Assembly (NCBI RefSeq): GCF_000967425.1
Contig: NZ_FO082820.1
Coordinates: 2,046,001 to 2,110,000, forward strand
Direction of reading: 5' to 3'
DNA length: 64,000 bases
Origin: Pseudorhizobium banfieldiae
GTDB taxonomy: Bacteria; Pseudomonadota; Alphaproteobacteria; Rhizobiales; Rhizobiaceae
Position 1 is the first letter of the stretch, and every line of letters starts with the position of its first letter. Shown piece by piece: positions 1-64,000 of the stretch. The translations under genes and the position numbers were made by a program. The notes under the pieces were generated by a model. That model did not search any database and had not been told where the DNA came from. It saw only the letters and a program-made list of their open reading frames with translations.

Positions 1-1080
1 TGCGCGCCCCGGGACCTGCGGGATCGGAATCTGCGCGGCGACATCGATCACGGCCTGGATCCGCCGCTGCGCGGAAGCCGCCGCATCCCGTCCCGTCTTC
101 GCACGCTCGCCCTCACCCAGCCGATTGACGTCGATCTGCTGGCCGTCGGCCGTCAGCAGGAATTCCGGTGCCTCGCCCGTGTCGAGCGTCGCCTCGCCGG
201 TCACCACGTAGGGGTTGTTGAGTGGTCCCACTTCAAGTCGGTAGTCAGGTATCCTGATGCGCTCATTTGTGAGCTCGAAGCTACCCTTCAGCCGTGGGCC
301 GGGCGGCGGCGCCTGCACCGGCTCGCTCTCATCCTCCTCCTCCAGCGCGTTCGTCGCAAAGCGTCCGTTATAGGCCGGGCGATCCTCGGCAAGAACGAGA
401 TGACCGTCGAGCTCAATGGCTGCTGGTACCGCATCGGGAAGGATGCGAAGGCGCAGCGGCATGGTCCGGTTGGCCGCATCGCCCTCCCCCGTTGCCAGTG
501 TGAATGCCGCCTCCTCGCCATCGAGAGAACCATAGCCCTCGCCGCGCCAGGGACCGGCAAGCGACGCGGCCGAGAGATCCGCGTTGAGGTTGGCAAGCTG
601 GCGCGTCTGTCCGCTCTGTTCATCGATGATGTCGATCGAACCGTTAGTGATGTTGACGCCTTCGATCACTACCGTCCGGAGCGGGATGTCGGCGCGGCTC
701 CCCCGCATCCAGTCGAGCGTTCCGTCGGGCAATATCCGGACCCGCGCCTTCGGCTCCTCGAGCCGCATGTCGAATATCCGCGCCTCGCCGGAAAGGAAGG
801 GCGCAAGTTCCATGTCCATGGAGAACCGCGCGGCGTGCAGTTGCGGCTGACCGTCCCGGTCCTGTCCGACCCGCACATCGTGTAGTGTCACCGACGGGAA
901 CGGCAGGATGCGGGCGTCCACGTCTCCGTGCACCACGACCTTTTTGCCGAGGATGCGGCTTGCCCGCTGCTCGAACTCTACCCGGAAGTCGGTCCAGTCG
1001 ACGAAGAATGGCGCAAGCAGAGCCGCAAAAAGCGCCACTACGAGAAGACCACCAGCCGTCAGTAGGATGCGTCCGAGCAC
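1..1080 (-). CDS. AsmA family protein, C-terminus beyond window
   Basis: An open frame of 360 codons runs from a GTG at 1080 off the left edge of the window. Residues about 3-25 are a single hydrophobic anchor (ILLTAGGLLVVALFAALLAP) followed by FFVDWTDFR, and then beta-rich sequence with the phrases VTLHDVRVG and PDGTLDWM. These are typical of the AsmA N-terminal domain, whose members are inner-membrane-anchored periplasmic proteins linked to outer-membrane lipid transport and assembly. The start is chosen because GGGAGAGA lies 8-15 bases upstream and the hydrophobic anchor follows at once. The gene is partial, so total length and the C-terminal AsmA_2 region cannot be seen. The AsmA assignment is by motif recognition; the substrate is unknown. 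Confidence 0.8.
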   Translation of the reverse strand, partial: MLGRILLTAGGLLVVALFAALLAPFFVDWTDFRVEFEQRASRILGKKVVVHGDVDARILPFPSVTLHDVRVGQDRDGQPQLHAARFSMDMELAPFLSGEARIFDMRLEEPKARVRILPDGTLDWMRGSRADIPLRTVVIEGVNITNGSIDIIDEQSGQTRQLANLNADLSAASLAGPWRGEGYGSLDGEEAAFTLATGEGDAANRTMPLRLRILPDAVPAAIELDGHLVLAEDRPAYNGRFATNALEEEDESEPVQAPPPGPRLKGSFELTNERIRIPDYRLEVGPLNNPYVVTGEATLDTGEAPEFLLTADGQQIDVNRLGEGERAKTGRDAAASAQRRIQAVIDVAAQIPIPQVPGRA

Positions 1081-1156
1081 CGTGCGTCTCTCCCTGGGTT
1101 GAGTAACAGACTAGTCCCACCCTGCAGCGGGGCAAGTCAAGGCATTGCGAGCCCGC

Positions 1157-2578
1157 TCAGCCCTGCGCGTTCAGCGCGAAGATCTTGCCGGGATTGAAGA
1201 TATTGTCCGGGTCAAGGCTCTTCTTGATCGAACGCATCAGATCAACGGCATCGCCAAGCTCCTGCTCCAGGAAGCTCATCTTCCCCTGGCCGATGCCGTG
1301 CTCGCCGGTGCATGTGCCGCCCATGGCGAGCGCCCGCGCGTTCAGACGCGCGACAAAGGCCTCGGCACGCGCGACGTCATCGGGGTCCTTGTCGTCGAAC
1401 AGGATGAGCACATGGAAATTGCCGTCCCCGGCATGCCCGACGATCGGCGCGAGGAACCCGTGTTCGGCGATATCGGCCTGGGTCTCGACGACGCAATCGG
1501 CAAGCCGCGATATTGGGACGCAGACATCCGTCGAGAGGCCGTTGAGATGCGGAGCCAATGCCCGCGACGCCCAGTAGGCATTGTGCCGTGCCTTCCAGAG
1601 CCGATTGCGTTCCTCGGCGTCCTGGGTATAGCTGAAGCTGTCCCCGCCGAACTCGGCCGCGATCTCCGAAAACTGCGCCGACTGGAGCGCCACGGTTTCC
1701 TCCGTCCCGTGAAACTCCAGGAACAGTGTCGGCTTCTCCGCGTAGGAGAGGCCGGAATAGCTGTTGCAGGCGCGCATCTGCATCTCGTCGAGCAGTTCGA
1801 TGCGAGCGACTGGGATTCCCATCTGGATCGTCATGATCACCGCATCGCAGGCCGCCTTGACCGACGGAAACGCGCAGACGCCACCACCGATCTTTTCGGG
1901 AATACCTTGCAGGCGGAGCGTGATGGACGTGATGACGCCGAGCGTGCCCTCGGAACCGACGAAGAGGCGGGTCAAGTCGTAACCGGCAGACGACTTTCGA
2001 GCGCGCTGCGCTGTGCGAATTTCCTCTCCATTCGCCGTGACCACCGTCAGCGACAGGACGTTGTCCTTCATCGTGCCGTAGCGGACGGCATTGGTGCCGG
2101 AGGCACGCGTTGCCGTCATCCCGCCGATCGAGGCATTGGCGCCCGGATCGATCGGGAAGAACAGACCAGTGGCGCGGAGTTCTGTATTCAGTTGCTCGCG
2201 GGTGACACCCGGCTCGACCACCACGTCGAGATCCTCGGCATTAACCTCGAGAACCCTGTTCATGCGCGAGAAATCGATGGAGATCCCGCCGTTCGGCGCA
2301 TTGATATGCCCTTCTAGGGAAGAGCCGGTGCCGAACGGGATCATTGGCACCCGATGGGCGGCGCAGACCCTGACGACGCTCTTCACATCATCTGCGCTTT
2401 CTACGAAGATGACGCCGTCCGGCAGCTGCGCGGGAAGGTAACTGGTGGTGTGGGCATGCTGGTCGCGGAACGCCTGGCCGGTCTGGAAGCGCTCTCCGAA
2501 GGACTGCTTGAGGATGCCGAGGACCTTGCCAATCCCCTCCTCGTTCCGGATGCCCGGTCTCACGTCCTTCAGCCCCAT
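1157..2578 (-). CDS. FAD-binding oxidase, D-lactate dehydrogenase (cytochrome) type
   Basis: This 473-residue flavoprotein belongs to the vanillyl-alcohol oxidase/PCMH superfamily. Residues about 50-225 form the FAD-binding PCMH domain, with IPFGTGSSLEGH near residue 80 and the FAD-contacting stretch DPGANASIGGM near 145. Residues about 230-470 form the FAD-oxidase C-terminal domain, with VGHAGDGNFHVLI, GEHGIGQGK and FNPGKI. Length and motifs match D-2-hydroxyacid dehydrogenases such as cytochrome-dependent D-lactate dehydrogenase, which pass electrons to cytochrome c or quinone. GlcD (glycolate oxidase) is a close relative, but no glcE or glcF lies nearby, so D-lactate or another D-2-hydroxyacid is preferred. 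GGGAGA sits upstream of the ATG. It is transcribed alone, 120 bases downstream of the RND permease gene. Confidence 0.85.
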   Translation of the reverse strand: MGLKDVRPGIRNEEGIGKVLGILKQSFGERFQTGQAFRDQHAHTTSYLPAQLPDGVIFVESADDVKSVVRVCAAHRVPMIPFGTGSSLEGHINAPNGGISIDFSRMNRVLEVNAEDLDVVVEPGVTREQLNTELRATGLFFPIDPGANASIGGMTATRASGTNAVRYGTMKDNVLSLTVVTANGEEIRTAQRARKSSAGYDLTRLFVGSEGTLGVITSITLRLQGIPEKIGGGVCAFPSVKAACDAVIMTIQMGIPVARIELLDEMQMRACNSYSGLSYAEKPTLFLEFHGTEETVALQSAQFSEIAAEFGGDSFSYTQDAEERNRLWKARHNAYWASRALAPHLNGLSTDVCVPISRLADCVVETQADIAEHGFLAPIVGHAGDGNFHVLILFDDKDPDDVARAEAFVARLNARALAMGGTCTGEHGIGQGKMSFLEQELGDAVDLMRSIKKSLDPDNIFNPGKIFALNAQG

Positions 2579-2698
2579 AGCAATATCTCCCGCAAATATG
2601 TCCAGTACCGGTTAGGGAACAGATGCGGGTTTGTCCAGAACGGCGAGGCGGCAGGCGGTTCGATGCGGCGTGACAATCCAGGCGCATCCGTCCGACGA

Positions 2699-5600
2699 TC
2701 ATTCCGCTGCAAGCAATGGACGATCACCATCCTCGTTGGCTTGCCGTTGGGTGGCATTCACCAGTTCCTGATGCAGCCGCCGCTCCTCATGGACGTGGGG
2801 CTTGGAGAAGCGCGCGATCAACAGATAGGCCACGGGCGTGATCAGCAGCGTGACGGACGTCGCGAGCGCGAGCCCGCCGACAATTACCCAGCCGAGTGCG
2901 ATGCGCGCCTCTGCACCCGCCCCCTGGGCGAGGATCAACGGAACGCCGCCGATGATGGTGGCGATCATCGTCATCATCACGGGACGAAGACGGATGCTGC
3001 ACGCCCGCTCGATCGCCTCGCGCACGCCTGCGCCCTGGTCGCGCAGCTGGTTGGCAAATTCGACGATTAGGATGCCGTTCTTGGCCATGACGCCGACGAG
3101 TAGAACAAGGCCGATCTGGCTGTAGACGTTCAGGCTGGTGCCCGTCAGGATCAGCGCGAACACGGCGCAGGCGAGCCCGAGCGGGACCGTCGACATGATG
3201 ATAAGGGACGACAGGACGCTTTCAAACTGGGCTGCGAGCACCAGGAAGATGATCGCAATTGCAAAGCCGAAGGTCATCAGCATGCCGGAGGAGTTCTCCT
3301 CCAGCGTCGCTGCCTCGGCCAGCGGCATCAGCCGTGCACCGGCCGGCAGCAGCGGCTCGGCCATCTCCTCGACCGCCTGTACCGCATCGCCGAGCGTCAC
3401 GCCGTCGCGCAGGTTGCCGGAAAAGGACACGGCCGCCAGTTGCTGTTCGCGGTTGAGCTCGGGGGCCACAGCGCCTTCCTGCAGGGTCGCGATCGTCGAC
3501 ATCGGCACGATCTTTCCGTCGGCCGCCTTGAGGAAGATGTTCTCGAGGTCCGTCGGGTCGTCGATCGGCTGCGTGTTGGAGGTGAGCTTGACCGGGAGCG
3601 CCTCGCCTTCGACGAAGACATCGACGATGGACCGGCCTTCGAGCAGTGCCTGCATGGCAGCCGAAAGTCCGGTGATGTCGATGCCAAGATCGGAGGCGCG
3701 CTCGCGGTCGATTGCCACCGAAAGCTGCGCCTGGGTTGGTTCGTTCGACAGCCGCGGCGTTTCGAACAGACCGCTGTCTTCCATCTTGTAGACGAGCTGG
3801 ATGGCAGCCTGGGTCAGGCTGGCATGGTCGCTACCGACCATGGCCACCTGGAGACCGTTGCCGGCCCCGCGGATGCGCAGGCTGTTCGACTGGATGGCAA
3901 AGCCGCGAAGTGCCGGCACTGTCTGCGCCGCCGCGTTGATATCCTGGACGATCTGATCCTGGGTTCGCTCGCGCTCACCCCAGGGCGCCAGCGTCAGCAC
4001 CATGAAGCCGCTGTTCGTGTTGCTGCCGAAGCCCGAGATGGAGAAGATGTTGGAGATTTCGCCGGACTCGCGAAGCGGCTGCAGGTTTTCCTCGACGCGC
4101 TGCATCTGGTCGCGCGTGTAGTCTAGGCTCACGCCTTCCGGGGCGGAAAGCCGCATCATCACCATCGACCGGTCTTCCCGCGGCGTCAGTTCGCTGCGAA
4201 CGGAGCCGAAGGCCCCGTATGCCGCAACTGAGATCAGGACGGAGACGGCAATGACGACCAGCGGCGCATCGAGGCAGCGGCGCAGGATGCCGGCATAGAG
4301 GCCCGCGAACTTTTCGCCGATCCAGTACAGCGGGCCGCTCTCGCTTTCCCTGATCGGTTTCGACAGCATGCGCGAGGCCAGCATCGGACAAAGCGTCAGC
4401 GCCGTGACCGACGACAGCGCAACCGCAAAGGCAAGCACGAAGCCGAATTCACGGAACAGCCCGCCCATCTGGCCGGGTAGGAAGGAGAGCGGGATGAACA
4501 CCGCGGCGAGGGTCGCCGTGGTCGCCATGACCGCGAAGAAGACCTGCTGCGTGCCAAGGACGGCGGCCGCCCTTGGTCCCATGCCTTCTGCACGCCGGCG
4601 CACGATATTCTCGAGAACCACGATGGCATCGTCGACGACGAGGCCGGTGGCGAGCACGATAGCGAGCAGCGTCAGGATGTTGATCGAGAAGCCGACGAGA
4701 TAGATGGCGACGAGGGTACCGATCAGCGCCACCGGCATGGTGACGGCGGGGATGAGGGTGGCCCGCCAGTCCCTCAGAAAGAGAAAGATGACGATCAGCA
4801 CCACCGTGGCGGAGAGGCCGAGCGCGATCTCCACCTCGTGCAGCGCGCCCTCGATGAAGACGGCGTCGTCGCTGGTGATGGCAATGCGCGTACCCTCAGG
4901 CAAGTTCTCCTGCAGTTCCGTCACCGCTGCCTTGACGCCGTCGGAAATACTCAGCGTGTTCGACTGCGCCTGGCGGATGATCCCGAGGCCGACCCCCTGG
5001 ACACCATTGGCGCGCAGCACGGTCGAGCCGTCATCGGGACCGAGCGTCACCGTCGCGACGTCGCGCAGCCGGATATTGTCCTTGATGAGGACGCTCTCGA
5101 AATCTTCGGGCGTCGTCAGGTTTGCCGTGGCTCGCACGACGATGTTCTGCCGGTTGCTCTCCAGCGAGCCTGCCGGGACGTCGAGGGCAGCGGTCGAAAG
5201 TGCTGTCGAGATGTCGCCGACCGTCAGACCACGACCGGCAAGGGCCGCCTGATTGATGTCGACGCGGAAGATCTTTTCCTGATCGCCATAGAGCTCGACG
5301 TCGGCAACGCCATCGACGGAAGCCAGCCTGTCGGTGACCTCGTTGTCGACGAGCAGCGTCAGGTCTTCCATGGACAGGGTGCTGGAGGTGACGGCAATCC
5401 GCATGATCGCCTGGGAGTCCGAATCCGCCTTGATGATGCGCGGTTCGTCGGCATCGTCCGGCAGCTGGTTCGTGATGCGGCCGAGCGCATCGCGCACGTC
5501 GTTCGCTGCCACGGCAAGGTCGGCAGTATCGGAGAACTCCATCGTGACCCGGCTGGAGCCGAACTGTGATTCCGACGAGATAGATTTGAGCCCGCTGACG

Positions 5601-5863
5601 CGCGCCACCGCCCCCTCGATGACCTGCGTCAATTCCTGGTCGATCGTCTGGGGCGAGGCCCCGTCATAGGACGTCCGCACGGTAATAACCGGTTGATCGA
5701 CATCCGGAAGCTCACGCACCTCGACCCCGAAAAGGGCCGCAAGACCTGCGACGACAAGGAGCGTGTTGAGAACGGCGGCGAGGATCGGCCGGCGGACGAA
5801 GAGCGCCGTGAAGCTCTGGCCGGGGTCCTGCTGCGAGGGCGTCTGGCTGTCGTGGGATGTCAT
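2699..5863 (-). CDS. RND family efflux transporter permease (HAE1 type)
   Basis: This 1054-residue inner-membrane pump subunit of the AcrB/MexF superfamily is close to the usual 1030-1060 residues. There is an N-terminal helix near residue 25 and two large periplasmic loops. The TM4 signature GLVVDDAIVVLENIVRR near residue 405 carries the proton-relay aspartates. The second half repeats the fold, with LAAQFESVLSSL and GVMAKNGILIVEFANQLR. It should form a trimeric proton/drug antiporter with the fusion protein encoded just upstream. Its ATG overlaps the stop of that gene by four bases (ATGA), so the two are co-translated. No outer-membrane channel or TetR regulator is adjacent, so a TolC-like partner must be encoded elsewhere. 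The substrate cannot be read from the sequence. Confidence 0.93.
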   Translation of the reverse strand: MTSHDSQTPSQQDPGQSFTALFVRRPILAAVLNTLLVVAGLAALFGVEVRELPDVDQPVITVRTSYDGASPQTIDQELTQVIEGAVARVSGLKSISSESQFGSSRVTMEFSDTADLAVAANDVRDALGRITNQLPDDADEPRIIKADSDSQAIMRIAVTSSTLSMEDLTLLVDNEVTDRLASVDGVADVELYGDQEKIFRVDINQAALAGRGLTVGDISTALSTAALDVPAGSLESNRQNIVVRATANLTTPEDFESVLIKDNIRLRDVATVTLGPDDGSTVLRANGVQGVGLGIIRQAQSNTLSISDGVKAAVTELQENLPEGTRIAITSDDAVFIEGALHEVEIALGLSATVVLIVIFLFLRDWRATLIPAVTMPVALIGTLVAIYLVGFSINILTLLAIVLATGLVVDDAIVVLENIVRRRAEGMGPRAAAVLGTQQVFFAVMATTATLAAVFIPLSFLPGQMGGLFREFGFVLAFAVALSSVTALTLCPMLASRMLSKPIRESESGPLYWIGEKFAGLYAGILRRCLDAPLVVIAVSVLISVAAYGAFGSVRSELTPREDRSMVMMRLSAPEGVSLDYTRDQMQRVEENLQPLRESGEISNIFSISGFGSNTNSGFMVLTLAPWGERERTQDQIVQDINAAAQTVPALRGFAIQSNSLRIRGAGNGLQVAMVGSDHASLTQAAIQLVYKMEDSGLFETPRLSNEPTQAQLSVAIDRERASDLGIDITGLSAAMQALLEGRSIVDVFVEGEALPVKLTSNTQPIDDPTDLENIFLKAADGKIVPMSTIATLQEGAVAPELNREQQLAAVSFSGNLRDGVTLGDAVQAVEEMAEPLLPAGARLMPLAEAATLEENSSGMLMTFGFAIAIIFLVLAAQFESVLSSLIIMSTVPLGLACAVFALILTGTSLNVYSQIGLVLLVGVMAKNGILIVEFANQLRDQGAGVREAIERACSIRLRPVMMTMIATIIGGVPLILAQGAGAEARIALGWVIVGGLALATSVTLLITPVAYLLIARFSKPHVHEERRLHQELVNATQRQANEDGDRPLLAAE

Positions 5864-7026
5864 TGGCTCGCCACCTCCGCAGTCTCCGACGCCCCGGCAA
5901 TACGGACGTCGGCACCTTCACGGACCCGTTGCAGGCCTTCGACCACCACGGCATCGTCGGCCTTCAGCTCGGCATCCACCAGCACGACATCGGGGTTGCG
6001 CTGGATGATCCGCACGCGCGTCTTCACCGACTTGCCATCGACGACCTGCCAGACATAGGAGCCTTCCGCATCCCACTGTACTGCCAGCGGATCTACGGCC
6101 GGGAAGGTATCGCCGGAAAAGCGCATGCCGACGCTGAAGGCCATGCCGGCGCGTAGCTTGTCCTCCGGGTTGTCAATGCGGGCGCGGATGCGCAGCGTCC
6201 GGCTTGCCGGATCCACACGGTTGTCGATCGCATGGACGACGCCGGTGAAGGCGTCGCCAGGGCGGGCAATGGACGTCGCCTCGACCGGATGACCGACGGA
6301 GATGGCGGTCGCGAAGCGTTCCGGCGCCCAGAAGTCCACCAGCAGCGACGAGCGGTCATCGATCGTGACAACGGCGGTCTGGGTGGTGACATTGTCGCCG
6401 ACATTGGCCGGCACGATGCCTGCCACGCCATCGATCGGCGAGACGATTTCGCGGCGTTTCAGGTTGAGTTCGGCAGTCGAGACTTCGAGCTTCGCCGTCT
6501 CCTCGGCGATCTGCGCATCGAGCACGTCGAGCCGCGACACGGAACGCAGGTTGCTGAGCGACTGGGAGCGCTCGGTCGCGCTACGAAGCGCAACCTGCGC
6601 CCGGTCACGCGCAATCACCTGCTCGTCGTCGTCGAGGCGGGCCAGCACCTGGCCCTTCGTGACCTTGTCGCCCGCCGACACGAGAATTTCCTCGATGGTG
6701 CCGGACGCCTGGGGCATGACGACAACGGACTGGATCGCCTCTCCGCTGCCGATCGCCGCCAGCCGGTCGTTGACCGTTCCGGTTGCCACGGCCTCCGTCA
6801 CGACCACGGTCGCGCGTCCGCCGGGGCCCCTGCCCGGCCCGCCATTCCTGCCCGCGCCGGGAGCCTCCGCGTTCTGAGCCGCCTGCGGCCGGATCGCCGC
6901 GACGATCGGCTCGGGCACGCCCATCCTCGCCAGCGTGTCGCCGGCTCCGGGCACCATGAATACCCAGAGACAGAGGGCGACGACGACCACAACGATACTG
7001 AGGAGCAGTTGCTTCCAGATGCGCAT
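5860..7026 (-). CDS. RND efflux periplasmic adaptor (membrane fusion protein)
   Basis: This 388-residue HlyD/AcrA-type adaptor links the RND permease to an outer-membrane channel. Residues about 7-30 are a hydrophobic N-terminal anchor (LLLSIVVVVVALCLWVFMVP). A Gly/Pro/Arg-rich linker near residues 50-70 follows. Then comes a split lipoyl domain around a short coiled hairpin: SGTIEEILVSAGDKVTKGQ, then SPIDGVAGIVPANVGDNVT. Beta-barrel and membrane-proximal domains follow, with ASRTLRIRARIDNPEDKLRAG. The ATG at 7026 has GGAGATCTTA upstream. It is the first gene of a two-gene operon with the permease. The 277-base gap to the divergent uvrD gene holds the promoters and two imperfect inverted repeats that could be regulator sites. 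Confidence 0.92.
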   Translation of the reverse strand: MRIWKQLLLSIVVVVVALCLWVFMVPGAGDTLARMGVPEPIVAAIRPQAAQNAEAPGAGRNGGPGRGPGGRATVVVTEAVATGTVNDRLAAIGSGEAIQSVVVMPQASGTIEEILVSAGDKVTKGQVLARLDDDEQVIARDRAQVALRSATERSQSLSNLRSVSRLDVLDAQIAEETAKLEVSTAELNLKRREIVSPIDGVAGIVPANVGDNVTTQTAVVTIDDRSSLLVDFWAPERFATAISVGHPVEATSIARPGDAFTGVVHAIDNRVDPASRTLRIRARIDNPEDKLRAGMAFSVGMRFSGDTFPAVDPLAVQWDAEGSYVWQVVDGKSVKTRVRIIQRNPDVVLVDAELKADDAVVVEGLQRVREGADVRIAGASETAEVASQ

Positions 7027-7303
7027 TAAGATCTCCGGCGGGAGTAGTTCGGATCGAATAGCGGCAATATCTATGCCGGCGACTATACATGCAATTCGCG
7101 ATCGGCATCCTTACGGATTTGTAACATCGTGGGATTTCACGCAGATGTCAGATCGCGCGTCTGATGCATGCGCTGTACATCCTTGCCCCTCCCCCGCATT
7201 TCGCCGGCCATACCTTGATTTTGCCATCGGCTGGTGAAAGGACAGGAATGAAACCAGAACATCTTTTCTGGCCTTTCAGGTCCGAATCACTACATTGACC
7301 CGC

Positions 7304-9802
7304 ATGAGTAACGTTTTCGACGACATTCCGTTCTTCGACGAGGAACCGGAACCCCGCCGTCCTTCGCAACCGGCGCCACCACCGGCCGCCGCGGGACAGG
7401 GATCCGGGCTCGGCATTGCCGCCCGCGCCATGGCCGCGCGCGACCAGAACCGTGCAATGCCCGACTATCTCTCCGGCCTCAATCCCGAGCAGCGAGAAGC
7501 CGTTGAGACGCTGGCCGGCCCGGTGCTGGTGCTGGCCGGCGCTGGCACGGGCAAGACGCGCGTGCTGACGACCCGCATCGCCCACATCCTTGCGACGGGC
7601 AAGGCTTTCCCGTCGCAGATCCTCGCCGTCACCTTCACCAACAAGGCGGCGCGCGAGATGAAGGAGCGCATCGGCGTGCTCGTCGGTGGCGCGGTTGAAG
7701 GCATGCCCTGGCTCGGCACCTTCCACTCGATCGGCGTGAAGCTCCTGCGCCGCCATGCGGAGCTCGCGGGGCTGCGTTCCGACTTCACCATTCTCGACAC
7801 CGACGACGTGATCCGGCTGATCAAGCAGCTGATCCAGGCGGAGGGGCTGGACGACAAGCGCTGGCCGGCCCGCCAGTTCGCCGGCATGATCGACAACTGG
7901 AAGAACAAGGGCCTGACGCCGAAGGACATACCCGAGGGCGACGCGCGCGCCTTCGCCAACGGCAAGGGCCGCGAGCTCTACCGCGCCTACCAGGACCGGC
8001 TGAAGACGCTGAACGCCTGCGACTTCGGCGACCTGCTGCTCCATCCGATCGCGATCTTCCGCGACCACCCGGATATCCTCAAGGAGTATCACGGCAAATT
8101 CCGCTACATCCTGGTGGACGAGTACCAGGACACCAACACTGCCCAGTACATGTGGCTGCGGCTGCTCGCCCAGCGGCCGAAGGGCGTGCCGCAGAACGTC
8201 TGCTGCGTCGGCGACGACGACCAGTCGATCTATGGCTGGCGCGGTGCGGAGGTCGACAACATCCTGCGCTTCGAGAAGGATTTTCTGGGCGCCAGGGTGA
8301 TCAAGCTGGAGCGCAATTACCGCTCCACCGAACACATTCTCGGCGCCGCCGGCCACCTGATCGCCCACAATGAGGGTCGGCTCGGCAAGACGCTGTTCAC
8401 CGACCGCAGCGACCCGGACGACGAGAAGGTGCAGGTACACGCAGCCTGGGATTCCGAAGAGGAAGCCCGCGCCGTGGGCGAGGAGATCGAGAGGCTGCAG
8501 CGCGGCGATGCCGACGGAAAACGGCATGCGCTGAACGACATGGCGATCCTCGTGCGCGCTTCCTTCCAGATGCGCGAGTTCGAAGACCGCTTCGTCACCC
8601 TCGGCCTCAACTACCGCGTCATCGGCGGCCCGCGCTTCTACGAGCGGCTCGAGATCCGCGACGCGATGGCCTATTTCCGCCTTACCTGCCAGCCGGCCGA
8701 CGACCTTGCCTTCGAGCGGATCGTCAATACGCCGAAGCGCGGGCTGGGCGACACGACGGTGCGCACGCTCCACGACTATGCCCGTGCCCGCGACATCCCG
8801 ATGCTGGCTGCCGCGAGCGAAATCATCGAGACGGACGAGCTGAAACCGAAGGCGCGCAAGGCGCTCTTCGACGTGATTCAAAGCTTCAGGAACTGGCAGG
8901 AACGGCTTGAGAAGATTCCGCATATCGAGCTTGCCGAGCAGATCCTCGAAGAGTCCGGCTATACCGACATGTGGAAGAACGACAAGTCGGCTGAAGCGCC
9001 TGGACGGCTGGAAAACCTCAAGGAACTGATCCGCTCCATGGAGCAATTCGAGTCCATGCGGGGCTTCCTCGAGCATGTCTCGCTGGTCATGGATGCCGAG
9101 CAGAACGAGGATCTCGACGCCGTCTCGATCATGACGCTGCACTCCGCCAAGGGGCTGGAATTCGACACCGTCTTCCTGCCCGGCTGGGAGGAAGGTCTCT
9201 TTCCGCACCAGCGGGCGCTCGACGAGGGCGGCCGCTCTGGGCTGGAGGAGGAACGCCGCCTCGCCTATGTCGGCATCACCCGCGCCAAGCGGCGCTGCCA
9301 CATCTGGTTCGTCTCCAACCGGCGCATCCACGGGCTGTGGCAGTCCACCATGCCCTCGCGCTTCCTCGACGAACTGCCGGCGCATCACGTCGATGTCGCG
9401 GCGTCGGACAGCAACTATGGCGGCTATGGCGGGCGCGGCGGCTATGGCCAGTCGCGCTTCGACAAGGCCGACCCCTTCGCCAACACCTATTCCACTCCCG
9501 GCTGGAAGCGTGCCCAGGCCAACCAGACGAACGCCACCCGCGACAACTGGGGTACCCGCTCCGGCCACGCGGTGGAACGCATCGGCTACGGCGAAAGCGG
9601 CCCGCGCACCCGTACCATCGAGGGCGAACTGGTGGCGAAATCCGTCGCCGACACGCCCTCGCAATTCACCGTCGGCGACCGCGTCTTCCACATCAAGTTC
9701 GGCAACGGCAACATCGCTTCGATCGAAGGCAACAAGCTGACCATCGACTTCGACAAGGCCGGCCAGAAGCGGGTGCTGGAAGGGTTTGTGGAGCGGGTGT
9801 GA
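7304..9802 (+). CDS. uvrD: DNA helicase II, UvrD/PcrA family
   Basis: This 832-residue superfamily 1A 3'-5' DNA helicase acts in nucleotide-excision and mismatch repair. Residues about 1-50 are a Pro/Ala-rich extension. Walker A is GAGTGKTR at about 79-86, Walker B is DEYQDTN near 280, then come GDDDQSIYGWRGAE, motif V/VI sequences SIMTLHSAKGLEF and YVGITRAKRR. A Gly/Tyr-rich linker (SNYGGYGGRGGYGQ) precedes a C-terminal Tudor-like module (GDRVFHIKFGNG) that in PcrA binds RNA polymerase. ATG 7304 is preferred over the in-frame TTG nine bases upstream, although neither has a strong ribosome-binding site. No GTTC-N7-GTTC LexA box, the alphaproteobacterial type, was seen in the upstream gap. The gene converges on the orphan nuclease-like gene with an 11-base gap. 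Confidence 0.95.
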   Translation: MSNVFDDIPFFDEEPEPRRPSQPAPPPAAAGQGSGLGIAARAMAARDQNRAMPDYLSGLNPEQREAVETLAGPVLVLAGAGTGKTRVLTTRIAHILATGKAFPSQILAVTFTNKAAREMKERIGVLVGGAVEGMPWLGTFHSIGVKLLRRHAELAGLRSDFTILDTDDVIRLIKQLIQAEGLDDKRWPARQFAGMIDNWKNKGLTPKDIPEGDARAFANGKGRELYRAYQDRLKTLNACDFGDLLLHPIAIFRDHPDILKEYHGKFRYILVDEYQDTNTAQYMWLRLLAQRPKGVPQNVCCVGDDDQSIYGWRGAEVDNILRFEKDFLGARVIKLERNYRSTEHILGAAGHLIAHNEGRLGKTLFTDRSDPDDEKVQVHAAWDSEEEARAVGEEIERLQRGDADGKRHALNDMAILVRASFQMREFEDRFVTLGLNYRVIGGPRFYERLEIRDAMAYFRLTCQPADDLAFERIVNTPKRGLGDTTVRTLHDYARARDIPMLAAASEIIETDELKPKARKALFDVIQSFRNWQERLEKIPHIELAEQILEESGYTDMWKNDKSAEAPGRLENLKELIRSMEQFESMRGFLEHVSLVMDAEQNEDLDAVSIMTLHSAKGLEFDTVFLPGWEEGLFPHQRALDEGGRSGLEEERRLAYVGITRAKRRCHIWFVSNRRIHGLWQSTMPSRFLDELPAHHVDVAASDSNYGGYGGRGGYGQSRFDKADPFANTYSTPGWKRAQANQTNATRDNWGTRSGHAVERIGYGESGPRTRTIEGELVAKSVADTPSQFTVGDRVFHIKFGNGNIASIEGNKLTIDFDKAGQKRVLEGFVERV

Positions 9803-9813
9803 GACAAGGACTA

Positions 9814-11223
9814 TCAGACCTCTCCGATCAGCATAGTCGCTTCGACCGTAGCGGGTACTTCAGGAAACGAAAGTAGACCGGCAGCCTTAAGGAGGGAGAC
9901 CCTGCATAGAGCGGCAAAGTCAGCGTCTCCTGTATCCGCAACATACTTCGCGACGCGAAACAAATCCGCTGTTGCGACCAATCCGGTTCCGGAAGTCGTA
10001 GCAGAAGCGATGCACTTCGCAGTGAACTGCACATCCCTCTCCGTCGGTATCTGAAGCCTGAAGCCATTGCCAAACAATATAGGCTTAGCCGGAGTAGTGA
10101 CCTCTTCACGAGCGAAATCCTCGTGAATGTTCATCGAAAGCTGCCGCAGTTTCTCGATGTTGATAGGTTTATTATCTTTCCCCTCGGCCTCACCCAGAAG
10201 GCGTCCTTCCGGGCTCCGAAAGACAACGTCGAACTCCGAATTCGAGTCCTTGTACGTTTCTGCCTCGAAACCCAGTGTAATCAATGCGCGGATGATAGCT
10301 TTCTCGAGAGGGAGACCTTTCTCATAGAGCAGTGCTCGCATTGAACCCGCTTGTAGTAGAGCATCGGCTACCTCTTCCTTGCGCTTCTGAGCCTCGATCA
10401 GTCTTTGCTCCGCCTCAAGAAGGGTCGCCCTGAGCGCACCTTCTTCCTCTAGCGAATATGCATCTTGTTGGCTCCACTGGGGTGCCGGCGTCAATTCGTT
10501 GTCGGCTCGTAAAGCGGCATCAAGAGCCAGCCAAGAATGGACTATTTTACCTGCGAAAGCTCCCGCTTCGTCATTGAATACACCATCCTCAAAAAAATTC
10601 TCGGAATAAAAATCCAGCATTGGCAAAGCAACGAAGTTACCGCCTGCGGCCGTCCTGTAAATTCCCCCTACTATTTGATCCCCTGCCTTAGTTAAGATGG
10701 CACTTGACGGTTTGCTCCCGTTCAATGTCACTTCGAACCGCGAACCTCCACCGAACTCCGCCCAGTAGGATGCGAGCGTATTTGCCTGCAGCGATAGTTT
10801 AATCGCGCTGCCGGAGGCATTTATCGGCATTAAGGAGAAGGGCAAGCATTCATAGTTTGAGTAGGCGGAGACCAGTCGGGTCGTCTTTCGATTCCTTCCT
10901 GTGCCAGAGTAGCTGCGATCCCCCGTGTCGACGAATATTTCCTTTAGCTCTTCAAGATAACAAATCACCGTTCGTCCGGCGTCCAACGCAAGCTTTATTT
11001 CCCGTCTCCAATGCTCGCATCGCTCCCTCAACCTAAAGCTTTCGCCCTCATCTAGACAGACTTTTCCTTGGTAGCTGTCATGATAACTGACCATGTCCGA
11101 TATATGGGGCAGAAAAACCGCTATATCCCAGTCGAGAAGCGTTCGCTTAGAGTTGAATGGGATCTGATCGACTGTATCGCAGTGCAGTTGTACGCCGATT
11201 GCAACAATCCTTCGTGGCGCCAC
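9814..11223 (-). CDS. Orphan protein with C-terminal PD-(D/E)XK nuclease signature, probably horizontally acquired
   Basis: I do not recognise this 469-residue protein as a named family. Residues 1-130 look like a small alpha/beta domain (LLDWDIAVFLPH at 29-40; LALDAGRTVICYLEEL at 78-93). Residues 130-235 are beta-rich, and 250-300 form a charged coiled coil (ATLLEAEQRLIEAQKRKEE). Residues 303-425 resemble a restriction-endonuclease fold: helix LEKAIIRALITLGFEAE, strand EFDVVF with D332, then E347-G-K349 in GEAEGKD, then helix NIEKLRQL, and later LFGNGFR and ATADLFRVAK. D332 with E347xK349 fits a PD-(D/E)XK active site. The GTG start has GGAGG eight bases upstream. The gene is visibly AT-richer than both flanks and has no partner genes. 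A role in phage or plasmid defence is plausible but unproven. Confidence 0.7.
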   Translation of the reverse strand: MAPRRIVAIGVQLHCDTVDQIPFNSKRTLLDWDIAVFLPHISDMVSYHDSYQGKVCLDEGESFRLRERCEHWRREIKLALDAGRTVICYLEELKEIFVDTGDRSYSGTGRNRKTTRLVSAYSNYECLPFSLMPINASGSAIKLSLQANTLASYWAEFGGGSRFEVTLNGSKPSSAILTKAGDQIVGGIYRTAAGGNFVALPMLDFYSENFFEDGVFNDEAGAFAGKIVHSWLALDAALRADNELTPAPQWSQQDAYSLEEEGALRATLLEAEQRLIEAQKRKEEVADALLQAGSMRALLYEKGLPLEKAIIRALITLGFEAETYKDSNSEFDVVFRSPEGRLLGEAEGKDNKPINIEKLRQLSMNIHEDFAREEVTTPAKPILFGNGFRLQIPTERDVQFTAKCIASATTSGTGLVATADLFRVAKYVADTGDADFAALCRVSLLKAAGLLSFPEVPATVEATMLIGEV

Positions 11224-11439
11224 CGATGTTTCCTCCAGCTAGGACTCAAACAACGTCCACAGCTTATGCTCCTAGTCAAGAATACCGAAGTTCGCCTTCA
11301 TTCAACCAACTGCTTTTCTTTCAGAGCTGCCTCACCTGCACCAGAGACGAGTCAGCCTACTTGGGTCCCCCCGTTCAAGTAAGCCTTGTCCAACTCCGCG
11401 ACTGGTGGCTTCCTTCAAGCCACTCACCGACACCACCCC

Positions 11440-11793
11440 CTACCCCTCCAGAAACCCCACCACCTGCGTCACCCTTCCCGCCGCGTCCAGCCGCGCCACA
11501 TCCATGCCGCGCGCGACGGCCTCGCCGCTGGGCGAGACGAGGGTCCAGGAAAAGCGGGTGAAGGGGCCGTGGCCGTCGGGGGTGCCGGAAAGCTCGAAGC
11601 GGTGGCCGGGGAAGTGGCTGCGAGCGGCGGCGATCATGGCGGAGATGCCGGCGGGGCCTTCCCCCTGCATCAGCGGGTCGGCGTAGCGGGCGTCAGCGGC
11701 CCAGTCCCTGGTGAGCGCGGCAGTCCGGGCGGCGTCGTCCGCCTCGTTCCAGAGGGCGAGATAGGCGTTGGCGATGGCGAGATGATCGGTCAT
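11440..11793 (-). CDS. SnoaL/NTF2-like small protein
   Basis: This 117-residue protein has the compact alpha+beta cone of the SnoaL/NTF2-like superfamily. The helical start is AIANAYLALWNEADDAARTAAL, followed by WAADARYADPLMQGEGPAGI, and the strands end in GMDVARLDAAGRVTQVVGFLEG. Members bind or isomerise small hydrophobic molecules; the ligand here is unknown. ATG 11793 is chosen because AAAGGAG lies seven bases upstream; a longer frame reaches 11928 but would run through the shared promoter and palindrome. The gene is divergent from the XRE/MmyB regulator, and the perfect palindrome lies between them. It is therefore probably the regulated target gene. Confidence 0.78.
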   Translation of the reverse strand: MTDHLAIANAYLALWNEADDAARTAALTRDWAADARYADPLMQGEGPAGISAMIAAARSHFPGHRFELSGTPDGHGPFTRFSWTLVSPSGEAVARGMDVARLDAAGRVTQVVGFLEG

Positions 11794-11851
11794 GGTCGTG
11801 CTCCTTTCGTTGATCACGGCCCGAACCTGACGGGGCAGAGGAGGCAGAACA

Positions 11852-11868
11852 ATTACCTCCGAGGTAAT
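11852..11868. promoter_or_regulatory. Perfect 17-bp palindrome, probable operator of the XRE/MmyB regulator
   Basis: ATTACCTC-C-GAGGTAAT is a perfect 8+1+8 inverted repeat. It lies in the 108-base gap between the divergent SnoaL-like gene (58 bases away) and the XRE regulator gene (33 bases away). Position and symmetry suit a dimeric helix-turn-helix repressor or activator that controls both promoters and itself. The binding assignment is inferred from context. Confidence 0.7.
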
Positions 11869-11901
11869 CGTATTCCGCCGCTCCTCTGCTAGGGTTTGCC
11901 C

Positions 11902-12732
11902 ATGACCCAGGCAGACACCCTCACCCAATCACCCTCGCCCCCGACCGGCGTCGGCACCGTGCTTCGCGAATGGCGCAGCCGCCGGCGCATGAGCCAGCTC
12001 GACCTTGCGCTCGACGCCGAAATATCAGCCCGGCACCTGAGCTTCGTCGAAAGCGGGCGATCCTCGCCAAGCCGTGACCTGCTGCTGAGGCTCGCCGAGC
12101 GGCTGTCGATGCCGCTGCGTGCTCAGAACCGCCTGCTGCTTTCGGCCGGCTATGCACCCGTTCATCCGGAAGCGGCCTTCGATGCGCCGGAGCTTACGGA
12201 GATACGGCAGACGGTGGAGACCATCCTGACGGGCCACATGCCCTTCCCCGCCATTGCCGTCGACGGGCGGTGGACCCTGCTGCAGGCGAACGCAGCCGCG
12301 ACGGCACTGTTCGAAGGCATTGATCCCATAGTGCTGGCGCCGCCGCTCAACGTGCTGCGGCTCAGCCTCCATCCGCAGGGACTGGCGCCCCGGATCGCAA
12401 ACCTCGGCGAATGGAGGCACCACGTGCTGGAGCGATCGCGGGTGCAGATGGAGGGCTCGGGCGATCCCTTCCTGGCAGAATTGCATACGGAGCTTTCCGC
12501 CTATCCGGCGCCGCCGGCACCGAAGGAGAATCGGACCCACCCGCTGCTTGCCGTGCCGCTCGAACTGCGCATGCCGGGAAACGACCGGGTGCTTCGCTTC
12601 ATATCGACCACCACCGTCTTCAGCACCGCAACCAGTGTCACCCTCTCCGAACTGGCGCTGGAATGCTTTTACCCCGCAGACGCCGAGACCCGGGCAGGCC
12701 TGATGAAAAGCCAAGAAAGGAGCGTGTCATGA
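11902..12732 (+). CDS. XRE-family transcriptional regulator with MmyB-like ligand-binding domain
   Basis: This 276-residue regulator has an N-terminal helix-turn-helix of the XRE type at about residues 12-70 (LREWRSRRRMSQLDLALDAE, then ISARHLSFVESGRSSPSRD). The C-terminal domain, about 100-265, is of the MmyB-like/PAS-related type, with FPAIAVDGRWTLLQANAAA and LRMPGNDRVLRFISTTTVF. Proteins of this architecture sit next to short-chain dehydrogenases, monooxygenases or SnoaL genes and bind palindromes in the shared gap, which matches this locus. ATG 11902 is used rather than a TTG six bases upstream. Its stop overlaps the start of the ABM monooxygenase gene (ATGA), so the two are one transcript. 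The ligand is unknown. Confidence 0.88.
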   Translation: MTQADTLTQSPSPPTGVGTVLREWRSRRRMSQLDLALDAEISARHLSFVESGRSSPSRDLLLRLAERLSMPLRAQNRLLLSAGYAPVHPEAAFDAPELTEIRQTVETILTGHMPFPAIAVDGRWTLLQANAAATALFEGIDPIVLAPPLNVLRLSLHPQGLAPRIANLGEWRHHVLERSRVQMEGSGDPFLAELHTELSAYPAPPAPKENRTHPLLAVPLELRMPGNDRVLRFISTTTVFSTATSVTLSELALECFYPADAETRAGLMKSQERSVS

Positions 12733-13037
12733 GCGTCACCTACCTGATCGAGTTCGACGTCATGCCCACGGAGCGCGAGCGCTTCCTGAGGCTGCTGAAC
12801 GGAGTGCTGGACGCCATGCGCCACGAGGCAATGTTCGTGTACGCGGCCCTGCATGCCGACCCGGAGAACGACACCCGTTTCCTGCTGCACGAGACATGGC
12901 AAAGCCATGAGGACGTGCTGACGGTGCAACTTGCCCGCCCCTATCGCGAGGAATGGCATGCAGCGCTGCCGGACCTCTTGGCAGCCGAGCGGAAGATCTC
13001 CATCTGGCAGCCGCTGCGCAGCGACCTGTCAGTGTGA
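12729..13037 (+). CDS. Antibiotic biosynthesis monooxygenase (ABM) domain protein
   Basis: This 102-residue protein is a single ABM (dimeric ferredoxin-like) domain. It opens with TYLIEFDVMPTERERFLRLL, continues with AALHADPENDTRFLLHETW, and ends with REEWHAALPDLLAAER. Family members include quinol monooxygenases and reactive-aldehyde or heme-related enzymes; the short form here cannot be assigned a substrate. The start lies within the regulator's stop (ATGA overlap), with AAAGGAG upstream inside the regulator gene. Co-transcription with the regulator suggests that its enzyme activity responds to the regulator's ligand. Confidence 0.85.
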   Translation: MSVTYLIEFDVMPTERERFLRLLNGVLDAMRHEAMFVYAALHADPENDTRFLLHETWQSHEDVLTVQLARPYREEWHAALPDLLAAERKISIWQPLRSDLSV

Positions 13038-13119
13038 TCCACGCGACTCTGCTCGGCGACCCGTTGCGCTGGATCGGAACGGCGGCTAGGTCTCGTAAAG
13101 CATACGAGGAGGGCCTGGC

Positions 13120-14265
13120 ATGTTTCTTACCAATCACGACGTCGTCGAACTCACCGCCTGGCGGCGAAAGCTGCATGCCATGCCGGAAGTCTCCGGCGAC
13201 GAAGTGGCGACGGCGGCCGAGGTGCAGGCCTTCCTCGCCGAGACGGCCCCGGACAAGGTGATCTCCGGACTGGGCGGCACGGGCGTCGCGGCGGTCTTCG
13301 AGGGCGACGAAGCCGGACCGACCGTGCTCTTTCGCTGCGAACTCGACGCCCTGCCCATCGAGGAGATCTCGGACCTGCCGCACCGCTCGCGCCTGCCCGG
13401 CAAAGGCCATATGTGCGGCCATGACGGGCACACGGCGACGGTTGCGGCACTTGCGCGGGGATTTGCAAAGCAGCGCCCCCAGCGCGGCCGCGTCGTGCTG
13501 ATGTTCCAGCCGGCCGAAGAAACCGGCGCCGGTGCCGCGGCGGTGATTGCTGACGAGCGATTCGCGGAAATCCGGCCTGATTACTCTTTCTCGCTGCACA
13601 ACCTGCCGGGGCTGCCGCTCGGCCATGTCTGGCTGAAGGAAGGCATCGCCAACTGCGCCTCGCGCGGGTTGAAGATCATGCTGACAGGCAAGACGGCGCA
13701 TGCCTCCGCACCGGAAACGGGCAGATCGCCGATGCGGGCGATCGCGTCACTGATCTCGGCGTTGACGGATCTAAGCGGCGGTTCGGTCGCCGGTGGCGAC
13801 TTCGTCCTTGCCACGGTGGGACATGTGCATCTGGGAGAACCGGCCTTCGGCATTGCGCCAGCCTATGCGGAACTCTGGGTAACGCTACGCACAACCACGA
13901 ACGACCAGATGCAGGCACTGGTGGATGCGGCAGAAGGACTGGCGCGGGAGGCGGCGGAGAGGGACGGGTTGGCGCTCGAGACAAGCTACCACGAGATCTT
14001 CAGCCACTGCGACAACCAGCCGGAGGCGGTAACGATCCTGAGGGCGTCTCTCGATGCGGAAGGTGTCACCCATGAGCCGGGCGAGGCGCTGCGGGCCTCC
14101 GAAGATTTCGGCCTGTTCGGCACTGTTTCGAGGTCGGCGATGTTCTATCTCGGCGCCGGCGAGAAGCACCCTGCCCTGCACAATCCGGACTATGACTACC
14201 CGGACGACCTCATCCCGCTCGGCGCCCGCATCTTCATGCGCACGGCCAGGGACTTGCTCGGTTAG
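13120..14265 (+). CDS. M20-family amidohydrolase (hippurate hydrolase-like)
   Basis: This 381-residue metallohydrolase belongs to the M20D group (HipO, IAA-amino-acid hydrolase, N-acyl-amino-acid amidohydrolases). Metal-ligand motifs visible are MCGHDGHTATVAAL near residue 92, PAEETGAGAAAVI near 130, HNLPG near 160 and the terminal HNPDYDYPDD. The dimerisation insert begins at about residue 180 (GKTAHASAPETGRSPM). It would release an amino acid from an N-acyl conjugate. It follows the ABM gene by 82 bases and may belong to the same XRE-linked locus. It converges on the L,D-transpeptidase gene, sharing TTAG so that the two stop codons overlap. The exact substrate is not known. Confidence 0.9.
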   Translation: MFLTNHDVVELTAWRRKLHAMPEVSGDEVATAAEVQAFLAETAPDKVISGLGGTGVAAVFEGDEAGPTVLFRCELDALPIEEISDLPHRSRLPGKGHMCGHDGHTATVAALARGFAKQRPQRGRVVLMFQPAEETGAGAAAVIADERFAEIRPDYSFSLHNLPGLPLGHVWLKEGIANCASRGLKIMLTGKTAHASAPETGRSPMRAIASLISALTDLSGGSVAGGDFVLATVGHVHLGEPAFGIAPAYAELWVTLRTTTNDQMQALVDAAEGLAREAAERDGLALETSYHEIFSHCDNQPEAVTILRASLDAEGVTHEPGEALRASEDFGLFGTVSRSAMFYLGAGEKHPALHNPDYDYPDDLIPLGARIFMRTARDLLG

Positions 14266-15587
14266 GCGTCGTTACCACCGAAGAGCTTGACCAGCAGGTT
14301 CTGGTTCTTGCCTGGCAGGCGGCCGTTATATTGGGGCACGATGACCATGTGGGTGATCTCGCCGCGACGGAAGGCCGCCAGGAACTTGTCGTAGTGCTTG
14401 AAGGCGACGCAGCCATGCGAATCCCCTGGAGCGGAGCGCAGCAGGTAGGTGTGCGCCAGGAGCCCGGTACGGTTCTGCGGGTGCTTGCCGTCCACGGAAG
14501 TCAGGCGGATCGCCGCGACGCCATGGAAGGGCTTCTCGCGCATGGAGAGCTTGTAGGTACCGGGCGGCGTCGGGCCCTTCATCTTCACATGGGTGTATTT
14601 CGGGTTGTCGCGCATCTTGCCGATGCCGGAATGCGCTTCCAGCTTGGTGCCGTTCGGCATGTGCACCACCCCATTGGTGATGTCGTAGATCGCCACCTTC
14701 TTCGTGCCCGGATCGGGGATCGGCGTCACCTTGGGCAGCGACTTCATCGGGTTTTCGGGCTTCGCATAGGCCAGCACGGTGGAAGCCGGCTCGCCAGCGT
14801 CCTCGGCGGGAGCCCGGCCCGGCTTCGCGAGCTTCGCCGCAGCCAGCGCTTCGAGCGCCTTGGCGGCCGTCTCGGGACGCGAGGTCGGTAGCGGCCCCTG
14901 CATCGGCAGCGTGTCATCCATGAGGGCGGCCAGTTCGGTGGCGCGTCCCGCCTCTTCCGCCTCGATCGCCGCGGTCTCGACGGCGCTTTCGTCGGAGAGA
15001 CTCTCATCTTCCGTTACGTCGGAGGGAATGGACGCGGTGACGATTGCCGCATCGGACATCTCGACACGCGGCGCGAGCGCAACCATCTGGTTCATCGCCT
15101 CGTCCAGCATCTCCTTGACGATCTCTGTCTCCGGCCGGATCGCCGCGAGCTCCTGGAACTTGGCGTCCTCTGCGGCCGATGCGAAGGCGGCGCCGAGCGT
15201 CCCGACAACCGCGTTGCTCGCAGGACGCTGCGAGAGCACGGCGGCAAGTTGCGCGCCCTCAAGCCGAGACGCCTTGGGCGCCGCAGGCTGTCGGTAGAGG
15301 CGCTCGAACTTGCTGATCCTCAGCGCAGCGCGCTCCACCTGTTCCACCTCGTCGGCGACAACGGGTTTCCGCGACAGGGCGAGAGAGAACTCAGGCTTTG
15401 CGGGCGCGGAGAAAGAGGGTGCGAAGCTACTGACGGTGGTGGTCGCGGCGAACATCCAGACGCCGCCCAGCGCCGCGGTGGCAAGAGCCATCCGGCCTGC
15501 AAAGGCAATGCGCGAAAGGCGCCGAGGGCGCTTTGAAACCGGTGTGGAGGGAGTTGCGGTGCCGAATGCCTCGATCTCTAGCGCCAT
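14262..15587 (-). CDS. L,D-transpeptidase (YkuD domain) with long N-terminal region
   Basis: This 441-residue protein has one transmembrane anchor at about residues 25-55 (MALATAALGGVWMFAATTT). A low-complexity Ala/Glu-rich periplasmic stretch reaches to about residue 290. The C-terminal YkuD domain has the catalytic motif SHGCVAF, with Cys393 and an upstream HTYLLRSAPGD. Such enzymes make 3-3 peptidoglycan cross-links or attach proteins to the wall; Rhizobiales, which grow from the pole, use them heavily. ATG 15587 is chosen because it directly precedes ALEIEAFG and the anchor; a frame extending to 15623 has no better signal. It sits beside other cell-wall genes but is not part of the dcw cluster. 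Confidence 0.85.
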   Translation of the reverse strand: MALEIEAFGTATPSTPVSKRPRRLSRIAFAGRMALATAALGGVWMFAATTTVSSFAPSFSAPAKPEFSLALSRKPVVADEVEQVERAALRISKFERLYRQPAAPKASRLEGAQLAAVLSQRPASNAVVGTLGAAFASAAEDAKFQELAAIRPETEIVKEMLDEAMNQMVALAPRVEMSDAAIVTASIPSDVTEDESLSDESAVETAAIEAEEAGRATELAALMDDTLPMQGPLPTSRPETAAKALEALAAAKLAKPGRAPAEDAGEPASTVLAYAKPENPMKSLPKVTPIPDPGTKKVAIYDITNGVVHMPNGTKLEAHSGIGKMRDNPKYTHVKMKGPTPPGTYKLSMREKPFHGVAAIRLTSVDGKHPQNRTGLLAHTYLLRSAPGDSHGCVAFKHYDKFLAAFRRGEITHMVIVPQYNGRLPGKNQNLLVKLFGGNDA

Positions 15588-15873
15588 GATACTCGTTACC
15601 CGATCATTCTGCCAAAGCCGCAACTGCGACCATGTCCATCTGCATTGAACGGCGGCCCGAAGCCGTCATGCCGTCCGGCGACTGGATTAGAGAATGACGA
15701 TATATGGTAACCAATGTCTTTACGCCCCGCCCCAATTTGATGCTTTCGCCACTAGGGGGCAAACCTGCCGGAAATTTAGCAGGAATGCGGCGATCCGGTG
15801 GCAGGCGCTGGAAAAGCGGCATTTACGCACCACATGGCCTGTACCAATCAGCGGTGCGGACCGATGCATTGGG

Positions 15874-17097
15874 TCAGCCGTCGATGCGGCGGACGGTGGC
15901 ACGTTCCATGAAGAACCAGGGACGCAACTTGACGCCCAGCACATTGCCGGCGAAGGCCGCGACCGCCCAGAGGTAGCCGTGCAGGCTGCCGGACGCGATG
16001 CCGGAGAAGTAGGCGCCGATATTGCAGCCATAGGCGATGCGGGCGCCGTAGCCGAGCAGAAGCCCTCCGACGACCGCCGCCAGAACCGAGCGCAGCGGTA
16101 TCCTGAAGTTCGGCGCGAAACGACCGGCAAGTGCTGCCGCGAGCATCGCGCCGGCGATCAGGCCGAAGTCCATGACCGAGGTTACATCGGCAAAGACGCT
16201 CTCGGAGAGAGCCTTGGCATTGGCCGGTGCCTGCCAATATCCCCAGAAGGCCGGCTCGATGCCGATCAGCTGCACGCCCTTGGCACCCCACAGCGCAAAG
16301 GCCGAGGTGATGCCCCAGGGACGACCGGCGAGCGCCAGGGTCGCGAAGTTCAGAATGGCGAGTGCAATGGCACCGGCAACCAGCGGCCAAGGTCCGCGCA
16401 GGTAGCGGGCGAACCCTTCGCGCGCCGCTGCTTCAGGCTTTTCCAGCCCGCCGTGGCGCTTCTTCTCGACCGCGACCGTCAGGGCAGCGATGGCGCCAAA
16501 GATCGCCAGCGAGAGGAGGATACCCGGCACCGGACCGAGGCTCACCAACGTCGTCGGCGGCAGCGAGGGCAGGCTCGTCCACCACTCGAAGTGGATGGTC
16601 GCCAGCAGCGAGCCGACGATGAAGAAGAACAGCGTGACAAGCATCCGCGCATTGCCGCCGCCGGCGGTGAACAGCGTACCCGAGGCGCAACCGCCACCGA
16701 GTTGCATGCCCACGCCGAACATGAAGGCGCCGATGATGACCCCGGTTCCCGCAGGCGATACGAAGCCCCGAACCTCGTTTCCGAACAGCGTGCCGGACGC
16801 CAGGAAGGGGAAGAAGAGAACGACGGTGAGCGCAAGGAGGATCATCTGCACGCGAAGACCCCGGCCCCTGCCTTCGGCGATGAAGACGCGCCAGGCGGAG
16901 GTAAAGCCGAAAGCGGCATGATAGAGCGTAATCCCGAGCGCGCCGCCGATCAGGAAGAGCGCTCCGTGGGCAGCACCGTAGGTGTAGCCCAGCGCGACCG
17001 TGCCGGCGACAAGCGCGACAAGGGCGGCAAGTCCCGGGACGCCGATCGGCGAAGCGGTATCGACATGGGGCGATAGAGATGAACTGGCAATGGACAT
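15874..17097 (-). CDS. YeeE/YedE (TsuA-type) sulfur transporter
   Basis: This 407-residue polytopic membrane protein has about ten hydrophobic segments and an internal duplication. Conserved cysteine motifs are GGGCASGTLFTAGGGN near residue 140 and YGCNIGAYFSGIASGSLHG near 355. These match the YeeE/TsuA family, which conducts thiosulfate or another sulfur species across the inner membrane through a relay of Cys residues. No TusA/SirA-like partner gene is next to it. It is divergent from pncA across a 289-base gap. The AAATTCCGGAGTGTTGCC preceding the ATG supplies a GGAG ribosome-binding site. Confidence 0.88.
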   Translation of the reverse strand: MSIASSSLSPHVDTASPIGVPGLAALVALVAGTVALGYTYGAAHGALFLIGGALGITLYHAAFGFTSAWRVFIAEGRGRGLRVQMILLALTVVLFFPFLASGTLFGNEVRGFVSPAGTGVIIGAFMFGVGMQLGGGCASGTLFTAGGGNARMLVTLFFFIVGSLLATIHFEWWTSLPSLPPTTLVSLGPVPGILLSLAIFGAIAALTVAVEKKRHGGLEKPEAAAREGFARYLRGPWPLVAGAIALAILNFATLALAGRPWGITSAFALWGAKGVQLIGIEPAFWGYWQAPANAKALSESVFADVTSVMDFGLIAGAMLAAALAGRFAPNFRIPLRSVLAAVVGGLLLGYGARIAYGCNIGAYFSGIASGSLHGYLWAVAAFAGNVLGVKLRPWFFMERATVRRIDG

Positions 17098-17386
17098 GGC
17101 AACACTCCGGAATTTCCCAGAGTCTTAGCCCAGCCTGCCATTCCGAACGAGAAACCCTCTTCTGGCGGGCGCGCCGGCAGCGGATAATGTTTCCGCCGCC
17201 GGCATCCGACACGCAAAGCGCGTTCCGCGGTTCGCACGACCGGGTGGAAGGCGCCTTAGATTGCTGGTTTGCATGCTTACGCTCGACGGGCCATCCCGAC
17301 TTTCGTTCGCCATGACGCCTTCGAGGGTTGTTCGACTGCCACTGCTCGGTATTTAATCGGCCAAGAACAGAGAAGGAGGAACCACG

Positions 17387-18013
17387 ATGAAGGCCCTGCT
17401 GCTGGTGGATATCCAGAACGGCTTCTGCCCTGGCGGAAACCTCCCTGTCCCCGACGGCGAGAAAGTCGTGCCGGTGGCCAACCGCCTGATCGAGGAAGGC
17501 GGGTACGACGTCATCGTCGCCTCGCAGGACTGGCATCCTGAAGGCCACGGCAGCTTCGCTTCGCAACATCCCGGTAAGAAACCCTTCGAGATGGGCGAAC
17601 TCTGCGGTAGACCGCAAATGCTGTGGCCCGACCACTGCGTCCAGGGCACCAGCGACGCGGAGTTCCATCCCGACCTCAAGATCGATGACATCGATTATAT
17701 TCAGCAGAAGGGCGAAAACCCCGCGATCGACAGTTATTCCGCATTTCGCGACAACGACAAGGCGGCCGTCACCGGCCTTGCGGGCTATCTCCGCGCGCAG
17801 CAGATCAACGAACTCGACATCTGCGGCCTTGCCACGGATTACTGCGTCAAGTTCTCGGCACTCGATGCGGTCGAGATGCTGCCCGGCGTCCAGATATGCT
17901 TCATCGAGGATGCCAGCCGCGGAATCGATCCAAAGGGCGTGAAAGCCGCGATCGAGGAGATGCGGCAGAAGGGCGTCGGCGTCGTCAAGAGCCGCCAGAT
18001 TCTCAAGGACTGA
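17387..18013 (+). CDS. pncA: Nicotinamidase/pyrazinamidase
   Basis: This 208-residue isochorismatase-fold amidase converts nicotinamide to nicotinate for NAD salvage. The catalytic triad reads Asp8 (LLLVDIQNGF), Lys108 (IQQKGENP) and Cys153 (GLATDYCVKFSALDA). Metal ligands are in the D48-W-H50 motif of SQDWHPEGHGSF and at H83 in PDHCVQGT. The length is typical of PncA. A very good ribosome-binding site (AAGGAGGAA) precedes the ATG. It is monocistronic and divergent from the YeeE transporter; the 119 bases downstream hold only a weak hairpin before azlC. Confidence 0.95.
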   Translation: MKALLLVDIQNGFCPGGNLPVPDGEKVVPVANRLIEEGGYDVIVASQDWHPEGHGSFASQHPGKKPFEMGELCGRPQMLWPDHCVQGTSDAEFHPDLKIDDIDYIQQKGENPAIDSYSAFRDNDKAAVTGLAGYLRAQQINELDICGLATDYCVKFSALDAVEMLPGVQICFIEDASRGIDPKGVKAAIEEMRQKGVGVVKSRQILKD

Positions 18014-18132
18014 CCACCACGGCGAGCACCAACTCTTCGCCGGGACTTCACCAGAATCGATCGATGCATCAGCGCTATTGAATTGCGCCGGGCATTCCCT
18101 CTCGCCTAAGGGAGTGGGAAGAAGGAATCCCC

Positions 18133-18852
18133 ATGAACCGCAGTGATTTCAGAGAAGGCCTGCGGGGCGGCGTTATCGTTGCCCTGTCCTCGGCGCCCTT
18201 CGGTGCCCTGTTCGGGGCGGTCGCGGTCGACAACGGCCTGAGCTTCCTCGAGACCCTGCTGATGAGTGCCACCGTCTATGCCGGAGCCAGCCAGTTGGTG
18301 GGGATCGAGCTTTTCGGCCAGCGCGTCGAGCCGTGGCTGGTGGTACTGTCCGTCTTCGCCGTCAACTTTCGCCATATCCTGTATTCGGCGGCGATGGCGA
18401 AATATATCGGCCACTACTCCCTGCCCCAGAAGGCGCTCGCCTTCTTCATGCTGATCGATCCGGCCTTCGCCGAAGGTGTGCGGCGTGGCGAAAGCGGCCA
18501 GGGCGTAAGCTTCTCGTGGTACATCGGCTTCGGTGTTGTGGTCTATCTCAGCTGGAGCGTGGCCACCATGCTCGGTGCCTTCTTCGGACGCATGATCGGC
18601 GACCCGGCTTCGATCGGCATCGACATCCTGCTGCCGGTCTATTTCCTTGGCATGGTGCTCGCGTTCCGGCGCCGCCCCGGATTTGGACCCATCGTCCTGG
18701 CGAGCGCGCTTGGATCGGTCGCGGCCTATCATTTCGTCGGCTCTCCCTGGCATGTCAGCCTTGGCGCAGCCGCCGGCATCATTGTAGCGACCCTGCTACC
18801 GCTCCCCGCACCGGTTGCAGAAGCGGCGTCGCCAGAAGGTGGAGAGGCTTGA
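18133..18852 (+). CDS. azlC: Branched-chain amino acid exporter large subunit, AzlC family
   Basis: This 239-residue membrane protein has AzlC signatures: SSAPFGALFGAVAVDNGLS near residue 18, MSATVYAGASQLVGIELF near 45 and VNFRHILYSAAMAKYI near 75. With AzlD it forms a two-component exporter of branched-chain or related amino acids; some homologues are named YgaZ/YgaH. GAAGGAATCCCC precedes the ATG. The stop lies two bases before the azlD start, so the pair is one operon. Confidence 0.92.
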   Translation: MNRSDFREGLRGGVIVALSSAPFGALFGAVAVDNGLSFLETLLMSATVYAGASQLVGIELFGQRVEPWLVVLSVFAVNFRHILYSAAMAKYIGHYSLPQKALAFFMLIDPAFAEGVRRGESGQGVSFSWYIGFGVVVYLSWSVATMLGAFFGRMIGDPASIGIDILLPVYFLGMVLAFRRRPGFGPIVLASALGSVAAYHFVGSPWHVSLGAAAGIIVATLLPLPAPVAEAASPEGGEA

Positions 18853-18854
18853 CG

Positions 18855-19169
18855 ATGGAAGGAACGCTCGACACCGGCACAGTGCTGCTGATCCTTAGCG
18901 CAGCCGTGGCGACCTATCTCACCCGCATCGGCGGCTACGTCCTGATCACGCGGATGAAGACGATTCCACCACGTATGGAAGCCGCCTTGAATGCGGTCCC
19001 TGCGGCCGTGCTGACGACGCTCGTCGCCCCCGCCTTCTTCTCCGGCGGCTGGGACGTGAAGATCGCCATGGTCGCAGCACTGCTCGTCGCGCTGGTCCGC
19101 CCCGGACTGCTGATGCTCGGCGTTGGTTGGGCGGCAGTCATGGTCTGCCGCCAGATCCTCGGCCTCTAG
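18855..19169 (+). CDS. azlD: Branched-chain amino acid exporter small subunit, AzlD family
   Basis: This 104-residue protein has three to four hydrophobic segments. TYLTRIGGYVLITRMKTIPP near residue 20 is the AzlD landmark, followed by ALNAVPAAVLTTLVAPAFF. It pairs with the AzlC protein encoded two bases upstream; both chains are needed for export in characterised systems. The ribosome-binding site is GGTGGAGAGG inside the end of azlC. It converges on the aminopeptidase P gene, with a hairpin between the two stops. Confidence 0.9.
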   Translation: MEGTLDTGTVLLILSAAVATYLTRIGGYVLITRMKTIPPRMEAALNAVPAAVLTTLVAPAFFSGGWDVKIAMVAALLVALVRPGLLMLGVGWAAVMVCRQILGL

Positions 19170-19178
19170 AAGCCGACT

Positions 19179-19200
19179 GAGCCGGTAATCACACCGGCTC
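19179..19200. terminator. Hairpin between convergent azlD and aminopeptidase P genes
   Basis: GAGCCGGT and ACCGGCTC form a perfect 8-bp stem with a six-base loop, starting ten bases after the azlD stop and covering the stop of the opposing gene. There is no clear T-run, so it is a weak or Rho-assisted terminator at best. Confidence 0.4.
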
Positions 19201-21015
19201 GGTCGCCTGCACCAGCCATTGCTGCACCTTGTCATCCTCGATCAGCGGCATGAGCTTCTCGCGCGTCGCGGCGTGATAGCCGTTCAGCCAGTCACGCTCC
19301 TCCGCCGTCAGAAGCTCCGGCAGGACAAGGCGGCGATCGATCGGGCACCATGTGAGCGTCTCAAACGACAGCATCGGGATGTCGCCGCCCTCGATGTCCG
19401 TCGCTTCCTTCACATAGATCAGGTTCTCGATGCGGATGCCGTAATGGCCGGGACGATAATAGCCGGGCTCATTCGAGAGGATCATCCCAGGCAGGAGCTC
19501 CTGCGTCGACAGCCGGGCGATCCGCTGCGGCCCCTCGTGCACGGAGAGATAGGAACCGACGCCGTGGCCGGTCCCGTGGGCATAATCGCCGCCGGCCTTC
19601 CACAAGGCGATCCGCGCAAGCGGATCGAGATCGCAGCCGCGCGTGCCTTTGGGGAAGCGCGCGATGCTGATCGCGATCATCCCCTTCAGAACAAGGGTGA
19701 AGAAGCGCTTGCGGTCTTCCGGAACATCGCCAATCGCGACAGTCCGGGTGATGTCGGTGGTGCCGTTGATATATTGGGCGCCGGAATCGATCAGGAAGAG
19801 TTCACCTTCGTTCAGTGGCCTGTCCGTCTCCGTCGTCACCCGGTAATGAATGACCGCGGCGTCTGGCCCCGCCCCGGAGATGGTATCGAAGGAAATGTCC
19901 TTGAGCGGGCTCTGCATCTGCTCACCCACCTTCACGCGGGCAGCCTCCAGCGCCCGGACCGTCTCGATCTCGGTCACGCTGCCCGCTTGCTGCCCGTCGA
20001 GCCAGCAGAGGAACTGGACGACGGCGGCCCCGTCCTGCAGATGCGCCTTCGCCGAGCCTTCCAGTTCGGCAGCGTTCTTGCAGGCACGCGGCAAGCGCGC
20101 GGGATCGGTTGCCTCGACGACGCTTCCGCCAGCCTTCTCGATCGCGATGCTGAGAGCCAGCGGAGCGAGATCGGCATCGAGCATGATCGGTCCGCGCCTC
20201 GCCCAATCCTCGAGCCGGGCAGGAAAGTCCGCGGGCGGCAGTTGTTCGGCGAGTTGGGCAAGGTAGGCGCGGGCCTCGATACCGGTCTTGCGCTCGTCGA
20301 GAAAGAGCAGCGGCCTGCCCTCGGCCGGCACAATGGCCCGTGCCAGCGGATGAGGGGTATGCGGCACGTCGCTGCCGCGGATGTTGAAGAGCCACGCGAC
20401 CGAAGACGGATCCGTGATGATGACGGCGGCGGCGCCCTTCTCCTTCACCTGCGCGGCAATCATGGGGATCTTTTCGGCTGCAAGCGTGCCAGCATGTTCA
20501 TGCCTCTGGATCATCACCGCGCCCATGGGTTCGGCCGGACGCTCCGTCCAGATTGCGTCGAGGGGGTTGGACGGGACGAAGACCAGCGACCCGCCGATCT
20601 CGTCAAGCGCCTTGCTCAGCTTGCGCACTTCCGCAGCCGTATGCAGCCATGGGTCCACACCGAGACGGAACCCCTTAGCGGCGTTGGCCTTCAGCCAGGC
20701 ATGCGGCGGCTCGTTGACGAGGTCGCCGCCGGAAAAGACGCTGCCGTCCACCTGCTCCTTGAGCTGCGTGATATAACGCCCGTCGACGAAGATCACCGCC
20801 TGCGAACGCATCACGAGTGCGACACCGGCCGACCCGGTAAAGCCGGTAAGCCAGGAAAGCCGCTCGGCCGACGCCGGCACGTACTCACCCTGGTATTCGT
20901 CGGCGCGAGGCACCAGAAACCCGTCAATCCCGAGGCCGTCGAAATGGCTGCGCAAGGCGCTCACGCGCTCGCGGCCGGACTGGGGGGGGGACCTGCTGTC
21001 GAAGGACTGGAACAT
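19189..21015 (-). CDS. Aminopeptidase P (Xaa-Pro aminopeptidase, M24B)
   Basis: This 608-residue peptidase removes N-terminal residues before proline. Its length and three-domain plan match the long (eukaryote-like APP1) form: two creatinase-N-like domains at residues about 15-300, then a pita-bread catalytic domain. Metal ligands appear in LIDSGAQYINGTTDITR (two Asp), GTGHGVGSYLSVHEGP (His), SNEPGYYRPGHYGIRIEN (Glu) and LSFETLTWCPID (Glu). ATG 21015 (MFQSFDSRS) is preferred, because the frame extends to 21114 without a better start. The gene stands alone between azlD, which converges on it, and the divergent DUF1127 gene. Confidence 0.93.
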   Translation of the reverse strand: MFQSFDSRSPPQSGRERVSALRSHFDGLGIDGFLVPRADEYQGEYVPASAERLSWLTGFTGSAGVALVMRSQAVIFVDGRYITQLKEQVDGSVFSGGDLVNEPPHAWLKANAAKGFRLGVDPWLHTAAEVRKLSKALDEIGGSLVFVPSNPLDAIWTERPAEPMGAVMIQRHEHAGTLAAEKIPMIAAQVKEKGAAAVIITDPSSVAWLFNIRGSDVPHTPHPLARAIVPAEGRPLLFLDERKTGIEARAYLAQLAEQLPPADFPARLEDWARRGPIMLDADLAPLALSIAIEKAGGSVVEATDPARLPRACKNAAELEGSAKAHLQDGAAVVQFLCWLDGQQAGSVTEIETVRALEAARVKVGEQMQSPLKDISFDTISGAGPDAAVIHYRVTTETDRPLNEGELFLIDSGAQYINGTTDITRTVAIGDVPEDRKRFFTLVLKGMIAISIARFPKGTRGCDLDPLARIALWKAGGDYAHGTGHGVGSYLSVHEGPQRIARLSTQELLPGMILSNEPGYYRPGHYGIRIENLIYVKEATDIEGGDIPMLSFETLTWCPIDRRLVLPELLTAEERDWLNGYHAATREKLMPLIEDDKVQQWLVQATEPV

Positions 21016-21138
21016 GAAAGCTTTCCGGGAGGAGTGATTCAAAGGGTACGCGATACTAGCGGGGCGCAGCTCGCACCGCCAGAGCGGGAGAACGTCCGCC
21101 GATCTATTGTGCATCTGCTAACTGTATGTGGACGGCGA

Positions 21139-21167
21139 TTGCACAGGCCATGCACCCAGCGCATAAC
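21139..21167 (+). promoter_or_regulatory. Candidate promoter of the DUF1127/sRNA unit
   Basis: TTGCAC (21139-21144) and CATAAC (21162-21167) are separated by 17 bases, a good fit to a housekeeping promoter. This predicts a leader of about 95 bases before the DUF1127 start. It is inferred from sequence; an RpoH- or stress-type promoter is not excluded. Confidence 0.45.
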
Positions 21168-21266
21168 ACCGTTGATGGGAAGCCCCTCACTGCACCGCAC
21201 AATCCGGACTATATTCCACTCATCGAACGGGCAATGAACAGCGCCCGCGATGAAAGGATATATAAA

Positions 21267-21440
21267 ATGGCCAACTCAATCTTCCGCACTGCCTTCGAAC
21301 GCGTGGTCGCAGCGCGCGAGCGTCAGGCCAGCCGCTACGTCAACAACGTTCTCATGAACCTGGACGACCAGACCCTGAAGGGCATGGGAACCAGCCGCGA
21401 AGAACTCCGCCGCAAGGGCGGATCGGGTTTCGTATTCTGA
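21267..21440 (+). CDS. DUF1127 small protein
   Basis: This 57-residue basic protein starts MANSIFRTAFERVVAARERQ and has the family core VVAARERQASRYVNNVLMNL, then LDDQTLKGMGTSREELRRKG. AAAGGA lies upstream of ATG 21267; a longer frame from 21126 lacks family sequence. Small DUF1127 proteins of alphaproteobacteria include CcaF1 of Rhodobacter sphaeroides, an RNA-binding protein cotranscribed with the anti-Shine-Dalgarno sRNAs CcsR1-4. Here too the gene is followed, nine bases after its stop, by hairpins with CCUCCUCCC-type loops and then a strong terminator. The role in this organism, likely RNA turnover or stress response, is inferred from that parallel. Confidence 0.9.
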   Translation: MANSIFRTAFERVVAARERQASRYVNNVLMNLDDQTLKGMGTSREELRRKGGSGFVF

Positions 21441-21448
21441 TTTAAAAC

Positions 21449-21482
21449 CCTGGCGGTCTTTCCTCCTCCCTCCCCCGCCAGG
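21449..21482 (+). ncRNA. Cuckoo/CcsR-like sRNA hairpin 1 with anti-SD loop
   Basis: CCTGGCGG (21449-21456) pairs with CCGCCAGG (21475-21482). The 18-base loop contains CCTCCTCCC at 21462-21470, complementary to GGGAGGAGG-type ribosome-binding sites. A stem-loop presenting this motif downstream of a DUF1127 gene is the hallmark of the alphaproteobacterial cuckoo RNA family. Processing ends are not known. Confidence 0.72.
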
Positions 21483-21501
21483 CCTTCGGAATATGGACCA
21501 A

Positions 21502-21533
21502 CCCGCTAGAGCCGCTCCTCCCCGGCTCGCGGG
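21502..21533 (+). ncRNA. Cuckoo/CcsR-like sRNA hairpin 2 with anti-SD loop
   Basis: An outer stem CCCGC/GCGGG and an inner stem GAGCCG/CGGCTC enclose the 8-base loop CTCCTCCC (21515-21522). It repeats the design of the hairpin 20 bases upstream, giving a tandem pair. A third, simple hairpin (GATCAGG/CCTGATC, 21537-21555) lacks the CCTCC motif. Together they look like an array of processed sRNAs on the DUF1127 transcript. Confidence 0.65.
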
Positions 21534-21558
21534 CTAGATCAGGAATAACCTGATCGCG

Positions 21559-21588
21559 AAGGCGGTGCCCTATGGCGCCGCCTTTTTC
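21559..21588 (+). terminator. Rho-independent terminator of the DUF1127/sRNA unit
   Basis: AAGGCGGTGCC and GGCGCCGCCTT form an 11-bp stem with one G-U pair and a CTAT tetraloop, ending in a TTTTT run. It closes the transcript after the three hairpins and before the opposing prmA gene. Confidence 0.85.
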
Positions 21589-21644
21589 TTATCCCTCTTC
21601 TCCGGATCGACTCCTGCAGCACGCGCAATGCTGCATCGCAACAA

Positions 21645-22568
21645 CTATTGTCCCTGCCGCAGGTGGATCGTTACCCAGCCGTTGCGCCAGAGCGTATGCA
21701 CATGCCGAAGATGAACGGCGTTATAGGCAGCAAGAACCTTCCAGCGCTGCTCGGCCAGAATCCCCGACAGGATCACCGATCCACCGGATGCGACGTTGGC
21801 TGCAAGTTGCGGCGCCATGCGCATCAGCGGCCGGGCAAGAATATTGGCGGTGATAAGGTCGAAAGGTCCCTCTTGCCTGAAGGCGGGCGAATGGAAGCCT
21901 GGCGCCGTCACAAGCCGCAGTCCAGACACGATCCCGTTGCGCCGGACGTTCTCCTGAGCCACCCGAACCGCGACCGGGTCGATATCAGTGGCAAGAATGG
22001 GGATGTTGCGGATCTTCCTAAGGCCGATCGCGAGCACGCCGCTGCCGGTACCGAGATCGAGCGCGTTGCGGATCGGGCGGGCCCGGGCGACCGCATCGAT
22101 CATCTCCAGGCAGCCGGCGGTCGTCCCGTGATGCCCGGTCCCGAAGGCTTGGCCGGCATCAATCTCGATCGATACATCGTTGGGACGGACCTTGTCGCGG
22201 TCATGCGAGCCGTGAACCAGAAAGCGCCCTGCCCGAACCGGCTTCAGCCCCTCGAGCGATTTCGCGATCCAGTCGACATCGGGGATTACCTCCCTCTCGA
22301 TCAGGGCTTGGGGGAAGGCTGGCGCGAGACCATCCGACATGCGCTGCCGGACCTCTTCCTCCTCGTCCGCCATCAGGTAGACCGAGGCTTCCCAGAGATC
22401 CCGCTTCTCGTCGACCTCGGTGGTCCCGAGCGCGTAGTCCTCCTCGCCGAAGATGTCCGTGAATATATCGAGGATGCGCTCGGCATCCTTTTCGGTGGTG
22501 CTGACGTAGAGGCGGATCTCGCTCAAGATTGCGCTTTCGGATGGTTGCGGATGCGGGACGGATGCCAC
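21645..22568 (-). CDS. prmA: Ribosomal protein L11 methyltransferase
   Basis: This protein of 293-307 residues trimethylates ribosomal protein L11 using S-adenosylmethionine. The N-terminal substrate-binding domain covers about 1-115. The catalytic Rossmann domain carries GQAFGTGHHGTTAGCLEMI, LDLGTGSGVLAIGLRK and TANILARPLMRMAPQL. Two starts are possible: GTG 22568, with AAGGGGCG upstream (307 residues), or TTG 22526, which begins MSEIRLYVSTTEKD as in the family and gives the usual 293 residues but has a weak ribosome-binding site. The outer start is given. It lies 34 bases downstream of the SCO1 gene and may be co-transcribed with it. Confidence 0.93.
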   Translation of the reverse strand: MASVPHPQPSESAILSEIRLYVSTTEKDAERILDIFTDIFGEEDYALGTTEVDEKRDLWEASVYLMADEEEEVRQRMSDGLAPAFPQALIEREVIPDVDWIAKSLEGLKPVRAGRFLVHGSHDRDKVRPNDVSIEIDAGQAFGTGHHGTTAGCLEMIDAVARARPIRNALDLGTGSGVLAIGLRKIRNIPILATDIDPVAVRVAQENVRRNGIVSGLRLVTAPGFHSPAFRQEGPFDLITANILARPLMRMAPQLAANVASGGSVILSGILAEQRWKVLAAYNAVHLRHVHTLWRNGWVTIHLRQGQ

Positions 22569-22602
22569 AAAGGCACCGCCCCTTCAACTGCAATGCGCTC
22601 GA

Positions 22603-23202
22603 TCAGCCGCTGATCAGGTTTTCGAGTTTCTTCACGGCAGTCTCAGAGTTTTCGCCGTAGGAGATGGTCCCGACGAAGCGGCCCTCCTCATCGAGAAGGA
22701 AGACCGAGGCCGTATGGTCCATCGTGTAGTCGCCGGTCGGATCCTTCTCGTCGAGAGGCACCTTGTTGAAGTAGACCTTGAAGCCCTTTGCCATTTCGAT
22801 GACCTTTTCCGGCGGGCCGGAGATCCCGACGATGCGGTCGGTCACGTTCGATATGTACTGCCCGAGCATTTCGGGCGGGTCGCGCTCCGGATCGACCGTC
22901 ACGAAATAGCCGGCGAGCTTCGTACCGTCTGGGTCGACCTGCTGCATCCAGCCGTTCAGTTCATAGAGCGTGGTCGGGCAGACCTCCGGGCAGTGGGTGA
23001 AGCCGAAGAAGAGAGCGGTCGGCTTCTTACGGAAGGCTTCTTCGGTGATTGGCTGCCCATCCTGGGCCACGAGCTGGAACGGCACGCCAAAAGGACCTTC
23101 GGCAATCTGCTCCTTGCTTCGTGTCACCTCGAATGTCAGCCATGCGAGGACGCCGCCAAGCAGGATTACGGCGGCCCAGAGGATGATGCGCAGCGTTTTC
23201 AT
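22603..23202 (-). CDS. SCO1/SenC family copper chaperone
   Basis: This 199-residue membrane-anchored thioredoxin-fold protein helps insert copper into the CuA centre of cytochrome c oxidase. A signal anchor covers residues 5-24 (RIILWAAVILLGGVLAWLTF). The copper site is Cys71-PEV-Cys75 in GFTHCPEVCPTT together with His163 in YTMDHTASVF, with VDPERDPPEML between them. The ATG is preceded by AGAGAGAAAGAC. It sits upstream of prmA; a very small membrane protein gene lies upstream of it on the same strand. Confidence 0.94.
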   Translation of the reverse strand: MKTLRIILWAAVILLGGVLAWLTFEVTRSKEQIAEGPFGVPFQLVAQDGQPITEEAFRKKPTALFFGFTHCPEVCPTTLYELNGWMQQVDPDGTKLAGYFVTVDPERDPPEMLGQYISNVTDRIVGISGPPEKVIEMAKGFKVYFNKVPLDEKDPTGDYTMDHTASVFLLDEEGRFVGTISYGENSETAVKKLENLISG

Positions 23203-23325
23203 GTCTTTCTCTCTTCATGCCATCTGCGGCAAAGCCCACCCTCGATAGGCGAAAGGCCCCGCGCTCGCAAATCAATAGCGGATCGCGTCACCGTGCGCGC
23301 TGATTTGTCTCAAACAGGGAGAGGT

Positions 23326-23484
23326 TCAGAGACAACCGGAAAGGCCGTTCTCGCTGAGGGTTATCAACATATCCGACCCGTAACGCATCCAGCCGTAGAA
23401 CGCCCCGCCACTGACCGCGACACCAACCAGTATCGTGAGTGCGACGAGAGGCAGACGATGCGATGCGGGCAAAACCATGTCCAT
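23326..23484 (-). CDS. Small single-span membrane protein, 52 residues
   Basis: A 52-codon frame begins MDMVLPASHRLPLVALTI. Residues 12-31 are hydrophobic (LPLVALTILVGVAVSGGAFY), followed by GWMRYGSDMLITLSENGLSG and a terminal CL. The pattern of one membrane span followed by an amphipathic GWM...ML..LSE.GL.. tail looks like a genuine short membrane protein. It lies 123 bases upstream of the SCO1 gene on the same strand. The ribosome-binding site is weak, and an ATG six bases downstream is an alternative start. The function is unknown; its position suggests, but does not show, a link to respiratory-oxidase assembly. Confidence 0.5.
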   Translation of the reverse strand: MDMVLPASHRLPLVALTILVGVAVSGGAFYGWMRYGSDMLITLSENGLSGCL

Positions 23485-23759
23485 ACGGCGATCTTACTCA
23501 AAATCTTTCTGTGCTGGAAGGGGCCTGAAGGCCGCACGGTTTTAGCAGAAGCTTAATAATTGAGGGGCATGCTTGCGGCGCGAAGGTGGATTCCGACAGC
23601 GTCCCGCGGCTACTCGAACCGGACGCAGGCGAGCCATGCCGACATGATGTCATCGAGGTCATTCTCGAACTCCGCATCGATATCCAGACAATCCATGGCA
23701 GCCTGAATGGCAGCGTCCGCGGCATAAGTCGCGAGCCCCTTGGCAGGTGGGAGAAAAGA

Positions 23760-24227
23760 ATGAGCAACGCCATCAAGCAATCGGGAGCCTATCTCGAAAT
23801 CGTCTCCTTCCATCTTGGAGATCAGGAATTCTGCATCGACATCATGGCGATCCGCGAAATCCGCGGCTGGGCGCCGGTTACGCCGATGCCTCATACGCCC
23901 CCTTATGTGCTGGGCCTCATCAACCTGCGCGGCGCCGTCATTCCCGTGATCGACATGGCCTGCCGCCTCGGCATGAAGATGACCGAGCCATCCGAACGCT
24001 CCGCGATCATCGTGACTGACATCGCGGGCAAGCTGGTCGGTCTTCTCGTCGAGCAGGTCTCGGACATGATGACCATCCGCTCCGAAGATCTCCAGCCGGC
24101 GCCGGAAATCATCCCGGAAGCCCAGCGCGCCTTCTGCCGCGGCATCGTGGCGCTGGAGAAGACGATGGTCTGCTTCCTCAACCTCGACACCGTAATCGCC
24201 GACGAACTGACTCGCGAAGCGGCCTGA
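23760..24227 (+). CDS. Stand-alone CheW-like chemotaxis coupling protein
   Basis: This 155-residue protein is a single CheW domain of five-stranded SH3-like barrels: LEIVSFHLGDQEFCIDIMAI, EIRGWAPVTPMPHTPPYV, LGLINLRGAVIPVIDMACRL and VGLLVEQVSDMMTI are all typical. CheW couples methyl-accepting receptors to the CheA kinase. GGTGGGAGAAAAGA precedes the ATG, which straddles 23760-23762. No other chemotaxis gene is in the window, so it is an orphan CheW. It may serve a dedicated receptor or a second array. Start and family are clear; the partner is not. Confidence 0.9.
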   Translation: MSNAIKQSGAYLEIVSFHLGDQEFCIDIMAIREIRGWAPVTPMPHTPPYVLGLINLRGAVIPVIDMACRLGMKMTEPSERSAIIVTDIAGKLVGLLVEQVSDMMTIRSEDLQPAPEIIPEAQRAFCRGIVALEKTMVCFLNLDTVIADELTREAA

Positions 24228-24413
24228 TCCCACGGCTCATCTCCGGTAATCTACAACCCGGAGATGACGCTTTCGTTATCTGCCCGTGATGGGTTTGCCT
24301 GATTCGCCTGGAACGATCTCGGCCGCCCAGTGTTGCCCTAGTGTCCCAACGGACAGCGAATTGTTCGGCTAAGCCAAGGCTTGTCGATCGGAAATCCACT
24401 AGGGAGAACAAAC

Positions 24414-24755
24414 ATGAAAAACGCCGTAACACTTGCTCTCGCCGCAGCCCTTTCCACCGCGTCGCTCGGCGGAATTGCATTCGCGCAGACTACCACTGGC
24501 TCCACAAGCGCATCCACCATGAGCGATGATGTTCGCATCGTCCGCATCGACGAGAACTCCGATAGCGACGACGCCAATAACCCGATTCCTGAGATGTTCC
24601 GCAACCCGACAGCAGACATGACGGCAGATGCCAAGGCTCAGGTTCAGGCAGACGCTGAGATCATGGCGGAACTGCAGGAAAACAGCATTGAACTTGACAA
24701 TGTGCTGGCGATCGACACGGCAGCCAACGGCGGCAAAATCGTCTACGTGAAGTAA
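24414..24755 (+). CDS. Secreted small acidic protein of unknown function
   Basis: This is a 113-residue protein with a classic signal peptide (MKNAVTLALAAALSTASLGG, then cleavage after AFA before QTTTG). The mature part is acidic and Asp/Asn/Ala-rich (VRIVRIDENSDSDDANNPIP; MTADAKAQVQADAEIMAELQ) and has no cysteines. AGGGAGA precedes the ATG. It is followed 26 bases after the stop by a strong terminator, so it is a single-gene transcript. I do not recognise the family. Export to the periplasm is the only property that can be supported. Confidence 0.75.
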   Translation: MKNAVTLALAAALSTASLGGIAFAQTTTGSTSASTMSDDVRIVRIDENSDSDDANNPIPEMFRNPTADMTADAKAQVQADAEIMAELQENSIELDNVLAIDTAANGGKIVYVK

Positions 24756-24781
24756 GCCGCCTCGTAAAGGACGAAACACGG

Positions 24782-24808
24782 AAGAGCCCGCCGACGCGGG
24801 CTCTTTCC
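24782..24808 (+). terminator. Rho-independent terminator after the secreted small protein gene
   Basis: AAGAGCCCGC and GCGGGCTCTT form a perfect 10-bp stem with a CGAC loop, followed by a short T-run. It lies 26 bases past the stop at 24755 and separates that gene from the FAD dehydrogenase. Confidence 0.85.
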
Positions 24809-24907
24809 GCGTTCCGGCCCGAGCTTGACTTTGCGGATATCGCGATGCCTCTATGGTTGGGGGAGATGGATGCACGAGTATGCGATAGCATCCTGACAGG
24901 AGGATCG

Positions 24908-26569
24908 ATGAGCCGGGCCCAATCGGAAGTGATCGTCGTGGGCGCCGGCCTGGCGGGACTGGTGGCTGCGACGGAACTGGCTAATGCCGGCCGTTCCGTG
25001 ACCATTGTCGACCAGGAGCCTGAGCAGAATCTCGGAGCCCAGGCCTTCTGGTCGCTGGGCGGTCTGTTCCTAGTCGATTCCCCCGAACAGCGCCGCATGG
25101 GTATCCGTGACAGTTACGAGCTCGCGCGCGGGGACTGGCTCGGATCCGCCGGCTTCGACCGTCCCGAAGACTACTGGCCCCGTGCCTGGGCCGAAGCCTA
25201 TCTCGCCTTCGCCGCAGGCGAGAAGCGGGGCTGGTTGAGGGCCATGGGCCACCGCCTCTTCCCCGTCGTCGGCTGGGCCGAGCGCGGGGGCTGGTCGGCT
25301 ACCTCACATGGAAATTCCGTCCCGCGTTTTCACATCACCTGGGGCACGGGCCCCGGCGTTGTCGAACCCTTTGAGAAGCGTGGCCGCGAGGCAGAGAGGG
25401 ATGGCAGGATCCGCTTCCTATGGCGGCATCGGGTCGACCGGCTGATCGTAACCAACGGTGCAGTGACGGGCATCGCGGGGACGATACTCGAGCCCAGCGC
25501 AGCGTTGCGCGGGGCGGAAAGTTCTCGAACATCTGTGGGCGATTTCGAACTTCACGCACAGGCCGTGATCGTCGCGTCCGGCGGGATCGGCGGCGACCAT
25601 GACCTCGTGCGCAGGGATTGGCCCGCCCGCCTCGGCCCGGCGCCGAAGTTCATGGTCTCCGGCGTGCCGAAGCACGTCGACGGACGGATGCTGGCGATCA
25701 CGGAATCGGCCGGCGGGCGCATCATCAACCGCGACCGCATGTGGCACTACACGGAAGGTCTGCGCAACTGGAACCCTGTCTGGCAAAACCACGGTATCCG
25801 CATCCTGCCTGGTCCCTCCTCCATATGGCTTGACGCCACAGGCAAGCGCCTGCCGGCACCGTTTTTCCCGGGGTATGACACGCTCGGGACACTGCAGCAC
25901 ATTCTCTCCACGGGCTACGACTATTCCTGGTTCATCCTCAACCAGTCGATCATCCGCAAGGAATTTGCCCTCTCAGGTTCAGAACAGAATCCTGATCTCA
26001 CCGGCCGCGACTGGCGGCTGACAGCCCGCCGCGCCGTCGGCCGTCGCGCGACGGGGCCGGTCGAGGCGTTCAAGGAGAATGGCGAGGATTTCGTCGTTGC
26101 GAATAGTCTCGATGAACTGGTGCGCGGCATGAACCGCATCGCCGGTAATGATCTGCTCAAGCTGGGAGGGATAGAGCGGCAGATCGTGGCGCGCGATCTT
26201 CAGATGACCAATCCCTACGGGAAGGACTTGCAGGTGATCGGCATCCAGAACGCCCGGCGGTCAATGGGCGACAAGCTGATCCGCACGGCACGGCCGCATC
26301 GCATCCTCGACCCGGCCCACGGCCCGTTGATCGCCGTGAAGCTCAACATCCTGACCCGCAAGACGCTCGGCGGGCTGGAGACAGATCTCTCGGCACGCGT
26401 TCTCGGCAATGACGGACAGCCGGTGCCAGGACTCTATGCCGTGGGCGAAGCGGCGGGCTTCGGAGGCGGAGGCATGCATGGCTACCGCGCGCTTGAAGGC
26501 ACTTTCCTCGGCGGCTGTCTTTTTTCAGGTCGCGTCGCCGGACGCGCCGCGGCCGCAGCAATCGCGTGA
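24908..26569 (+). CDS. FAD-binding dehydrogenase of the fumarate reductase/ketosteroid dehydrogenase family
   Basis: This 553-residue flavoprotein has an N-terminal dinucleotide fold (VIVVGAGLAGLVAATELANA at residues about 8-27) and the second FAD signature GLYAVGEAAGFGGGGMHGYR near the C-terminus, where ALEGTFLGGCLFSGRVAG closes the fold. It resembles the FAD_binding_2 group that includes fumarate reductase flavoprotein subunits and 3-ketosteroid delta-1-dehydrogenases. It lacks an obvious signal peptide or partner subunit. A strong ribosome-binding site (AGGAGG) precedes ATG 24908; the frame is open upstream to 24845 but without one. The substrate cannot be determined from sequence. It converges on the CreA gene with a four-base gap. 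Confidence 0.82.
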   Translation: MSRAQSEVIVVGAGLAGLVAATELANAGRSVTIVDQEPEQNLGAQAFWSLGGLFLVDSPEQRRMGIRDSYELARGDWLGSAGFDRPEDYWPRAWAEAYLAFAAGEKRGWLRAMGHRLFPVVGWAERGGWSATSHGNSVPRFHITWGTGPGVVEPFEKRGREAERDGRIRFLWRHRVDRLIVTNGAVTGIAGTILEPSAALRGAESSRTSVGDFELHAQAVIVASGGIGGDHDLVRRDWPARLGPAPKFMVSGVPKHVDGRMLAITESAGGRIINRDRMWHYTEGLRNWNPVWQNHGIRILPGPSSIWLDATGKRLPAPFFPGYDTLGTLQHILSTGYDYSWFILNQSIIRKEFALSGSEQNPDLTGRDWRLTARRAVGRRATGPVEAFKENGEDFVVANSLDELVRGMNRIAGNDLLKLGGIERQIVARDLQMTNPYGKDLQVIGIQNARRSMGDKLIRTARPHRILDPAHGPLIAVKLNILTRKTLGGLETDLSARVLGNDGQPVPGLYAVGEAAGFGGGGMHGYRALEGTFLGGCLFSGRVAGRAAAAAIA

Positions 26570-26573
26570 GCGA

Positions 26574-27068
26574 CTATGGCTTGCCGTTGGTCCAGTTCAC
26601 TTCCTGCCCGTAAAGCGGCACGGTGGAGATGGCCATCTTGGCCGAGCCTTCGATAACCTGCCGCGAATGGGCGAGGTAGACCAGGGTATCGTTCGCCTTG
26701 TCATAGATGCGCTTGACCAGCAGGTCCTTCCAGATCAGCGAACGGCCCTGGCGGAAGACCTCTTCTCCTCCGCGCGAAAGGTCGATATCGCCGATCTCGA
26801 TTGGTCCGGTCTGGCGGCAGGCGATTGAGCTGTTGGACGGATCCTCGAACCAGTTGCCCTGCTTCAGCCGGTCGATGATCGAGCGGTCGAAATAGGTGAC
26901 ATGGCAGGTCACACCCTTCACTTCCGGATCGGCGACCGCCTCTATGATGATGTCGTTGCCGATCCAGTCGACCCCTACCTTGCCGACGACTTCGGCAGAG
27001 GCAGCCGCCGCAAACAGACCAGCGGCCAGTGCCGCAGCAGAGACAAGCAAGGCAGGTCGTTTCATCAT
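26574..27068 (-). CDS. CreA family periplasmic protein
   Basis: This 164-residue protein has a signal peptide (LLVSAAALAAGLFAAAASA) and then the CreA core: EVVGKVGVDWIGNDIIIEAV, VKGVTCHVTYFDRSIIDRLK, SIACRQTGPIEIGDIDLSRG, EEVFRQGRSLIWKDLLVKRI and YDKANDTLVYLAHS. CreA-family proteins are conserved in Proteobacteria, but their function is unknown. The start at 27068 (MMKRPALL) is chosen because the signal peptide follows immediately and GGAGTGCCCG lies upstream; an in-frame start at 27098 would add ten unlikely residues. It is on the same strand as, and 72 bases from, the exonuclease gene. Confidence 0.9.
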   Translation of the reverse strand: MMKRPALLVSAAALAAGLFAAAASAEVVGKVGVDWIGNDIIIEAVADPEVKGVTCHVTYFDRSIIDRLKQGNWFEDPSNSSIACRQTGPIEIGDIDLSRGGEEVFRQGRSLIWKDLLVKRIYDKANDTLVYLAHSRQVIEGSAKMAISTVPLYGQEVNWTNGKP

Positions 27069-27140
27069 CGGGCACTCCGGTAAACCATCCGTGATCACAG
27101 ATAAGCGCGACGGCGCAGGTTACAAGCGGAAGCAGCCGAT

Positions 27141-27731
27141 CTACTTCAGCCGGCAGGTGCAGGGTGCATAACCACCGTCAAAGAGGCGGCCGACCTTCAT
27201 GCCAATCAATGCCGGAATGTCGGGGATGTGTGACACCCCCAGCGAGTTTCCGATTGCGATCGCCGCACGTGCGCAGACATGGGCATCCTCGGCGGCATTG
27301 TGGTGCGCAAACTTCAACCCGAGATGAGCCGCCAGCACGTTGAGCCGGTGGGAGCCGAGATGCGGCCAGACCTTCTGGGACATCTTGACGCTACAGACAT
27401 AGGAGAGTTCCGGATAGCCGCGGCGATAGAGATCGAGGCAAGCGCGCCAGACGCTGAAATCGAAGGCCGCGTTGTGCGCGATCATCGTCGCGCCGCGGAA
27501 ATCCTCCTCGAACTCTTCCATCACCTCCGGAAACTCCGGCGCGTCTTCGACATGCTCCGGGCGGATGCCGTGGATGGCGATGTTGAAAGAGGAAAAGCGC
27601 ATGTCCTGCGGGCGGATCAGCCGCTCCTCGACGCGCACGACCTCCCCATTCTCGATCCAGGCGAGCCCGACGGAGCAGGCACTGCCGCGCGTTTCGTTGG
27701 CGGTTTCAAAGTCGATGGCAATGGTTTTCAA
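27141..27731 (-). CDS. 3'-5' exonuclease, DnaQ/epsilon-like (DEDDh)
   Basis: This 196-residue protein is a single RNase H-like exonuclease domain. Catalytic acidic residues are in IAIDFETANETRGSACSVG (Exo I, Asp7 and Glu9), MIAHNAAFDFSVW (Exo II) and HHNAAEDAHVCARAAIAIG (Exo III, His and Asp), which identifies the DEDDh subtype. It resembles stand-alone epsilon-like proofreading exonucleases rather than the main DnaQ, which carries a C-terminal polymerase-binding extension not present here. The reading begins at TTG 27731 (MKTIAIDF), since the Exo I strand starts there and no closer ATG is available. It lies 63 bases downstream of ligA. Confidence 0.9.
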   Translation of the reverse strand: MKTIAIDFETANETRGSACSVGLAWIENGEVVRVEERLIRPQDMRFSSFNIAIHGIRPEHVEDAPEFPEVMEEFEEDFRGATMIAHNAAFDFSVWRACLDLYRRGYPELSYVCSVKMSQKVWPHLGSHRLNVLAAHLGLKFAHHNAAEDAHVCARAAIAIGNSLGVSHIPDIPALIGMKVGRLFDGGYAPCTCRLK

Positions 27732-27794
27732 GGTCGGCCCTAATTCTGCTGCCCAAGCCTTAGCGCAAGCGACCCTGATTCGGCAAAAGCGAGA

Positions 27795-31692
<3,898 letters not shown>

Positions 31693-31694
31693 GA

Positions 31695-32537
31695 TCAGGC
31701 CCCGATGAGCTTTGCCCCTGCGCGAGAAATCCAGGAGCCACGGTTCTCACGCGGTTCCAGACCGCCCGTCTGCAGCAGCTTGTAGGAATCGGCATACCAC
31801 TGGCTGTCGGGGTAGTTTCGGCCGAGCACGGCCGCCGCCGTCTGCGCCTCCTCCACGATCCCCATCGCATAATAGGACTCGACGAGGCGTGCGAGAGCTT
31901 CCTCGATCTGGTTGGTCGTGGGATAGCGCTCCACAACGGTGCGGAAACGCTGGATTCCCGCCAGATACTCCTTCCGCTCCAGGTAATAGCGGCCGACCTG
32001 CATCTCCTTGCCCGCGAGCTGGTCTCGCGCAAAGCGGATCTTGGCCTGCGCATCCTCGACGTATTCGGAATCGGGATAGTCGTTGACGACCTTGGACATG
32101 GCATCGATGGTCTGGGCGGCTGCGCGCTGATCCTGCGTCACGTCGGCAATCTGCTTGGAATAGGAAAGGCCAACCAGATACTGGACATAGGCCGAATCCT
32201 CGGTGTTCGGATACTGCTTCAGGTAACGGTTCCCGGTTGTGATCGCATCTTCGTTGCGCCCGAGCCGGTACTTGGCAAACGTGCTCATCACGAGCGCCTT
32301 GCGACCCCAGTCCGTGAACGGATGCTGGCGGTCGATGGAGTCGAACTTGCGGCTTGCTTCTGCGATGTTGCCGGCCTTCATGTTGGCCAGGCCCTGGTTG
32401 TAGAGAACTTCAGGTGGATCGGTCTCGACGCCCAGCTTGGTGATGTCGATATCCTTGTCGGACTGACACGCGGTTACTGCGACGCCGGCGCAGGCCAGAG
32501 CCATGGACACGAAGGCTATCCTCGCCGTTCTCTTCAT
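31695..32537 (-). CDS. bamD: Outer membrane assembly lipoprotein BamD
   Basis: This 280-residue lipoprotein of the BAM complex has a signal peptide with lipobox VTAC (IAFVSMALACAGVAVTAC) and mature sequence QSDKDIDITKLG. Five TPR-like repeats follow, starting PPEVLYNQGLANMKAGNIAE, then FDSIDRQHPFTDWGRKALVM and YPNTEDSAYVQYLVGLSYSK. It is the essential partner of BamA for inserting beta-barrel proteins. ATG 32537 (MKRTARIAF) is preferred over an in-frame ATG at 32561, because the signal peptide starts there, but the eight-residue longer form is possible. It is first in bamD-recN-ligA and is separated from lpxC by a terminator. Confidence 0.93.
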   Translation of the reverse strand: MKRTARIAFVSMALACAGVAVTACQSDKDIDITKLGVETDPPEVLYNQGLANMKAGNIAEASRKFDSIDRQHPFTDWGRKALVMSTFAKYRLGRNEDAITTGNRYLKQYPNTEDSAYVQYLVGLSYSKQIADVTQDQRAAAQTIDAMSKVVNDYPDSEYVEDAQAKIRFARDQLAGKEMQVGRYYLERKEYLAGIQRFRTVVERYPTTNQIEEALARLVESYYAMGIVEEAQTAAAVLGRNYPDSQWYADSYKLLQTGGLEPRENRGSWISRAGAKLIGA

Positions 32538-32736
32538 TCCAACAGACCTCGCATAAGTCATTCGACAGTTCCCGATCGTCCCGCGCAATGGCGCCCCTGC
32601 ACCAACTGGCCTTCTAGCCTTACAAGCAGGCGCTGGGCAACGCAATGCGGGCGCATTAACGCAATTTTGTGGCAAGGTTCCCTGCCCGGAAGGACGAAGG
32701 ACCGCCGCGAAAACCGCAAGTCCGGTCAAAAAGAAA

Positions 32737-32757
32737 GGCCGCTCACAAGGAGCGGCC
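32737..32757 (-). terminator. Rho-independent terminator after lpxC
   Basis: GGCCGCTC/GAGCGGCC gives a perfect 8-bp stem with a five-base loop. Read on the minus strand it is followed by a T-rich run (TTTCTTTTT). It lies about 20 bases past the lpxC stop and isolates bamD from the upstream transcript. Confidence 0.85.
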
Positions 32758-32777
32758 AGTTGGACTGGAAGATTGGA

Positions 32778-33734
32778 TTAAGCAAACCAGGCGGCGACTT
32801 CCGGTTCCTTAACCGGTACGAACTCGACGGCGCGAACGCGGGTGCTGCGGACCGGTGCCTCGACGATCTCATAGGCCGTGGGGTCGCTGAGCAGAGCCTT
32901 CAGGGCGTTGGCGTTCATCTTGTGGCCGCCACGATAGGAACGGTAGCAACCGATGAACTGCGCGCCCGCCAGTGCGAGGTCGCCGACGGCATCGAGCGTC
33001 TTGTGACGCACGAACTCATCACCCTCGTAGCGAAGTCCCTCGACATTGACGATCGTGTCGTCGTCCGAGATCACCACGGAATTCTCCAGCGAGGAACCGA
33101 GAGCGTAACCGGCAGCCCACAGCCGCTCGACATCGCGCATGAACCCGAAGGTACGGGCGCGGGCAAGCTCTTCCTTGAAGGAGGCGGCCGTCAGGTCGCC
33201 CTTCCAGCTCTGCCGTCCGATCAGCGGCGTGGAGAAGTCGATCTCGACTTCGAAACGCGTGCCGTCGTAAGGGCGGAACTCCGACCAGGACGCGCCCGAA
33301 TCGATCCGTACCGGCTTCACCACCCTGATGTAGCGACGCTTCGCGCCGAGGTTGACGATACCGGCCTGCTCCAGCGCCTCGATGAACGGATAGGAGCTGC
33401 CGTCCATGATCGGCATCTCGCCCGCATCCACCTCGACCACGACATTGTCGATCGACAGCGCATAAAGGGCGGCCATCACATGCTCGATGGTCGCAACCCA
33501 TTTCGCCGGCGAGCCGCCCAGCACGGTGCAGAGATCGGTTGGTCCGAGCTGTGCCGAAACCGCGCGGTATTCCACCGAACTGCCATCGTCCAGACTGCGG
33601 CTGAACATGATGCCGGTACCGGCCTCCGCAGGCTGGAAGGTGATGGTGACCGGAGCGCCCGAATGCACCCCGATACCCGTCATTGTGACGGGGGCTGCAA
33701 TGGTCGTCTGGAAACCGAGGAGTCCGATTGTCAT
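32778..33734 (-). CDS. lpxC: UDP-3-O-acyl-N-acetylglucosamine deacetylase
   Basis: This 318-residue zinc enzyme catalyses the committed step of lipid A synthesis. Zinc ligands are the His in WVATIEHVMAALYALSIDN near residue 80 and the His/Asp pair in DEFVRHKTLDAVGDLALAG near 237-241. The HKMNANALKALLSD motif near 265 supplies the catalytic histidine. The start is ATG 33734 (MTIGLLGFQTTIAAPV). It lies 254 bases downstream of ftsZ, as in many alphaproteobacteria where lpxC closes the dcw region, and ends in its own terminator. Confidence 0.97.
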   Translation of the reverse strand: MTIGLLGFQTTIAAPVTMTGIGVHSGAPVTITFQPAEAGTGIMFSRSLDDGSSVEYRAVSAQLGPTDLCTVLGGSPAKWVATIEHVMAALYALSIDNVVVEVDAGEMPIMDGSSYPFIEALEQAGIVNLGAKRRYIRVVKPVRIDSGASWSEFRPYDGTRFEVEIDFSTPLIGRQSWKGDLTAASFKEELARARTFGFMRDVERLWAAGYALGSSLENSVVISDDDTIVNVEGLRYEGDEFVRHKTLDAVGDLALAGAQFIGCYRSYRGGHKMNANALKALLSDPTAYEIVEAPVRSTRVRAVEFVPVKEPEVAAWFA

Positions 33735-33937
33735 TCGTCTTGCTTTCTCATGCGTTAGTCCTGATCCTCGATCAAGACCTTGGCAGCAGGCGTGACCGCG
33801 ATCCGCGAGTCACCTGCCTTCTTGCTGCTTTTCTACGCAGAGTGCTGGAACATTCCAAATCACTGTTCATTTCGGATTGTTACGCGGCCAAGCTTCAGAA
33901 ATCATGGAGCTTTTCCGCACAGGCCCACGACAACGTG

Positions 33938-33968
33938 CGAAGGCCCGAAACACCGTTCCGGGCCTTCG
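33938..33968 (-). terminator. Hairpin after ftsZ, probable terminator
   Basis: CGAAGGCCCG and CGGGCCTTCG form a perfect 10-bp stem with an 11-base loop, starting 20 bases past the ftsZ stop. There is no good T-run on the minus strand, so it may be a Rho-dependent or attenuating structure between ftsZ and lpxC. Confidence 0.45.
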
Positions 33969-33988
33969 TTCAAACTGTTGCCGCAGCC

Positions 33989-35764
33989 TCAGTTGTGCTG
34001 GCGGCGCAGGAAGGCAGGAATCTCCAGCTGGTCGTCCTCATGATGCATGCCGGCCTGAGGGACGGCACGTCCATGGTCGTCCAGCTGACCGCGACGCGGT
34101 GCGTAGAGATTGGCCTCTGCCGACAGCGGACGGCGCTGCTGCGGAGCCGCACTCGGTGCCGGCGCGGTCATGTCAGCCGCGACCTGCTCGTCATCTTCAC
34201 GACGGCCGAGCGAATTGGTGATCCGCTTCAGGAGGCCCATCGGACCGCGCTCTTCCTGCACGTGCTGTGCCGGATGGGCGCGATGGTCCATCTCTGCCTT
34301 GACGACCGGCGGGAAGTCTTCGACCTTCGGCATGCGAACGGGCTCGGGAACCATCGCCGGCGCGACCTGCTCATGGTGCAACTGAGGCGCCATGCGGGGT
34401 GCGGGCTGGGCAGCGACCGGTGCCGGCTGTGCCGCCATCACCGGGGCGGCCGGAGCCCGAAGAACGGGAGCTTCTGCCGGCGCTGCGGCGAAGATGCGGC
34501 TCTGCGGACGGAACTCCGGCTCTGCCGGAGTAGCAACGGGCTGCTGTGCGACCGGCTGCGGAGCGGCTTGGCGCGGCATGTCAGCGATGGCCAGTTCGCG
34601 TTCCATCTCGGCTTCTGCCTGGCGGATGGTCTCGGCAATCGGATCCACAGCCTTCGGTGCCTGCGCGATCGGAGCCGGCTGCGGTGCAGCAGCGGCCGGG
34701 GCGGCGGACGGTGCGATCGCGGCCGACGGACGGATCACCGGGCGTGCGGCAGCGGCGGCCGGCCGAGTATCGGTGAAGCGGCCGTCCATCTGTGCCGCGG
34801 CACGATCGATGCCGGTTGCCACGACTGAGACGCGGATAAGTCCTTCCAAGGCCTCGTCGAAGGTCGCGCCGAGGATGATGTTGGCGTCCGGATCGACTTC
34901 CTCGCGGATGCGGGTTGCCGCCTCGTCGACTTCGAAGAGGGTGAGGTCGCGACCGCCGGTGATGGAGATCAGCAGGCCCTGCGCCCCCTTCATCGAGGTC
35001 TCGTCGAGGAGCGGGTTGGCGATCGCCGCTTCGGCGGCCTGCATGGCGCGGCCGGGGCCGGAAGCCTCGCCGGTCCCCATCATCGCACGTCCCATTTCAC
35101 GCATGACCGAGCGGACGTCGGCGAAATCGAGGTTGATGAGGCCTTCCTTCACCATCAGGTCGGTGATGCAGGCGACGCCTGAATAGAGCACCTGGTCGGC
35201 CATCGCGAAGGCATCGGCGAAGGTGGTCTTGTCGTTGGCAATGCGGAAGAGGTTCTGGTTGGGGATGACGATCAGCGTGTCGACCGACTTCTGCAGTTCC
35301 TGGATGCCGGATTCGGCAAGCCGCATGCGGCGCTGGCCCTCAAAGTGGAACGGCTTGGTGACGACGCCCACGGTGAGGATGCCCTTGTTTCGGGCAGCCT
35401 GCGCCACGACCGGAGCGGCACCCGTTCCTGTCCCGCCGCCCATGCCGGCCGTGACGAAGCACATGTGGGTGCCGTTCAGGTGGTCGACGATCTCGTCCAG
35501 GCATTCTTCGGCGGCGGCGCGACCAACTTCCGGCTGGGAACCTGCACCCAGACCTTCGGTAACCTGCACACCCATCTGGATGATCCGGTCGGCCTTCGTC
35601 ATCGTCAGCGCCTGCGCGTCGGTGTTGGCGACAACGAAATCGACGCCTTCCAACCCGGCGGTGATCATGTTGTTGACGGCATTGCCGCCGCCACCGCCAA
35701 CGCCGAAGACGGTGATGCGGGGCTTCAGTTCAGTGATGTCCGGCTTCTGCAGCTTGATAGTCAT
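33989..35764 (-). CDS. ftsZ: Cell division GTPase FtsZ, long-linker form
   Basis: This 591-residue tubulin homologue forms the division ring. The GTPase core covers residues about 10-320: [17 protein letters not shown], the tubulin signature [16 protein letters not shown] and the T7 region [11 protein letters not shown]. Residues about 330-575 are a Pro/Ala/Gln-rich disordered linker far longer than in E. coli (383 residues in all) but typical of Rhizobiales. The extreme C-terminus [12 protein letters not shown] is the peptide that binds FtsA. ATG 35764 (MTIKLQKPD) has AAGGAACGG upstream. It is the last gene of ddl-ftsQ-ftsA-ftsZ. Confidence 0.97.
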
Positions 35765-35849
35765 GGGTACCGTTCCTTCTAACTCTGGCCGCATCGCCGC
35801 CGGCCGATTCATTGCTGTTCTTCATGCCGCCGCCCTGTTGGGACGGACG

Positions 35850-37178
35850 TCAAAAACTCTCCTTGAGCCACTGGCCCATACGAGCCAGCCGGCCATTTCC
35901 ACTGCCGAGGGAGCTTATCAGCCCCCCCTGCGAAGCATGCGTCTCCATCTCGGCCACCTGCGGATAGATCATCAGCCCAACAGCCGTGGAAAATGCGGGG
36001 CCCTTGGCTGCGACTGGCAGGCCGGAAATCCCCATCGGGCGCCCGATCCGCACGTTGCGAGCCAGGATCCGGCGCGCCGTCTCCGGCAGCCCCGTCAGCT
36101 GGCTGGCACCACCCGTCAGGACGACGCGCTTGCCGACGATCGGGCTGAAGCCGGACTTCTCGATCCGGTCGCGGATCAATTCCAGAGTTTCCTCGATGCG
36201 GGCCCGGACGATCCGGGTGACCAGCGAGCGGGGTACCTGCGTCGGCAGGTCCCGATCATCCTCGCCGATCGGTGGGATGGAGATCATGTCGCGTTCATCC
36301 GCCCCGTTGGCGAGCGCAGAACCGTGGACGACCTTCAGGCGCTCGGCATCCTCGATACGGGTGGAAAGCCCCCGTGCAAGATCGGTCGTGACGTGGTGGC
36401 CGCCGAGGCTGATCGCATCGGTGTGAACCAGCTTGCCTTCTGCGAAGACAGAAATGGTCGTCGTACCGCCACCCATGTCGATCGCGGCGCATCCCAATTC
36501 AACCTCGTCATCGACGAGTGCTGCAAGGCCGCTGGCATAGGGCGTCGCAACCATGCCTTCGACGGATAGATGAGCGCGGTTGACGCACAGTTCCAGATTT
36601 TTGAGCGTCGCCCGTTCGGCGGAAACGACGTGCATGTCGACGCCGAGAAGATCGCCAAACATCCCGAGCGGATCGCGGATGCCGCGCTCGCCATCGAGCG
36701 AATAGCCTGTCGCTAGGGAATGAAGGATGGCGCGATCCTGCCGCTGTGACTGCTGGCTTGCCGACACCAGCACCTTGCGCAGGTCTGCCTGCTCGACCTC
36801 CTGGCCGCCAAGGTCGATCGTGGCCGTGTAGACGTCGCTTGCAAGACGACCGGCGGAGACGTTGATGATCAGGCTGTCGACGGTCAGGCCAGCCATCCGC
36901 TCGGCGGCGTCGACGGCAAGCCGCACGACGCTTTCGGCCGCATCGAGATCCGCGATCACGCCGGACTTCACGCCGCGGGAACGTTGGTGCCCGATGCCGA
37001 TGATCTCGACATTATGGGTCCGACCTGGAAGCACGAGGCTCTCCTGGCGAGGCGTCAGCCGGCCGATCATGCAGACGACCTTGGTCGACCCGATGTCCAG
37101 CACTGTGACCACGTGGCTACGCTTGGAGGAAAGCGGCTTGAGGCGCGGCAGGAAGTGACCCGAACCGAAGAGGCTCAT
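35850..37178 (-). CDS. ftsA: Cell division protein FtsA
   Basis: This 442-residue actin-like protein tethers FtsZ to the membrane. ATP-binding segments are VVTVLDIGSTKVVCMIG near residue 23, AAIDMGGGTTTISVFAEGKL near 235 and VVLTGGASQLTGLPETA near 370. The extra SHS2 1C domain lies between about 105 and 195. The C-terminal amphipathic helix is ARMGQWLKESF, the membrane-targeting sequence. The start overlaps the ftsQ stop by four bases (ATGA), and ftsZ begins 85 bases after its stop. Confidence 0.97.
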   Translation of the reverse strand: MSLFGSGHFLPRLKPLSSKRSHVVTVLDIGSTKVVCMIGRLTPRQESLVLPGRTHNVEIIGIGHQRSRGVKSGVIADLDAAESVVRLAVDAAERMAGLTVDSLIINVSAGRLASDVYTATIDLGGQEVEQADLRKVLVSASQQSQRQDRAILHSLATGYSLDGERGIRDPLGMFGDLLGVDMHVVSAERATLKNLELCVNRAHLSVEGMVATPYASGLAALVDDEVELGCAAIDMGGGTTTISVFAEGKLVHTDAISLGGHHVTTDLARGLSTRIEDAERLKVVHGSALANGADERDMISIPPIGEDDRDLPTQVPRSLVTRIVRARIEETLELIRDRIEKSGFSPIVGKRVVLTGGASQLTGLPETARRILARNVRIGRPMGISGLPVAAKGPAFSTAVGLMIYPQVAEMETHASQGGLISSLGSGNGRLARMGQWLKESF

Positions 37179-38107
37179 GACCGCACTCCTGCTTTCTTGA
37201 GTGCCTTGCTTCGCAGCTCCAGCACCTCGTTGCGGCGATCGAGCGCGCCCTGTGACAACTGTATGGTGGTGCGATCGTCGAGCCGCAGGTCCACCGCGGC
37301 GATGTCCCGCTCCAAGAGCCCCTGCTCCGCTTCCAGGCGCGACAGAACGGAGAGTGCATTCTGCACGCCCTGCTCCGGCAGCTTGAGGACGACGCCGTTA
37401 TCGAGATGCAGATCCCAACGCCGACCAGCGACGCGGACATAGGCGCGCACCCGGTTACCTAGCTCCGGCCAGCCGGAGAGTTCCTCCACGAAGGCGGCGG
37501 CCCTCGTCTCGGCATCGCGGCCGACGAACAGCGGCAGCGAAGCGAACTTGCCGTCCCGAAGCGGCCCGATGATGGCGCCGTTCCTCTCGATCAGCGAAAG
37601 CTCGTCGCCATGCTGCCAGATGCCGAAGGCCTTGCGCTCCCTGAGCGTGACCTCGATGGTCTTCGGATAGACCTTCCGGACTTCCGCATATTCGACCCAG
37701 GGCAGATCGGAAAGCTTCTTGCGGGCAGCCTCGATATCGAGAGCGACGAGCGAGGTCGTCCCGTCCAGACCGAGGAGCTGCAGGATATCGATCTCGGAGG
37801 TCTGGTCGTTACCGGAGACGCGTACATCCTCGATCGCAAAGCCCGCCGAGGCCGTTACCGCCTGCGAAACGACAACGCCATGTCCGCCAACGGACATGCC
37901 GTAGAGACCCACAACCCCCATGAAGGCGAAGGTCGAAACCGTCCCGATATGGCGCGGAATATGAACGCGGCCGGTTGCCAGGCTGACCGCGAAGCGAACG
38001 ATACGACGGAGCGGGCGCGGGAGAACCCGACGATCCTCCACCGCAGGAAAGGCACGAGATGCGCCCCCCTTGAAACCTACAGAACTCTGGCCGCTCAACG
38101 CAGACAC
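37175..38107 (-). CDS. ftsQ: Cell division protein FtsQ
   Basis: This 310-residue bitopic protein has a cytoplasmic N-terminus of about 60 residues, a membrane segment ([17 protein letters not shown] region) and then a POTRA domain ([39 protein letters not shown]) and beta domain. It recruits late division proteins in the periplasm. GTG 38107 is chosen because GGTGGAGG lies eight bases upstream and the overlap with the ddl stop is only 13 bases; an ATG at 38128 lacks such a site. Confidence 0.93.
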
Positions 38108-39021
38108 GATGCGTCCTCCACCATCCAACGGACGAGATCACCGAACGAGAGGCCGGCATGCCCGGCCATTTCGGGCACCAGCGAAGTCGGGGTCATGCCG
38201 GGCTGGGTATTGACCTCCAGCCAGATCACCTCGCCGTCTTCGGAAACGCGGTCGTCGTAGCGGAAATCGGATCGACTCACGCCGCGGCAGCCCATCGCCT
38301 GATGCGCCTTGAGGGCCAAGGATTGGATCTTTTGGTAAACATTCGATGAAATCTGCGCAGGAAGAATATGCGTCGAACCGCCCGCTGCGTATTTCGCATC
38401 ATAATCGTAGAAGGCGTTCCCCGTCGGCACAACCTCGGTGACGCCGAGCGCCGTATCGCCCATGACGCCGCAGGTCAGCTCGCGACCATGGACATAGCGC
38501 TCGACCATCACCTCGTTGCCGTAGCGCCACTCATCCGACGACAGAACTTGCGGCGGATGGGATTGGTCCGCCTTGACGATGACCACGCCGAAGGACGAAC
38601 CTTCGCGTACAGGCTTCACGACATAGGGCGGCTCGATTGGGTGGCGATTACCGATATCGAAGCGACTCATCACCCGCGCCTCGGCGACCGGGATACCCGC
38701 GGCCTTGGCAACATGCTTCGCCTGCCCCTTATCCATGGCGAGCGCCGACGCGAGGACACCGGAGTGCGTGTAGGGGATCTGCAAATACTCCAGGACGCCT
38801 TGGATCGTGCCGTCCTCGCCGAAAGGACCGTGGAGGGCATTGAAAGCGACGTCCGGACGAAGATCGGAAAGAACACCGGAGACGTTGCGATCAACATCGA
38901 CGCGCGTGACACGGTAGCCTTCGGCTTCGAGGGCTTGGGCGCAAGCCGCCCCGGAAGACAGGCTCACGGGCCGTTCGGAGGAAAACCCTCCCATCAGAAC
39001 AGCCACATGCTTGTCACTCAT
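38095..39021 (-). CDS. ddl: D-alanine--D-alanine ligase
   Basis: This 308-residue ATP-grasp enzyme makes the D-Ala-D-Ala dipeptide for MurF. Sequence landmarks: [19 protein letters not shown] at 6-24, the [20 protein letters not shown] loop near 70, [20 protein letters not shown], and metal ligands in [14 protein letters not shown] and [19 protein letters not shown]. Size and ATP-grasp layout match DdlB. ATG 39021 has a strong site (GGAGGTCGTTCG). It heads the ddl-ftsQ-ftsA-ftsZ unit; a terminator and a CtrA-like motif lie upstream, so it has its own promoter. Confidence 0.95.
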
Positions 39022-39126
39022 CGAACGACCTCCGGAAAAAGTACGCATCCTTGCACAGCCTTGCTTGCGCCGACCTGTTCCCGATGCAATTCCGGATCCC
39101 GCCGCGCAGGTTCATACTGCCGGCAT

Positions 39127-39157
39127 ATGGTTAACAAACCGTTTACTTTCGTTAACC
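39127..39157 (-). promoter_or_regulatory. CtrA-like binding sites upstream of ddl-ftsQAZ
   Basis: Read on the minus strand, TTAACCAT (the CtrA half-site consensus) occupies 39134-39127. A second GGTTAAC lies at 39157-39151, making an inverted pair GGTTAAC...GTTAACC. TTAA-N7-TTTA (39131-39145 on the plus strand) is one mismatch from the full CtrA consensus. The site is 106 bases upstream of ddl. CtrA controls division genes in Caulobacter and Rhizobiales; binding here is inferred. Confidence 0.45.
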
Positions 39158-39221
39158 GAGGCGAAAAAGACGTGGAATTTCAATCGCTCCACCCCACATC
39201 GTGAATCTGATTCAAGACATC

Positions 39222-39262
39222 AAAAAAGGCCGCCAACCGCATGGGCTGACAGCCTTTTTTTT
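39222..39262. terminator. Terminator after murB
   Basis: AAGGCTGTCAGCC and GGTTGGCGGCCTT form an imperfect stem with a CATGC loop, flanked by a run of six A on one side and eight T on the other, so it can act in both directions. It lies about 20 bases past the murB stop and divides the dcw region into mraZ-murB and ddl-ftsZ units. Confidence 0.8.
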
Positions 39263-39282
39263 CAGAAACTTCTAATGCTGCT

Positions 39283-40257
39283 CTATTCGGTGGCGACGCC
39301 CTGGAATGGCTTCACTTCCCGACCGGGCATGAAGATCCCGAGCCGCTTGATCTCCCATTCCAGCTTGATTCCTGAATGCTCGAAGACCCGCTGGCGAACC
39401 GTTTCGCCGAGATATTCGAGATCGTAGCCGCTGGCATTGCCGGTATTGATCATGAAGTTGCAATGGAGCGAGGACATCTGAGCGCCGCCGCAGACAAGCC
39501 CGCGGCACCCCGCCTCGTCGATCAGCTTCCAGGCGGAATGGCCCTCGGGATTCTTGAAGGTCGAGCCGCCGGTCTTCTCCTTGACCGGCTGGACCGTTTC
39601 GCGGTGCTGGCGCACCGCATCCATCTCATGCCGAATCTTGGCACGATCGTCCGGATAGCCTTCGAAGATCGCATGGGTAAAGATCAGGTCGCCCGGAGCG
39701 CTCGACTTGCGATAGCCGTAGCCCATCTGCGCCTTGTCCAGGACATGGATATTGCCCTGCCGGTCGACGGCATGGACTTCCACCACCCGATCCGCCGTCT
39801 CCGTGCCGTTCGCCCCCGCATTCATGCGAAGCGCGCCGCCGATGGAGCCCGGGATGCCGTAGTAGAACGCAAAACCGCCAATGCCGTGATCCATTGCCAT
39901 CGCCGCGACATGCTTGTCGGGACATATGCTGCCGGCGCGGATGCGATTGTCCCCTGCAAGGTCGACCTGCCCGAACCCCTTTGCCGACAGGCGCAGGACC
40001 ACGCCCGGGATACCCCCATCGCGAACGAGCAGGTTGGAGCCAACGCCAACGACCGTCAGCGGCACGTCAGCCGGGAGGATCTTCAGAAACGTGACGAGGT
40101 CGTCCACGTCATGCGGCTGGAACATCAGTTCTGCCAGTCCGCCGGCCTGGAACCAGGTCACCCGGTCCATCGGCGCATCCGGCGTCAACCGTCCACGAAG
40201 GTCCTTGACGCCCTCACCGAGTGAGGCCAGCAGCTTTTCACCATGCACCTGCTTCAT
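39283..40257 (-). CDS. murB: UDP-N-acetylenolpyruvoylglucosamine reductase
   Basis: This 324-residue FAD enzyme reduces enolpyruvyl-UDP-GlcNAc to UDP-MurNAc. FAD contacts are in [15 protein letters not shown] near residue 35, [20 protein letters not shown] near 78 and [20 protein letters not shown] near 125. The catalytic region has GYGYRKS and [20 protein letters not shown]. It is the short type II form by length. ATG 40257 overlaps the murC stop (TAATG). It is the last gene of the mraZ-murB unit. Confidence 0.96.
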
Positions 40258-41669
40258 TACGACTGTCCCGATACGCTTTCCAGTTCCCTGGGCAGCGCTG
40301 CCGCCCATTGCGTGATACTACCAGCCCCCAGAAGAACCACGAAATCACCCGGCTTCGCAATGCCGGCAACGATTGGCGCAAGTTCGCCAGGGCCGGAGAT
40401 GTAGCGCGCATTGCGGTGGCCGGCGGCCCGGATCTTGCCGACCAGGACTTCCGAATCCACGCCTTCGATCGGATCCTCTCCAGCAGCGTAGACCGGCGCC
40501 AGCATGACGCTATCGGCATCATTGAAGCAGGTCGCGAACTCCTGGAAGAGACTGGAAAGACGCGTGTAACGATGCGGTTGGTGGACCGCGATGATCCGCC
40601 CCGAGCAGGATTCCCTTGCCGCCTTCAGGACCGCCCTGATCTCCACCGGATGATGGCCGTAGTCGTCGAAGACGGAAACGCCGTTCCAGGTCCCCGTCAG
40701 CGTGAAGCGCCGCTTGACGCCACCGAAAGCCGCCAGCCCCTTGCGGATGTCTTCCTCGGAAATGCCAAGCCGATTGGCGACGGCGATTGCCGCCGTGGCG
40801 TTCGAAATATTGTGCCGTCCAGGCATCGGCAGGGTCAGGTCCTTGAAACTGAAGACCCGGCCGGTGCGACGGCGGCGGATCTCGACGTCGAAGATGGCTT
40901 TCGTCCCTTCCATGCGAACATTGGCAAAGCGGGCGTCGGCCTGCGGGTTCTCGCCATAGGTGATGATCTTGCGATCTTCGATCCGCGCCGCAAGCGCCTG
41001 CACTTCCGGATGATCGATGCACAGCACGCCGAAGCCGTAGAACGGGACGTTCTCGACGAACTGCCGGAAGGCCGCGCGGACGGCGTCGAAGCTGCCGTAG
41101 TGGTCGAGATGCTCCGGATCGATATTGGTGACCACTGCGACGTCCGCAGGAAGCTTGAGGAAGGTCCCGTCCGATTCGTCCGCCTCGACCACCATCCACT
41201 CGCCTTCACCCATGCGGGCATTGGTCCCATAGGCGTTGATGATGCCACCATTGATGACGGTAGGATCGAGGTTTCCGGCTTCGAGGAGCGTCGCGACCAT
41301 CGACGTCGTCGTCGTCTTGCCGTGCGTCCCGCCGATCGCGATCGCATTTCGGAAACGCATCAGCTCAGCAAGCATCTCCGCACGCCGGACGATCGGCAGG
41401 AAGCGCTCGCGTGCGGCGATCAGTTCCGGGTTGTCCTTCCTGATCGCGGTCGACACGACCACGACTTCTGCCTCTCCAAGGTTTTCCGCCCGATGGCCGA
41501 CGAAGACAGGTATGCCCTTCTCGCGCAATCGCTGGACATTGGCACCGTCGGACTGGTCCGAGCCCTGCACACGATGGCCCAGATTGTGGAGCACTTCCGC
41601 AATACCGCTCATGCCGATGCCGCCGATGCCGACGAAATGAACGAGCCCGATGGCCTTCGGCATCTTCAT
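40257..41669 (-). CDS. murC: UDP-N-acetylmuramate--L-alanine ligase
   Basis: This 470-residue Mur ligase adds L-Ala to UDP-MurNAc. The N-terminal nucleotide fold has [20 protein letters not shown] near residue 11. The ATP-binding P-loop is [20 protein letters not shown] near 112, with [19 protein letters not shown] near 180. The C-terminal domain includes [19 protein letters not shown] near 330. It overlaps murG by four bases (ATGA) and murB by one. Confidence 0.97.
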
Positions 41670-42790
41670 GAATGCACTCCTTTGAATTCCGCGACCGATT
41701 TCCGCCCGGAAATAGCTACAACCAGGTCCGCGAGCAAGGCCGACGCATCCGGATGCCCCGCGTGCCGGGCGGCAGCCGCCATAGTTTCAAGCCGCTCCGG
41801 CTCCTTCATTGCCGACGAAATCATCTGTGCAAGCCATTCGGGTGAGAGCTCCGCCTGCGCCACGACCTCTGCCCCGCCCTTCCCGACGAGCGCAGCAGCA
41901 TTGGCTGCCTGGTCTTGGTCAAGGGCGTGGGGATAGGGAACAAAGATGGCCGGACGGCCGATGACGGCAACTTCCGACACCGTGGAGGCTCCGGACCGAC
42001 AGATGACCAGATGCGCCGAGCGAAGACGTTCGGCCATGTCGGCGAAGAAGGGCGACACCTCCGCCGGAACCTGGAGCGCACGATAGTGATCGGCGACCGC
42101 CTGCTGGTCCTCCGCCCGTGCCTGCTGCGTTACCCTAAGCCTGCTTCGATCCACACCGTCGAGACGTGCGATCGCCGCGGGTACTGCGGAGGAAAAGAAC
42201 TGTGCGCCCTGGCTGCCGCCGAAGACGAGTAGGCGGAATTCTTCCGAACTCCGGGATGCGAGGTACGGCGAACCGGCGGCCTGCAGGACGGCGGGGCGCA
42301 CCGGATTGCCGGTCGTCACCGTCTTTGCTGCATGGGCTCCGTGATCATCCGGCAGGAAGCCACCTGCAATTGCCTGTACCCGCGAGGCGAGCGCCTTGTT
42401 GGCGCGGCCCATCACGGCATTCTGCTCGTGGATCAGCGACGGCACGCCCATTGATGTCGCAGCAAGCAGGGGCGGAACGGTCGGATACCCTCCGAATCCA
42501 ATGACGGCGGCCGGCTTCAGCCGCCCGATGAGCCGGCGGGCGGCCCGCAGGCCTGTCCACAAGGTCCACGCCGTGCGCAGCACCGCGATGGGATTCTTCG
42601 ATCCGAAGGTCGCCGAGGGGACGACGTGGATCTCGTCCGCGGGAAAGCTTCCGGCGAAGCGTTCGGCGCGCCTGTCGGTTACGAGGTGGACGGTGTAGCC
42701 ACGTGCCTTCAGCTCGTGCCCGAGGGCCTCGGCAGGGAAAAGGTGCCCGCCGGTCCCACCGGCGGCAAGAAGGATGATGCCACTGGCCAT
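41666..42790 (-). CDS. murG: UDP-GlcNAc:lipid I transferase MurG
   Basis: This 374-residue GT-B glycosyltransferase converts lipid I to lipid II at the inner face of the membrane. Landmarks: [20 protein letters not shown] at 5-24, [20 protein letters not shown] near 95, [12 protein letters not shown] near 122, [20 protein letters not shown] near 187, and the donor-binding [20 protein letters not shown] near 258. GGCGGAGTAGACA precedes ATG 42790, three bases after the ftsW stop. Confidence 0.97.
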
Positions 42791-42793
42791 TGT

Positions 42794-43945
42794 CTACTCC
42801 GCCGGAACGCCGGCAATGCGGAAGAGGCTACGCTCCTGCGCCCGCTTTTCCGGGCGGTGCCGGGTCAGCGCAAGGATGAAGCCGGCCGTCACGCAGATCG
42901 CGATCATCGAGGAGCCGCCATAGGAGATCAGTGGCAGGGTCATTCCCTTCGCGGGCAGGAGTTCGAGATTGACGCCGATGTTGATCATCGACTGGATGCC
43001 GATCTGCAGCACGAGGCCCGCGACGGCAAAGCGTGCAAAATCATTGCGCTCCTTGAACGAGTGACCGAGGCCGCGCAGCACGATGAAGGCGAAGATGAGC
43101 ACCAGCAGCATGCAGAACAGGATTCCGAACTCCTCCGCCGCCACTGAGAAGATGAAGTCCGTATGGCTGTCGGGAATGATGCGCTTGACGATGCCTTCGC
43201 CCGGGCCCTGCCCGAACCAGTCGCCGCGGACGATCGCATCGCGGGCGGTGTCCACCTGGAACGTGTCGCCCTCGCCGGTCAAGAACCTGTCGATACGCCC
43301 GGTCACGTGCGGCAACATGTAATATGCCGAGGCAAAGCCGACGATACCGACTGCCCCGAGAACCATGATCCAGAGCCACGGCATGCCGGCCATGAAGAAC
43401 ATGCCGCCCCAGACGACCGCGGTCAGAATCGTCTGCCCCAGGTCGGGCTGGGCAACGAGCAGGGCGGCCACAATGCCGAACAGGATGATCGCGAAGAGAT
43501 TGCCGGGGATTTCCGGCTGGCGGGCATGCTCGGCAAACAGCCATGCGCACACCACCACAAAGGCGGGCTTCATGAACTCCGAGGGCTGGATGGAGAAGCT
43601 GCCGATGGAGACCCACCGGCGCGAGCCCTTCACTTCCACGCCGAAGAACAGCGCCATCACCATCATCAGCAGGGAGACGGCCAGCAGAATGATGGCGGCT
43701 CGACGCACCTGGCGCGGCGTCATGAATGACAACCCGATCATCACCATCAGCGACGGGACGATGAAGACGGCATGTCGCTCCACGAAATGAAAGCTGTCGA
43801 GGCCGAGCCGTTCGGCGACCGGCGGCGATGCGGCGAAGGACAGCATGAAGCCGATCCCCATCAGAAGGATGAACGCCGCAAGGAAATAGCGGTCGATCGT
43901 CCAGAACCAATCCGCCAGTGGCCCCCGGTCGGCGCGGCTTACCAT
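42794..43945 (-). CDS. ftsW: SEDS-family septal glycosyltransferase FtsW
   Basis: This 383-residue polytopic protein with about ten membrane spans is the septal peptidoglycan polymerase that works with the FtsI transpeptidase. The conserved SEDS block is GSRRWVSIGSFSIQPSEFMK near residue 110, followed by VAQPDLGQTILTAVVWGGMF. The catalytic-loop region lies near VDTARDAIVRGDWFGQGPGE, and the C-terminus has LPLISYGGSSMIAICVTAG. ATG 43945 (MVSRADRG) has AAGGGGATTTG upstream; the TTG six bases earlier is not needed. It follows murD by two bases. Confidence 0.96.
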   Translation of the reverse strand: MVSRADRGPLADWFWTIDRYFLAAFILLMGIGFMLSFAASPPVAERLGLDSFHFVERHAVFIVPSLMVMIGLSFMTPRQVRRAAIILLAVSLLMMVMALFFGVEVKGSRRWVSIGSFSIQPSEFMKPAFVVVCAWLFAEHARQPEIPGNLFAIILFGIVAALLVAQPDLGQTILTAVVWGGMFFMAGMPWLWIMVLGAVGIVGFASAYYMLPHVTGRIDRFLTGEGDTFQVDTARDAIVRGDWFGQGPGEGIVKRIIPDSHTDFIFSVAAEEFGILFCMLLVLIFAFIVLRGLGHSFKERNDFARFAVAGLVLQIGIQSMINIGVNLELLPAKGMTLPLISYGGSSMIAICVTAGFILALTRHRPEKRAQERSLFRIAGVPAE

Positions 43946-43947
43946 GG

Positions 43948-45354
43948 TCAAATCCCCTTCTTCGTCTCGACCAGCATGGTGACGCCGTCGAGTTCGGCAA
44001 CATGGCTCACGAATGCATCTCCGCGGACCTCAAAATTCCTGTACTGATCGAAGCTGGCGCAAGCCGGCGACAACATGACAGCAGCCGAATTGCCCTCCGC
44101 CTCAGCCTCCGCAGCGGCATGGGCGACCGCACGCTCGAGCGTCCCGGAAATCTCGTAGGGAACAGCCTGCCCAAGCGTGGCGGCAAAGGCCGGAGCCGCC
44201 TCTCCAATCAGAAAGGCTTTGACGATATGCGGGAAGAGTGGTGCGAGGCTTGCGATGCCGCCTTCCTTGGGTAACCCGCCGGCAATCCAGTAGATGCGGT
44301 CATAGCTCGACAGAGCCGGCGCAGCGGCTTCAGCATTGGTTGCCTTGGAATCATTGACGAACAGCACGTTCCCGCGGCGCGCAACCGGCTGCATGCGGTG
44401 CTTCAGTCCCGGAAACGACCTCAGCCCCTCGCGGATCGCATCAGCATCGACCCCGACCGCAAGGCAGGCCGCGATTGCCGCCGCCGCGTTCTGCGCATTG
44501 TGCCCGCCCCTCAAGGTTGCGATGCCTTCCAAGTCGACGAACAGCGAACTCGCGCCTACCTCGGCCCTGAAGAGGCGGCTTCCCTCGGCATAGATTCCGT
44601 CGGCGACAACGTTACGCCTGGAGATTCGGCGCACCTTCACCCCTGCCCGCTCGACCCGGTCGGCGATGAGGGCCGAGAAGCTGTCGTCGATGCCGACGAT
44701 GGCAATGTCGCTGCCCGCCACCAGCCGCTCCTTGACGTCGGCATAGTGCTGCATCGTGCCGTGGCGGTCGAGATGGTCCGGTGTCAGGTTAAGCAGGATG
44801 CCGGCAGTCGGATCGAGTGTCGGCGCAAGGTCTATCTGGTAGGAGGAGCACTCGACGACATAGTAACGCTCGGCCTTTGGGGGATCGAGCGTCAGCACCG
44901 CGGTGCCGATATTCCCGCCAAGCTGCGTGTCGCGGCCGCTGCTCCTCAAGATGTGGGCGACAAGCGCAGTCGTCGTCGACTTGCCGTTGGTGCCGGTAAT
45001 GGCGATGAACGGGCAATCCGGCGCGAATGCCCGCCTCTCACGCACGAAGAGTTCGATGTCACCGATGATCTCGACACCGGCGGCACGGGCGAGATCAACG
45101 CTCCAGTGCGGCTTCGGATGGGTCAGCGGCACGCCCGGCGACAGGACGAAGGCGGCCATCTGGGACCAGTCGATGGAGCGCAGATCCTCGGTATGCATGC
45201 CGGCCGAAGCCGCCTTTGCGACACTGTCCGGATTGTCGTCCCACGCCGCCACGTCGGCTCCGCCGGCCTGCAAGGCCTGTGCGGTGGCAAGCCCGGAGCC
45301 GCCCAAGCCGAAGAGCGCTACCTTTTTGCCGGCGAACGTGGTGACCGGGATCAT
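43948..45354 (-). CDS. murD: UDP-N-acetylmuramoylalanine--D-glutamate ligase
   Basis: This 468-residue Mur ligase adds D-Glu. The N-terminal fold has [20 protein letters not shown] near residue 11. The ATP-binding P-loop is [20 protein letters not shown] near 112, with [20 protein letters not shown] near 178. The C-terminal domain begins near [20 protein letters not shown] at 315. ATG 45354 (MIPVTTFAG) directly follows AGGGGGAA, a close spacing; longer frames upstream overlap mraY. The start lies seven bases after the mraY stop. Confidence 0.96.
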
Positions 45355-45361
45355 TTCCCCC

Positions 45362-46465
45362 TCACCGCAACTTGAGTGTCGAGAGGCCGAGCAATGCCAG
45401 CCCAACGGCGATGATCCAGAAGCGGACGACCACCTGGCTCTCGGTCCATCCGAGTTTCTCGAAATGGTGGTGGATGGGCGCCATGAGGAAGACGCGCCGG
45501 CCCGTCAGCTTGAAGAAGCCAACCTGGATGATGACCGACAGGGTTTCCATGACGAACAGGCCGCCGATGATGACCATGACGATCTCGTGCTTCGTCGCGA
45601 CGGCAACGGAGCCGATCAGTCCGCCGAGGGCGAGCGAGCCCGTGTCCCCCATGAAGATCGCGGCCGGCGGCGCGTTGAACCAGAGGAAGCCGAGGCCGGC
45701 ACCGATCACAGCACCGAGGATGACGACCAGTTCCCCGGTGCCGGGGACAAAGTTGATCTGCAGATAATTTGCGAAGACGCCGTTGCCGACGAGATAGGAG
45801 ATGGCACCGAAGGAGGCTGCGGCGATCATCACCGGAACGATGGCAAGCCCATCAAGTCCATCCGTCAAGTTCACCGCGTTCCCGGCCCCGACGATCACGA
45901 AAGCGCCGAACAAGACGAAGAAGATGCCCAGGTCGACCAGGAAGTCCTTGAAGAATGGAAAGGCGATCGAGGTGCCGAGATTGGGATTGGCGGATTGCCC
46001 GGTGGCTGAAGCGATGCGCATCATGAAGAACACGGCGATCGCGGCAATCAGGAACTCGATCCCGAGCCGGGCCTTCCCCGAGAAGCCCTTGTCGGTCTGT
46101 TTGGTCACCTTGAGATAGTCGTCATAGAAGCCGATCGCGCCGAATCCGAGCGTCACCAGCAAAGTCGCGACCACGTAGATGTTCGATAGATCCGCCCAGA
46201 GCAGCGATCCGCCGATGATTCCCGCGAGAATCATCAACCCGCCCATCGTGGGTGTGCCGGCTTTTTTGAAGTGGGTCTGAGGGCCATCGGCGCGGATCGG
46301 CTGCCCCTTGCCCTGTCGTACGCGCAGCGACGCGATCATTGCGGGACCGAACAGGAAGACGATCAAGGCAGAGGTAAAGAGTGCCGCACCGGTGCGGAAC
46401 GTAATGTATCGGAACAGGTTGAAGATTTGAAACGTATCCGCCAGTTCCACAAGCCAGATGAGCAT
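45362..46465 (-). CDS. mraY: Phospho-N-acetylmuramoyl-pentapeptide transferase
   Basis: This 367-residue membrane enzyme with about ten spans makes lipid I from UDP-MurNAc-pentapeptide and undecaprenyl phosphate. Signatures: [20 protein letters not shown] near residue 63, the Asp motif [17 protein letters not shown] near 113, [20 protein letters not shown] near 190 and the histidine triad [15 protein letters not shown] near 330. AGAAAGGGCC precedes the start. It follows murF by 24 bases in the cluster. Confidence 0.97.
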
Positions 46466-46489
46466 CCATGGCCCTTTCTAGAAGCCGAA

Positions 46490-47923
46490 TTAAAGTTGGC
46501 GCTCCGTCTCGGAGACTGCCGGATAATTGTCAATAAGCGCAGCAACGATCTTTCCGAAACCGATGCCGAGGGACGACTTCACCATGACCACGTCACCCGG
46601 CTTGACGGCACGCACGGCAAAATCCCGAAGCTCTTCCGTCGTCGACCGGTACTCGCAATGCACGCTCTCCGGCAGCGCATCCCGAAGGACTGCCATTTCA
46701 GCGCCTGCCAGCCACACATGCTCGATGCCAGCTGCCAAAATCGGCCCTGCCAGTTCCTCGTGGACCTTTGCTGAAAACTCGCCCATTTCCAGCATGTCGC
46801 CGAGGATGGCGATCCTCCTCCCGGAGGCCACGGGCTCCGACGCGGCAAGAAGCGCGATCGCGGCCCGCATGGACGCCGGGTTGGCATTATAGCTTTCGTC
46901 AATCAGCGTCAGGATGCCTTCGCCGATACCGAGCCGGTGCTGCTCGCCACGCCCCTTGACCGGTCGCAGTTCTGCGAGTGCAGCGACCGCCTTGCCGAGA
47001 TCCGCACCAACCAGGGTGCAAGCGCCGAGTACAGCCATGGCGTTTTCCGCAATGTGCCTGCCGGGAGTGCCGATCTCCACCTCCACCGTCTCGCCGCTGA
47101 GCGTCGCCCAGACGGTCGAGCTTTGCGCATTGCCCTCGAAATCGGCCAGCCGGAAGTCTGCCTTGGCATGCTGCCCGAACGTGTAGATGCGGCCAACACC
47201 GACCTCTTGGGCCCGCTGCTCGAGGAAAGCGAACTGCTTGTTGTCGCGATTGAGAATCGCTGCACCACCGGGTTCCAGACCTTCGAATATCTCCGCCTTG
47301 GCGGCCGCGATCTCCTCGAGATTGCGGAAGTGGCCGAGATGGGCGGCGGCGATCGTGGTGATGATGGCCACGTGGGGACGCACCATCTTCACCAACGGGC
47401 GGATTTCGCCCGGATGATTCATGCCGATCTCGAAGACGCCGAACTGCGCCTCCTCGGGCATGCGGGCCAGCGTCAGCGGCACCCCCCAGTGATTATTGAA
47501 GGAAGCAACCGCCGCATGCACCGTGCCGAAGGGCGAGAGGACGTGCCGCAGCATCTCCTTGGTTGTCGTCTTGCCGACCGAACCGGTAACCGCGACGATC
47601 TGGGCGCGGCTCCGCTGACGTGAGGCGATACCGAGCTTTCCGAGCGCGGTCAGCACATCCTCCACGACGATCATGGGGATGGTCAGCCGCCCCATAGCCG
47701 GCAGCTTCGCCTCGCTGACGACGATCAGGGAGGCACCGTTCGCCACGGCGATACTGGCGAAGTCATGACCATCGACGCGATCGCCCTTGATGGCGAAGAA
47801 GGCTTCCCCGGGAGCTATCGAACGGCTGTCGATCGAGATGCCGGTGATGCCCTCCGGAAGCGTACCCACCGGCCGCCCTTCCATTGCGCCAACCATTGCA
47901 TCGCAGGTCCAGAGCCAGCTCAA
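46490..47923 (-). CDS. murF: UDP-MurNAc-tripeptide--D-Ala-D-Ala ligase
   Basis: This 477-residue Mur ligase adds the D-Ala-D-Ala dipeptide made by Ddl. The P-loop is [20 protein letters not shown] near residue 110, then [16 protein letters not shown] and [20 protein letters not shown]. The C-terminal domain has [20 protein letters not shown] and [20 protein letters not shown]. The start is a TTG that overlaps the murE stop (TTGA), a translational coupling that also fits the absence of a nearer ATG. Confidence 0.95.
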
Positions 47924-49380
47924 GATGTCATCTCCTCCAGTGCCTTGCGCAGTTCCATGTGGTCCGAGAACGGCAGGACCCGGTCGCCGATCGTTTGCCC
48001 TTCCTCGTGCCCCTTGCCGGCGACGATGAGAGTGTCACCCGCTCCCAGAAGGGAGACGGCATGGCGGATCGCCGCCGCCCGGTCTCCGATCTCGGTGGCA
48101 CCGGATGCCGCCGCCATGATCTCGGACCGGATTACCTCCGGGACCTCGGAACGCGGATTGTCGTCAGTTACGACCACCACATCCGCCAGCCGTGTAGCGA
48201 TCTCGCCCATGATGGGGCGCTTGCCCTTGTCACGGTCGCCGCCACATCCGAAAACGAGCACGACTCGCCCGGTGGTGAAGGGTCGCACGGACGACAGGAC
48301 GTTCTTGAGCGCATCGGGCTTGTGGGCATAATCCACGTAGGCCAAGGCCCCTTCGCGTGTCTGCCCCACGAGCTCCAGGCGTCCGGAGGCGCCTCGCAGC
48401 TTCTCCAGCGCCGCCATCGCAACTGCAGCCGGCGTGCCGGTGGATATCGCCAGACCCGCAGCCACGAGTGCATTTGCCACCTGGAAGTCGCCCGCCAGAG
48501 GAATGTCGACCTCGAAGATGTCGTCACCGAAATGGATTTCGGCGGTCTGCTTGTGACGGAAGTGCTCGACGCGCTTGAGAGCGAGGTAATCTCCCTTGCG
48601 GCCGACGGTTAGCACCTGAAGCTCCGATTTGCCGGCGACGCGGATCGCCTCCGCCGACCATTCGTCATCCGCAAAGATGACCGCCGGCGAGCCTTTCGGC
48701 AGCAGCGTATCGAAGAGCCGCATCTTCGCGGCCATATAGCTTTCGATCGTCGGATGATAATCCATGTGATCGCGGCCGAGATTGGTAAACCCGGCCGCCG
48801 CGAGGCGCACGCCGTCGAGCCGGCACTGATCGAGCCCGTGACTGGATGCCTCCATGGCGGCGTGGGTCACACCTTCGGCCGCAAGTTCCGCCAGCAGCGC
48901 ATGGAGCCCAACCGGGTCCGGCGTCGTCAGGGATCCATAGTCGTTGCGGGTCGGCGAAACCACGCCGGTGGTGCCGATCTGCGCGGCTGGATGGCCGGCA
49001 TGTGCCCATATCTGACGGGTGAAGGAGGCGACGGACGTCTTGCCGGCGGTCCCGGTGACGGCGACCATGGTGGCCGGCTGCGCCCCGTAGAAGCGTGCGG
49101 CAGCCAAAGCCAGAAAGCGGCGCGGATTGGAGACGGTCAGGACGGGAACCGAGGCATCGGCCGTCTGACCTGCGACAGCCGCAGCCGCACCGCGTTGCGC
49201 TGCGTCGGCAATGAAGCGAGCACCGTCGGCCTTCGTCCCGGGCAGCGCTGCGAAAAGCATGCCGGGCTCAACCTTTCGGCTGTCGGCAGAGATGCCGCCG
49301 ACGTCGATATCGCCCGTCGCTCCGGCGAGCAGTTCGCTGATCTCCGGAAAATCATCGCCGGCCAGGTCGCGTAACTTCAT
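47920..49380 (-). CDS. murE: UDP-MurNAc-L-Ala-D-Glu--meso-diaminopimelate ligase
   Basis: This 486-residue Mur ligase adds the third stem residue. The P-loop is [20 protein letters not shown] near residue 106. The substrate carbamylated-lysine region follows, then [20 protein letters not shown] near 335. The motif [20 protein letters not shown] contains DNPR, which in this family selects meso-diaminopimelate rather than lysine. ATG 49380 (MKLRDLAGD) is chosen over two upstream in-frame ATGs for family fit. It starts 63 bases after the ftsI stop. Confidence 0.96.
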
Positions 49381-49443
49381 CAGCGGTACTCTCATCATTG
49401 GTCAGGCGCGCACTCTCTCGAATCGCCCGTGAATCATTATCGC

Positions 49444-51189
49444 CTAATACGATACCAAAAGGGCCGAACCATCCTCGCCGAAGCGTGGTTTTACACCGAG
49501 AATCGCCGCCGACCTGCTGATGATGTCCTGTACCATCGGGGCAGCATTGAGGCCGGCTGTGCGCCCTCCGCCCTCTCCGGTCTTCGGCTCATCGATGAAG
49601 GTAAGCACGGCATATTGCGGCTCGTGAATCGGGAAGGCGGCGATGAAGACGTTGAAGTTCTTCTCGTTCGAATAGCGACCGTTGACCACCTTCTCGGCGG
49701 TTCCCGTCTTGCCTCCGACGTTGAAGCCCTCGACCAGCGCACGCTTGCCTGAACCCTTGGTGGCGTTCCAGTCGAACAGGAAGCGCATGTCTTCGCTCGT
49801 CGATTCCTTCATCACCCTCTGCGCCACGAGATCCGCCTCGTCCCGGGTCCGCGGGAGGAAGGTCGGCGGAATGAGCTTGCCGCCATTCACCAGCGCGGCA
49901 ACGGCAACGGCCGTCTGCAGCGGCGTCGTGGAAACGCCGTGACCGAAGGAGATCGTGACCGAGTGGATCTTCTTCCACTCCCGCGGCTGGCTGGGCATGG
50001 CCACCTCGGGCAGTTCGGTCTGCGTCCGGGTCAGAAGGCCGAGCCGGGTCAGGAACTCCTTGTGTCCCTCTATGCCAACCACGTCGGCCATCTTGGCGGT
50101 CCCAATGTTGGAGGAATACTGGAAGACCTCCGGAACCGTCAGCATCCGGCCCTTGCCGTGGAAATCCTTGATCGTGAAGCCGCCGATGCGGATCGGGAAG
50201 CGGGCATCGAAGCTATCGGTCATCTTGACCTTGCCGGAATCGAGCGCCATCGCTGTGGTGAAGGCCTTGAAGGTCGATCCCATCTCGAACGTGCCGTTCG
50301 ACATCCGGTTGAGCCAGCCTTCCTCTGCACCCGCCGCCGGGGTGTTGGGATCGTAGTCCGGAGCGGATGCCATTGCGATGACTTCCCCGGTATGGACGTC
50401 GAGGACGACGGCCCCCGCACCCACAGCCTGGTACTTGTCGATCGACGAGTAGATCACCTCCCGCACGATCGACTGCACCCTGAGATCGATAGACAGCCGG
50501 ACCGGTTCCAGCGGCTGGTCGGACGTCATGCCGACCGCTGCCAGATCGGCAAGGCCCTGGCTGTCGACATACCGTTCCATGCCGGCAACGCCGCGGTTGT
50601 CGATGTTGACGTGGCCCACCACGTGGGCGGCGGTCGCGCCACCGGGGTAGAACCGCCGCTTCTCCGGCCGGAAGCCGATGCCGGGAATTCCAAGTGCAAG
50701 GATCTGGCTCTGCTGCTTCGGCGTCAGCTGGCGACGCAGCCACTGGAAATGTGATTTTGAGGAGAGCTTCCCGTAGATCGATCTGGCGTCGAGATCAGGC
50801 AGGACAGTCGCGAGCTTCTCGATAACCTCGTCGGCGTCGACGATCTTGTGGGGCTCCGCGTAGAGCGAAACGGTGCGGATGTCGGTCGCCAACACCTCGC
50901 CGTTGCGATCGAGAAGATCGGGACGGGAAGCCATCAGCCTGTCTGCGGGCATGATGCTGGAGGTGATCTCCGGTTGCGCCATTCCGTACTGAACCAACCG
51001 GCCACCAATGACGCCGTACACGGCGACAAAGCCGACGATGATCAGCCCGACACGATTGCGCGCCTGAGCGGCCTTACGCTTGCCGACGCCCTCGAACGTG
51101 GCGTCACCCGACGCTGCCGTACTGCGGCGGCTCCCCGTCGACAGGTGTGCGCGACTTTTCAACACCATGATGCGCGAAAGAAACGACAT
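49444..51189 (-). CDS. ftsI: Septal transpeptidase FtsI (PBP3)
   Basis: This 581-residue class B penicillin-binding protein cross-links septal peptidoglycan. A membrane span lies near residues 47-65 (VGLIIVGFVAVYGVIGG). The PBP dimerisation domain covers about 80-225. In the transpeptidase domain the active-site Ser305-T-F-Lys308 is visible in FEMGSTFKAFT, the SxN motif is Ser359-S-Asn361 and KTG is in NVGGKTGTAEKVVNGRYS near 495. The start overlaps the ftsL stop (TGATG). It should form a complex with FtsW, FtsL and FtsQ. Confidence 0.97.
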   Translation of the reverse strand: MSFLSRIMVLKSRAHLSTGSRRSTAASGDATFEGVGKRKAAQARNRVGLIIVGFVAVYGVIGGRLVQYGMAQPEITSSIMPADRLMASRPDLLDRNGEVLATDIRTVSLYAEPHKIVDADEVIEKLATVLPDLDARSIYGKLSSKSHFQWLRRQLTPKQQSQILALGIPGIGFRPEKRRFYPGGATAAHVVGHVNIDNRGVAGMERYVDSQGLADLAAVGMTSDQPLEPVRLSIDLRVQSIVREVIYSSIDKYQAVGAGAVVLDVHTGEVIAMASAPDYDPNTPAAGAEEGWLNRMSNGTFEMGSTFKAFTTAMALDSGKVKMTDSFDARFPIRIGGFTIKDFHGKGRMLTVPEVFQYSSNIGTAKMADVVGIEGHKEFLTRLGLLTRTQTELPEVAMPSQPREWKKIHSVTISFGHGVSTTPLQTAVAVAALVNGGKLIPPTFLPRTRDEADLVAQRVMKESTSEDMRFLFDWNATKGSGKRALVEGFNVGGKTGTAEKVVNGRYSNEKNFNVFIAAFPIHEPQYAVLTFIDEPKTGEGGGRTAGLNAAPMVQDIISRSAAILGVKPRFGEDGSALLVSY

Positions 51190-51659
51190 CAGCGCCTCAC
51201 CGATCCAGTTGACATTGCGTCCAGGGGGACGCCTCCTCGCGGGATCGGCACGGGAATCCCGCTCGAAGGGGCCGCATTCCTTGCCGCGTCTACGCCCTTG
51301 ATGGCAGCAGCGACTTCACCCCCGGCGCTGGCGATCAGTTCCTCGATCGTCGTTTCCGGCATTGGCAGCTGCGATCGCGGCATCGGCAGTTCGACGGGCA
51401 TGGCAAGTTGAGTCGGCTGCGTCGGCACCAGTTGCAGCTCCGACTGATACGCTGAGATCAGTCGCTCCAGCCGGTTCGGCTGGGTCAACAATGCCCAATC
51501 CGCCTTCAGCAGGTCGATCGTATCCTTTTCGAGGACGATCTCGGCCTCGAGGCGCCGCACTTCCTGCAGCTTGTCGTCGGCTCGATGCTTGATGGTATAG
51601 GTCACAACGGCCGCGGCAGTCATTACGCCGATCAGAACGAGGTCGAGGCTTCTCAGCAT
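51189..51659 (-). CDS. ftsL: Cell division protein FtsL
   Basis: This is a 156-residue bitopic protein: a membrane span at residues 4-21 (SLDLVLIGVMTAAAVVTY), then a leucine-zipper-like coiled coil (KLQEVRRLEAEIVLEKDTID and LLKADWALLTQPNRLERLIS). A Pro/Gln-rich tail from about residue 80 follows, longer than in E. coli FtsL. It stabilises FtsQ and activates FtsW/FtsI. FtsL sequences diverge strongly, so the call rests on topology, coiled coil, the DWALLTQPxRLE motif and its place between rsmH and ftsI. It is coupled at both ends through TGATG overlaps. Confidence 0.93.
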   Translation of the reverse strand: MLRSLDLVLIGVMTAAAVVTYTIKHRADDKLQEVRRLEAEIVLEKDTIDLLKADWALLTQPNRLERLISAYQSELQLVPTQPTQLAMPVELPMPRSQLPMPETTIEELIASAGGEVAAAIKGVDAARNAAPSSGIPVPIPRGGVPLDAMSTGSVRR

Positions 51660-52687
51660 CAGGCGGCTCCCATCTTGGCGAGGCTGGCGAGATCCGGCAG
51701 ATCGAAAATGCCCATGTCCGCCGCGCGGGCCGGCGCATCCGTGCGGCGCCCTGCCCGTAGCTTGGCGGAGCGTGCCCGAGGATTGAGTTCCGCCTCCTCC
51801 TCCGTGGCGCTGACAACGCCCTTGCCGACCGGCTCGAAGATCGCGGGCTTCTCGACAACCATGGGCATGTGGCGGGAGCCCGCCGCCTTGCCGGAACGAT
51901 CGGAGAAGTATTTCTTGACGATCCGGTCCTCGAGCGAATGGAAGGTCACCACCACGAGCCGACCGCCCGGCTTCAGCGCGCGTTCGGCCGCGAACAGCGC
52001 CTGCGCCAGTTCGCCGAGTTCGTCATTGACGAAGATGCGCAGGGCCTGGAAGACGCGCGTGGCGGGATGGATCTTGTCCTTGGCCTTGCGCGGATTGACG
52101 CTCTCGATGAGGTTGGCCAGGTCGCGCGTGGTCGTGAACGGTTCCGAAGAACGACGCTTTTCGATGGCCCGCGCGATCCGTCCGGCGTGCTTTTCCTCGC
52201 CCAGGAACCCGAATATCCGGATGAGATCTCCGACCTTCGCCCGGTTCACCACATCGGCGGCCGATACGCCTTCGGCTGACATGCGCATGTCGAGCGGTCC
52301 ATTCCTCTGGAAGGAGAAGCCGCGTTCGGCCTCGTCGATCTGCATGGAGGAAACGCCGATGTCGAGCACGACGGCATCCAGCCCGCCGGCGGGCGCATGA
52401 TCCGCGAGGCGGGAGAACTGCGACTGGATCAGGGTCAGTCTGCCGCCGCTTGCAGCCACCAATTCACGGCCGCCGGCGATGGCGGTCGGATCGCGATCGA
52501 GCGCAATGACCTGGGCGCCAGCATCGAGCATGGCCGAGGTGTATCCGCCCGCACCGAAAGTACCGTCCAGCGCGATCTGACCAGGCGCCACGTCGAGGGC
52601 CGACATCACCTCCGGGAGAAGAACAGGAATGTGGCGAACCGGTCCGCCTTCGGTTTCGGGCACGCCTCCACCAAGATTCGCCGCCAT
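51659..52687 (-). CDS. rsmH: 16S rRNA (cytosine(1402)-N(4))-methyltransferase
   Basis: This 342-residue SAM-dependent enzyme (MraW) methylates C1402 of 16S rRNA. Motifs: [20 protein letters not shown] near residue 18, [20 protein letters not shown] near 39 (SAM-binding), [20 protein letters not shown] near 105, and [20 protein letters not shown] near 255. ATG 52687 (MAANLGGG) is used; a much longer frame to 53308 runs through mraZ and is not coding there. It follows mraZ by 14 bases. Confidence 0.96.
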
Positions 52688-52701
52688 TCCGATCCCCCGT
52701 C

Positions 52702-53133
52702 CTAGGCAGGACGCGGAAAGCGTCCTGCTCTTGCCGCCGCCTGCGCCTCGTGAAACGCCTGCGGCTGCCACAGTTGAAAATGATCCGAGCGCCCCACGAA
52801 GGTGACTTCCGTGCCGATTCCCGTGAAGTCGCGAATGAAATCCGTGACCATCAGCCGGCCCTCCGCATCGAGCCTCATGAAGACGCCGCCACCATGAACC
52901 AGCAGCGACATCCTGTTCGCCTCCGGCGAGAAGGGATCGACAGACGCGATCTGCCGCTCGTACCGATCGAGCAGATCCGGTCCACCAATGCTGATCGCCG
53001 GAAAGATAAAATCCTGGAGACAGTAAAGCTCCTGAATTCCCCTCTCCACCAGAACCGAACGGAAGCTCGCGGGGACAGAAACCCGCCCCTTCGCATCGAT
53101 CCGGTTCGTGGCATTTGACAGGAAGCGGTTCAT
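52702..53133 (-). CDS. mraZ: Transcriptional regulator MraZ
   Basis: This 143-residue AbrB-like regulator is the first gene of the dcw cluster. Two MraZ repeats are seen, each with the DxxxR motif: [20 protein letters not shown] at 5-24 and [20 protein letters not shown] near 85-105. The protein assembles in a ring and in E. coli binds direct TGGG repeats before its own gene. ATG 53133 (MNRFLSN) is preferred on family fit; the frame extends further to 53172. Four matching repeats lie in its own promoter, so autorepression is likely. Confidence 0.95.
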
Positions 53134-53540
53134 GACGCCCAACATCCGCCTCGCTACTCCCGGGGACGACAAATCGCCCCTCGCACACGACTGAACCAGA
53201 CACAGCTTCGCCAGCGACTCGGATGGAACTCCGCCCGTTGAAACGCCTCGAACTCTGTGATTGGCGGGCAGTCATTCGCCCTTGAACAGTACGATTATGG
53301 GATAGCATGGGACCACATGGGCGTCAATGGGAAGAGGCCCCGCAGCAGGGCCGCAACATCGTTTATTTATGAGCTGTTAAGTTTAACAAAGGGTTAGTTC
53401 ACAATGCGGAGAAAGAGGTCCTCGAGAGGCTCGTAAGCCCCATCCTCGAACCTTCTAAACTTATGTTTTGGAATGAATTTCAGGAAGGCCTTGAGCAAGG
53501 CCGCACCTGGGAATCGCGTCAGGACGACGTCAAGGGAAAG
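53134..53540. other. 407-base gap between rnpB and mraZ, holding the mraZ promoter
   Basis: No convincing gene was found here. The stretch nearest mraZ is an untranslated leader of about 160 bases. The middle contains the promoter and four-repeat array described separately. The part nearest rnpB (53340-53540) is AT-richer. It contains a short open frame on the minus strand (end 53394) that overlaps the RNase P RNA and is not supported as a gene. Confidence 0.6.
53297..53331 (-). promoter_or_regulatory. mraZ promoter overlapped by four 10-bp-spaced ATGGG repeats (candidate MraZ operator)
   Basis: On the plus strand ATGGG occurs at 53297, 53307, 53317 and 53327, exactly ten bases apart. E. coli MraZ recognises TGGGN direct repeats spaced by five bases, which gives the same period. 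On the minus strand, TTGACG (53327-53322) and TATCCC (53304-53299) are 17 bases apart and form a candidate promoter within the array, so bound MraZ would block it. Confidence 0.7.
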
Positions 53541-53975
53541 AGGTGCCAGTTGGCCTGTAAGCCGGGTTCTGTATGGCTCCGGCGCGAACCGGAACGTGGC
53601 AGCCATTCATCTGGGGCGATGCTTGCACATCGCCTCGCGCAACCCACCCGGATGACTGGCCTGGAAACCGGCTGTAGGCGCTTGCGCGCCCCACGTCATC
53701 CCTATTCGGTCTTGCTCCCGGTGGGGTTTACCATGCCGTCCCTGTCGCCAGCGACGCGGTGGGCTCTTACCCCACCCTTTCACCCTTACCCCGCCAGCTC
53801 TGCCGCTCGATGGGAGCGGGACAGCAGGCGGGGCGGTATCCTTTCTGTGGCACTTTCCCTGGGGTCGCCCCCGCCGGACGTTATCCGGCACCGTGTTTCC
53901 GTGGAGCCCGGACTTTCCTCACCTCACCGCCTTTCGGCATTGGTGAAGCGCGGCTGCCCGGCCAACTGGCCGCCC
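53541..53975 (-). ncRNA. rnpB: RNase P RNA, bacterial type A
   Basis: The minus strand carries the conserved core GAGGAAAGTCCGGGCTCC near the 5' end, then GATAACGTCCGGCGGGGG and AGGGAAAGTGCCACAGAAA, and near the 3' end AGAACCCGGCTTACAGG. The ends pair perfectly: GCCAGTTGGC (53970-53961) with GCCAACTGGC (53554-53545) forms helix P1. A -10-like CATTAT at 53985-53980 predicts the 5' end near 53975. This is the catalytic RNA that matures tRNA 5' ends. Ends are estimated to within about ten bases. The promoter overlaps the intergenic end of the neighbouring oxidoreductase gene. Confidence 0.93.
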
Positions 53976-54024
53976 CCAGATAATGGAGTTGTTCCCGCAA
54001 TGCCAGAGGAAACGGCGCCGTCGT

Positions 54025-55215
54025 TCATCTTCGGAATCCCGCCTCGAAGCCAACGCCATAGCCGTCCTCGTTGATCGCTCCATCGAAGAGAAGTTCGGCG
54101 CCGAGTCGCCCGATCTCATCGGAACTCTTGGCGGCGGCACCACAGCCGCCTGCGAGTACGCCGATCCGTTTCGACTTGGACCATGAGATGGCCGGATAGC
54201 CGGTTGGCGTAAAGGAGGTCACGCAAGCGGCCATGGAGGTGCGTGAAAGATCAAGCGCCGGCATGAGCCGCTCCATCACCCCGATCAGGTGCCGATGCGT
54301 GCTCGTCCGGCCACCCGACCGGAACCAGGCACGGATGTCGCTCTCCCGCTCGAGCAGAAGGTAACTCGGATCACCGCCGATCTTCAGGTAGATCTTGCCG
54401 TCGGGGTAGCGGACCGGCGGCAGGAGGTAGATGCCCTCATCCTCCTCGCTCCATTTCCAGATCAGCGAAGGAAAGCTCCCCCAGTCCTGCACCGCCGTTT
54501 CGTCCACCTCGTAGAATGCGACGGTCCGGGCGAAGACCTTGAGGTCGAGACGCCGCGGTAGCAGCGCCTCATTGATCGAGAAGCCACCGGCGGCGACCAG
54601 AACATGATCCCCCATGAATTGCTCCCCGCTTTCCGTCGTAACGATGACGCGATCGCCTTCTTCGCGTATCCCGCCAACGGTCCGGCGGATCAGGGCACAG
54701 CCCTGCCGCTCGGCAAGCAGCGTCTGCGCCCGTACCAGTCTGCGCGGATTGATATGTCCCGCATTCCTTGCTTCCCAGACTGCTTCGCTTCTGCTGGGGA
54801 AGGCGAAGAACGGAAAGTTGCGCGCTAGGTCCACGTCGTCGAGGAGAGCAACATCAACTCCCAGCCGCTCCGAGGCGGCGAATACTTCGCTGATATAGGA
54901 GTTCCCCTCTCCTCGTCGCGGGCCGACGATGAGGCAGCCGGTTTCCACGTAGAAGTCTATTCCCGAATCGAATTCGATCTGCCGATAGCGCGCAATCGAG
55001 CGGTGGGCCAGACGGGCCCAGATGGGGTCGGCGTCGATCGTGCGGGTGATCCGCGCCTCGTCGTAGTGGCTGGCGAAAACGCCCTCGTGCGCGGAGTGAT
55101 CTAGTGGCTCGTCCGGCCCGATCAGCGCGACCCCATCCGTCCACCCCGACAGATGGCGGGCGGCAGCCGTCCCCATCATGCCCGCGCCGACGATGATGTA
55201 TCTGTAGCTTTGCAT
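54025..55215 (-). CDS. DAO-type FAD-dependent oxidoreductase (tandem copy 2)
   Basis: This 396-residue flavoprotein is of the D-amino-acid oxidase/sarcosine oxidase family. The N-terminal dinucleotide fold is YRYIIVGAGMMGTAAARHLS at 4-23, and the family landmark EGVFASHYDEARITRTIDAD lies near residue 45. The C-terminal FAD region is RIGVLAGGCGAAAKSSDEIG near 355. The cysteine in TSMAACVTSFTPTGYPA aligns in context with the covalent-FAD cysteine of monomeric sarcosine oxidase. It probably oxidises an N-methyl or D-amino acid. It lies ten bases downstream of a homologous gene, so the two form an operon from an old duplication. The substrate is unknown. Confidence 0.85.
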   Translation of the reverse strand: MQSYRYIIVGAGMMGTAAARHLSGWTDGVALIGPDEPLDHSAHEGVFASHYDEARITRTIDADPIWARLAHRSIARYRQIEFDSGIDFYVETGCLIVGPRRGEGNSYISEVFAASERLGVDVALLDDVDLARNFPFFAFPSRSEAVWEARNAGHINPRRLVRAQTLLAERQGCALIRRTVGGIREEGDRVIVTTESGEQFMGDHVLVAAGGFSINEALLPRRLDLKVFARTVAFYEVDETAVQDWGSFPSLIWKWSEEDEGIYLLPPVRYPDGKIYLKIGGDPSYLLLERESDIRAWFRSGGRTSTHRHLIGVMERLMPALDLSRTSMAACVTSFTPTGYPAISWSKSKRIGVLAGGCGAAAKSSDEIGRLGAELLFDGAINEDGYGVGFEAGFRR

Positions 55216-55225
55216 GTCGAGGGGC

Positions 55226-56413
55226 TCACCGGAAGAGTGGCGTCATCAGAGTGCCGTAGTCGTCGTCGCTCAAGCCCCCTTCCAGAAGAAGGACCGAACC
55301 GAGCCGTCCCAGTTCGTCGGATGATTTCGCGGCGACGAAATTGCCCCCGGTCAGGACCGCGATACGTGACGATTCCACGAAGCCTGCATACGGACGACAT
55401 GTCGGCGTGAATGTCGCGACACAGGCGGCAGACGATGTCGGGCGTCCCTCGAGGGCCGGCATCAGTTGCAGGGCAGTGTCGACCAGCCGCTGGCGTTCCT
55501 CGGGATTGCCATCGGACCCGAACCAGGCGCGGAACTCTTCCGGGCGTGCCAGGTCGCCAGTCTCTATGTCGCCACCGAGCTTGAGATAGGTCTTTCCGTC
55601 GGGGTAGCGGACGGGCGGCAGGATATAGACATGATCCTCTTCGCGCTCCGTGAAGACGATAGTGGACGGCATCGTGCCGAAGACAGTCATTGCCTGCTCG
55701 TCGAGTTCGAAGAAGACCACCGTTCGCGGCGCCGCGCGCATCTGCAGAGGACGAGGCAGGAGAGCATTCAGGTTGCTGAAGGCGCCCGCAGCAATCAGCA
55801 CACGATCGGCATAGAAGGTCTCACCGCCTGCAATGACCTCGACCCGGCTGCCCTCCTCCCGTACCGATGTCGCAAGCGCATCCAGCACCATCGCACCGCC
55901 GCGCTTCGCCAGTGCAATCTGCGCACGCACCAGCGCCCTCGGGTTGATGTGACCGGCCTGCGACGATTCGTGATAGCCGATCAGATGGGACGGAAAGTCG
56001 AACTGCGCAAAGCGGCTTTGGAGTTCGCCGGACGTCAGCCTCTCGATCTCCAGTTCCGTAGACGTGGCGACCTCGGTCGCGCGGTGGAGATAGTCGGCAT
56101 GGGATCTGGGCTCGGGTCCAGCAAACAGGCACCCAGCTTCGGAGAAGAAGCGGATACCACTGCCCTCCTCGATCTCCCGGTAGCGGTCGATCGCTCGCTG
56201 CGCGAAGCTTGCCCAGAGCGGATCGGCATCGAACCGGCGAGTGATTCGGGCCTCGTCATAGTGGCTGGCAAAGACCCCGTCATGGGATCGGTAGTCGGCG
56301 GGCTCTCCCGGGCCGATCAGCGCGACACCGTCGACACGCTGGGAGAGGTGGCGGGCGGCAGCGGCACCCATCATGCCGCCACCGATGACGATGTATTTGA
56401 AATGCGCTGCCAT
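55226..56413 (-). CDS. DAO-type FAD-dependent oxidoreductase (tandem copy 1)
   Basis: This 395-residue paralogue of the next gene has the same plan: FKYIVIGGGMMGAAAARHLS at 5-24, DGVFASHYDEARITRRFDAD near 46 and SRIAVLTGGNFVAAKSSDEL near 355. The candidate flavinylation cysteine is in SSAACVATFTPTCRPYAGF. The two proteins share blocks but differ along most of their length, so the duplication is not recent. It is first in the two-gene operon. Oxidation of amine or amino-acid substrates with release of hydrogen peroxide is the usual chemistry of the family; which compound is used here cannot be told. Confidence 0.85.
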   Translation of the reverse strand: MAAHFKYIVIGGGMMGAAAARHLSQRVDGVALIGPGEPADYRSHDGVFASHYDEARITRRFDADPLWASFAQRAIDRYREIEEGSGIRFFSEAGCLFAGPEPRSHADYLHRATEVATSTELEIERLTSGELQSRFAQFDFPSHLIGYHESSQAGHINPRALVRAQIALAKRGGAMVLDALATSVREEGSRVEVIAGGETFYADRVLIAAGAFSNLNALLPRPLQMRAAPRTVVFFELDEQAMTVFGTMPSTIVFTEREEDHVYILPPVRYPDGKTYLKLGGDIETGDLARPEEFRAWFGSDGNPEERQRLVDTALQLMPALEGRPTSSAACVATFTPTCRPYAGFVESSRIAVLTGGNFVAAKSSDELGRLGSVLLLEGGLSDDDYGTLMTPLFR

Positions 56414-56512
56414 GTCCGTCTGCTTCGATTCCGGAAAACGATGTTCTCGTCGGCGGTTCTAGCCGTTTCCGGAATCAGTTTGCCAGCGGAAAGCGCCGCG
56501 CCTCAGGACGCC

Positions 56513-57058
56513 TCAGGAGGACAGGATCGCCTGGACCTTGCCACAGTAGCGCTTGGAAACCGGGTTCATGCGCTTTGCGCCGTGCCCGGCATTGTATTTC
56601 AGGATCGTGCCGCAGGTCTTGCCGCCGCCGAGTTCGTGGGCGGCAGCGAGATACTTCATGCCGAACTGGATATTGGTTTCCGGATTGTAGAGGTTCTTGA
56701 CGCTGCCCTTGTAGCCCATCATGCGCGCCGTCGCCGGCTTGATCTGCATCAGCCCGACTTCGCCGGCACTGCCGCGCGCCTTGGCGTTGAAGTTGCTCTC
56801 GACCTGGACCACCGCGTGGGCGAGATCGACTGGCACGCCGTAAGCCTTGGCGTACTTGGCGATGATCTTCGAATAGGGCTTGCCGGCATGCGCGGCATCC
56901 GAGACGGCGTTCTTCGGCGAAGCATATCCCGGCTTTGTGACCTTCGTTTCCAGCGCAACGGTCTTCGACTTGGTCTTTTCCTCCGCAGCGAAGGACGCCT
57001 GGGGAAGGGCAACAAGCATGGTGAAGCACGCCGCGAGAGCAACAATCGATCTATTCAT
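56513..57058 (-). CDS. Periplasmic lytic transglycosylase, SLT domain
   Basis: This 181-residue exported protein has a signal peptide (MNRSIVALAACFTMLVALPQ, then ASFA) and a single SLT domain. The catalytic Glu87 is in AHAVVQVESNFNAKARGSAG, followed by EVGLMQIKPATARMMGYKG, YNPETNIQFGMKYLAAAHEL and ILKYNAGHGAKR. It cleaves the MurNAc-GlcNAc bond to give anhydro-muropeptides. ATG 57058 is chosen by the signal peptide; the frame extends to 57226. The amidase gene that processes anhydro-muropeptides lies directly upstream on the same strand. Confidence 0.9.
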   Translation of the reverse strand: MNRSIVALAACFTMLVALPQASFAAEEKTKSKTVALETKVTKPGYASPKNAVSDAAHAGKPYSKIIAKYAKAYGVPVDLAHAVVQVESNFNAKARGSAGEVGLMQIKPATARMMGYKGSVKNLYNPETNIQFGMKYLAAAHELGGGKTCGTILKYNAGHGAKRMNPVSKRYCGKVQAILSS

Positions 57059-57293
57059 GTCTGGAAGAGTTCTCCGGATCAGGGATGCTCCGGCCACGGA
57101 TCGGCATCTGCGCACCACGTCCGTCAGACGCAGCGACAGCGGGAAGCATCCCAAGTCATTGATGTTTTGTGATCCCCCCGTCCATTGGCGGCGACCACGT
57201 TGATGAGCCCGGTTAAAACGACCCATTGAGGAAATGATGTGGCACGGGAATTATTTTCCGATTGCGCTACGGAACCAGCGTGCCCTGTAGACG

Positions 57294-58061
57294 TTACGCC
57301 CGGTTGTATCTTGGCAGTGACGTCAGCAACCTGTGCAGCGTATCGATCGTCGAGATATCGGCGATTCCGTCCACGCGCGCCGGTCGAAAATGGCGTTGGA
57401 AGGCCTCGACGACGCCCTTCGTTCGCTCCCCGAACTTGCCATTGATCTCAATATCATAGCCGTAGAGAGAGAGCATGGACTGCAGGGCTTCGATGGGTTG
57501 GCCCACTTCGCCAAGCTGGAAGAACCGGCCGCCGCCGATCGGCGCCGGTTGTACCCAGTGTCCTACCCCCTCGGCGTGAAGTCTTCCCCAGGGAAAATTT
57601 TCTCCCGGATCGAGCTTGCGGATCGGCGCCACATCCGAGTGAGCAAGGATCCGTTCCGGGGCAATCTGCCACCGCTGGCCGCAATCGCGACACAATCTGA
57701 TCAAGGCATCGACCTGCGCCGTCGGGAATTCGGGAAGACCGGCCGGGTGTCCGGCATTGGCGACCTCGATGCCGATCGAGGCGGAATTCACATCACTTTC
57801 GCCGCCCCAGCAGCTCTTTCCCGCATGCCAGGCTCGCTCCGACTCCGGTACGAGCTGTACGATGAGTCCGTCTTCGTGGATGAAGTAGTGGCTCGAGACC
57901 TGGCTGTCGGGATTGCAGAGCCACGACAAGGCCTGCTCGTGGTCCGGCATGCCGGTATAGTGCAGGACGATCATGTCTGGCTCACGCTCGCCGGCGCGTG
58001 GCCCGAAATTCGGAGAGGGAATAACCGTTGCGCCGACATGGTCGGCAGCGAAGTGGTTCAT
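57294..58061 (-). CDS. N-acetylmuramoyl-L-alanine amidase (AmpD-like) with peptidoglycan-binding domain
   Basis: This 255-residue amidase_2 enzyme cuts the MurNAc-L-Ala bond. Zinc ligands are His in DMIVLHYTGMPDHEQALSWL near residue 34 and the His/Asp of ERILAHSDVAPIRKLDPG near 145-155, with SIGIEVANAGH carrying the conserved Glu. A C-terminal PG_binding_1 domain (QSMLSLYGYDIEINGKFGER) follows. There is no signal peptide, as in cytoplasmic AmpD, which recycles anhydro-muropeptides. The start overlaps the TerB-DnaJ gene stop (ATGA). The neighbouring lytic transglycosylase makes its likely substrate class. Confidence 0.9.
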   Translation of the reverse strand: MNHFAADHVGATVIPSPNFGPRAGEREPDMIVLHYTGMPDHEQALSWLCNPDSQVSSHYFIHEDGLIVQLVPESERAWHAGKSCWGGESDVNSASIGIEVANAGHPAGLPEFPTAQVDALIRLCRDCGQRWQIAPERILAHSDVAPIRKLDPGENFPWGRLHAEGVGHWVQPAPIGGGRFFQLGEVGQPIEALQSMLSLYGYDIEINGKFGERTKGVVEAFQRHFRPARVDGIADISTIDTLHRLLTSLPRYNRA

Positions 58062-58798
58062 GCAGCGCGGCGCTCTTTCTCGATCGCGGCGAAGGCCGCG
58101 TTGAGCGCTGCCATACGTTCATTCGCCGCGGCATGCAATGCTGCCGGCACGCCGCGTGCGATCAGACGGTCGGGATGATGCTCAGAAGCCAGGCGGCGAT
58201 AGATCCGACGAATCTCGGAGAGTTCGTCGGTCGGCGACACGCCAAGCACCAGATAGGGATCGCGCCCTTCCAGATGCACGTGACGGGCCATGATCCTCCG
58301 GAAATGCTCCTCGTCGATCCGGAAGATCTCCGCGATCCGCGCCAGGAAGGCTAGCTCCCCTTCATGCATCAAGCCATCGGCCTTGGCGATATGAAACAGG
58401 CCGTCGATGACGTTCTCGAGCATCGGGCAGTTCTCGTCACCACTGCCGCAGAGGTTGGCGAGCTTGGAGGCATAGGCTTCGAAGCCCGCGATGTCCTGGC
58501 GCGCCAAATTGTAGAGGCGCGCAACGTTGCGAGCCTCTTCTTCGGGAAAATCAAAGATTTGTCGGAACGCGTCCACTTCCTTTTCGGTCACCACGCCGTC
58601 TGCCTTCGCCATCTTGGCGGAGAGTGCAATGATGGCGACCGAGAACGACACCTGGCGCCGCGTCTCGGGATCACCTTCGAAAAGTGTCCGGATTGCTTCG
58701 ACCACGCGCCCGAGCGCACTTCCGGCCGTATCGCCGATTGCACCGAGGAGCCGATCCCAAAGGGAGGAAATCTGGAAGCAGGAAAAATCGAAGAACAT
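58058..58798 (-). CDS. TerB-DnaJ domain protein (DjlA-like)
   Basis: This 246-residue protein has a TerB-like helical domain at about residues 45-170 (VSFSVAIIALSAKMAKADGV, then ENVIDGLFHIAKADGLMHEG) and a C-terminal J domain at about 175-240 with HPD in RRLASEHHPDRLIARGVP. J domains stimulate Hsp70 (DnaK) ATPase activity. Unlike DjlA, no clear membrane span precedes the TerB part. The ATG has a weak ribosome-binding site, but no other in-frame start fits. It overlaps the amidase gene by four bases, forming a two-gene unit. Confidence 0.88.
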   Translation of the reverse strand: MFFDFSCFQISSLWDRLLGAIGDTAGSALGRVVEAIRTLFEGDPETRRQVSFSVAIIALSAKMAKADGVVTEKEVDAFRQIFDFPEEEARNVARLYNLARQDIAGFEAYASKLANLCGSGDENCPMLENVIDGLFHIAKADGLMHEGELAFLARIAEIFRIDEEHFRRIMARHVHLEGRDPYLVLGVSPTDELSEIRRIYRRLASEHHPDRLIARGVPAALHAAANERMAALNAAFAAIEKERRAA

Positions 58799-59200
58799 AC
58801 GACAAATGACCAGATTACGGGCTCGGGTGCAAGATTGTCGGGTACCCTGAAAAGATTAAACTATGTTCATCTTTCCCGAACAGTACGCCTGAATTCCCCC
58901 GTCTCTGCCACTTCACTTTCATGCATGGTTTCTAATTTTCGCTCGGCAGAAGGTCTACGTGTTCAATGTGGAACTCTTGCGTTTCCCGACATACCTGCCT
59001 TTCGAACATGTACTACGGTGTTTATCCACAGCCGGATTTCCCGCCGCCCGGGTTGAATCGATTAGATCGAAACGTCCGCCTCGCAAGACCTGGCGAACAG
59101 GCGGAAATATCGGTTTTTCTTGAATAAATCCCTTTACAGCCCCTTCGCTCTGCTCCATCCATTGCCCACTGCGGTCGAAGGCGATTGAAGGGAGAAGGCG
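58799..59200. other. 402-base divergent gap between the TerB-DnaJ and phosphofructokinase genes
   Basis: No gene could be supported. It is AT-richer than its surroundings and should carry both promoters. It contains one perfect DnaA box, TTATCCACA (59022-59030). A 43-codon frame ending near 59057 has no ribosome-binding site. GAAGGGAGAAGGCG at the right end is the ribosome-binding site of the phosphofructokinase gene. Confidence 0.5.
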
Positions 59201-60412
59201 ATGGCGAAACAAAAAGTGGCGATGCTGACTGCGGGCGGACTCGCTCCATGCCTGTCATCAGCCGTCGGTGGATTGATCGAGCGCTACACTGATATTGCGC
59301 CGGAGATCGAACTGATCGCCTACCGGTCCGGCTACCAGGGCCTGCTCAAGGGCGACCGGATCGACATCACCACGGACATCCGCGAGCGCGCCCATCTGCT
59401 TCATCGCTATGGCGGGTCACCGATCGGCAACAGCCGGGTCAAACTCACCAATGCGGCGGACTGCGTGAAGCGCGGCCTTGTCAAGGAAGGCGCCAACCCG
59501 CTGCAGGTCGCAGCCGACCGCCTTGCCGAAGACGGCATCACCATTCTCCACACCATTGGCGGCGACGACACCAACACGACGGCCGCGGATCTCGCCGCAT
59601 ACCTCGCCGGCAATGGTTACGACCTGACCGTGGTCGGACTGCCGAAAACGGTTGACAACGACATTGTGCCGATCCGGCAGTCACTGGGCGCATGGACGGC
59701 TGCGGAAGTCGGTGCCCATTTCTTCGACCATGTCAGCAATGAGCAGAGTGCCGCACCGCGAACGCTCGTTATCCATGAAGTCATGGGCCGGCATTGCGGA
59801 TGGCTGACAGCGGCGACGGCGCGTAAGTACATCCAGCGTACCGAGCACAATGAATATGTCGAGCAGTTGATGATGAACACGTCGATGAAGAACATCGACG
59901 GCATTTACCTGCCGGAAATGGCCTTCGATCTCGAAGCGGAGGCAGACCGCCTGCGCCGGATCATGGATGAGCGGGGCTACGTAACGCTCTTCGTCTCCGA
60001 AGGCGCCTGCCTCGACGCCATCGTGACAGAGCGCGAAGCATCCGGCGAAGAGGTCAAGCGCGACGCATTCGGCCACGTGAAGATCGACACGATCAATGTC
60101 GGCAACTGGTTCCAGAAGCACTTCGCATCCCTTCTCCATGCGGAACGCTCTATGGTTCAGAAGTCGGGCTACTTCGCCCGCTCGGCACCCGCCAATTCCG
60201 GCGACCTGCGCCTCATCCAGAGCATGGTGGACCTTGCGGTCGATAGTGCGCTGGACAAGGTCTCCGGCGTGACGGGTCACGACGAGGACCAGGGCGGGCG
60301 GTTGAGGACGATCGAATTTCCCCGAATTAAGGGTGGAAAACACTTCGATCTCTCGGCAAAATGGTTTGGCGAGGTCATGGATTTCATCGGTCAGCCTTTC
60401 CGGGCCGCCTGA
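59201..60412 (+). CDS. pfp: Pyrophosphate--fructose 6-phosphate 1-phosphotransferase
   Basis: This 403-residue PfkA-family enzyme uses pyrophosphate rather than ATP. The N-terminal loop is MLTAGGLAPCLSSAVGGLIE at 8-27, and the catalytic segment is TIGGDDTNTTAADLAAYLAG with GGDD at 120-123, where a second Asp in place of the ATP-type Gly is the hallmark of PPi use. The substrate motif PKTVDNDIVPI follows at 148. The reaction is reversible and so serves glycolysis and gluconeogenesis. Strong GAAGGGAGAAG precedes the ATG. The lysE gene starts 36 bases after its stop on the same strand. Confidence 0.93.
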   Translation: MAKQKVAMLTAGGLAPCLSSAVGGLIERYTDIAPEIELIAYRSGYQGLLKGDRIDITTDIRERAHLLHRYGGSPIGNSRVKLTNAADCVKRGLVKEGANPLQVAADRLAEDGITILHTIGGDDTNTTAADLAAYLAGNGYDLTVVGLPKTVDNDIVPIRQSLGAWTAAEVGAHFFDHVSNEQSAAPRTLVIHEVMGRHCGWLTAATARKYIQRTEHNEYVEQLMMNTSMKNIDGIYLPEMAFDLEAEADRLRRIMDERGYVTLFVSEGACLDAIVTEREASGEEVKRDAFGHVKIDTINVGNWFQKHFASLLHAERSMVQKSGYFARSAPANSGDLRLIQSMVDLAVDSALDKVSGVTGHDEDQGGRLRTIEFPRIKGGKHFDLSAKWFGEVMDFIGQPFRAA

Positions 60413-60448
60413 TAGACCTACCTCCGACAGAAGCCTCGGGAGGACGCA

Positions 60449-61084
60449 ATGACGATCGAAACATGGATAGCCTTTTGCGCTGCCACGTTGGCGTTCGTCC
60501 TCCTGCCCGGCCCGCTCGCAAGCCTGGTCGCCCGCTACGCCCTGCACAAGGGCCGCTGGACCGCACTGGTCACCGTTCCTGCGGTGTCACTGGGGTTGGG
60601 TGCAGCCTTCGCAGTTGCGGGACTTCCCATCCTGATTGTCGCCACGGCGCTGCCCGGCGCAGTCGAGCCTCTCGCCTGGCTCGGCCTTGCCTATCTTATG
60701 CTCTATACCGTCTGGTCCTTCCAGGAGCCGGCAGCCCGCGGACCGCGTGCGGCCAATGACAACCTCCCGGAACAGGAGCGGCTCGCGACATTCGTTCATC
60801 TGCTGGGCGTTCCCCTCAGGACGGCGCGCTATGTCGTGGCGCTGGCTGCCCTGCTCGTCCAGTTTGCTGGAGCGGTGTCGGGCAATATGGCGGTGCTGAT
60901 GGAGATGCAGGCGGTGTTCCTGATCGCAGCGGCGACCGGATGCCTCGTCCATGTGATCTATCCCGGTTGGGTGCTCGAGCGCATTCGCCGGCCCGCCTTG
61001 CCGGGACCAGCCTCGCACAAGATGCACACGCGATTTATCGCACGGCGTGCCGTGACCGCCGGTTATCGGCGTATTGCCGCCTGA
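60449..61084 (+). CDS. LysE/RhtB family amino acid exporter
   Basis: This 211-residue protein with five to six membrane spans has the family opening FVLLPGPLASLVARYALHKG near residue 16 and TVPAVSLGLGAAFAVAGLPI. The central loop is hydrophilic (SFQEPAARGPRAANDNLPEQ) and the C-terminal half has GNMAVLMEMQAVFLIAAATG. The family exports amino acids or related small molecules; the substrate is not known. GGGAGGACGCA precedes the ATG. It may be cotranscribed with the phosphofructokinase gene. Confidence 0.88.
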   Translation: MTIETWIAFCAATLAFVLLPGPLASLVARYALHKGRWTALVTVPAVSLGLGAAFAVAGLPILIVATALPGAVEPLAWLGLAYLMLYTVWSFQEPAARGPRAANDNLPEQERLATFVHLLGVPLRTARYVVALAALLVQFAGAVSGNMAVLMEMQAVFLIAAATGCLVHVIYPGWVLERIRRPALPGPASHKMHTRFIARRAVTAGYRRIAA

Positions 61085-61177
61085 TATCTTGCCCGCTCCG
61101 GGCCAATCAGTTAATGAAATTGTCAGTTCGGCGACGTCGGGGCGGCGGGGGACGACAAGAATGATGGAAGCGACCCA

Positions 61178-62221
61178 ATGGCGATCAACCGATTTCTGAG
61201 CCGCACGGCACTGGCCACCCTTGCCGTAACGGCGGCGCTTGCAGGCTGTTCCAGCGTCGAACCTTCGCCCGGCAAGACGGTGCGAGTGGGCATACCCTCC
61301 CCCGACGATGGGACCCCGGCTCCGACACTTGATACCGCGCAGGCGACGAGCGAAGTCGCAGCCGCCTCCGAGGGGGCGGCCATGCCCGACGCACCTCTGG
61401 CCAAGACCGGACGCATTCATATAGCCGTACCCGACAGCCCTTCCGTCGCCTCGATCCAGACCGCAGCAATGGCCTCGCCGGAGATGGCTCCCCAGGTTGC
61501 CTATGCCGCCATCAATCCGGTCGCCGCAACGACAGCTGCCGCAGCCCTGCAGACGGTAGCGCTTCCGGCCGGTCAGGCTGTCGGCGCTTCAACGGCGAAC
61601 CTGCTTGCGCCACCCGCTTCCGCCGAGCCGTTGGCCGCCGCGACGCCCGAGGTTAGCAACCAGGCCTTGGCGGCGGATGAAGACGATCTGACGCCGGACA
61701 TGCAGGCGCTGCAGGCGGCGACCCCGATCCCGCGGCCGGACATCACCGCGACTGCCTATGCCGCGCAGCCCTCTCAGCCGGCTGCTCTTGCAACGCTGCA
61801 GGCCGTTGACACCCGCACGCAGTTCCCGCCCGCACCCGGCGAACCTCTGCCCGGCACGGCCTCCGCGAGCCCGCCGGAGATTTCTGCGCTCATCAAGCGC
61901 TATGCCGGAATCTATGGGGTTCCCGAATCCCTCATCCATCGCGTCGTGCACCGGGAGAGCCGCTACAACCCCAAGGCCTACCACAAGAACGGCTACTGGG
62001 GTCTCATGCAGATCAAGTACGCGACGGCAAAGTCCATGGGCTATTCCGGTCCGCCGGAAGGCCTGCTCGACGCCGAGACGAACATCAAGTACGCGACAAA
62101 GTACCTGCGCGGCGCCTGGCTCGTGGCCGACAACAGCAACGACAATGCGATCCGCCTATACGCGCGTGGCTACTACTACGACGCCAAGCGCAAGGGCATG
62201 CTGCACGTCCTGCAGCAGTAG
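61178..62221 (+). CDS. Lytic transglycosylase lipoprotein, SLT domain
   Basis: This 347-residue protein has a lipoprotein signal peptide with lipobox LAGC (TALATLAVTAALAGC), an Ala/Pro/Thr-rich disordered region at about 30-220, and a C-terminal SLT domain. The catalytic Glu260 is in LIHRVVHRESRYNPKAYHKN, followed by GYWGLMQIKYATAKSMGYSG, LLDAETNIKYATKYLRGAWL and LYARGYYYDAKRKG. It cuts glycan strands at the membrane. The domain is of the same type as the 181-residue enzyme at 56.5 kb, but anchoring and linker differ. It converges on the beta-lactamase-like gene with no gap: the stops form TAGCTA. Confidence 0.9.
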   Translation: MAINRFLSRTALATLAVTAALAGCSSVEPSPGKTVRVGIPSPDDGTPAPTLDTAQATSEVAAASEGAAMPDAPLAKTGRIHIAVPDSPSVASIQTAAMASPEMAPQVAYAAINPVAATTAAAALQTVALPAGQAVGASTANLLAPPASAEPLAAATPEVSNQALAADEDDLTPDMQALQAATPIPRPDITATAYAAQPSQPAALATLQAVDTRTQFPPAPGEPLPGTASASPPEISALIKRYAGIYGVPESLIHRVVHRESRYNPKAYHKNGYWGLMQIKYATAKSMGYSGPPEGLLDAETNIKYATKYLRGAWLVADNSNDNAIRLYARGYYYDAKRKGMLHVLQQ

Positions 62222-63559
62222 CTATTCACCGAGCCGGACGACCTCTCGCACGAGGCGGAGGACGTCATAGCCGTCGCGCCGCGGCGTGAGCCCAAGCCGG
62301 ACCACTGCGATGTTGCGCGAAGGCATCACCGCGATTGTCTGGCCGTCATGTCCCTGCAGGAAGAATGTGTCGCCAGGAAGTCCCGCCGCATCTCTTCCAG
62401 CCAGCCAGGTCTGCATCCTCGAGTAGCGACCTTCCGAAGTGGCGTTGGGCACCGACATCTGTTCAACGAACCCCTCCGGAAGCAGGCGCTCGCCACGCCA
62501 GACGCCATCCTGAAGCAGGAAGAGCGCAAAGCGCGCCCAGTCCCTCGCCGTCGCATACATGTAGGAACTGCCGACGAAGGTTCCCGCAGCATCCGCTTCC
62601 ATGACCGCGCTCTCCATGCCCAATGGATCGAAGAGCGCTTCGCGCGGATAGGCCAGCGCCACGGATGGCGTTCCGGCACGGTCCATCCAGATGCGCGAGA
62701 TCAGCACTGCGCTCCCGGAGGAATAGTTGAAGCGCGTGCCCGGCTCGGCCACCAGCGGCGCATCGGCGGCGAAGGCTGCCATGTCCGGCTCCAGGTACAG
62801 CATGCGCGTCACGTCGGTGACAGCGCCATAGTTCTCGTTGGAGGCCAGACCATCCTCCATGGCCAGCAACTGCGCGAGTGTGATCTCGCCCCGTTCGTCG
62901 CCGCGCCACTGCGGAAGGAGCGCCCTATCGGACAGCGAAAGGCGTCCTTGCCAGATCAGCGTGCCGACGATGGCCGCATTGACCGTCTTCGTCATCGACC
63001 AGCCGAGCAGCGGCGTCTCAGGCGAGAAGCCCTGCCCATAGACTTCTCCCGCGACTTTGCCGTTCCTGACCACGACGACGGCCCGCATGCCTGGGCCAGT
63101 TAAAGCACTGTCAGAGAGAAGCCTCGCAATCGCCGGATCCAGCTCAACTTGTTCTCCGGCGGGCCAGGGAGTTGGTGCATCCGATAGCGCAGCCGCCGGG
63201 TTCAGCAGGGAAAGGTCCGAAACCTCGCCTTCCGGCGCCACAGCGCATCCGAGCCCGTCGCGGTAGACCGCCTCGTTGGCGGCAAACAGCCCGAGCAGCA
63301 ACGCCCTCACCCGCCGCTCCGTCCCATCCACCTCCATCAGCCGCAGCAGCGGATGCCCAGGGGCCTGGACGTCGACGGCAAGCACATCTTCGGCGTCGCG
63401 CCCGGCAATGAACAGGTTCGAGCAGACGATCTTCGCCGAATATCCGGCTCCCACACGAAGCAAGGCCGGTGGTGCGAGGTAGAGCCAGAGCGCAACGCCC
63501 GCCACCACAAGGACAGCCAACACGCCGACAATCTTCCCCACCTGACGCAGACGTCGCAT
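62222..63559 (-). CDS. Serine beta-lactamase-like hydrolase (class C fold)
   Basis: This 445-residue membrane-anchored protein has a hydrophobic span at residues 9-28 (KIVGVLAVLVVAGVALWLYL). The Beta-lactamase family domain follows from about 140: Ser188-MT-Lys191 in PLLGWSMTKTVNAAIVGTLI, then FNYSSGSAVLISRIW and the terminal GHDGQTIAVMPSRNIAVVRL. These are the nucleophile, tyrosine and third active-site motifs of class C beta-lactamases and esterases. ATG 63559 (MRRLRQVG) has GGAGGCG upstream; a frame to 63769 would overlap btaA. Whether it is a penicillin-binding esterase or a true beta-lactamase cannot be decided. It is divergent from btaA. Confidence 0.88.
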   Translation of the reverse strand: MRRLRQVGKIVGVLAVLVVAGVALWLYLAPPALLRVGAGYSAKIVCSNLFIAGRDAEDVLAVDVQAPGHPLLRLMEVDGTERRVRALLLGLFAANEAVYRDGLGCAVAPEGEVSDLSLLNPAAALSDAPTPWPAGEQVELDPAIARLLSDSALTGPGMRAVVVVRNGKVAGEVYGQGFSPETPLLGWSMTKTVNAAIVGTLIWQGRLSLSDRALLPQWRGDERGEITLAQLLAMEDGLASNENYGAVTDVTRMLYLEPDMAAFAADAPLVAEPGTRFNYSSGSAVLISRIWMDRAGTPSVALAYPREALFDPLGMESAVMEADAAGTFVGSSYMYATARDWARFALFLLQDGVWRGERLLPEGFVEQMSVPNATSEGRYSRMQTWLAGRDAAGLPGDTFFLQGHDGQTIAVMPSRNIAVVRLGLTPRRDGYDVLRLVREVVRLGE

Positions 63560-63639
63560 CCATCGCCTCCTCTTCTGCCGCGACATGCAAGCAGCAAACG
63601 TTCTCCGGCGAAAGGTGCCTCGGAAGTTAGCCACAGGGG

Positions 63640-63657
63640 CCGTCATCAACCTGTTGC
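63640..63657 (+). promoter_or_regulatory. Possible Pho box upstream of btaA
   Basis: CCGTCAT-CAAC-CTGTTGC fits the 7-4-7 layout of the PhoB box (CTGTCAT repeats), with about ten of fourteen consensus positions. A -10-like ACTAAT lies eight bases downstream, at the spacing expected of a Pho-activated promoter. It is 44 bases before the btaA start. The second half-site is weak. Confidence 0.45.
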
Positions 63658-63700
63658 ACGCGCGGACTAATGGACGGCATCGCCAAGGGTGGGGATAGAG

Positions 63701-64000
63701 ATGACCCATGTAACGCACGAACCAGGCTTTGTTCGCAACAGGCGGCTCAGGGACGCGCTCCTTCAGCACGGCCCCCTCAGCCGGAAGGGCTTTTCAGAGC
63801 GACTGTTCGGCATTCTGTTCTCAGGTCTCGTCTACCCGCAGATCTGGGAAGACCCAGACGTGGACATGGCGGCGATGGAGGTGACATCCGGCCACCGTCT
63901 CGTCACCATCGGCTCTGGTGGCTGCAACGTCCTCGCCTATCTCAGCCAGTCACCCGGCCGGATCGATGTGGTGGATCTCAACCTGCACCACATCGCGCTC
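63701..64000 (+). CDS. btaA: BtaA-type S-adenosylmethionine:diacylglycerol 3-amino-3-carboxypropyltransferase, N-terminal part
   Basis: The first 100 codons of a DUF3419-family protein run off the right edge. The sequence LFSGLVYPQIWEDPDVDMAA near residue 41 and LVTIGSGGCNVLAYLSQSPG near 68, a SAM-binding glycine loop, are typical of BtaA. With BtaB it makes the betaine lipid DGTS, which replaces phospholipids during phosphate starvation in Sinorhizobium meliloti. GGGGATAGAG precedes the ATG. A possible Pho box lies upstream. The C-terminus and any btaB gene are beyond the window. Confidence 0.85.
   Translation, partial: MTHVTHEPGFVRNRRLRDALLQHGPLSRKGFSERLFGILFSGLVYPQIWEDPDVDMAAMEVTSGHRLVTIGSGGCNVLAYLSQSPGRIDVVDLNLHHIAL

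Follow-up and report, generated by a model that had tools for sequence, protein, structure and literature searches.

We identified, in the window (the whole 64-kb stretch of DNA analysed), a locus that would produce, under the control of a LysR-type regulator (LTTR), an mRNA for a small DUF1127-like protein with cuckoo-type anti-Shine-Dalgarno (anti-SD) hairpins acting in trans from its 3' UTR, a reading that we hold to be somewhat more probable than its negation on the grounds of sequence and of analogy with known systems. The gene, the hairpins, the loop motif and a promoter pattern common to ar14 and DUF1127 loci are evident from sequence and conservation (Table 1). According to the proposed mechanism, a LysR-type regulator would activate a single, predicted transcription unit, whose mRNA would encode the 57-aa DUF1127-like protein and whose two 3' UTR hairpins would hold anti-SD loops open. 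These hairpins may act in trans like the NfeR1 and CcsR RNAs, with or without a cleavage between stop codon and terminator that would release sRNAs, and the protein may take part in the processing of RNA. By parallel with NfeR1, the loops would pair with AGGAGG-type ribosome-binding sites and lower the translation of target mRNAs, protein and riboregulator thus being delivered by one switch.

Table 1. Features of the locus (window positions)
Feature	Position	Strand	Basis
LTTR-type box TGCA-N6-GCAT (ATGC-N7-GCAT from 21150), about -70 to -57 of the predicted start	21151..21164	+	
-10 element CTATAT	21209..21214	+	sequence, genome-wide pattern search
Predicted start of transcription, TCATCGAA	21220..21227	+	inferred from CATCGAA shared with other promoters
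Likely Shine-Dalgarno sequence AAAGGA	21253..21258	+	sequence
57-codon gene, DUF1127-like arginine-rich helical protein	21267..21440	+	homologues, dN/dS, remote profile similarity
Hairpin 1, perfect 8-bp stem, 18-nt loop UCUUUCCUCCUCCCUCCC containing CCTCCTCCC	21449..21482	+	folding; covariation by arm swapping
Hairpin 2, stem 5+6 bp, loop CUCCUCCC containing CTCCTCCC	21502..21533	+	folding; relatives
Hairpin 3, 7 bp, without anti-SD motif	21537..21555	+	folding
Intrinsic terminator, hairpin 21558-21585 plus T-run	21558..21592	+	prediction, folding

A homologue search with the 57-aa protein retrieved 98 proteins (the window's own included as one), the nearest named relatives being Pseudorhizobium loci with 91 and 88% identity. 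Judged from these homologues and from a dN/dS of 0.13-0.30 (versus 7 named relatives), the gene is real and under purifying selection. It was matched in 54/57 genomes of the genus and in 171/297 sampled genomes of the same family, with prmA (named by both NCBIfam and Pfam) lying downstream and convergent in at least 139 of the 145 loci. Some database entries carry a 96-aa version of the protein (window 21126-21440), whose start lies within the promoter box; the version retained in relatives is the one starting at 21267, with AAAGGA ahead and its stop codon at 21438-21440, and the 96-aa start is, on this comparison, likely a wrong one. Two homologues (P0008 and P0009) are named DNA polymerase III sliding clamp, surely a wrong name. 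Helices at residues 3-30, 34-39 and 44-52 were present in the predicted structure (AlphaFold; mean pLDDT 75, pTM 0.47). No relevant PDB match was obtained with the protein family up to E 1, nor any match when a plasmid collection was searched with the locus.

The first-pass annotation had called this a DUF1127 gene, a call that neither Pfam nor NCBIfam gives for the 57-aa protein. PF06568 (Pfam) showed no match to it at E up to 10, the protein failing to reach the gathering cut-off of 23.3 bits, and touched 1/36 scanned family members, at E 0.22; among the 98 homologue entries, two (P0020 and P0097) bear a DUF1127 name from a source. Profile-profile comparison of the family with 18 DUF1127 proteins, taken from the window's genome and related genomes, yielded an hhalign score of 24.1 (probability 25.8%; E 1.4e-4, for one comparison), versus a maximum of 9.46 over 60 column shuffles and 2.04 for the reversed profile. 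The protein may be described as remotely DUF1127-like, by similarity to DUF1127 profiles only.

As for the promoter, its sequence resembles that of nfeR1, with an LsrB-type box and CTATAT, and is unlike the RpoH promoter of ccaF1-CcsR. S. meliloti LsrB is described as binding TGCA-N6-GCAT at -72 to -57 of nfeR1 (PMC10746234), and a box of this type is found near the same positions here, taking the predicted start as reference. Upstream of CTATAT no good -35 hexamer and no CTTG were observed, and a sigma-70 promoter scan of 20700-22200 gave no match. When compared by eye with the S. meliloti RpoH1 consensus CTTGAA-N16-CCTATAT, the locus has CTCACT instead of CTTG; this comparison is with the S. 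meliloti consensus, not the R. sphaeroides one, and the -10 part alone cannot separate the two promoter kinds.

Searching the 4.58-Mb genome of the window for TGCA-N6-GCAT-N(32-50)-CTATAT retrieved two matches, this locus and a 106-bit ar14 sRNA, with box-to-CTATAT distances of 44 and 43 nt at the two matches, versus none for the reversed control. Over the 57 genus genomes the combined pattern gave 50 matches in 33 genomes versus 12 control matches; among the 31 examined, the 57-aa gene follows in 13 cases, an ar14-like array in 6, a DUF1127 gene in 6 and something else in 6. All 25 promoters of the first three classes also contain GCAT-N8-TG, versus 1/6 of the others, a feature first spotted in this very set, and CATCGAA follows soon after CTATAT in 9/13 57-aa, 5/6 ar14-like, 5/6 DUF1127 and 0/6 other promoters. 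Two of the six unexplained matches (L239 and L244) are similar to each other, with identical 25 bases after CTATAT, and possibly represent a fourth transcript class. The ATGC-N7-GCAT form of the box lies upstream of 49/54 genus loci (within 200 nt), 7/7 named and 25/84 other loci, compared with 78/29,000 shuffled upstream sequences and 0/145 downstream stretches.

The LysR-type activator of the putative unit is fairly probably LsrB/VtlR. According to passages of the literature, VtlR activates AbcR2 and three small DUF1127 proteins in Brucella (PMC12595884), as well as atu1667 in Agrobacterium (PMC7486931). The window's genome contains in a row trxB, the gene of a LysR-type regulator (300 aa) and two sRNAs of the ar15 (AbcR) kind (L251:109-2454), and the regulator gene is expected to be lsrB on the basis of the gene order known for lsrB/vtlR. 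However, the published VtlR consensus GCAT-N3-TG-N3-T (PMC8844928, PMC7486931), detected in 6/6 ar14-like and 5/6 DUF1127 promoters, occurs in 0/13 57-aa promoters, the window's included, so that control by another LTTR may be considered, the rest of the module being as proposed. We give this alternative, which overlaps with the favoured explanation, appreciable weight but less than an even chance: all 13 examined 57-aa promoters deviate from the consensus, but the TGCA-N6-GCAT form, the CTATAT spacing, GCAT-N8-TG and, mostly, CATCGAA are common to the 57-aa, ar14-like and DUF1127 promoters.

Downstream of the gene, folding bore out the order proposed by the first-pass annotation, that is two motif stem-loops, a plain hairpin and a terminator after the stop codon. 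The two motif hairpins are separated by 19 nt, and the segment 21441-21592 (152 nt) has a folding energy of -67.2 kcal/mol (z = -5.2, with 0/200 shuffles as good), to which the terminator contributes. Loop 1 has the exact motif CCUCCUCCC and loop 2 8/9 of the motif bases; CTCCTCCC occurs five times on both strands of the window, in three cases within hairpin loops, and two of these three loop-borne copies sit at this locus, 52 nt apart. The cuckoo RNA family, as reportedly defined in a 2015 paper, has 2 to 4 adjacent hairpins with CCUCCUCCC in each loop and variable stems with pairing kept; the two motif hairpins of the locus fall within this number.

Conservation of these hairpins was followed across the loci bearing the gene. 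Hairpin 2, with at least the motif core in its loop, was found in 41/54 genus loci, and the motif at both hairpin places in 29/54; outside the genus hairpin 2 with the motif was found in 7/84 loci. The seven named relatives all possess motif hairpins, with a motif-bearing hairpin 2 in 7/7, and at least part of the motif is in the loop of 52/53 hairpin 2-type stems. In the arm-swapping test, which covered every locus with the motif at the respective place, the 34 distinct arm pairs of hairpin 1 had an own mean of 15.79, versus a mean of 12.18 and a maximum of 14.18 over 1000 permutations. The 37 pairs of hairpin 2 scored 13.99, versus a permutation mean of 13.04 and a maximum of 13.96, and in a narrower set of 33 pairs the own score was reached by 6/1000 permutations. 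Retention of the loop motif with compensatory stem changes, the check suggested beforehand, was thus found for hairpin 1, whose stems covary across relatives by this test, and is borderline for hairpin 2, whose stem covaries weakly: in relatives it mostly reads YCCGCUYGAGC/GCUCGCGGR and is hardly variable, with some exchanges preserving the outer pair (C-G to U-A). Given the relatedness of the loci, the counts of conservation and arm swapping are not independent. A conserved cleavage linker between the hairpins was also considered and rejected, GAAT[AG][CT] ahead of hairpin 2 in 19/53 being too weak for such a claim.

Despite the presence of the protein gene, anti-SD hairpin 2 is missing from 13/54 genus and 77/84 non-genus loci, and across 141 distinct loci, box and hairpin occur together in 45, the box alone in 32, the hairpin alone in 3 and neither in 61. 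Because many relatives, in and outside the genus, keep the protein, and some also the promoter, without these hairpins, the protein appears to work without them and to have no need of them, and the hairpins seem to have been gained in one part of the clade, or else lost in the remainder.

If the hairpins acted in cis, as a 3' stability or autoregulatory element pairing with their own ribosome-binding site or shielding the 3' end, their position would be easily accounted for, as the stop codon is followed 8 nt later by the first of them, within one predicted transcript, and the loops can pair with their own leader (computed -7.0 kcal/mol for loop 1 and -4.6 for loop 2). We nevertheless regard this as unlikely, as the loops pair more strongly with a generic SD (-10.0 and -8.7 kcal/mol), a pure shield needs no retention of the CCUCC loop while stem 1 varies, and many relatives have the gene without such hairpins. 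More doubtful still is that the hairpins serve primarily to titrate a protein, such as the 57-aa protein itself, or as its feedback site, with SD base-pairing being secondary. CcaF1, a DUF1127 protein, is reported to bind RNA and to help its own CcsR RNAs mature (PMC10253847), and the 57-aa protein is arginine-rich and predicted to be helical; but its DUF1127 likeness is only remote, the gene is often there without the hairpins, and DUF1127 proteins are described as also able to work via protein-protein contacts (PMC12501420). That C-rich hairpins without function arose by chance or artefact is hardly credible and already disfavoured by the folding z of -5.2, the covariation of hairpin 1 and the anti-SD hairpin 2 of 41/54 genus loci, even though CCTCCTCCC is not enriched genome-wide (66 versus 78 for the reversed pattern), for which reason the loop context was used as the marker of cuckoo loci. 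Action in trans on SD sequences, as set out above, is the reading we retain.

With respect to known RNA families, Rfam at the gathering cut-off matched in the whole window RNase P RNA alone (bacterial class A, 53542-53969, minus strand). A covariance-model check, of the type suggested by the first-pass annotation for the cuckoo RNA, went against a CcsR-like RNA: CcsR1 (RF02791, gathering 65.3 bits) was not listed here even with E values of up to 10 admitted, and ar14 (RF02344) reached 16.4 bits, far under its gathering cut-off of 58.8. The hairpins of the locus score closer to ar14 than to CcsR1. Among nine relatives' loci, the best ar14 score was 39.3 bits (E 7e-4, below the cut-off), at a locus (L046) whose terminator loop carries the motif too. 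Four ar14 loci above the cut-off are found in the window's genome. One of them, at L163 (G000:C1:1531500-1533900, minus strand), is a 63-bit ar14 sRNA followed after ~190 nt by two DUF1127 genes in tandem, so that gene and sRNA stand in the opposite order to the window locus; the interval from the sRNA to the first of these genes contains an ATGC-N7-GCAT box. As protein and RNA family models both miss the window locus, units of this kind may be under-counted.

The locus joins LsrB/VtlR-type control, small DUF1127-type proteins and anti-SD (cuckoo) RNAs, which the consulted papers on Rhizobiaceae mostly discuss separately. If the unit works as proposed, the relatives having the gene without hairpins would offer a natural test of protein-hairpin cooperation. 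As the free-standing NfeR1/ar14 sRNAs and the 57-aa mRNA have the LTTR-type promoter, the kind of anti-SD hairpin and, in most cases, the CATCGAA start in common, both could be versions of a single ancestral transcription unit that differ in whether an ORF lies in between, an idea that we consider rather unlikely. Were it true, a major family of rhizobial sRNAs would have arisen from, or given rise to, dual protein-riboregulator mRNAs, and small DUF1127-like proteins would be driven jointly with anti-SD RNAs by a single regulator. Among the literature matches listed for the cuckoo family, CcsR/CcaF1, VtlR/LsrB, NfeR1/ar14, CIN1 and Pseudorhizobium, the prmA-side locus is described in no title or abstract start; the tables of the cuckoo 2015 and CcaF1 2021 papers may include it.

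When compared with known systems, the locus shares with the VtlR/LsrB-activated small proteins (the Brucella DUF1127 trio and Agrobacterium Atu1667) an LTTR box, broadly alike in form, followed by a small protein gene. On the contrary, the published consensus is absent from the 57-aa promoters, and the source passages on those proteins contain no mention of anti-SD hairpins in their 3' UTRs. With alpha-r14/NfeR1 (RF02344, S. meliloti and relatives), whose three anti-SD loops are described as silencing ntrB (PMC10746234), the likeness consists of CCUCCUCCC loops on hairpins, the TGCA-N6-GCAT box at a nearly equal distance from CTATAT and, in most, the CATCGAA start. Nevertheless, alpha-r14/NfeR1 is a free-standing three-hairpin sRNA with the motif in the last hairpin, whereas the window locus has an ORF between promoter and hairpins, the motif on only two hairpins and a score below the cut-off. 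In R. sphaeroides, according to the source passages, the ccaF1 small protein gene is followed by the anti-SD hairpin sRNAs CcsR (PMC10253847, PMC8625941) under a promoter that uses RpoHI/RpoHII (PMC10253847). The first-pass annotation had proposed a CcaF1-CcsR-like operon with the same gene/hairpin order: the order was found to match, a small arginine-rich protein gene, anti-SD hairpins and a terminator lying on one transcript, here a predicted one, and hairpin 1 covariation also speaks for the proposal, but the DUF1127 match, the CcsR1 model and the kind of promoter do not. Indeed, the protein has 71 aa there versus 57 aa here, the latter without a Pfam DUF1127 match, four sRNAs correspond to two motif hairpins that the CcsR1 model does not recognize, and an RpoHI/RpoHII promoter to an LTTR-type one. 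Because its promoter is shared with NfeR1/ar14-type sRNAs, the parallel with these is no less close than that with the operon of Rhodobacter, and the locus is, on the evidence of its sequence, a separate rhizobial version of the known ccaF1-CcsR-type layout.
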